From an uncultured Fidelibacterota bacterium (lineage in GTDB: Bacteria > Fidelibacterota > Marinisomatia > Marinisomatales > UBA1611): 36,426 nucleotides of DNA. This document shows positions 1 through 36,426 of this stretch, piece after piece. The translations under genes and the position numbers were made by a program. The notes beneath the pieces are model-generated. The model worked only from the letters and a program-made list of their open reading frames with translations. It had not been told where the DNA came from and searched no databases. Numbering within the stretch: position 1 is the stretch's first letter; each line of letters starts with the position of its first letter. Location: the NCBI GenBank assembly GCA_902602795.1, contig CACKSF010000010.1:1-36426 (forward strand). The letters are read 5' to 3'.

Positions 1-915
1 TACATGGAAAGGAAAGGTATAATAAAAGGTAACCAGGATAATTTAATAGTTTTCATAAAAGCTATAGATGAAAGTCTAATGGATGACTTCTATGAAATAC
101 CCATCAAAGGAGATCGACTTAAAAATGGTCATATTATAATTGGTCAGGGATTAGCAAATCGACTTGGGAAAGGTATTAATGATGAAATTACCTTATTTAG
201 TCCTATTGATCAAGTTTATGGCATAGGACTTCCACCAATGAAGAAAATGAGCATTTCAGGAGTTTTTTCTACAAAAGTATTGAACTATGATGACTCTTAT
301 ATTTTTATTACAATAAATGACGGGAAAAATCTTTTTAAAAGAAAAAATAATTTTGATGGATATGATATCAAAGTCTATAATCAAAAAATGATTGATACTA
401 CAAAATTAAAATTATATAAACTTATTGGAGATAATGTAGCAATTAAATCTTGGCAAGAAAAAAATAAATCCCTTGTTGATGCAATGAAAATGGAGCGCTT
501 AGCTGCAATTATTATTTTGGGACTAATTTTTTTAGTAGCTTCTTTTAACCTTTCATCGAGCCTTATTCTATTATCTATAAGGAAGATGAAGGAAGTTGGA
601 ATGATTAGAGTACTTGGAGCCCCAAAAAAAGAACTTGTGATTATTGTGGTCTTTTTAGGAATCAAAACAGCTTTGAAGGGCGCACTATATGGATTTTGTG
701 TAGCATTATTAATCATTTTTTCCCAAAATATATTTTCATTCATCCCATTGCCGTCAAAAATATATTTCATTGACTTTTTGCCTATGAAAATAAGTATTAT
801 TGATTTTTTCGTAGTTTGCATCATAGTCTTGAGCTTTGTTATTCTTTCTTCATATTTTGCAGCGAAGAAAATAGCATATTTAGAACTAACAAAAGCATTA
901 CGATGGGCGAAGTAA
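1..915 (+). CDS. LolC/LolE-family lipoprotein-releasing ABC transporter permease (5' truncated by window edge)
   Basis: Open frame from base 1. C-terminal FtsX/MacB-type permease with several TM segments and 'SLILLSIRKMKEVGMIRVLGAPKKEL' typical of LolC/E. Followed directly by a LolD-like ATPase. Confidence 0.85.
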   Translation, partial: YMERKGIIKGNQDNLIVFIKAIDESLMDDFYEIPIKGDRLKNGHIIIGQGLANRLGKGINDEITLFSPIDQVYGIGLPPMKKMSISGVFSTKVLNYDDSYIFITINDGKNLFKRKNNFDGYDIKVYNQKMIDTTKLKLYKLIGDNVAIKSWQEKNKSLVDAMKMERLAAIIILGLIFLVASFNLSSSLILLSIRKMKEVGMIRVLGAPKKELVIIVVFLGIKTALKGALYGFCVALLIIFSQNIFSFIPLPSKIYFIDFLPMKISIIDFFVVCIIVLSFVILSSYFAAKKIAYLELTKALRWAK

Positions 916-1583
916 TTCTCACAGCTAGAAATATTTTTAAATCTTATGATAACGGAGAAAAAACCTTATCAGTTTTAAGTGATTTATCAATTAAAGTTGA
1001 AGAGAATCAAATTATTACTATTACAGGACAATCAGGATCTGGAAAATCAACGTTACTTAATATTTTAGGATCTTTAGATAAACCTGATTTTGGAGAAGTT
1101 GAAATCGACGGATTAAATATTTTGGCTTTAAATGATCATGAAATTGCAAAAATACGTAATCAAAAGATTGGATTTGTTTTTCAATTTCATCATTTACTAT
1201 CAGAATTCACCGCAATTGAAAATGTATTAATGCCAGTATGGATAAGAAATTCAAGTTCTCAAAAAAAAGATGAAGCAGTAGATTTATTTGCAGAATTAAA
1301 TCTTAGTTCAAAAATGAATTGCTATCCAAATCAATTATCTGGAGGAGAAAGATCAAGGGTAGCTCTAATAAGAGGTATAATTAATAAACCTAAGATTCTT
1401 CTAGCCGATGAGCCTACAGGAAATTTAGATGAAAAAAATGCTTTAGTTTTAATTGAACTTTTAAAAAAAATCAATAACGATTTTAATCAATCGATAATCA
1501 TAACAACCCATAATCCTGATGTTGCTAAATTAGGATACAGCAAGTATAATCTTGCAAATGGTGTTTTAAAAGCAGTGAGATAA
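903..1583 (+). CDS. lolD: LolD-like ABC transporter ATP-binding protein
   Basis: Walker A GQSGSGKST, signature LSGGERSRVAL, Walker B ILLADEPTGNLD. ORF track starts at 816, but ATG at 903 (MGEVILTARN) is the sensible start and overlaps the permease end by 13 bp. Confidence 0.9.
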   Translation: MGEVILTARNIFKSYDNGEKTLSVLSDLSIKVEENQIITITGQSGSGKSTLLNILGSLDKPDFGEVEIDGLNILALNDHEIAKIRNQKIGFVFQFHHLLSEFTAIENVLMPVWIRNSSSQKKDEAVDLFAELNLSSKMNCYPNQLSGGERSRVALIRGIINKPKILLADEPTGNLDEKNALVLIELLKKINNDFNQSIIITTHNPDVAKLGYSKYNLANGVLKAVR

Positions 1584-1584
1584 A

Positions 1585-4014
1585 ATGAAAGAAAAATTTT
1601 CTAAAAGAGTACAGTCTATTATTAAACAATCAAAAGAAGAAGCTATTGAACTGGGACATAGTTATGTTGGTTCAGAACATATTTTGCTTGGTCTTTTAAA
1701 GGTTAATTCAGGTAAAGGAAAAAAAATCTTAGACATATTTAGTATAAATATTAATGAAATGATCAACTCAATTAACAACAAAATCAAAACTTCTGGTGGT
1801 ACTTTGAATTTGGGCCATTTACCCTTAACCAGGAGAGCTGAGCGAATATTGAGAAATTCATACAATGAAGCGTCAAGCAGAGGAGATTCTATTTCAGATG
1901 ATGTACATCTATTACTAGCAATGCTCAAAGAGCCCGAAGGTATTGCTAGTAGGGTCTTAAAATCATTTTCCTTAGATTATGAAACTGTGAGTGATTTAAT
2001 TTTTTCTGAAGATGGGACCTATTCAGTAGAAGAATTAGAAAGCGATAAAAGTATTAAAACAAAGAGTAAAACTCCAACTTTAGATCATTTTTCTCGAGAT
2101 ATTACTGAACTTGCTAGGAAATCCAAACTTGATCCGGTAATTGGTCGTAGTAAAGAAATCGAACGTATAGCACAAATTTTATTAAGGAGAAAGAAGAACA
2201 ATCCTGTCCTAATTGGGGACCCTGGGGTCGGGAAAACTGCAATAATTGAAGGGCTTGCTCAAAAAATCATAAGTAAAAATCTTCCCAGAGTATTGCATGA
2301 TAAGAGAGTAATGTCCTTAGACATCTCTTCAATTGTCGCCGGGACTAAGTATAGGGGACAATTTGAAGAACGATTAGAAAGCTTGATGGCAGAATTACAA
2401 AAAAATAATAATATAATTATATTTATTGATGAAGTTCATGTTTTAGTTGGAGCTGGAAGTGCTACTGGTTCTCTAGATGCATCTAACATGTTTAAACCAT
2501 CCTTAGCTAGAGGTGAAATCCATTGTATCGGAGCAACAACTTTGGATGAATATAGAAAAAATATTGAAAAAGATGGTGCATTAGATCGAAGATTCCAAAA
2601 AGTCATTATTAATCCTCCCTCAAAAAAAGAGTCAATAAACATATTACATGGTTTAAAAGAAAAATATCAAAATCATCATAAAGTTAAATACACTGATAGT
2701 GCAATAAATGCATGTGTCAAATTATCTGAAAGGTATATTACTGATAAATTTTTACCTGATAAAGCAATAGATATTTTAGATGAAGCTGGGGCAAAAGCTC
2801 ATATGTTTAACTTTGAAGTCCCTAAAAAAATCCTGAAGATTGAAAACCAATTAGAAAAATTAAGGATTGAAAAAGAAAAAAAAGTTTCGCAACAACTATT
2901 TGAAGATGCCGCAATTATTAGGGACAAAGAAAAAAAATTAAGCCTTAGACTAAATGAAGAACAAAATAGTTGGCAAAAAAAAGATGAAAAAATGTTTTTA
3001 GAAATTGATGGGGATAAGATAGAAGATATAGTATCTGTAATGACCGGAATACCAATCTCAAAAGTTTCAAAATCTGAAAGAAATAAAATTTTAAATTTAG
3101 ACAACGCGCTTAAGAATCTAATTGTAGGACAGGATCGTGCAATAAATAGTGTTTCTAACGCCATAAAACGATCAAGGTCAGGTTTGAAAAATCCAAATCG
3201 ACCAGTAGGTGTTTTCTTGTTTTTAGGACCAACAGGAGTAGGTAAAACGGAATCTGTAAAATCTTTAGCAAAATATTTATTCTCTAATGATAATGCACTC
3301 ATTAGGATTGATATGTCCGAATTTACTGAAAGGTTTTCTTTGTCAAGGCTGATTGGATCACCTCCTGGTTATGTAGGCTATAACGAAGGAGGGGAACTAA
3401 CTGAAAAAGTAAGACGAAATCCATATTCTGTAGTCTTGTTTGATGAAATTGAAAAAGGTCATCCAGATATCTACAATATCTTACTTCAAGTATTTGATGA
3501 GGGAATACTTACCGATTCGCTGGGGAGAAAAATAGATTTTAAAAATACAATATTAATTATGACCTCAAATATTGGAACAAAGAATCTAGATAATCATAGT
3601 TTTGGGTTTAATGAAAATGGTAATAAGGAAGATTATGTTAAAATGGAGAAAAACATTTTGAAATCTGTAGAAAGTATCTTTTCCCCGGAACTTTTAAATA
3701 GATTAGATGAAACTATAGTATTTAATTCGCTTAAAAAAACAGATGTATATGAAATAATTGATTTGCAACTTATTGACTTAATAAAAAATCTTTCTGAATT
3801 AGATATAAAAATTATAGTATACAAGTCTGCTAAAAGCTTAATATTAAAAAAAGGATATAATGTTGAATATGGAGTACGATTTTTACGTCGTACTATACAA
3901 ACAATGATTGAAAATCCGATTTCAGAAATTCTTCTCAGAAATGAAGTGCTTAAAGGTGAAACTATTATAGTTAAGTCTATAAAAAATAAGCTAAAAATTA
4001 GTTTAAAATCATAA
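1585..4014 (+). CDS. clpC: ATP-dependent Clp protease ATP-binding subunit ClpC
   Basis: Clp N-domain (SEHILLGLL), two AAA+ Walker A motifs ([16 protein letters not shown]), UVR-like linker, GSPPGYVGY. Confidence 0.93.
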
Positions 4015-4020
4015 GTTCCA

Positions 4021-4104
4021 ACAAGTACGTAGTCTGCCAAAATTTATATAGCGATCAATAGTTCTGCCAAAAAATACTATGCAATACTTTGGTACGCTAC
4101 TTGT
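4021..4104. repeat. Inverted repeat ACAAGTA-CGTA (4021-4031) / TACG-C-TACTTGT (4093-4104, one bulged C) enclosing two direct copies of TAGT(T)CTGCCAAAA
   Basis: Read directly: ACAAGTACGTAGTCTGCCAAAA...ATAGTTCTGCCAAAA...GGTACGCTACTTGT, between the clpC stop and dnaK. Confidence 0.6.
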
Positions 4105-4157
4105 AATAACAAGGATAAAAACATAAAATATTTTTTCAGAATTTGGAGTTATTTATT

Positions 4158-6059
4158 ATGAGTAAAATTATTGGAATAGATCTTGGTACAACTAATTCGT
4201 GTGTCGCTGTTTTAGAAGGCGGTGAACCTACAGTAATAACTAGTCCTGAAGGAGGAAGAACAACTCCTTCAATTGTTGGTTTTGCCAAGGATGGAGAGCG
4301 CCTTGTAGGACAAGCTGCAAAAAGACAAGCAGTGACAAATCCAGAGAATACAGTTTTTTCAATTAAACGCTTTGTGGGAAGGTTATTCAAAGAAGTGAGC
4401 GAAGAGCTTAAAGAAGTTCCTTACAAAGTAGATAAAAACTCAACTAATGCGTGCGTTGTGAAAATTTCAGATAAGGATTACACACCACCTGAAATTTCTG
4501 CTATGATTCTTCAAAAATTGAAGCAGCAAGCTGAGGAATATTTAGGGGGAAAGGTTTCTGATGCCGTGATTACTGTTCCAGCATATTTCAATGACTCCCA
4601 AAGGCAAGCTACCAAAGATGCTGGTAAGATTGCAGGACTAAATGTAAGGAGAATTATTAATGAGCCTACTGCGGCATCCTTAGCGTATGGGCTTGATAAG
4701 AAAAAGGATGAGAAAATAGCTGTTTTTGATTTAGGAGGTGGAACATTTGATGTATCAATTCTCGAATTAGGCGATGGTGTTTTTGAAGTTAAATCATCAA
4801 ATGGAGACGGCCATTTAGGTGGAGATGATTTTGATCAGAAAGTAATTGATTGGATTGCAGAAGAATTTAAAAAATCAGATGGGATAGATCTTCGTGAAGA
4901 TCCAATGGCGCTCCAAAGGTTAAAAGAAGCAGCTGAAACTGCCAAAAAAGAACTTTCGTCTTCCAAACAAACAGATATCAATCTTCCATTTGTTACTGCT
5001 GATTCATCAGGTCCAAAACATTTACATTTAACCTTAACTCTTGCAAAATTTGAAGATTTAGTTATTGATTTAGTTGAAAGAACTATTGAACCTTGTTTGC
5101 AGGCTATAAAAGATGCTGGTCTTTCCAATAATGATATTGATGAAGTCATTCTTGTTGGTGGATCTACCCGTATGCCAAAAATTCAAGAAAAAGTTAAAGA
5201 GATTTTTGGAAAGGAACCGAATAAAAGTGTTAATCCAGATGAGGTAGTTGCTCTTGGAGCAGCTATTCAAGGAGGAGTTCTATCTGGTGATGTCGATGAT
5301 ATCTTACTTTTAGATGTAACGCCATTATCATTAGGTATTGAAACTTTAGGTGGTGTCTCTACCACTTTAATTGAGAGAAATACCACAATTCCAACAAAAA
5401 AATCACAAGTTTTTAGTACAGCAGCTGATAACCAGACCACAGTTGAAATTCATGTTCTTCAAGGTGAAAGGGGAATGGCTGTCGATAACAAGACTATAGG
5501 AAGATTTCACCTAGCAGATATTCCATCAGCACCTAGAGGTGTTCCACAAATTGAAGTCTCTTTTGATATTGATGCAAATGGAATATTGAATGTAAATGCT
5601 AAAGATAAAGCTACTGGAAAAGAACAAAGTATTAAGATAGAAGCCTCTTCAGGCCTTTCAGATTCCGAAATTGAAAAAATGGTAAATGATGCAAAGAAAA
5701 ATGAATCAGCCGACAAAGAGAAAAAAGAAAAGATCGATATAGTAAATCAAGCAGAGCATCTTATTTATGAGACTGAAAAGAATCTAGAAGAACATGGCGG
5801 TAAGCTTGACTCTAAAGAAAAAAATGAATTAAAACAAAAAGTTTCAGATTTGAAAAAAGCTAAAGATAGTGGTAATTCTGAAGATATTAAATCTTCATTA
5901 GAAGCTCTAAATACATTTTGGAGCTCATTAGCTTCAAAAATGGTAGATAGTAATCAAGGCAATAGTGGTGATCCTAAAACTTCTTCTGCAAATAAAAAAA
6001 CCAAGAAAAATAGTAAAGAAAATGAAATTGAAGATGCAGATTTTGAAGTAGTAGATTGA
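4158..6059 (+). CDS. dnaK: Chaperone protein DnaK (Hsp70)
   Basis: [62 protein letters not shown] 4158 with upstream GGAG preferred over the track start at 4143. Confidence 0.97.
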
Positions 6060-6074
6060 AAATCAGTTTTTTTT

Positions 6075-6111
6075 AAAAAAAAAAGGTGCTTATTAAGTGC
6101 CTTTTTTTTTT
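6075..6111 (+). terminator. Rho-independent terminator after dnaK (A10-GGTGCTT-ATT-AAGTGCC-T10)
   Basis: 7-bp stem (6085-6091/6095-6101, two wobble pairs) flanked by A10 and T10, which extend the stem and provide a U tract. Confidence 0.85.
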
Positions 6112-6141
6112 GAATCTACTTTCCTAATTTGATTTTTATAT

Positions 6142-6147
6142 TATAAT
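6142..6147 (+). promoter_or_regulatory. Candidate -10 element TATAAT upstream of tamB
   Basis: TATAAT 9 nt before the ATG at 6157; no convincing -35. Confidence 0.3.
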
Positions 6148-6156
6148 GTTTTCATA

Positions 6157-9100
6157 ATGTATTTTAAGAAAAAATATCTCCTAGCTGGTGTCTTTATTTT
6201 ATTATTGGCCACTATTTTCTTTTCTAAAACAATAAGTTGGGAAAATAGGTTTTATTCTTGGATTAATCAAAAAATATTGAATACAGGTTGGGAGATGAAA
6301 GCTGAAAATTCATTAGGATCTTTATTTGGTACTACTTGTCTAGAAAATGTAATATTTCACCATTCTTTAGGTTCTGTTGTAAAAATTGAAAAGTTATCAT
6401 TCAATATCGGATTTATTTCTTCAATTATTAACAACCCAATTATTGTTTTTGATCTAATTACAATGGAAGGTCTTGATGCTAACTATATCCCAAATCAAAA
6501 TCCCATAAACGAAGATTTTTATAAACAACCAATCAATATTCCATTCCATATTAACACATTTTTTATTGAAGGTCTTTTAGCATCAAATATCGATGGACAT
6601 AAAAATGTTTTTAATGTTTTATTGGGAGGGGAGTTAAAAACAAAGAAATATTCTACTATTCAATTTGATTTATTTAAGTTAGCGTTAGATGAAAATCCAC
6701 AGCTTAATCTTCATTTTGATCATCTGACTATGGGAGATAATGGGGAGTCCTATTATTTAGAAAATATAAAAGGAACTTTTTTAAACTTTCCAATTAGAGG
6801 AGATATCTATTTTGAGAAGTTGCTGAATAAGTTAAAGGGTGATGTTGAGCTTATGAATTTTTCTATTCCACAAGAAATGTTCACAAAGCTACCGCTCAAA
6901 ACAAAATTTTCTAATTTTAATGGAAAATTCCAATTCTTAGCAGATTTTAATTCATTTAACGGTGAAATTAATCTCGAAAACAAACTGGGCCTTGATATGA
7001 AAGGTGAGTTTTCTCTGTATAAGGATTCTAAGAGGTGGATTTTAAAACATCTAAGATTACTTGGTGAACAATCTAAACTCCAAATGAATGGATCTTGGAT
7101 GGATGGACAGAATTTTAGTTGCTTTATGGATTTAAAGAATTTTGATTTATCTAGGTGGATAAAGAATCAGAAGCCAACACAAATGTCTGGTCTCTTTAAT
7201 ATGGATGCTACTTTAGACGAAGGATTAGTATTAGATCAAATAAATATGAACTTAGAAATGGTGGAAGAAAAATTATTTAACCAAGGTGAAATCTCTGTTC
7301 ATGGGTTATTTAATTATAAAGACAGTACAATTTCTACAATCTCACCAGTAATTTTTTTAGTTGGGGATAGTTATTTAACAATAAATGGGAAAGGTGACTT
7401 CAGAAAAAATTTTGTTGACGTTCTTTTAGATTTAGAGAAAGCTAATATTGAATTAGTTAATAATTTTCTGCCAGGTGAATTTGTATCTGGAAAAGCAAGC
7501 GGGAGATTAAAGGTCTCAGGGAATTTTAATAAACCATCCGTGGTAGCTGAGCTTTCCTGCGAAAATATTATTATAGATAAGTTTCATTTGGAGTCCTTAG
7601 AATTAAACTCTCAAATATATACTCAAGATAGTCTTTTTAGTGGTTTTATAGATATTAAATCTGGCAAAGGAGAATGGAAGGGTAGGAATTTTGATAGTGG
7701 GACAGTATATGGAGTTTTTAAAAATAACTCTATAATAATTGAAAATTTTCACTTCCAATCAGATAAAGATTTTTTGCAATTGTCAGGTAGTTTTGATGGA
7801 GTCAGTCATTACAAAATTGATAGGATTCAATTGGCCCATAAAAATAATTATTTAGTAAACGCAAAACCTGTATTTTTTGAATTTAAAGATTCAAATATGA
7901 AGGTTAAACCTTTTGAATTCCATATTAATGATGGTTTAATGGAAGGCGTAATAATGAAAAACCAAAATCTTGAGGGTACATTTAAGATGTCCAACTTTGA
8001 TGCTGAAATACTAACACAATTTATCGAAGATGAACGGTTGAAAATGACAGGTATTGTTTTTGGGGAAGTTTTTATAGAAACCAATAATAAAGATTTTGAT
8101 ATAGATGTTGATCTATCCTTCAAAAATGGAGTCTACATGGAAGAGCCATTTGATGAAATGGTTATTTCAGGGTTATATAAAAATGGAGTACTCCATTTAA
8201 ATGACTTATCGATCACTAAGGAAAAATCAATAGGATTACATATAGATGGGATAGTTCCAATAAAAAATCATAGCGATCGAGTAGCTATCTCTATGGAGTC
8301 TAGTTTTTCAAATCTATCTTTGGAGTTTTTGCATCGATTTATACCAGGATTTTTCAATATTAGTGGGTTAGCTACTGGAAGCATTAACCTTAATGGAACA
8401 AATGAAGAGACACTTTTTTCTTATGAGGTTAAAATAGACAAACCGGTATTTGATTTAGTAAGAATGCAAAGTATAGTTAGCAAAGGATCTTATAATGGTA
8501 AAAATCTTTTCATAGAATCAGCACAGGCTAAAAATGATAATGGCCAAATATACACTTCTGGAAATATCCCGTTTGATTTGAATATTGGGTCTAGTACTTT
8601 TGGAAAATATTTTGAAAATGACTCAATAAATCTAAGCACGGAAGCCAATCTTAGTGATCTACCTTTTCTTTCTCCATATATTCCTGATTTAGATTCTTCA
8701 AGCGGAAATTTTAAAATTATGCTAAATTTAAAAGGTACTATCGAAAATTTAACAAGAGATGGATATATTCTAATTCAAGATGGTGTTTTTTATACCCAAC
8801 TTTTAAATGATCCTGTCAGATTTATAAATGGCGAAGCTCAATTAATAAATAATAAATTGAAAATAAGAAATCTTATTGCTGATCTAAATATTGAAAATGA
8901 AAAAAATTACGGCAGAAAAACTCCTAATACACAAATCGAAGGTGAAATAAACTTAAATAAATTTTTTAATCCTCATTATAATTTAAAATTAAAATCCAAA
9001 AATGCTTCTTTCAGATTACTTTTTTTAGATATTGTCGGTGAGACTAGCTTAGATCTTTCTATTTTTGGAAGGGATACAGTTTATATTGCGGGAAAGATTG

Positions 9101-9924
9101 AACCTGAAAAAATTAACGTTTTCTATGAATTCGCAACAGAAGATATTGGAACACCAATTGTTGAAGATAAGAGCACAATAATGTCTTATAATCTCAACAT
9201 ACCATTTCGTAATAGAGCTTTTTTTCAAAATTCACAGATAGATGCTGAAATTACTGGAGAATTGAACCTGTCACAAATCGGATATCAAGAAGTTGATTTT
9301 GGAGGTCATATTATGGTTGAGGATGGGAGTGCATTTACTCATAAAGATAACTTTGAAAACCTGAACGGGATGGTTACTTTTGATAATAAAGGTTTTAACC
9401 CATTAATAAATCTAAGTGCTTACACCATGATCGATAATGAAAGAATTGAACTAAAAATGGTTGGTGGCATCGACGAACCTGAAATCATTTTAGAGTCTGC
9501 AAGTGGTTTTTCCGAAAGTGATATTTTAGAATTATTAACTTGGGGAAAACGATTTGAAGACCAAGAAGGTACCTCTACTGGATTTGGGAATCAAACTGTT
9601 TCGTTTCTTGGAGCACTTCTAGAGACTCAACTAGAAAAAAATATAAGAGAGTCTAGTATTGGAATGATTAGTTATTTTGATGATATTAATATATCAGGTG
9701 CGGCAGGCCTTTTGCAAGGTTCAAGCGAAGATTTCGAACTTGCAGCAAAAAAACAAATAGGTGATAAAACATTTTTAAACTTATCCTATAAAAGGTCATT
9801 TTCGCTTAATGACCAATCTCAACTGGGTGTGGAATACAAATTGAATCGTCATTTTTCTGTAGTAGCTAATGTAGGTAAAGATGGAAATTATAATGTAAAA
9901 TATCGCTATAAATACGCCTATTAA
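6157..9924 (+). CDS. tamB: TamB-like translocation/assembly module protein (DUF490 family)
   Basis: 1255 aa, N-terminal TM anchor, long beta-rich AsmA/TamB-like repeats, C-terminal TamB domain ('SDILELLTWGKRFED...GLLQGSSEDFELAAKKQIGDKTFLNLSYKRSF'). Confidence 0.85.
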   Translation: MYFKKKYLLAGVFILLLATIFFSKTISWENRFYSWINQKILNTGWEMKAENSLGSLFGTTCLENVIFHHSLGSVVKIEKLSFNIGFISSIINNPIIVFDLITMEGLDANYIPNQNPINEDFYKQPINIPFHINTFFIEGLLASNIDGHKNVFNVLLGGELKTKKYSTIQFDLFKLALDENPQLNLHFDHLTMGDNGESYYLENIKGTFLNFPIRGDIYFEKLLNKLKGDVELMNFSIPQEMFTKLPLKTKFSNFNGKFQFLADFNSFNGEINLENKLGLDMKGEFSLYKDSKRWILKHLRLLGEQSKLQMNGSWMDGQNFSCFMDLKNFDLSRWIKNQKPTQMSGLFNMDATLDEGLVLDQINMNLEMVEEKLFNQGEISVHGLFNYKDSTISTISPVIFLVGDSYLTINGKGDFRKNFVDVLLDLEKANIELVNNFLPGEFVSGKASGRLKVSGNFNKPSVVAELSCENIIIDKFHLESLELNSQIYTQDSLFSGFIDIKSGKGEWKGRNFDSGTVYGVFKNNSIIIENFHFQSDKDFLQLSGSFDGVSHYKIDRIQLAHKNNYLVNAKPVFFEFKDSNMKVKPFEFHINDGLMEGVIMKNQNLEGTFKMSNFDAEILTQFIEDERLKMTGIVFGEVFIETNNKDFDIDVDLSFKNGVYMEEPFDEMVISGLYKNGVLHLNDLSITKEKSIGLHIDGIVPIKNHSDRVAISMESSFSNLSLEFLHRFIPGFFNISGLATGSINLNGTNEETLFSYEVKIDKPVFDLVRMQSIVSKGSYNGKNLFIESAQAKNDNGQIYTSGNIPFDLNIGSSTFGKYFENDSINLSTEANLSDLPFLSPYIPDLDSSSGNFKIMLNLKGTIENLTRDGYILIQDGVFYTQLLNDPVRFINGEAQLINNKLKIRNLIADLNIENEKNYGRKTPNTQIEGEINLNKFFNPHYNLKLKSKNASFRLLFLDIVGETSLDLSIFGRDTVYIAGKIEPEKINVFYEFATEDIGTPIVEDKSTIMSYNLNIPFRNRAFFQNSQIDAEITGELNLSQIGYQEVDFGGHIMVEDGSAFTHKDNFENLNGMVTFDNKGFNPLINLSAYTMIDNERIELKMVGGIDEPEIILESASGFSESDILELLTWGKRFEDQEGTSTGFGNQTVSFLGALLETQLEKNIRESSIGMISYFDDINISGAAGLLQGSSEDFELAAKKQIGDKTFLNLSYKRSFSLNDQSQLGVEYKLNRHFSVVANVGKDGNYNVKYRYKYAY

Positions 9925-9927
9925 TTA

Positions 9928-11709
9928 ATGCACAGACTTAAAATAATTAGTGCTTACACATTAGCATGTATAGTTATCCTTTTTGGAGATAATGAAAAGA
10001 TAATAATTAATAAGTTAGACCTTATTGGTAATGAGCATGTATCTTTAAATGAGATCCTTTTTATCGTTCGTCAAAGACCCCCTACTTTTTTTTATAGGCA
10101 ACCAGAGTTTAACTCAAGATTGTTAAAACTTGATGCCCTCACATTAAAAAATTATTACCATTCAAAAGGATTTTTAGATGTTCAAATTCAAGAATCTCAT
10201 AAAATCATTGATTCAAAAGCTGATATTTTTTTTAAAATTAATGAAGGAAAAAGATATTATTTAAGTGACCTAAAAATCAATGGTAATCACTCTATTCCAG
10301 ATGCCAGAATTAGTGATCTTTTAGGCTTGTCAATTGGAGATCCATATAACCCAGTTGGAATTAACGATAACCTTTATTTGTTGGAAAATGAGTATTATAA
10401 TTTAGGTAAACTGTTTTTTACTGTAGATATTAAAGATTTGGTTACAGATTCCGTATCTGTAGTAGTAAACATAGAAGAAAAAAAAGATGTTTACATTCAG
10501 AAGACATTTTTTGAAAAAACTGGTAACATTGATTCTACTATTATTCTGCGAGAGTTAACATATGGAGAAGGTGATCTTTACACAAAAAAAGAAACGGATA
10601 AAACTCTAAAACAATTAAGAGAAATGGGAATTTTCTCTATGGCAAATTTAATACCTGTTAGAGTAGCAAATTCTGATTCACTTGTGAATCTAGTAATTGA
10701 ATTCAGAAGATATAAACAAAGAGAATGGTACTCAGCCGGAGGTTATGATCCCATAAGTTTTGCAGAAGGATCACCAGAATTACCTGCTTTAAGTGCTACA
10801 ATTGAATGGCGCAATCGTGCTGCCTATAATACTCCAAAGCAATTTTCAACTAAGATTCTTGCAGGGGTTCCTCTGGAAACTGATTTTGCAAATCCTAGGT
10901 TCAGGTATGATGCAAGTATTTCAAGTAATTGGTTCTTAAATATTAGATTTCCTACTACGATAACAGGATACTTTGAAAGATTCATAATTTATGAGAATTA
11001 TAAAAAGTATGATAAATCAATTGATAGATTTGGAGCAAATTTTAAGCAACGTTTTCAAATAAAAAACCGATCTTATATTGAAAATAAAATAGTATGGGAG
11101 GAGTTTAGCGACAAATCTGAAACTAATATTCAAGAGAGGTCTCTTTTAAGTAAAATATATTTTGATCGTAAAGATGATCCTTTATATCCCAAAAAAGGTT
11201 ATTTAATGGACTTTATTTTTAAATCCACAGGATTTGGAGGTTCTAGGGAATACTTTAAAACAGATGTAACAATTCAATCCTATTATCCAGTTACAATTAA
11301 AAGTGTTCTTGCTTTAAGAATACAATTCGGAAGAATGTGGAATTGGGATGATAATTATAATGATTATTCTTATGAAAAATTTTATCTTGGAGGTAGTACT
11401 TCAATGAGAGCTTGGGATGTATTAAGATTTAGTAATAAAGATGGTATCCCACTTGGAGAGACAATTCGAATGATGACAAACATAGAATGTCGAGCAGATA
11501 TATACAAACTAATTGGGCTTACCATTTTTAGTGATGGTGGGATTTTAACTAGTGAGATGTCTTCTATTTCAATCTCAGATATGAAATGGAATGTAGGTTT
11601 AGGTGTAACAGTTAGAACACCTTTGGGCCCTTTTAGAATAGACTACGCTTATAGATTGAAAGAAAATAAAGAGAGCAGGGTTCAGCTAGGTGTGCAAAAT
11701 CTATTTTAA
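9928..11709 (+). CDS. Omp85/BamA-TamA family outer membrane protein
   Basis: POTRA-like repeats then beta-barrel with 'DDPLYPKKGYLMDF', 'EKFYLGGSTSMRAWD', C-terminal 'RTPLGPFRIDYAYRL...VQLGVQNLF'. Confidence 0.87.
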   Translation: MHRLKIISAYTLACIVILFGDNEKIIINKLDLIGNEHVSLNEILFIVRQRPPTFFYRQPEFNSRLLKLDALTLKNYYHSKGFLDVQIQESHKIIDSKADIFFKINEGKRYYLSDLKINGNHSIPDARISDLLGLSIGDPYNPVGINDNLYLLENEYYNLGKLFFTVDIKDLVTDSVSVVVNIEEKKDVYIQKTFFEKTGNIDSTIILRELTYGEGDLYTKKETDKTLKQLREMGIFSMANLIPVRVANSDSLVNLVIEFRRYKQREWYSAGGYDPISFAEGSPELPALSATIEWRNRAAYNTPKQFSTKILAGVPLETDFANPRFRYDASISSNWFLNIRFPTTITGYFERFIIYENYKKYDKSIDRFGANFKQRFQIKNRSYIENKIVWEEFSDKSETNIQERSLLSKIYFDRKDDPLYPKKGYLMDFIFKSTGFGGSREYFKTDVTIQSYYPVTIKSVLALRIQFGRMWNWDDNYNDYSYEKFYLGGSTSMRAWDVLRFSNKDGIPLGETIRMMTNIECRADIYKLIGLTIFSDGGILTSEMSSISISDMKWNVGLGVTVRTPLGPFRIDYAYRLKENKESRVQLGVQNLF

Positions 11710-11813
11710 TTTTCTGGGAACAATCGTTTGAAAATATAATTTAAATTTAACCAAATACTTTTTGCAATATAAAACATGCATTAGATTTTGGCACTTTTAA
11801 TATGAGGGATATA

Positions 11814-12545
11814 ATGAAATTAAAGTTTATTACTATTTTAGGATTACTATTTTTAACTGGATGTTCAAAATCATCAATTGAGTTATTTGAACTTTCAGAA
11901 AAAAAACTGAAAAATAATCAACCTGCTTTAGCCCTAAAAGATCTAGAAAAGTTATTAGAGAAATTTCCTAATGATAGTCTAGCATCTAATGCATTGTATA
12001 AGATTTCCACAATACATCTCAACTGGCAGAATGATCTTTCTTCTGGGTTTTACACACTAGAAAAACTTGCTAAGAGTTATCCAAAATCTAAACAAGGAGA
12101 GCAGGCAAAAATTGAAATTGAAGAATTTCCAGATTATATATTAAATAAAACTGAATCGTTACGAAAAAAAGAGATGACGAAAGAAGCCATTGAGCACTTA
12201 ATGTTTTTAATCGAAAATTATTCAAAATATAAACTTTTACCAAAAGCTCAATACATGCTAGGTGATATATACATGAATGATTTAAGAGATTTCAATACAG
12301 CAATACAAGAATATAGAAAAGTTATTGAATTTTTCTCTGGATCTGAGCAGGAGCCGCATGCACTATTTATGATAGGATACGTATATGCAAATATTTTGAA
12401 TGATACAAAAAGTGCTAAGGTTGAATATGAAGAATTTTTAAGTAGGTTCCCTAAACACGAGTTATCACCATCCGTAAAATTTGAAATTGATTATTTAGGA
12501 AAAAGTGTCGATGAAATTCCAGCCTTAAAACATATAACATCTTAA
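11814..12545 (+). CDS. Tetratricopeptide-repeat lipoprotein, BamD-like
   Basis: Signal peptide with lipobox LTGC (FLTGCSKSS); TPR-like repeats. Start ATG 11814 preceded by GAGGG. Confidence 0.7.
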   Translation: MKLKFITILGLLFLTGCSKSSIELFELSEKKLKNNQPALALKDLEKLLEKFPNDSLASNALYKISTIHLNWQNDLSSGFYTLEKLAKSYPKSKQGEQAKIEIEEFPDYILNKTESLRKKEMTKEAIEHLMFLIENYSKYKLLPKAQYMLGDIYMNDLRDFNTAIQEYRKVIEFFSGSEQEPHALFMIGYVYANILNDTKSAKVEYEEFLSRFPKHELSPSVKFEIDYLGKSVDEIPALKHITS

Positions 12546-12552
12546 TTAAAAC

Positions 12553-13551
12553 ATGATGAATAACTTTAGCTTAACTGAGATCAACGAAAAAATTTCTGAA
12601 CGATCAAAATTTATTGATAGTCTGAAAAAAAGCATGTCAAGTGTAGTCTCTGGGCAATCTGAATTAATTAATAAACTAATTATTGCCATTCTCGCAGATG
12701 GGCATATATTATTAGAAGGATTACCTGGGCTAGCTAAAACTTTAATGGTTAAAACACTCTCAAAGTTAATCAAGACTGATTTTCAAAGGATTCAGTTCAC
12801 TCCAGATATGCTTCCAGCTGATTTATTGGGAACTTTGGTTTACAACCAAAAAACTGGAGAATTTGATATTAGAAAAGGACCAGTTTTTTCTAATATTATT
12901 CTAGCCGATGAAATAAATAGATCACCAGCAAAAGTTCAGAGTGCATTGCTTGAAGCTATGCAGGAAAGACAAATAACTATTGGAGAAGAAACTTTTCTTT
13001 TAGATAAGCCATTTTTAGTCATGGCTACTCAAAATCCAATTGAGCAGGAAGGTACTTATCCCCTTCCAGAGGCACAAGTTGACAGGTTTTTATTTAAATT
13101 AATAGTTAATTATCCTAGTTTAGATTCTGAAAGAGTAATCCTTCGACAAAATACTAAATCAAACAAAAATAAAGAAGTAGCATCAATTGTTTCGAGAAAT
13201 GAAATAATTGATGCTCAGGAAGTAATCGAAGAAATATACGTTGATGAAAAAGTTGAGGATTATATTTTAAATTTAATATTTGCGACTAGAGACCCATCAA
13301 ACAATGGATTAGAAGATTTAGAAGGTATAATTGATTATGGAGCTTCTCCTCGAGCTACAATAAATTTAGTTCGAGCAGCAAAAGCCAGGGCTTTCACTGA
13401 AAATAGAGGCTATATCACACCAGAGGATATTAGAAATATTGGTGCAGATGTTTTGCGTCATCGAATAATTCTTTCTTATGAAGCAGAAGCAGAAGAATTG
13501 ACTTCCGAGGATGTAATTCAAAGGTTATTTGAAGTAGTAGAAGTACCTTAA
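12553..13551 (+). CDS. MoxR-family AAA+ ATPase
   Basis: GHILLEGLPGLAKTLMVKTL, MATQNPIEQEGTYPLPEAQVDRFLFK, DYGASPRATINLVRAAKARAF. Confidence 0.93.
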   Translation: MMNNFSLTEINEKISERSKFIDSLKKSMSSVVSGQSELINKLIIAILADGHILLEGLPGLAKTLMVKTLSKLIKTDFQRIQFTPDMLPADLLGTLVYNQKTGEFDIRKGPVFSNIILADEINRSPAKVQSALLEAMQERQITIGEETFLLDKPFLVMATQNPIEQEGTYPLPEAQVDRFLFKLIVNYPSLDSERVILRQNTKSNKNKEVASIVSRNEIIDAQEVIEEIYVDEKVEDYILNLIFATRDPSNNGLEDLEGIIDYGASPRATINLVRAAKARAFTENRGYITPEDIRNIGADVLRHRIILSYEAEAEELTSEDVIQRLFEVVEVP

Positions 13552-13558
13552 ATACTAA

Positions 13559-14434
13559 ATGATTCCTAAAAAGATTTTTCAAAAAGTTAAGCGGATTGAA
13601 ATTAAAACTCGTGGATTAGTTAATGATCTTTTTGGGGGGGAATATCATTCTATTTTTAAAGGAAGAGGTATGACGTTTTCTGAAGTTCGTGAGTACAATC
13701 CTGGTGATGATATAAGGCTGATAGATTGGAATGTAACTGCTAGAGCAGGTTCACCTTTTGTAAAAGTTTTTGAAGAAGAACGAGAATTAACAGTTTTTTT
13801 GCTTGTTGACATCTCATCCTCTGGAAAATTTGGAACTGGAAGTCAGCTAAAAAAAGATTATAGCGCCGAAATTGCCTCTGTTTTAGGATTTTCTGCGATA
13901 AAAAACAATGATAAAGTCGGCCTTATTTTATTTTCAGATATTGTAGAAAAATATATCGTCCCTAAAAAAGGGAAAACTCATGTTCTTAGAGTTATAAGAG
14001 AATTATTATTTAGGGATCCAATTGGTTCTAAAACTTCTATTTGTCAAGCTCTTGATTATTTATTAAAAGTTGCAAAAAGAAAATGCGTGGTGTTTTTAAT
14101 ATCTGATTTTTTGGATGATAATTATTTAACCTCCTTGAAAGTTGTAAATAAAAAACATGATATTGTAGCTATTCAAATATTAGACCCAGCCGAATTAGAC
14201 TTCCCAGACTTGGGTTTTTTTAAGGTTGAGGACCCTGAAACAGGAGAGATGTTTTGGATAGATACTTCATCTAAAAAAATGATGAAAGAGTTGAAGGAAG
14301 AAATAAGTATTAAACAATTAAACTTTAAAAAAAGAATGAGAAAGTTTGGAATAGATTTAGTTTCAATTTCAACTGATGAAGATTTTGTTGATCCCTTATT
14401 ATCTTTTTTTAAATCAAGAGAAAAAAGAAATTAG
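13559..14434 (+). CDS. DUF58 domain-containing protein (MoxR-associated)
   Basis: GRGMTFSEVREYNPGDDIRLIDWNVTARAGSPFVKVFEEERELTVFLLVDIS, classic DUF58. Confidence 0.92.
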   Translation: MIPKKIFQKVKRIEIKTRGLVNDLFGGEYHSIFKGRGMTFSEVREYNPGDDIRLIDWNVTARAGSPFVKVFEEERELTVFLLVDISSSGKFGTGSQLKKDYSAEIASVLGFSAIKNNDKVGLILFSDIVEKYIVPKKGKTHVLRVIRELLFRDPIGSKTSICQALDYLLKVAKRKCVVFLISDFLDDNYLTSLKVVNKKHDIVAIQILDPAELDFPDLGFFKVEDPETGEMFWIDTSSKKMMKELKEEISIKQLNFKKRMRKFGIDLVSISTDEDFVDPLLSFFKSREKRN

Positions 14435-15285
14435 TGATATATCTATTATTTTTTTTTCAATCTATATTATTTTCTAAAGGTCTCCTAATAAGCTCAGAAT
14501 TGGACACAAACAAAGCCTATATTGGTGAAATTATAAGATGGTCAATTAAGTTAGAAGGTAATGATAGCTTTAATTACAATTTTCCAAAATTAAATATTGA
14601 TAATGATACGATTAAAGTAAAACAACTTTTATCATTAAATAACACAAATAATCAAATTGAATTTGAGATAATATCTTGGGATACTGGAAGGTTTACAACT
14701 CCAAGTTATTCTATTGAAATATTAGATGATAATGGAAGAGTAGAGTTTCTTATGACCGCTCCATCTAAAGAATATTCTATTTTATCTATATTGTCAACAT
14801 TGCAAGATAAAAATTTTAGACCGCTTAAGGGACCAGTTCCAGTCAGCGGTTTATGGCCGATAAAAAATTTAATTTTAGTTATTGTCATAATAACAATAGT
14901 TTATGCAATAATTACTGTTTGGAAAAAACGCGAAAAAAAATTTTACAATAAAATAAACTATAAATATATAGAGTTGCCGAAAGATAGGGCATTTAGGCGC
15001 CTTGAAGAATTAAACTCTAGCCAGTTCACAAAAGATTTTTATACAAAATTATCACATATTTTTAGAGAATATATTGAGACAAAATACTATATTCGTACTC
15101 TTGAAATGACAACTGAAGAAATAAAGGAATCCAGATCTCTTTTTCCGATGGAAGATCTTCAATTTGAAGAGTTGATTGTATTCTTAAATCTTTCTGATCA
15201 TGTAAAATATGCACTTCAAATGCCTACTAAGTCCGAAATGGAACTGGATAAAGAAAAAATAAAAACTATTATTAGTAACCTTTAA
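14434..15285 (+). CDS. BatD/DUF4381-like membrane protein of the MoxR-DUF58 operon
   Basis: N-terminal signal/beta domain, one TM (NLILVIVIITIVYAIITVW), cytoplasmic helical tail 'SHIFREYIETKYYIRTLEMTTEEI'. GTG start overlaps the DUF58 stop. Confidence 0.6.
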   Translation: MIYLLFFFQSILFSKGLLISSELDTNKAYIGEIIRWSIKLEGNDSFNYNFPKLNIDNDTIKVKQLLSLNNTNNQIEFEIISWDTGRFTTPSYSIEILDDNGRVEFLMTAPSKEYSILSILSTLQDKNFRPLKGPVPVSGLWPIKNLILVIVIITIVYAIITVWKKREKKFYNKINYKYIELPKDRAFRRLEELNSSQFTKDFYTKLSHIFREYIETKYYIRTLEMTTEEIKESRSLFPMEDLQFEELIVFLNLSDHVKYALQMPTKSEMELDKEKIKTIISNL

Positions 15286-15326
15286 TTAATCTTCTGGTTT
15301 ATTATTCAACTCATTTGAACAGTGTA

Positions 15327-15356
15327 TTGAGTATTGTAAATTTGAATGAATAAAAT
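15327..15356 (+). promoter_or_regulatory. Candidate promoter for efp operon: TTGAGT-N18-TAAAAT
   Basis: Sequence match only, in the gap before efp. Confidence 0.3.
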
Positions 15357-15379
15357 ATTAATAAATTTTAGGAAGTTAT

Positions 15380-15943
15380 ATGGCAAGTACTGCTAATATT
15401 AAAAATGGTGTTGTAATTTTACATAAAAACAAACGGATGAAGGTTATAGAATTTCAACATGTTAAACCTGGTAAGGGTGGTGCGTTTGTAAGAACTAAGC
15501 TAAAAGATATTCAATCAGGAAAAATTATTGATGAAACATTCAATGCTGGGCATAAGCTTGAGTTTATTAGAGTAGAAGCTAAATCAATGCAGTTTCTATA
15601 TGTTGACGGTGAAAATCATATATTTATGGATAGTGAGACTTTTGATCAAATAAATGTCATCACAAAATCTATTGGATACAAAAAAAACTTTCTAATCGCT
15701 GGCACTGTTGTAGATTTACTTTTTGACGAAGATGAAGTCCTTGATGTAAGGCTACCTTCCCATGTAATCTTGGAAGTATCGAAGACAGAGCCCGGATTTA
15801 AAGGTAACACTGCTACTGGAGCTAATAAGCCTGCTACGTTGGAAACAGGGTATGTGTTAAATGTTCCCTTATTTATAGATGAGGGAGACAAACTAAGAAT
15901 TGATACTCGTACTGGAGAGTATGTCGAAAGGTCAAAAGATTAA
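15380..15943 (+). CDS. efp: Elongation factor P
   Basis: KRMKVIEFQHVKPGKGGAFVRTKLKD, C-terminal 'GDKLRIDTRTGEYVER'. Confidence 0.95.
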   Translation: MASTANIKNGVVILHKNKRMKVIEFQHVKPGKGGAFVRTKLKDIQSGKIIDETFNAGHKLEFIRVEAKSMQFLYVDGENHIFMDSETFDQINVITKSIGYKKNFLIAGTVVDLLFDEDEVLDVRLPSHVILEVSKTEPGFKGNTATGANKPATLETGYVLNVPLFIDEGDKLRIDTRTGEYVERSKD

Positions 15944-15961
15944 AATATACTAGGAGAAAAA

Positions 15962-16441
15962 ATGTGGCAGGATAAGCTTAAAGAGATTATATATATACTT
16001 GAGAATTCTAATGTAAATGAGATTGAAATAAAATCTTGGGGCCATCAATATCGAGTTGTGAAAAACTCTACATTGATTTCTAGCGGAGGAAGTAATTTAG
16101 AACAACCAGTTGTAGTAGGAAAACAAGAAGTCGAGATTCAGAATAATCCAAAAGATGAACTTAATTTAAGCGCTTCGCAAAACGACAACGAAGGTACGAC
16201 AAAAGAAAAGGTCCTTTCGCCAATGCCAGGCACATTTTATGCGGCTCCAACCCCTGAAGATGATAATTATGTCAAGATTGGCGATAATGTCAAAATAGGA
16301 CAAACGCTCTGCATCATTGAAGCAATGAAAATAATGAATGAAATTGAATCAGATTTTGATGGTGTTGTAACTGAAATTAAAGTTGATGATGGTAATCCTG
16401 TCGAATATAACCAAATCCTTTTTACTATTAATCCTGAATAA
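15962..16441 (+). CDS. accB: Acetyl-CoA carboxylase biotin carboxyl carrier protein
   Basis: Biotinylation motif IIEAMKIMNEIES; followed by accC; SD AGGAG. Confidence 0.93.
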   Translation: MWQDKLKEIIYILENSNVNEIEIKSWGHQYRVVKNSTLISSGGSNLEQPVVVGKQEVEIQNNPKDELNLSASQNDNEGTTKEKVLSPMPGTFYAAPTPEDDNYVKIGDNVKIGQTLCIIEAMKIMNEIESDFDGVVTEIKVDDGNPVEYNQILFTINPE

Positions 16442-16447
16442 AGTTCA

Positions 16448-17803
16448 ATGTACAATAAAATTTTAATTGCTAACAGAGGTGAGATTGCTCTAAGAGTAAT
16501 TAGGGCATGCAATGAGCTAGGTATAAAAACTGTTGCAATTTATTCAACAGCCGATGAATTATCCCTACATGTGAAATTTGCTGATGAAGCAGTATGCATA
16601 GGGCCTCCACCTAGTAGTGACAGTTACTTAAATATTCCAAGAATAATAGCTGCTGCTGAAATTACCGATGCTGATGCTATACATCCTGGATATGGCTTTT
16701 TATCTGAATCAGCTAAATTTTCTAAAATCTGTAGTGAAAATAAAATCACTTTCCTAGGACCTAGTCCTACTATTATTGACTCAATGGGCAATAAAGCAAA
16801 AGCAAAGCAAACCATGAAAAAAGCTGGAGTGCCTGTAGTCCCTGGTGGAGATGGTACTCTTAGTGGTCCTGAAGAAGCTTTATTAAAAGCGAATGAAATG
16901 GGATATCCTGTTATGCTAAAAGCATCCGCTGGCGGAGGGGGGCGAGGTATGCGTTTTGTAGAAGACGAATCAAATGTGATATCTGCTTTTAAATCAGCTA
17001 ATCAAGAAGCCCTTACATCTTTTGGCAACGGCGATATTTATATTGAAAAATTCATTGAAAACCCAAGGCATATAGAAGTACAAGTTTTAGGTGACTCTTT
17101 TGGTAATATTATTCATTTGGGAGAGAGAGAATGCTCTATTCAACGTCGCCATCAAAAACTTATTGAAGAGTCCCCTTCACCATTAGTTGACTCCAGCACT
17201 CGAGAAAGGATAGGGAAAGCGGCAATTAGAGGCGCAAAAGCAGTTAAATATATTGGAGTTGGCACAATAGAATTTTTGATGGATAAAAATAAAAATTTTT
17301 ATTTTATGGAAATGAATACTCGAATCCAAGTAGAGCATCCGGTTACTGAAATGGTTACAGGAGTTGATTTAATAAAACAACAAATTCTAATGCATGCTGG
17401 AGAGAAAATCATAGAACCTAGGGAACTAAAGTTACGAGGTCACTCCATAGAATGCCGAATAAATGCAGAAGATCCATCCAATAACTTTTTACCCTTTCCA
17501 GGAAATATAACTTCTTTTCATATGCCTGGTGGTAAGGGAGTTAGAGTTGATTCACATGCATACTCTGGGTATGAAATACCTAGATATTATGATTCAATGA
17601 TTGGCAAAATTATTGTACATGCAAAAAGTAGAAAGAGGGCCATATTAAGAATGCAAAGAGCATTACAAGAGACAATAATAGATGGCCCAAAAACAACGAT
17701 TCCATACCAATTAGCTATTATGAAGGATAATAAATTTATATCTGGAAATTTTGACACAAGTTTTCTTGAAAACTTTGAATACAAAAATAAAATAAATAAA
17801 TAG
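16448..17803 (+). CDS. accC: Acetyl-CoA carboxylase biotin carboxylase subunit
   Basis: [55 protein letters not shown]. Confidence 0.96.
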
Positions 17804-17811
17804 GTTATTAT

Positions 17812-18189
17812 ATGTCTGTACCAAATCATTTACTCTACACTAAAGATCATGAATGGGTTGAGTTCAAAGAGGAATATGCAATAGTTGGGATTACTGATTA
17901 TGCACAAAGTCAATTAGGAGATGTGATTTTTGTCGAATTTCCTGAAATTGGAGAAGATTTACATTCTGGATCTTCCTTTGGAGAGGTTGAAGCAGTTAAA
18001 ACGGTTTCAGATTTATTTGCGCCCATATCAGGGAAAGTATTATCTGTTAATGAAGAAATAGAAGATGCCCCAGATCTTGTAAATTCTGATCCTTACAAAA
18101 AGGGTTGGCTAATAAAAATATCTCCATCAAAACTTGAAGAAAAAGATGGTCTTATGAATTTTGAAGAGTATAAAAGTTTTATAAGTTGA
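17812..18189 (+). CDS. gcvH: Glycine cleavage system H protein
   Basis: LLYTKDHEWVEF, GEVEAVKTVSDLFAPISGKVLSVNEE lipoyl motif. Confidence 0.95.
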   Translation: MSVPNHLLYTKDHEWVEFKEEYAIVGITDYAQSQLGDVIFVEFPEIGEDLHSGSSFGEVEAVKTVSDLFAPISGKVLSVNEEIEDAPDLVNSDPYKKGWLIKISPSKLEEKDGLMNFEEYKSFIS

Positions 18190-18930
18190 ATGTCAGTCTT
18201 CCAATCATTAATTGATGTTTACAATAACAGAGGTGCATGTTACGTAATTCTTATTGATCCAGATAATAAAAATGATGGTTCGATTCTATCTCAAGTAGAA
18301 ATGGCAAATTGTTCAGAGGTAGATGCTATTTTTGTTGGTGGAAGTTTAATGATGGACGGGAAATCAAATGATAGAGTCAAAAAGATAAAACAAATAGCTA
18401 ATGTTCCTGTTATATTATTCCCTGGTGGGGTAAATCAAATAAATTCTAACTACGATGCAATGTTATTTTTATCTCTTTTGTCTGGAAGAAACCCACATTA
18501 TTTAATAGGAGAGCAAGTTATTTCTGCACCAATTGTTAAGGATATAGGGTTAGAAGCTATTTCAACCGGTTATATTCTTTTAGATGGAGGGAACGTTACC
18601 TCTGTTGAATTCATGAGTGGAACAAGACCCATTCCAATGGATAAGAAAGATATAGTAGCTTCTCATGCACTTGCTGGACAATATTTAGGAATGAAGTCAA
18701 TTTATCTCGAAGCAGGTAGTGGAGCAAAAAATCATATACCAAGTGATATTGTAAATTCAGTATCTAATCTTGTTTCGATACCTATAATAGCTGGTGGTGG
18801 CATTTCTTCCCCAGAAATCGCGGAAAAATTAGTAAAAGCTGGAGCATCTATTATTGTTACTGGTACTGCTATTGAGAAAAATCATAGTTGCATGAGTGAT
18901 TTTGCAAAAGCGGTTCATTGGAAAGGTTAG
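18190..18930 (+). CDS. Geranylgeranylglyceryl phosphate synthase (GGGPS/PcrB) family protein
   Basis: VILIDPDNKN, AIFVGGSLM, PVILFPGGVNQI, STGYILLDGG, YLEAGSGA, PIIAGGGISSPEIAEKLVKAGASIIVTGTAIEKN. Confidence 0.9.
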   Translation: MSVFQSLIDVYNNRGACYVILIDPDNKNDGSILSQVEMANCSEVDAIFVGGSLMMDGKSNDRVKKIKQIANVPVILFPGGVNQINSNYDAMLFLSLLSGRNPHYLIGEQVISAPIVKDIGLEAISTGYILLDGGNVTSVEFMSGTRPIPMDKKDIVASHALAGQYLGMKSIYLEAGSGAKNHIPSDIVNSVSNLVSIPIIAGGGISSPEIAEKLVKAGASIIVTGTAIEKNHSCMSDFAKAVHWKG

Positions 18931-19503
18931 ATGAAAGATCAAATCATAAATGAAATAAGAGAAAATATTTTTGTCAATAAATCCGTTATTGAAAAATGTG
19001 TGGACTCGATCGAGTTAGCTGCAAATGTTATGGTCTCAATCATTAAATCTGGAAATAAAATTTTATGGTGTGGTAATGGAGGAAGTGCGGCGGATGCTCA
19101 GCATCTCGCTACAGAACTAATGGGTGGTATGGGAAGCTATGATAGAAAACCTTTTCCGAGTCTGGCTTTAACTACTGATACTTCTTTCCTGACTGCATGG
19201 TCAAATGATACTGAGTTTGAATCAGTATTTTCTAGGCAAATTCAAGGCATTGGAAACCAAAATGACTTATTAATTGGTATTTCAACAAGTGGAAATTCTG
19301 ATAATATAATTGCGGCTATTAAACAAGCTAAGTTTAAAGGACTTAAAACTATCTTATTTACTGGCAGGACAGGGGGAAAAATGAAAAATTTGGCTGATGT
19401 AACCATTTTTGTTCCTAGCGATAATACGCAAAGAATACAAGAGTCACACATAATGATTGGACAAATTCTTTGTGGATTAATAGAAAAAAAAATAATTGAT
19501 TAA
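18931..19503 (+). CDS. gmhA: Sedoheptulose-7-phosphate isomerase (phosphoheptose isomerase)
   Basis: KILWCGNGGSAADAQHLATELMGG, SNDTEFESVFSRQI, GISTSGNSDNIIAAI, QESHIMIGQILC. Confidence 0.92.
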   Translation: MKDQIINEIRENIFVNKSVIEKCVDSIELAANVMVSIIKSGNKILWCGNGGSAADAQHLATELMGGMGSYDRKPFPSLALTTDTSFLTAWSNDTEFESVFSRQIQGIGNQNDLLIGISTSGNSDNIIAAIKQAKFKGLKTILFTGRTGGKMKNLADVTIFVPSDNTQRIQESHIMIGQILCGLIEKKIID

Positions 19504-20382
19504 TTGAAAGAATATCTAAAAGAATATCTTATCACTATTAGAATTGAGAGAAACTTATCTCCTAAAACATGTGATGCTTATAAGAGAGATTTAACGGATT
19601 ATTTGAGTTTTATAAAAGCAGAGAAGATTACCAATATCACACAAATGGACATTCGAAATTATATTAGAGAATTAGATAATAGAGAATTAGCCCCATCAAG
19701 TATATCAAGAAGATTTTCATCCATTAGGTCTTATCATAAATTTTTGAGTGCAGAAAAACTAATGAATGATAATCCCACATTAATTTTATCAGGTCCCAAA
19801 TCACCAAAAAAATTGCCATCTGTTTTAAGCGAAAATGAAATTTCCTCTATTATAAACTGTATCGACGAAACATCTCAATTTGGGAAGAGAGATAAGGCAA
19901 TAATCGAAATGTTGTACTCTTGTGGGTTGCGGGTTTCGGAATTATGTGATTTAGACCTATCTAATTTATTTTTAGATGATGATTTAATTAGGATTTTTGG
20001 TAAGGGTATGAAAGAGCGTTTGTTGCCTATTGGCAAAAGAGCAAAGACATATTTAAATAATTACCTGATACATGTAAGATCAAGTTTCAAAAAGAAAGAT
20101 CAATCTAGTTCTGTATTTCTTAGTAGAAATGGTAAACCTTTAACTCGAGCAATGATTAATAAAATCATAAATAAATGGTCCTCTTTATCTGGGATTCTCA
20201 AAACAGTCTCTCCTCATACTCTTAGACATTCATTTGCAACCCATTTATTGGAGGGAGGAGCAGATTTAAGGTTTGTACAAGCTTTATTGGGGCATAGTGA
20301 TATTACTACTACGCAAATATATACACATTTGGATAAAGAACATCTTCGAGAGGTCTACAAGACCCATCATCCTAGGAGTTAA
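19504..20382 (+). CDS. XerC/XerD-family tyrosine recombinase
   Basis: SAM-like N-domain; LYSCGLRVSELCDL, HTLRHSFATHLLEGGADLRFVQALLGHSDITTTQIYTH. TTG start. Confidence 0.92.
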   Translation: MKEYLKEYLITIRIERNLSPKTCDAYKRDLTDYLSFIKAEKITNITQMDIRNYIRELDNRELAPSSISRRFSSIRSYHKFLSAEKLMNDNPTLILSGPKSPKKLPSVLSENEISSIINCIDETSQFGKRDKAIIEMLYSCGLRVSELCDLDLSNLFLDDDLIRIFGKGMKERLLPIGKRAKTYLNNYLIHVRSSFKKKDQSSSVFLSRNGKPLTRAMINKIINKWSSLSGILKTVSPHTLRHSFATHLLEGGADLRFVQALLGHSDITTTQIYTHLDKEHLREVYKTHHPRS

Positions 20383-20384
20383 GT

Positions 20385-21014
20385 ATTTTATTTCGACTAC
20401 CACTAGAAGCGCTCATTTTACTAATCCCTACCTTAATATTTGCTCTTTCATTTCATGAATATGCACATGCTTGGATGGCATATAAATGTGGAGATAATAC
20501 AGCAGCTCGAATGGGAAGATTATCTATGAATCCTTTAGCACATTTAGATCCTATGGGGTCTTTGATGATACTCTTTGTTGGATTTGGTTGGGCTAAGCCG
20601 GTACCTGTTGACAGTCGACTTTTAGGAAATCCACGGACTGACATGATGAAGGTGGCAGCCGCTGGTCCTTTTGCAAATTTAATTTTAGCTTTTGCATCAG
20701 GTCTACTATTGAGAATTTTCAGTCCTTCGGGATTACTTCCAGAGTCGATAGTTGTTTTAATGTATTATTTTACAAGAATAAATATTACCCTCGCAGTTTT
20801 TAACATGATACCTGTAGCTCCACTTGATGGGTCTCAAATTTTTTCTGGTTACTTAATGAAGCATAACCCTCAACTTGCTTGGAAAATTCAATCGTTTGGT
20901 CCTCAAGTTTTATTCGGGTTAATACTATTTGGGTATATTACGGGCTTTTCAATTCTATGGCTAATTATGTCTCCATTTGTAAACTTTTTAATGTTTGTAT
21001 TTGCGGGGCTATAA
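20385..21014 (+). CDS. M50-family site-2 zinc metalloprotease (probable ATT start)
   Basis: In-frame upstream extension of the 20475 ORF encodes LPLEALILLIPTLIFALSFHEYAHAWMAYKCGD with HExxH; downstream NMIPVAPLDGSQIF. No ATG/GTG/TTG between the upstream in-frame TAG and HExxH; AGGAG-N6-ATT at 20374-20387. Confidence 0.75.
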   Translation: MLFRLPLEALILLIPTLIFALSFHEYAHAWMAYKCGDNTAARMGRLSMNPLAHLDPMGSLMILFVGFGWAKPVPVDSRLLGNPRTDMMKVAAAGPFANLILAFASGLLLRIFSPSGLLPESIVVLMYYFTRINITLAVFNMIPVAPLDGSQIFSGYLMKHNPQLAWKIQSFGPQVLFGLILFGYITGFSILWLIMSPFVNFLMFVFAGL

Positions 21015-21015
21015 A

Positions 21016-21141
21016 ATGGGATATTTCAAAAAAATTAATTTTGATAGTTCTTTAAAAACCAGATCTTTCAAATGGACGGCTTTAATGTTTCTAATTGTAA
21101 TGTTTCTTATTATATATCTAAAACAAATTGCATATAATTAG
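21016..21141 (+). CDS. Small single-TM protein of 41 aa
   Basis: ATG directly after the M50 gene: MGYFKKINFDSSLKTRSFKWTALMFLIVMFLIIYLKQIAYN*; fills the gap before ftcD. Below the ORF-track length cutoff. Confidence 0.5.
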   Translation: MGYFKKINFDSSLKTRSFKWTALMFLIVMFLIIYLKQIAYN

Positions 21142-21144
21142 ATT

Positions 21145-22854
21145 ATGAAAAAAATAGTTGAATGTGTACCAAACTTTTCTGAAGGCAAGGATAAAAATAC
21201 AATTCATTCTATTGTTAAAAGTTTGCAATCAGTGGAAAATGTGAAAGTTTTGGATGTTGACTCTGGTAAAGATACTAACAGAACTGTTGTTACTATTGCA
21301 GGTGACCCGATGGCTGTTTTGGAATCTGCATTTTTAGGAATAAAAACAGCTTCAGAATTAATAGATATGAATAAGCATCAAGGCACACATCCTAGGATAG
21401 GATCCACGGATGTGTGCCCTATGATTCCAGTGAGCGAAGTAAGTGATGAAGAATGTATAAACTTAACAAAAATTTTAGGAAAACGTGTTGGTGAGGAGCT
21501 AAAAATTCCGATTTATTTATATGAAAAATCTGCACAATATAAAAACAGAGCCAAACTTCCAATTATTAGGAGTGGTGAATACGAGGGATTAGCGAAAAAA
21601 TTATCTGATCCAGAATGGAAGCCTGACTTTGGTCCTAATGTTATGCATCCACAAGCTGGTGCAACTGTAATAGGCTGTCGAGATTTTTTAATCGCATATA
21701 ATATTAATCTTAATACGAAAGATACTAGGTTAGCAAAAGATATTGCATTTGAGCTTAGAGAGTTAGGTAGAAGCAAAAGAATACCAAATCCTAATTCAAA
21801 GAATCTTCTAGATGGTGAAATTGTCAGGCATGATGATGGTAAGCCTGTAAAAGTTCCAGGAATGTTTAATGATGTAAAAGCAATTGGTTGGTATGTAGAT
21901 GATTTTAAGCGAGCACAAATTTCTATTAATTTTAATAACTATAAAAAATCTACAATTCATGATGTATATGATAAAGCGTGTATTCTGGCAGATGAGAGAG
22001 GAATACGTGTTACGGGTAGTGAATTGGTAGGTCTGATTCCCCTCGATGCAATAACTTCAGCAGGGAAGTACTATTTGCAAAAGCAAAACAGGTCAATTGG
22101 TGTTCCCGTTTCTGATATTATTGAATGCGCGGTACAGTCCTTAGGATTAAATGATGTTACGCCGTTTATAAATAATGAAAAAATTATTGATTATGCATTA
22201 ATGGATAAGAACGATGATATGTTTGATAAAGACTTTTTAGATAGTGTATCATTAAATACACCAGCACCTGGTGGTGGAAGTGTATCTGCGTTGTCAGGAT
22301 CTTTAGGTTCCGCACTTTGCTCAATGGTTGCATCCCTCACTCATGAGAAAAAAGATCTTCTCCATAATCGTTTGATAATGGAAGAAATAGGTGTAAAAGC
22401 ACAGGGATTAAAAGATGATTTAGCACACTTAGTTTCTGAAGATAGTAGAGCATTCAATAATGTATTAGATGCTGTTAGACTACCCGCTATTTCAGTTCAA
22501 GATAAGAAAGAGAAAACAAAAATTATCTTACTGGCAAATAAATATGCTATTGAAATCCCTTTTAATACAGCAAAAAAATGTTACGAGGTAATGCAATTAG
22601 CAGAAATTCTTATTGATAAGGGTAATCCCAGTTCGCTTACAGATGCAGCTGTTGCCTCTGAAGTCGCATATGCTGGTTTAAGAGGAGGGTGTCTAAATGT
22701 ATTGATAAACCTTCCTGAGTTAATTGATAAACCATATATAAATCAAAAACAAAAAGAGGTTGATAATTTGCTTAAAAAAGGTGAAAAGCTTAATAGGAAA
22801 CTATTTAAAAAGACTATTTCATCACTGGAAATGAGGGGTAATAGAAGTGATTAA
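21145..22854 (+). CDS. ftcD: Bifunctional glutamate formimidoyltransferase / formimidoyltetrahydrofolate cyclodeaminase
   Basis: N-terminal VECVPNFSEGKD, VKAIGWYVDDFKRAQISINFNNY; C-terminal cyclodeaminase NTPAPGGGSVSALSGSLGSALCSMVASLT. Confidence 0.92.
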   Translation: MKKIVECVPNFSEGKDKNTIHSIVKSLQSVENVKVLDVDSGKDTNRTVVTIAGDPMAVLESAFLGIKTASELIDMNKHQGTHPRIGSTDVCPMIPVSEVSDEECINLTKILGKRVGEELKIPIYLYEKSAQYKNRAKLPIIRSGEYEGLAKKLSDPEWKPDFGPNVMHPQAGATVIGCRDFLIAYNINLNTKDTRLAKDIAFELRELGRSKRIPNPNSKNLLDGEIVRHDDGKPVKVPGMFNDVKAIGWYVDDFKRAQISINFNNYKKSTIHDVYDKACILADERGIRVTGSELVGLIPLDAITSAGKYYLQKQNRSIGVPVSDIIECAVQSLGLNDVTPFINNEKIIDYALMDKNDDMFDKDFLDSVSLNTPAPGGGSVSALSGSLGSALCSMVASLTHEKKDLLHNRLIMEEIGVKAQGLKDDLAHLVSEDSRAFNNVLDAVRLPAISVQDKKEKTKIILLANKYAIEIPFNTAKKCYEVMQLAEILIDKGNPSSLTDAAVASEVAYAGLRGGCLNVLINLPELIDKPYINQKQKEVDNLLKKGEKLNRKLFKKTISSLEMRGNRSD

Positions 22855-24622
22855 GGCATTATCTGAAGACCTGAGAAATAAAATTTCAGCGGGTGAAGTT
22901 GTTGAAAACCCTGCCTCGGTAGTAAAAGAATTGATTGAGAATAGTTTGGATGCAAATTCAACCCAAATAATGATAGTTATAGAAAAAGGTGGGCACCAAA
23001 CTATTCAAGTAAGTGATAACGGCATTGGAATCTCAGTAGAGGATTTGCCTTCATCGGTAATGCGATTTCATACTAGTAAAATTAAAGAATTGAAAGATCT
23101 TTTTGAAATAGAGACACTTGGTTTTCGTGGTGAGGCTCTTGCAAGTATTGCATCTGTTTCAGAAATGAAAATTACATCAAACGTGAGAGAAAAAGATGGT
23201 TATTGTCTAAGATTTGTTAACGGTTCGCACAATGGAGTGGAACCTGCTCCGAAAATAAATGGGACTGAAATTACAATTCGAGACCTTTTTTACAATACTC
23301 CAGTAAGAAAAAAGTTCTTGAAAACTCCAAGAACAGAATTAAGAAAAATTGTAGATATCGTTCGAAGGTATGGTCTAGCATTTCCAGAAATATCTTTTAA
23401 ACTCATTGCAGATGATAGAGAAATTTTTGATTTAAATAGAGAAAAACTAGCAGATAGAATTGATAAACTTCTTGATCCAACCTATTCAAAAAATCTCCTG
23501 CCCATAAATATTACGAAAGGAGATTATTTTTTTTCTGGTTTTATCGGAAACTTAAACCTGATTCGTTCCCGTCCTGGAGAACAATATTTATTTCTTAATA
23601 GAAGATTTATCAAGGATAGGTTAATGAATAGAGCTGTTTACAATGCATATGAATCATTAATAAAAAGAGGAGAATATCCTTTTTTTGTAATTAATCTAGT
23701 TTTGCCAAATGATCAAGCAGATGTCAATGTCCATCCAATGAAACTTGAGGTAAGATTTAATGATGAGTGGCGTTTATTTAATCTTTTAAAAAATGTAGTA
23801 TCGGAAACATTACAATCTATCCTGAATACTACTCCATCTTTTGATGCTTCGTTTGAATTTCCAATTGATGATAATAATAGATTTTTTAATGTTCCTGCAA
23901 ATACTCTACAAAAAAATATCCCAGTAACATCTCGACAGGCAGAACTAAAACCACCTTCTTCAGAATCTAGTGTTGTGCCTAATAATAATTTGAAGCGTGC
24001 TAGAGAATATGTATCTCAACTTGCGGAAGCTTCAAAAGAAAATGAAAATCAAATTTCAGTAGAAAACATTTGGCAAATACATAAAAAATATATCATTTCA
24101 GAGATAAATAGTGGTCTGGTTATCATTGATCAGCATGTCGCTCATGAGAGAGTCCTGTATGAAGAGGCATTAGAAGCTTTTGAATCTACATCGATGGCAT
24201 CACAGACTTTGCTCTTTCCTGAAACTTTAGTTTTTTCGCCTGATGATTTTGATGGTCTATTAGATGTTTTACCTTATTTAGAAAAAATAGGGTTTAAAAT
24301 AAAAAAGCAAGATCAAACTTCAATTCGTATTGAAGCTATTCCATCTGAGTTATCTATTGGGAATGAAAAAAATGTTATAAGAGAAATTCTTGATAATTTT
24401 TTAAAGGATCAAAAAAAATATAGCTCCTTCCAGGAAGGTTTAGCTGCTATGTTTGCTTGTAAAGCTGCTGTGAAGGCTGGTGATGTACTAGTAAAAGAAG
24501 AAATGCAAGAATTAGTGAATCGTCTGTTTTCAACTAAGCATCCTTATTATTGTCCTCATGGCCGCCCAATTATAGTGCAGTTGTCACTTCATGAGTTAGA
24601 TGGGCGTTTTGAAAGGCATTAA
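22847..24622 (+). CDS. mutL: DNA mismatch repair protein MutL
   Basis: IKALSEDLRNKISAGEVVENPASVVKELIENSLDAN, GFRGEALASIASVSEM, LFYNTPVRKKFLK, C-terminal HGRPIIVQLSLHELDGRFERH. Confidence 0.96.
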   Translation: MIKALSEDLRNKISAGEVVENPASVVKELIENSLDANSTQIMIVIEKGGHQTIQVSDNGIGISVEDLPSSVMRFHTSKIKELKDLFEIETLGFRGEALASIASVSEMKITSNVREKDGYCLRFVNGSHNGVEPAPKINGTEITIRDLFYNTPVRKKFLKTPRTELRKIVDIVRRYGLAFPEISFKLIADDREIFDLNREKLADRIDKLLDPTYSKNLLPINITKGDYFFSGFIGNLNLIRSRPGEQYLFLNRRFIKDRLMNRAVYNAYESLIKRGEYPFFVINLVLPNDQADVNVHPMKLEVRFNDEWRLFNLLKNVVSETLQSILNTTPSFDASFEFPIDDNNRFFNVPANTLQKNIPVTSRQAELKPPSSESSVVPNNNLKRAREYVSQLAEASKENENQISVENIWQIHKKYIISEINSGLVIIDQHVAHERVLYEEALEAFESTSMASQTLLFPETLVFSPDDFDGLLDVLPYLEKIGFKIKKQDQTSIRIEAIPSELSIGNEKNVIREILDNFLKDQKKYSSFQEGLAAMFACKAAVKAGDVLVKEEMQELVNRLFSTKHPYYCPHGRPIIVQLSLHELDGRFERH

Positions 24623-25105
24623 CTCTTTTGGTCTTTTCATCCATGATAATACACCTTTGCCAAACCTTAGTTTTTTCCAATTCTCTAAAGGCAAGTCAAT
24701 TCGGATCATTGAGGCGGTAGGTAATTTTAACCATCTCGAATTTGTAATCTGTGATAAAAAATGTGAAAAAACTGGTTGATGTCCAACTATACATATAAAA
24801 TTTATTTTCGGGTCTTGTTGAGATAGGATGGATAATAATTTATCTGTTGAACAATGATAAATATTGTTATCTAAAATCAGCTTAGAATCCCATTGTCCAA
24901 ACTTTTTCGCAATTTGAGCAGTTTTCTTTGCTCTTAAAGCTGTAGATGAAATAATTAAATCAGGTATTTGTTGAATTTTGAATAAATGTAACCCCATTAC
25001 TTTTGCTGCTTTAACTCCTCGTTTAGACAAAGGGCGATCATGATCGATTTTATAATTGGCATTCCAATCAGACTTGCCATGTCTAAATAGTAATATTGAT
25101 TTCAT
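24596..25105 (-). CDS. sixA: SixA-like phosphohistidine phosphatase (histidine phosphatase superfamily)
   Basis: MKSILLFRHGKSDWNANYKIDHDRPLSKRGVKAAKVMG (RHG motif), ICIVGHQPVFSHF. Confidence 0.88.
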   Translation of the reverse strand: MKSILLFRHGKSDWNANYKIDHDRPLSKRGVKAAKVMGLHLFKIQQIPDLIISSTALRAKKTAQIAKKFGQWDSKLILDNNIYHCSTDKLLSILSQQDPKINFICIVGHQPVFSHFLSQITNSRWLKLPTASMIRIDLPLENWKKLRFGKGVLSWMKRPKELMPFKTPI

Positions 25106-25161
25106 TTCAACTTTTTTCCTTAGTAATACATCTATATTCTCTAAACAGAATTTACTTTTAC

Positions 25162-25656
25162 TTATTGATCCTTCTCAGTTAAAGAGTGAATTAATTTTAC
25201 CACGCTTAAACCTTCTATAACATTACCAAATGCGGTAAAACTCTGGTCATAAGTATTCCTTCTTCTTCATAATTCAGCTCAATTTGATCATTAATGCAAA
25301 TAAAAACATCTGAGCTTACAATTACTGGATCGATTCTTTCCATGGAAAGAATACCATTCATATATTTTATTGCTGTAGCATTAGTTGTTTTATTTAAGGC
25401 GGGTGGAAGTTTCAGAGGTGTCTCTCAAAACCAAAGTCACCTTGAAATACTTCTATTTCAATTCTGCTTATGGATTGATTAGACATTGTAACAGTTCTAA
25501 AAAAATGAAAATCTTTATGGCCATATTCATTTATATGCCTTTAGGAATTATTGCAAGCTGTAGGGACCTCTTTTACAAATAATTTACATAGATACTTCCA
25601 TAAACAGCGTGTATCTCAATAATTGTATCTTTTTCAGTGATGTAAGACAAATCAAT
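25162..25656 (-). pseudogene. Decayed cyclophilin-type peptidyl-prolyl cis-trans isomerase
   Basis: Minus-strand fragments in shifting frames: 'ITEKDTIIEIHAVYGSIYV', 'KEVPTACNNS*RHINEYGHKDFHFFRTV', 'EVFQGDFGFER', 'NGILSMERIDPVIVSSDVFICINDQIELNYEEEG', 'YDQSFTAFGNVIEGLSVVKLIHSLTEKDQ*'. Order and motifs match cyclophilins (FHRVI, QGGDF, G-LSMAR-DP-SS-FFIC, FTAFG-VIEG-DVV). Confidence 0.82.
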
Positions 25657-25771
25657 TAGTTTATTTTATTAAATAGATAAAAATTTAATTATAATTAAAC
25701 ATAAAATATCTCCAACTAAAATATCAAATTTGTAATTAAAATTAAATAACTAAATCAAATTAAAATTTAAC

Positions 25772-26719
25772 ATGATAACAATTATGGAAATTCAAAAAGC
25801 ACATGAAAGAATAATACCTTTCATTCACCGCACCCCAATTTTCACTAATAAGAGTTTAAATCAAGAAAGTGGTGCTGATTTGTATTTTAAATGTGAAAAT
25901 TTTCAAAAAGCAGGATCTTTTAAAATTCGGGGAGCAACAAATGCAGTTATGTTGCTAAGTGATGATGAACTTTGCAGAGGAGTAGTGACAGCATCCTCAG
26001 GTAATCATGGAGCAGCTTTAGCTATGGCTGTTACATCTAGAAGTGGAAGTGTTCAAGTTGTGATGCCGATAAATACGCCACAAATTAAAGTAGAAAATGT
26101 AATTCGAAATGGTGGTGAAATTATTTGGTGTGATCCTAATATAAAATCTAGAGAAAAAGTTTTAAAAAAAATAATAGATAAAACAGGATCGATTTTAATT
26201 CATCCTTACAATGATAGAAATATTATTGTTGGACAGGGTACTGCAGCAAAAGAATTTGTTGAAGATGTTCCTAATCTTGATATAATTGTTTCTCCTGTTA
26301 GCGGGGGAGGTTTATTAAGCGGAACACTTATATATTCCAAAGAAATAAATTCAAAAGTCTTTGTATATGGCGCTGAGCCAGAAGAAGCTAATGATGCTTT
26401 TAGATCCTTAAAGCATGGGTCCATTCAATTAAATAAAACTACAGACACTATTTGCGATGGTTTAAGAGCACAATTAGGTGATCTAAATTTTTCTATTATC
26501 AAGGAAAAGGTAGACGAAATTATTACAGTTTCAGAAAAGGAAATAATTAATGCTATGCGAATGGTTTGGGAGAGAATGAAAATTATTGTCGAGCCTTCTT
26601 GCGCAATTACTCTAGGGGCAATACTTAAAAGAAAAGATGAAATAAAGGGAAAAAAAATAGGTCTTATCTTGTCAGGAGGGAATGTTGATTTAAGTCGATT
26701 ACCTTGGAGAGAAAGTTAA
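25772..26719 (+). CDS. Threonine dehydratase / serine racemase-like PLP-dependent enzyme (fold type II)
   Basis: CENFQKAGSFKIRGATNAV (PLP lysine), ASSGNHGAALA, SPVSGGGLLSG; short, no ACT domain. Confidence 0.88.
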   Translation: MITIMEIQKAHERIIPFIHRTPIFTNKSLNQESGADLYFKCENFQKAGSFKIRGATNAVMLLSDDELCRGVVTASSGNHGAALAMAVTSRSGSVQVVMPINTPQIKVENVIRNGGEIIWCDPNIKSREKVLKKIIDKTGSILIHPYNDRNIIVGQGTAAKEFVEDVPNLDIIVSPVSGGGLLSGTLIYSKEINSKVFVYGAEPEEANDAFRSLKHGSIQLNKTTDTICDGLRAQLGDLNFSIIKEKVDEIITVSEKEIINAMRMVWERMKIIVEPSCAITLGAILKRKDEIKGKKIGLILSGGNVDLSRLPWRES

Positions 26720-26761
26720 TACTAAGTATATAAAAATTTGGGTATTTAATAAAATAATCCA

Positions 26762-27694
26762 TTGAAAAAGGTAATAACAATAGTAGGCCCAACTGCAAGT
26801 GGCAAAACTACTTTAGCCATAGAAATAGCGAAAAGAATTAATGGGGAAATAATTAGCCTTGATTCTAGGCAAGTATTTAAAGGAATGGCTATTGGTACAG
26901 CCCAACCAACCAAAAAGCAGATGTCCACCGTGGAGCATCATTTAATTGGTTGTCTTAAACCTGAAGAGTTTATTTCATCAGGGAAATATGCAAGTTTAGT
27001 AAAAGAAAAAATCGATGCTATTAAATGTCAAAACAAAAATCCTATTATTTGTGGAGGGTCTGGTTTATACTATCGAGCAATCCAAAAAGGTATTTTTGAA
27101 GGAAGTATTTCAAATTTTAAAATAAGGAATAAACTAGAGATCCAATATGCAAAAAATCCAGAAATTCTTTTCAATAAGCTTAAATTAATCGATAAAGAAT
27201 ATTCAAAAATTGTTCATATCAATAATAGACAAAGATTAATTCGAGCATTGGAAATATATGAATGTACGGGAAAAAGTCCTTCAGAGCATTTTCAAAAGCA
27301 ATATACAGAACCCATAAAAACAGTAAAATTGTATACGATATTTCTTAAATGGGAAAGAATATCTTTAAACAATAGGATTGAAGAAAGAACTAGAGAGATG
27401 TTTGATATGGGATGGATAGACGAAGTAAAAAACTTATTAGAGTTACAAGCAATTCAAAATAAAATTTTTCCTTCACTTAATTCCATTGGTTATAAACATA
27501 TTAAAAGTTTTTTAAATAATGAAATAAATAAAGAAAAAATGTTTGAAATGATATATACCCGAACAAGACAATTGGCTCGCAGGCAAGAAAAATGGTTCAA
27601 GCAAGAGCCTATAAACCTATTTGTAATGATGGATTCTTTGAAGGGTGATAAAATCTATAAAATACTAGATTGTTTTGTGGAAGGAATATTATAA
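26762..27694 (+). CDS. miaA: tRNA dimethylallyltransferase
   Basis: ITIVGPTASGKTTLAIEIAKRINGEIISLDSRQVFKGMAIGTAQPT; YTRTRQLARRQEKWF. TTG start. Confidence 0.94.
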   Translation: MKKVITIVGPTASGKTTLAIEIAKRINGEIISLDSRQVFKGMAIGTAQPTKKQMSTVEHHLIGCLKPEEFISSGKYASLVKEKIDAIKCQNKNPIICGGSGLYYRAIQKGIFEGSISNFKIRNKLEIQYAKNPEILFNKLKLIDKEYSKIVHINNRQRLIRALEIYECTGKSPSEHFQKQYTEPIKTVKLYTIFLKWERISLNNRIEERTREMFDMGWIDEVKNLLELQAIQNKIFPSLNSIGYKHIKSFLNNEINKEKMFEMIYTRTRQLARRQEKWFKQEPINLFVMMDSLKGDKIYKILDCFVEGIL

Positions 27695-27723
27695 CTTTGG
27701 TAAAATTTTTACACTTTAATTTG

Positions 27724-27796
27724 GTCCAGTGAGGCAAAAAAGAGTAGAGAGTATTCCTCCTAAATAGATTTTGGTCTCTGCTGGAGGATTTTTTTT
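27724..27796 (+). promoter_or_regulatory. PyrR-type transcription attenuator (PyrR-binding motif GTCCAGTGAGGC, antiterminator, intrinsic terminator)
   Basis: GTCCAGTGAGGC at 27724-27735 resembles the PyrR-binding motif UCCAGNGAGGC. Terminator TCCTCC (27755-27760)/GGAGGA (27783-27788)+T8. Alternative pairing TCCAG (27725-27729)/CTGGA (27781-27785) plus GAGGC (27731-27735)/GTCTC (27774-27778). Sits before pyrR. Confidence 0.8.
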
Positions 27797-27830
27797 GATT
27801 AAAAGGATACTTTTGAATAAAAAAAACATA

Positions 27831-28352
27831 ATGAACAGTTTATCTGTAGCTCGAAGCATAACACGTTTAAGTCATGAAATTATTGAAAGTATAGATAGCA
27901 GTCATGAAAGAGTATTAATTGGTATTCATAATAGGGGTGTCCCACTTGCTAATAGAATCCAGTCTGAAATTTTAATTATTAATGGTCTAAATATGGAAAT
28001 AGGTTCTTTGGATATTACGTTTCATCGTGATGATTATAGAGGAAGACTAACGATGCCTGAAGTGAGAGGAACGGATATACAGTTTAGGATTGATAATAAA
28101 GTTGTTATTTTAGTGGATGATGTTCTTTTTACCGGTAGAACTGCAAGAGCCTCATTAGATGAATTAAATAGTTTTGGAAGAGCTTCAAAAGTGCAGCTAG
28201 CGGTACTTGTAGATCGAGGGCACCGTGAGCTCCCAATCAAGGCAGATTTTATTGGGAAAAATATTCCTACTCATGAAGGAGAACATGTAGAAGTTAACTT
28301 TTTTGAAACAGATGAAGAAGACTCAGTGTTTTTAACTTTAGGTGACGAATAA
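27831..28352 (+). CDS. pyrR: Bifunctional PyrR regulatory protein / uracil phosphoribosyltransferase
   Basis: IGIHNRGVPLANRI, KVVILVDDVLFTGRTARASLDEL (PRPP motif), LAVLVDRGHRELPIKADFIGKNIPT. ATG 27831 chosen because the track start at 27771 lies inside the terminator. Confidence 0.94.
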   Translation: MNSLSVARSITRLSHEIIESIDSSHERVLIGIHNRGVPLANRIQSEILIINGLNMEIGSLDITFHRDDYRGRLTMPEVRGTDIQFRIDNKVVILVDDVLFTGRTARASLDELNSFGRASKVQLAVLVDRGHRELPIKADFIGKNIPTHEGEHVEVNFFETDEEDSVFLTLGDE

Positions 28353-29298
28353 TATTTTGAAACAAAAACATTTACTTTTCTTAAAAAAATATCCTAAGGA
28401 GGATATTGAATTAATTTTAAATACCGCCTTTAAATTTCGAGAAGTCCTTGATCGCCCTATTAAGAAAGTGCCATCTTTGCAAGGAGTTACTATTGTTAAC
28501 TTATTTTTTGAAAATTCTACTAGAACTAGGATAAGTTTTGAGCTTGCACAAAAGAGATTGAGTGCTGATACTGTAAACTTCTCAGCGTCATCAAGTAGTT
28601 TGAAAAAAGGTGAGAGCTTTAAAGATACAGTCCAGAATATTATGTCTATGAAAATTGATGCGGTAGTTATGCGACACCCTGCACCTGGGTCTCCAAAACA
28701 TCTTACTGAGTTTATTGATGCGGTTGTAGTCAACGCAGGTGATGGAGCTCATGAACATCCTACACAAGCTATTTTAGATATGATGAGTCTTAAAGAAAAA
28801 TTTGGTTACCTTAAGGGTCTCAAAGTAGGAATAGTTGGAGATATACTTCATAGCAGAGTTGCAAGAAGTAATATATATGGTCTTATTAATATGGGCGCTG
28901 AGGTAATGGTATGTGGACCTCCTAATTTAATACCTAGAAATATAAAAGATCTGGGGGTTGATGTTAAGTATGATTTAGATGAGCTTATTGAATGGGCTGA
29001 TGCCTTAAACATTCTTCGTATTCAAAAAGAAAGGATGGGACAACCACTCATTCCCTCAACAAGGGAATATCGATCAAGTTTTGGCATAACCTTGGACCGC
29101 TTAAGAAACCATAAAAAGGAAATTACAATTATGCATCCTGGTCCAATGAATCGTGGTGTAGAAATTGATAGTCGAGTTGCTGATAGTGAACAAGCTATAA
29201 TACTGGATCAAGTCTTAAATGGGGTAGCTTCTCGAATGTCCATTTTGTATTGTCTTTGTGGAGGTTACTCAAATGAAATGGAACAAAATGAACGTTAA
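28342..29298 (+). CDS. pyrB: Aspartate carbamoyltransferase catalytic subunit
   Basis: LFFENSTRTRISFELAQKRLSADTVNF, RHPAPGSPKHL, DGAHEHPTQAILDMM, MHPGPMNRGVEID. Start GTG 28342 or TTG 28357. Confidence 0.95.
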   Translation: MTNNILKQKHLLFLKKYPKEDIELILNTAFKFREVLDRPIKKVPSLQGVTIVNLFFENSTRTRISFELAQKRLSADTVNFSASSSSLKKGESFKDTVQNIMSMKIDAVVMRHPAPGSPKHLTEFIDAVVVNAGDGAHEHPTQAILDMMSLKEKFGYLKGLKVGIVGDILHSRVARSNIYGLINMGAEVMVCGPPNLIPRNIKDLGVDVKYDLDELIEWADALNILRIQKERMGQPLIPSTREYRSSFGITLDRLRNHKKEITIMHPGPMNRGVEIDSRVADSEQAIILDQVLNGVASRMSILYCLCGGYSNEMEQNER

Positions 29299-30583
29299 AA
29301 AACATATCAATCACATCCTTCTTAAAAATGGATTAATAATTGATCCTTTTAATCAAAAATCTTTTGAAGGAAGTGTCTTGGTGAAAAATGGACGAATCGC
29401 TGGAGTGGGTGATTTTGAAACTTCTAGGTCGGATGATGTTTTTGAGATAGATTGCAACAATAAAATTATTACCCATGGCTTTTGTGATTTACATGTTCAT
29501 TTTAGAGATCCTGGCGAAGATGATAAAGAAGATCTGGAAAGTGGGGCTCGTTCAGCTTTAGCAGGAGGATTCACACGGGTTTGTTTAATGCCAAATACGA
29601 AACCACCTATTGATTCACCAGAGTTAATAAATTTTATTACACAAAAAGCAAAACAATTACCCATCCATATTCATCCGATTGGGGCAGTAACTAAATACCA
29701 AGAGGGAAAATTATTAACTGAAATGAACTTGATGTACAAAGAAGGAGCTGTAGCTTTTAGCGATGATGGGTTGCCTATTCAAAATGGTGGTGTTATGCGA
29801 GCAGCATTAGAATATTCAAGTTTTTTAAATGTCCCTGTTATCAACCACGCTGAGGACGAGTGTATAAGAGCCAACGGATTGGTTAACGAAGGGATAGTAT
29901 CTACTCATTTAGGATTAGAAGGAAACCCAGATATAGCAGAGTCAGTTATGGTACAAAGGGATTTAGAACTAGCCGAATATACTGGTGCAACTCTACATGT
30001 CCCTCATGTTACATCAAAAAAAGCAATTGACCATATTAAAAGGATGAAGTCTCAATATAGTAGGATCACTGCAGAAGTTACTCCTCACCATTTATTTTTC
30101 AATGATGAAGACCTCATGGATTACGATACAAATTTGAAGGTTGCTCCTCCCATTAGATCTGAGGAAGATCGCATTGCTCTTATCTCAGGAGTAAAAGATA
30201 GTATTATAGATTGTATTGCCACTGATCATGCTCCCCACAGATTAGAAGAAAAAGAAACAACATTTGATATTGCCTCATGTGGAATGATTGGCCTTGAATC
30301 ATGTTTTGGAGCAGTGAATAAAGTTCTTTGTGTTGATAATAATACAAAGATTGAGAAAGTGATTGACTCTTTGACATTAAATCCGAGAAAAATAATGGGC
30401 TTTAATGCGGATCTTTTTTCCCTTGACACTACAGCTGAGATTATAATTTTAGATGCTAAAAAAAAGTGGAAGTTTTCTTTAAAAGATATACAATCTAAAT
30501 CGGAGAATTCCCCATTTATCGGTAAACAGTTGATAGGGAAGGTACTGTACACAATATCAAAAAATTTCTTAGCAACCATCTAA
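29273..30583 (+). CDS. pyrC: Dihydroorotase
   Basis: HGFCDLHVHFRDPGEDDKEDLESGARSALAGGFTRVCLMPNTKPPID, IATDHAPH. ATG 29273 has GGAGG upstream; overlaps the pyrB end. Confidence 0.94.
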   Translation: MKWNKMNVKKHINHILLKNGLIIDPFNQKSFEGSVLVKNGRIAGVGDFETSRSDDVFEIDCNNKIITHGFCDLHVHFRDPGEDDKEDLESGARSALAGGFTRVCLMPNTKPPIDSPELINFITQKAKQLPIHIHPIGAVTKYQEGKLLTEMNLMYKEGAVAFSDDGLPIQNGGVMRAALEYSSFLNVPVINHAEDECIRANGLVNEGIVSTHLGLEGNPDIAESVMVQRDLELAEYTGATLHVPHVTSKKAIDHIKRMKSQYSRITAEVTPHHLFFNDEDLMDYDTNLKVAPPIRSEEDRIALISGVKDSIIDCIATDHAPHRLEEKETTFDIASCGMIGLESCFGAVNKVLCVDNNTKIEKVIDSLTLNPRKIMGFNADLFSLDTTAEIIILDAKKKWKFSLKDIQSKSENSPFIGKQLIGKVLYTISKNFLATI

Positions 30584-30606
30584 TATGCTTTTTAATATAA
30601 TATTTA

Positions 30607-30634
30607 TTGACTTCAGAAGAATGAAAAGCATAAT
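30607..30634 (+). promoter_or_regulatory. Candidate promoter TTGACT-N16-CATAAT ahead of rplM operon
   Basis: -35/-10-like boxes with plausible spacing in the pyrC-rplM gap. Confidence 0.4.
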
Positions 30635-30652
30635 TTCCCGAGCTTTATTTTA

Positions 30653-31087
30653 ATGTATATGAAAACTATATCAATAAAAAATTCTGAAATAATTAAGAGT
30701 TGGTGGGTAGCTGATGCACAAGGAAAAGTTCTTGGTAGGTTCGCTTCCCAAATTTCACAGATCCTTAGAGGAAAACATAAGCCTAATTTTACACCTCATA
30801 TGGATATGGGGGACTTTGTCATTATAATCAACGCTGAAAAGATTAATGTTTCCGGAAATAAAGAAACGGAGAAGACTTATTTTTCTCATACCGGTTATCC
30901 GGGAGGAGTTAAAGAAAAATCTCTTGCATCAGTAAGAAAATCGAATCCTGAAAGAATTTTAATGAATGCGGTAAAGGGTATGCTTCCACATAATAAATTA
31001 GGTAGATCAATTCTTCGTCATCTTAAGGTATATAATGGTCCCACCCATCCCCATGTTTCGCAAAATCCTAAGAACTTAGAGGTTTAA
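30653..31087 (+). CDS. rplM: 50S ribosomal protein L13
   Basis: WWVADAQGKVLGRFASQISQILRGKHKPNFTPHMDMGDFVIIINAEKI. Start may be 30659. Confidence 0.96.
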   Translation: MYMKTISIKNSEIIKSWWVADAQGKVLGRFASQISQILRGKHKPNFTPHMDMGDFVIIINAEKINVSGNKETEKTYFSHTGYPGGVKEKSLASVRKSNPERILMNAVKGMLPHNKLGRSILRHLKVYNGPTHPHVSQNPKNLEV

Positions 31088-31092
31088 GTATA

Positions 31093-31485
31093 ATGTCAGA
31101 TTTAAAACTATATGGTACAGGTAGAAGAAAAAGATCAGTCGCACGTGTTTTTTTAAAGTCAGGTTCTGGTAAAATACTTGTTAATGGTAAAAATTATAAA
31201 GATTATCTATGTAGAGAATCCCTAGCTACGATTGTTACACAGCCTCTAGTATTGTTAGAAATTGAAAGTTCCTATGATATTGATGTAAACGTTAACGGCG
31301 GTGGATTAACTGGGCAAGCAGGCGCAATTAGATTGGGTATTGCTAGAGCCCTGAATACTATTAATGAAGATTATAGAAAAATTATTAAGGATAAAGGATT
31401 TTTAACAAGAGATGCAAGAAAAGTTGAAAGAAAAAAACCAGGTCAACCAGGTGCTAGAAAGAATTTTCAATTCTCCAAACGCTAA
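31093..31485 (+). CDS. rpsI: 30S ribosomal protein S9
   Basis: YGTGRRKRSVARVFLKSGSGKILVNG; C-terminal KKPGQPGARKNFQFSKR. Confidence 0.97.
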   Translation: MSDLKLYGTGRRKRSVARVFLKSGSGKILVNGKNYKDYLCRESLATIVTQPLVLLEIESSYDIDVNVNGGGLTGQAGAIRLGIARALNTINEDYRKIIKDKGFLTRDARKVERKKPGQPGARKNFQFSKR

Positions 31486-31494
31486 TTCATAATC

Positions 31495-32271
31495 ATGGCT
31501 GAAATAAAATTTGAAGATTTGTTAGGTAGCGGTGCACATTTTGGCCATGTAACCCGTAAGTGGAATCCGAACTTTAGTCCGTATATCGTTTCAGAAAAAA
31601 ATGGTGTTCATATAATTGATCTTGAGTCTACCATTAAAGCTGTAAATACTGCTGCTGCATATGTAAAGAAAATAGTAAGTAAGGATGGTGAAATATTATT
31701 TGTCGGCACAAAAAAACAAGCTCAAGATATTGTCCAGCAGGAAGCTGACAGGTGTTCTATGTTTTATATTGTTGAAAGGTGGTTAGGAGGCACTCTTACT
31801 AATTTTTCAACCATTAAAAAAAGTATTAAAAGACTTAAGTTGCTAGAAAAAGAAGGATCGAACCTATACGAAAACATGACAAAGAAAGAGACTCAGATGC
31901 TTAATCGTGAGAAATTAAAATTAGCTGATCAACATAGGGGAATTAAAGATATGAGAAGGCTCCCTGATCTAATTGTTATCGTAGATGCGCAATATGAGGA
32001 CACTGCTATTAAAGAAGCAAGAAGGCTAGACATCCCAATTATTGCGATTGTTGATTCTAACACTGACCCCAACAAAGTAACATATCCTATTCCTGCAAAT
32101 GACGACTCGATGCGCACTATTAACATTATTATTTCTGCATTAGCTGATGCAGTATTAGAAGCTAAAGGTGGCAACCTAACCAGCAATGAGGTTTCAGGCG
32201 GAAATCTTTCTTCGTCTAATGTTGAAAAAAATGTTCCTTTAGACCAAGATCAAGTTCAAGAGGAAGAGTAA
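31495..32271 (+). CDS. rpsB: 30S ribosomal protein S2
   Basis: LLGSGAHFGHVTRKWNPNFSPYI, FVGTKKQAQDIV, VERWLGGTLTNFSTIKKSI. Confidence 0.97.
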   Translation: MAEIKFEDLLGSGAHFGHVTRKWNPNFSPYIVSEKNGVHIIDLESTIKAVNTAAAYVKKIVSKDGEILFVGTKKQAQDIVQQEADRCSMFYIVERWLGGTLTNFSTIKKSIKRLKLLEKEGSNLYENMTKKETQMLNREKLKLADQHRGIKDMRRLPDLIVIVDAQYEDTAIKEARRLDIPIIAIVDSNTDPNKVTYPIPANDDSMRTINIIISALADAVLEAKGGNLTSNEVSGGNLSSSNVEKNVPLDQDQVQEEE

Positions 32272-32865
32272 ATGAAAATTGATGCTAAGCTTGTACAAGA
32301 GCTAAGACAAAAAACTGGTGCTGGAATGATGGATTGTAAAAAAGCGTTACTTGAGTCCAACGGTAGTTTAGATGGTGCAATTGATCATCTAAGAAAATCA
32401 GGTATTACTAAAGCTGAGAAAAAAGGTGCACGTCAAACTAAAGAGGGTCTTGTTTATTCATATATTCATGCAGGGTCTCGGTTAGGCGTGTTAGTTGAGG
32501 TAAATTGTGAAACTGATTTTGTTGCAAAAACTGAAGGCTTTTCTGAACTAGTGCATGGTATTGCAATGCAAATCGCAGCTACAAATCCATTATCTCTAGA
32601 TATATCCTCATTAGATGAGGCTTTAGTGGCGCGTGAAAAAGATATTTTTAAAGAGCAAGCAAAAACAGAAGGCAAGCCAGATCAAATTATTGAAAAAATG
32701 ATTAATGGAAGACTGCAAAAATTTTATCAAGAATCTTGCCTCCTAGAACAAACATACATAAAAGACCCAGATAAAAAAGTAAAGGATTTGGTAACAGAGT
32801 CTATTGCTACGTTAGGTGAAAATATAAGTATCAATCGCTTCATTCGGTATTCTATTGGAGAATAG
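32272..32865 (+). CDS. tsf: Elongation factor Ts
   Basis: LVQELRQKTGAGMMDCKKALLESNGSLDGAIDHLRKSGITKAEKK; VLVEVNCETDFVAKTEGF. Confidence 0.97.
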   Translation: MKIDAKLVQELRQKTGAGMMDCKKALLESNGSLDGAIDHLRKSGITKAEKKGARQTKEGLVYSYIHAGSRLGVLVEVNCETDFVAKTEGFSELVHGIAMQIAATNPLSLDISSLDEALVAREKDIFKEQAKTEGKPDQIIEKMINGRLQKFYQESCLLEQTYIKDPDKKVKDLVTESIATLGENISINRFIRYSIGE

Positions 32866-32885
32866 CCCTCTACTTTTTTTCTTGA

Positions 32886-33626
<741 letters not shown>

Positions 33627-33629
33627 AAA

Positions 33630-34187
33630 ATGATAGATGAAATTTTAAGTGATATAAAAAATCGAATGCAACAAGCAATTTTGCATACGCAAACTGAGTT
33701 AAATAAGGTGAGAACCGGCAGAGCAAATCCTGAGATGTTTAATTCCTTATTAGTAGATTATTACGGTATGCCTACTCCTATCAATCAAGTGTCTACTATA
33801 TCTGTTCCTGAGCCAAGATTAATCACATTAACACCTTATGAAAAGCCTCTGCTTCCATTAATTGAAAAATCTATTATGGATGCAAATATGGGATTCACTC
33901 CAGGGAATAATGGTAACTCTGTTTTGGTTCCAGTGCCACCTTTAAGTGAAGAGCGAAGAGTAGAATTAAATAAATTTGTACATAAATTAGTTGAGGATGG
34001 TAGAATAGCAATAAGAAACGTAAGGCGGGATGGAATTCAGAATCTTCAGAACTTTGAAAAGGACGGTCATGTTTCAGAGGACGTTATTAAGGATAATGAA
34101 CTTGAAGTTCAAAAAATCACGGACAATATGATCAAAAATTTAAATGAACTACAAGAAGAAAAGGAAAAAGAAATTTTAGAAGTATAA
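33630..34187 (+). CDS. frr: Ribosome recycling factor
   Basis: ELNKVRTGRANPEMFNSLLVDYYGMPTPINQVSTISVPEPRLITLTPYEK; SEERRVELNKFVHKLVEDGRIAIRNVRRD. Confidence 0.96.
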   Translation: MIDEILSDIKNRMQQAILHTQTELNKVRTGRANPEMFNSLLVDYYGMPTPINQVSTISVPEPRLITLTPYEKPLLPLIEKSIMDANMGFTPGNNGNSVLVPVPPLSEERRVELNKFVHKLVEDGRIAIRNVRRDGIQNLQNFEKDGHVSEDVIKDNELEVQKITDNMIKNLNELQEEKEKEILEV

Positions 34188-34212
34188 TTATATTGAACTT
34201 TTCTTGTGATAT

Positions 34213-34353
34213 TTAATCACATTTAGACCAACCACATTCTCTGCAAGTTAAACAACCACCTTCATTAAAAACACTATGGCTATGACATTCACTACAAATC
34301 ATACCTTTAGGTGTATTTTCTTGGGCTAAAGTTATTCTAGGTGAATCGAAGTT
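34213..34353 (-). other. Out-of-frame (-1) continuation of nrdJ encoding its C-terminal Cys-rich redox tail
   Basis: After T12 on + (A12 on -, 34352-34363), the -1 frame reads NFDSPRITLAQENTPKGMICSECHSHSVFNEGGCLTCRECGWSKCD*, ending at 34213. CxxC...CxxCxxCxxxxC resembles class II RNR C-termini. Confidence 0.85.
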
Positions 34354-36426
34354 TTTTTTTTTTCTTCCTTTCCACTGTCGTATTCACTTCTCTCCAACAA
34401 ATAATCATCTAGTGCTTTACCGATTGCATCAGGGGTTGATAATATAAGTCTACCATCTTCCCATGTAGGATTGGGTCCGGATATTCCTTTAAGCTGCCTT
34501 ACAATAGCCTTCGGATCAAGTCCAGAACGCAATGATAAAGAGATTAATCGGCTAATAGCTTCGGATTGTGCCGCTGCATTTCCACCAGCCTTACCTATAG
34601 TAGTGAATACTTCGCAAAGACCATTTTCATCTTCATTAATAGTAATATATAATGTTCCTTCCCCTGTTCGAATTCTTCTAGTTACACCTTTTGTTTGAGT
34701 TGGTCTTGAACGAGGAGTCTTGTCTGTAGCTTTTTCTGGAGCTTTGGAATTTTCTTCTAATTTTTTTGTTTCCGAATCATCTTCATTTGTTATTAAAATT
34801 CCCTCTCGACTACCTTCTCGATACACAGTTATACCCTTCAAGCCTGCTTTATAGGCTGTCATGTAAATATCTGCAATAGTATCTACGGTGATTTCATTTG
34901 CCAGATTTACTGTTGAGGAGATAGAGGAATCAATGTATTTTTGTATTGAACCTTGCATTTTAACACGAAAATATGGATCAATATTATGGGCAGTTACTAC
35001 ATGATCTGGTAGATTTTCATCTGTTCCGTATAGTTTTTTAATAACAGGATGATACACTGTGTATTCCTTAAAGGTTTTTCCGTATCCAGTATTTTCTTTT
35101 ACCCTTCTTTTGTAAGATGTTGCAAAAATGGGTTCAACTCCAGATGTTACTCGAGCTACGATTGCACCACTACCAGTCGGGGCAACTGTAGTTAATGTGC
35201 TATTCCTAATGCCGTGTTTTTTAACTTTATTTTGAATTGTTTTGGGTAGATTTTTAACGAATTTACTTTTAGAATACCCAGACCAATCAAAATTAGGGAA
35301 AGCACCTTTTTCTGAGGCCAATTCGATACTAGTTTCATAGGAAGTGTCTCTAAAAATCTGCATTATCTGTTCGATTGTCTGCAATGCATCTTCACTATCA
35401 TACTGTATACCCATTTTCACTAACATATCTCCTAGTCCTAAGATTCCTAATCCGACCCTCCTATCATTTGTGGCATTTTTCTTTTGATCTTCCAATGCAT
35501 GACGATCCAAGTTATAGTCGACCACATTGTCTAGGAAACGAGTCCCCGTAGCCACGGTTGATTTGAATTCTTCAATCATAAAATTTCCATTATCATCTAC
35601 AAATCTTTCAAGGTTAACAGCGCCGAGATTACAGCAACCCCCATCTGGGAGTGGTTGCTCTGCACAAGGATTAGTAGAGACTAGAGGTGAGCAATACTCA
35701 GCATTATGATAGTCTTTCATAGTATCCCAAAATAATAGACCAGGTTCGGCACTTGAGTGTGCATGGGAAATGATTTGATTCCACAAATCTTGGGCTTTAA
35801 CTGTTTTGTATACAACACCTTCATATTTTAAATCAAAATTTTCATTTTTTTCTACTGCCTCCATGAAGTCATGAGTAAGTAGTACGGATATATTTGAGTA
35901 TTTGACCATGTCAACATCACCCGTTTTAATACTTATAAATTTTTCAATGTCTGGATGATCTATCCTTAGAGTTTGCATATTAGCGCCTCTGCGACCGTGC
36001 TGTGCTATTGTATTTGTATTCTCACTAAATAAGTTCATAAAACCTGTTGGACCACAGGATTCTCCTCCTGTTCCATTTATTGCTTTTCCTGACGGGCGCA
36101 AGACAGATAGATCATGACCGCAACCTCCACCATACTTGTAAGTTAGAGCTTCATTTATAATAGTTTCATATATAGATTTTATAGAGTCGTTACGTACAGC
36201 AACCACATAGCAATTATTTAAGGTTGTTGTTATATCTTCCCTCCCGGCGCCATGCATAATTCTCCCACCAGGAACAAAACGAAAATCTTCAAGTATGGAA
36301 AGGAATTCTTTTTCCATTTTCTGTCGTAGGGATTTTGTTTTTTCTACTGATGCTAGCGCTTTGGCTTGGCGTTCCCACATTTGATGTGGATGCTCTTCCC
36401 AGGGGGCTAAATATTTTTGTTTTAGT
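34332..36426 (-). CDS. nrdJ: Class II (adenosylcobalamin-dependent) ribonucleoside-diphosphate reductase, 0-frame ORF, 5' truncated by window edge
   Basis: GGRIMHGAGRE, NCYVVAVRNDSI, CGHDLSVLRPSG, NPCAEQPLPDGGCCNLGAVNLE, GLKGITVYREGSREG. Frame stays open upstream of the track start (KYLAPWEEHPHQMWERQAKALASVE), so the gene continues beyond 36426. 0-frame ends ...KEEKKKTSIHLE* just after an A12 run. Confidence 0.93.
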   Translation of the reverse strand, partial: LKQKYLAPWEEHPHQMWERQAKALASVEKTKSLRQKMEKEFLSILEDFRFVPGGRIMHGAGREDITTTLNNCYVVAVRNDSIKSIYETIINEALTYKYGGGCGHDLSVLRPSGKAINGTGGESCGPTGFMNLFSENTNTIAQHGRRGANMQTLRIDHPDIEKFISIKTGDVDMVKYSNISVLLTHDFMEAVEKNENFDLKYEGVVYKTVKAQDLWNQIISHAHSSAEPGLLFWDTMKDYHNAEYCSPLVSTNPCAEQPLPDGGCCNLGAVNLERFVDDNGNFMIEEFKSTVATGTRFLDNVVDYNLDRHALEDQKKNATNDRRVGLGILGLGDMLVKMGIQYDSEDALQTIEQIMQIFRDTSYETSIELASEKGAFPNFDWSGYSKSKFVKNLPKTIQNKVKKHGIRNSTLTTVAPTGSGAIVARVTSGVEPIFATSYKRRVKENTGYGKTFKEYTVYHPVIKKLYGTDENLPDHVVTAHNIDPYFRVKMQGSIQKYIDSSISSTVNLANEITVDTIADIYMTAYKAGLKGITVYREGSREGILITNEDDSETKKLEENSKAPEKATDKTPRSRPTQTKGVTRRIRTGEGTLYITINEDENGLCEVFTTIGKAGGNAAAQSEAISRLISLSLRSGLDPKAIVRQLKGISGPNPTWEDGRLILSTPDAIGKALDDYLLERSEYDSGKEEKKKTSIHLE

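Follow-up and report, generated by a model that had tools for sequence, protein, structure and literature searches.

The gene for a class II (B12-dependent) ribonucleotide reductase (RNR), nrdJ, is interrupted in the window (the whole stretch of DNA analysed, 36,426 nucleotides) by a frame break at a run of 12 adenosines (A12), and the redox tail of the enzyme is encoded in the -1 frame. Judged from sequence comparison, the break is in all likelihood private to this genome and not programmed, lying at a mutable A-run in a class II RNR gene that is ordinary in other respects. Its cause would be either a length error in the consensus or assembly or a recent, real slippage mutation, and these two are about equally likely. 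Programmed use of the break is very unlikely.

The features of the locus are collected in Table 1. The 5' end of nrdJ is missing, as the gene is cut at the contig edge (36425). The 0-frame closes with ...SGKEEKKKTSIHLE at a TAA codon (34332-34334) found six codons past the run. The -1 frame reads ...KKKNFDSPRITLAQENTPKGMICSECHSHSVFNEGGCLTCRECGWSKCD up to its own stop, and the tail within it, ...NFDSPRITLAQENTPKGMICSECHSHSVFNEGGCLTCRECGWSKCD, is open as far as the TAA at 34213-34215.

Table 1. Features of the nrdJ locus, in window coordinates.
Feature	Position	Strand	Basis
nrdJ for class II (B12-dependent) ribonucleotide reductase; the 0-frame carries the catalytic barrel and the TSCPD domain	34332..36425	-	Pfam/NCBIfam matches
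A12 homopolymer, site of the frame break	34352..34363	-	sequence and alignment to the sister G001
Purine-rich GGAAAGGAAG, Glu/Lys codons of the linker, SD-like by chance	34364..34373	-	not conserved in relatives
nrdJ -1 frame, encoding the linker and redox tail of the C-terminus, TAA 34213-34215	34213..34359	-	NF006417 match
Six-cysteine zinc-ribbon/redox segment MICSECHSHSVFNEGGCLTCRECGWSKCD	34216..34302	-	cysteine pattern common to nearly all relatives
Presumed frr, convergent neighbour	33630..34187	+	25 bp between frr end and tail stop codon

In Pfam, the 0-frame matches PF02867 (E 5e-113) and the TSCPD domain PF12637 (E 2.4e-20). It also matches TIGR02504 above the model cut-off (E 6.1e-164), carrying the class II signature. 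The body of this frame covers positions 35-715 of NF006417 (E 1.6e-186), and the -1 frame tail covers positions 724-758 of the 759 in the same model (NF006417/PRK08665; E 3.7e-6). Since body and tail match successive parts of one model, the two frames belong to one gene. This confirms that the nrdJ frame is broken at A12 with the redox tail in the -1 frame, as a preliminary description of the DNA had proposed; the stop that separates the tail from the catalytic frame is found in this assembly only. It is the homology of both frames, rather than the occurrence of an A-run, that chance would not be expected to produce; nine-A runs, with 10 matches in the window against 13 expected, show no excess there.

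Several other points of the preliminary description were borne out, and its interpretation is partly supported. The tail is intact and free of stops, and it ends 25 bp from the convergent ORF, which we take, from its sequence and established knowledge, to be frr. The A12 is indeed the longest coding homopolymer in both the window and the genome; one A13 lies elsewhere (contig C50), with no ORF across it. The eight tail cysteines that had been claimed were, however, counted as six, in the pattern CxxC ... CxxCxxCxxxxC. In Pfam, and in PDB by a structure search with the tail alone, only weak zinc-ribbon (RPB12-like) matches were obtained.

The tail itself is ordinary in this phylum, Candidatus Neomarinimicrobiota (Marinimicrobia, SAR406), to which the nrdJ relatives belong, and nearly all of them carry the same six-cysteine pattern. 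A similar arrangement is known from the class II RNR of S. nassauensis, in which six C-terminal cysteines (CxxC ... CxxCxxC and a final cysteine) bind zinc and supply the active site with electrons (Loderer et al. 2017, PMC5704485). The S. nassauensis enzyme differs in its C-x5-C end, which is C-x4-C here, and its tail is not out of frame as in this assembly. The first cysteine pair takes two forms among close species, either CxxC (MICTECHNHSV) or widely spaced (CNEGVGHMEC), as seen at family loci L002, L006, L010, and L015. The window has the CxxC form and the nearest sister the wide one, a distribution that suggests repeated switching or local recombination. A few Neomarinimicrobiota NrdJ tails (L052 and L070) have five cysteines only, as one member of the first pair is missing.

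The tail was found in frame in all 27 family genomes in which the gene reaches its 3' end and in all 77 readable GTDB loci, the two sets overlapping in species. The latter were 70 loci parsed by script and 7 by inspection, among 80; of the remaining three, two are cut off at contig ends and one had another ORF picked by the script. The nearest sister (G001/MED648), whose NrdJ has 94% amino acid identity, reads GGAAG-A10-C, in frame, at the identical position where the window reads GGAAG-A12-C. The two-base difference appears as an alignment gap at 34352. The sister's run of 10 is an in-frame length, and a run of 12 is not. A strain-level search of viral contigs for the locus gave no match. The linker that joins the TSCPD domain to the redox tail is Lys/Glu-rich and variable in sequence and length, so that A-runs appear there repeatedly and whole-codon length changes are tolerated. 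Runs of 9 or more (9-11) occur in the linkers of a minority of relatives and are always in frame. With all readable relatives in frame, the break probably arose as a slip private to this DNA or its assembly and not as a programmed switch.

A rival reading is that programmed frameshifting or transcriptional slippage is selected here for two NrdJ isoforms. The A12 does contain overlapping slippery A_AAA_AAA heptamers, the purine-rich, SD-like stretch does lie upstream, and the tail is intact. Both motifs, however, are merely Glu and Lys codons (GAG/GAA/AAA) of the variable linker, and conservation of the slip site and of the purine stretch was looked for in the linkers of relatives and not found. 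In the -1 ribosomal frameshifting of dnaX, an A-rich slip site is combined with a purine-rich stretch upstream and a stimulatory structure. The nrdJ run shares the first two of these features but not the third, as the RNA downstream of A12 folds no better than shuffled sequences (z = +0.77) and its folding is not conserved in relatives. The alignment with sister genomes by which the preliminary description had proposed to judge its reading went against a programmed event, with the frame break conserved in no readable relative. An intact tail would also fit a recoding event maintained in this one species (one genome), which counts against a private, non-programmed break; even so, programmed production of two isoforms is highly improbable.

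A phase-variable switch of nrdJ, also raised at the outset, is extremely unlikely. A long A-run is mutable and the linkers of some relatives have runs of 9-11, but the run is not conserved and is absent in most relatives. Moreover, the product is an intracellular enzyme and the sole RNR found, and P. aeruginosa, with its naturally split NrdJ, needs the redox subunit NrdJb in vivo (PMC4520616).

The sequence of the tail argues against its loss. Differences between the tail and that of L032 (TMED6) number 4, 3, and 21 at codon positions 1, 2, and 3, respectively (7 of 28 at positions 1 and 2), and all six cysteines are kept. These counts were used instead of ratios since pairwise dS was saturated or undefined for several pairs. 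The pattern led to the rejection of tail decay; having accrued on both lineages, it shows that any lesion is recent or without effect, rather than continued selection after it. A picture of what real decay looks like in this lineage, in contrast to the nrdJ tail, is provided by a cyclophilin/PPIase-like gene (family assigned by eye) at 25135-25773 on the minus strand of the window. It has three single-base deletions and several stops, and is intact in the sister (L144:3557-4210, 217 aa). The remnant has about 56-66% amino acid identity to the sister gene, against close to 90% for the neighbouring genes. Gene loss does occur in the lineage, as this remnant shows, but a true loss of the nrdJ tail, with the gene an incipient pseudogene, is exceedingly improbable when the tail is fully intact with six of six cysteines and belongs to the sole RNR found.

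In the window's genome and in its two congeners, no RNR large subunit besides NrdJ was found. The genus, in which the window's genome is 59% complete and the sisters are 86-88% complete, yielded neither a further PF02867 protein nor NrdD. A second RNR that would make the tail dispensable was rejected, as these more complete sisters have only NrdJ in the PF02867/NrdD search. From this, and from the need for NrdJb in P. aeruginosa, one would expect great harm from a truly tailless NrdJ. An intact tail and no other RNR found make it most likely that the cell still produces full-length NrdJ.

The tail might instead be made as a separate small protein that acts in trans, like Pseudomonas NrdJb. A split class II RNR does exist, and as in NrdJa/NrdJb the redox tail lies in a reading frame separate from the catalytic part (PMC4520616); an ATG (34300-34302) stands just before the first cysteine. 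NrdJb, however, has 229 residues and its own gene, unlike the frame of about 48 residues here, which has no credible start. The product from the ATG would have only about 29 residues, behind a poorly spaced SD, and the cysteine-rich domain of S. nassauensis failed to reconstitute activity when made separately (PMC5704485). The likelihood of such a gene split is close to negligible.

The background of frameshifts was examined in about 0.8 Mb of the 1.38 Mb of the window's genome (G000; 81 contigs, GC 32% in the part sampled) and about 0.98 Mb of the sister. Across the window's genome, 36 A/T runs of 10 or more were found: 22 within a spanning ORF, 13 in intergenic regions or at gene ends, and one that looks broken, namely nrdJ. 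The 22 other coding runs are 10-11 long and all in frame, which indicates a low error rate at slightly shorter runs. Sister proteins were aligned to the sampled sequence with a filter that overlooks genes of strong divergence, for example the PPIase remnant; this gave 245 orthologous ORFs, in which three frameshift junctions were apparent. By their coordinates, one was judged to be a break of the sister, one to precede the true start, and the third to be nrdJ. The reverse comparison gave about three junctions in the sister, so that a few breaks per 250 genes is the background of such drafts. Two long genes of the sister (L194 near 14395 and L193 near 8780) show apparent frameshifts with no homopolymer at the junction. 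Widespread homopolymer errors in the window's genome were rejected, given that 22 long coding runs are in frame and that just one of the 245 ORFs compared is clearly broken.

These data bear on the first of the two causes proposed above for a private, non-programmed break. The run length may be purely an error of sequencing, amplification, or assembly, or a consensus over strains of differing run length, the real gene being in frame. The draft state and low completeness of the genome, the rank of A12 as its longest coding run, and the status of nrdJ as the sole RNR found all favour this, whereas the intact frames of all 22 other long runs speak against it and, with homopolymer errors not rampant, against the preferred reading in this form. 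The chance of a length error was judged to be a little below even.

Long A-runs are rarer in genes than codon usage would predict. Expected counts were obtained by redrawing synonymous codons from the genome's own usage, following the logic of Baranov et al. (PMC1088944). In the sampled 0.8 Mb, A-runs in genes up to A8 are at or above expectation (248 seen, 197 expected), A9 is slightly below (55 seen, 67 expected), and from A10 upward the runs are depleted, with 12 seen against about 45 expected. Similarly, the in-gene share of A/T runs falls from 0.85 at length 8 to 0.61 at length 10. The depletion is consistent with runs of 10 or more being costly in this genome, by slippage or mutation. 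For a SAR406 genome, this sharp drop, absent up to A8, points to a length of about 10 from which selection acts against runs that slip or are unstable.

The second cause of a private, non-programmed break is a real A12 that is tolerated. In this case the addition of one A by RNA polymerase stutter (13 A's) would restore the nrdJ frame, and stutter together with some ribosome sliding would yield both tailless and full-length chains, and among these the tailed subunits may re-reduce tailless partners. The closest precedent is tssM1 of Citrobacter rodentium, in which added A's at an A11 before a premature stop give about 20% full-length TssM1 (PMC4256274). As in tssM1, the A-run in nrdJ is soon followed by a premature stop, an essential C-terminal domain is encoded out of frame, and one additional A in the transcript would restore the frame; unlike tssM1, for which mass spectrometry and functional tests demonstrated slippage, nrdJ is known from the sequence of one genome, with a sister that has an in-frame A10. 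Single-base insertions dominate slippage at A/T runs, with an exponential rise with length, and no other slippage insertion is as common in E. coli and Buchnera (PMC5574713). Furthermore, ribosomes slide on consecutive AAA codons (PMC4363877), and electrons can be transferred across subunits in class II RNR (PMC5704485). Genes that are disrupted at 9 or more A's in one species but form a single ORF in others were listed as probably expressed by slippage and not as pseudogenes (Baranov et al. 2005, PMC1088944). The nrdJ gene resembles these in being broken at an A-run in one species and a single ORF elsewhere, although it comes from a draft genome with a possible consensus error. As at transcriptional slippage sites, an A/T run of about 9 or more stands at the junction and the other frame encodes the missing domain. 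The depletion of coding A10 and longer runs is consistent with costly slippage or instability but could also reflect mutational instability, and a majority of chains without the tail would be a cost for an essential enzyme. A real, tolerated A12 is given somewhat less than an even chance. If it is real, slippage very probably supplies the full-length enzyme; we infer both this rescue and the cause of the length change.

A further proposal is that A12 is fixed in this SAR406 species and that slippage keeps tailless and tailed NrdJ at a stable ratio, which would be tolerated or exploited as one tail re-reduces neighbouring subunits of the oligomer. We know of no RNR in which the stoichiometry of the redox tail is set by transcriptional slippage, and this proposal is very doubtful.

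A-runs of this kind are known to be corrected in part by RNA polymerase slippage. Should the A12 of nrdJ be an error, it would call for caution on long A-runs in AT-rich draft genomes. Should it be real, an essential gene would rely on polymerase stutter in a free-living organism. Such reliance is known chiefly in endosymbionts and for a small number of secretion genes, and the case would serve as a warning against calling such genes pseudogenes.
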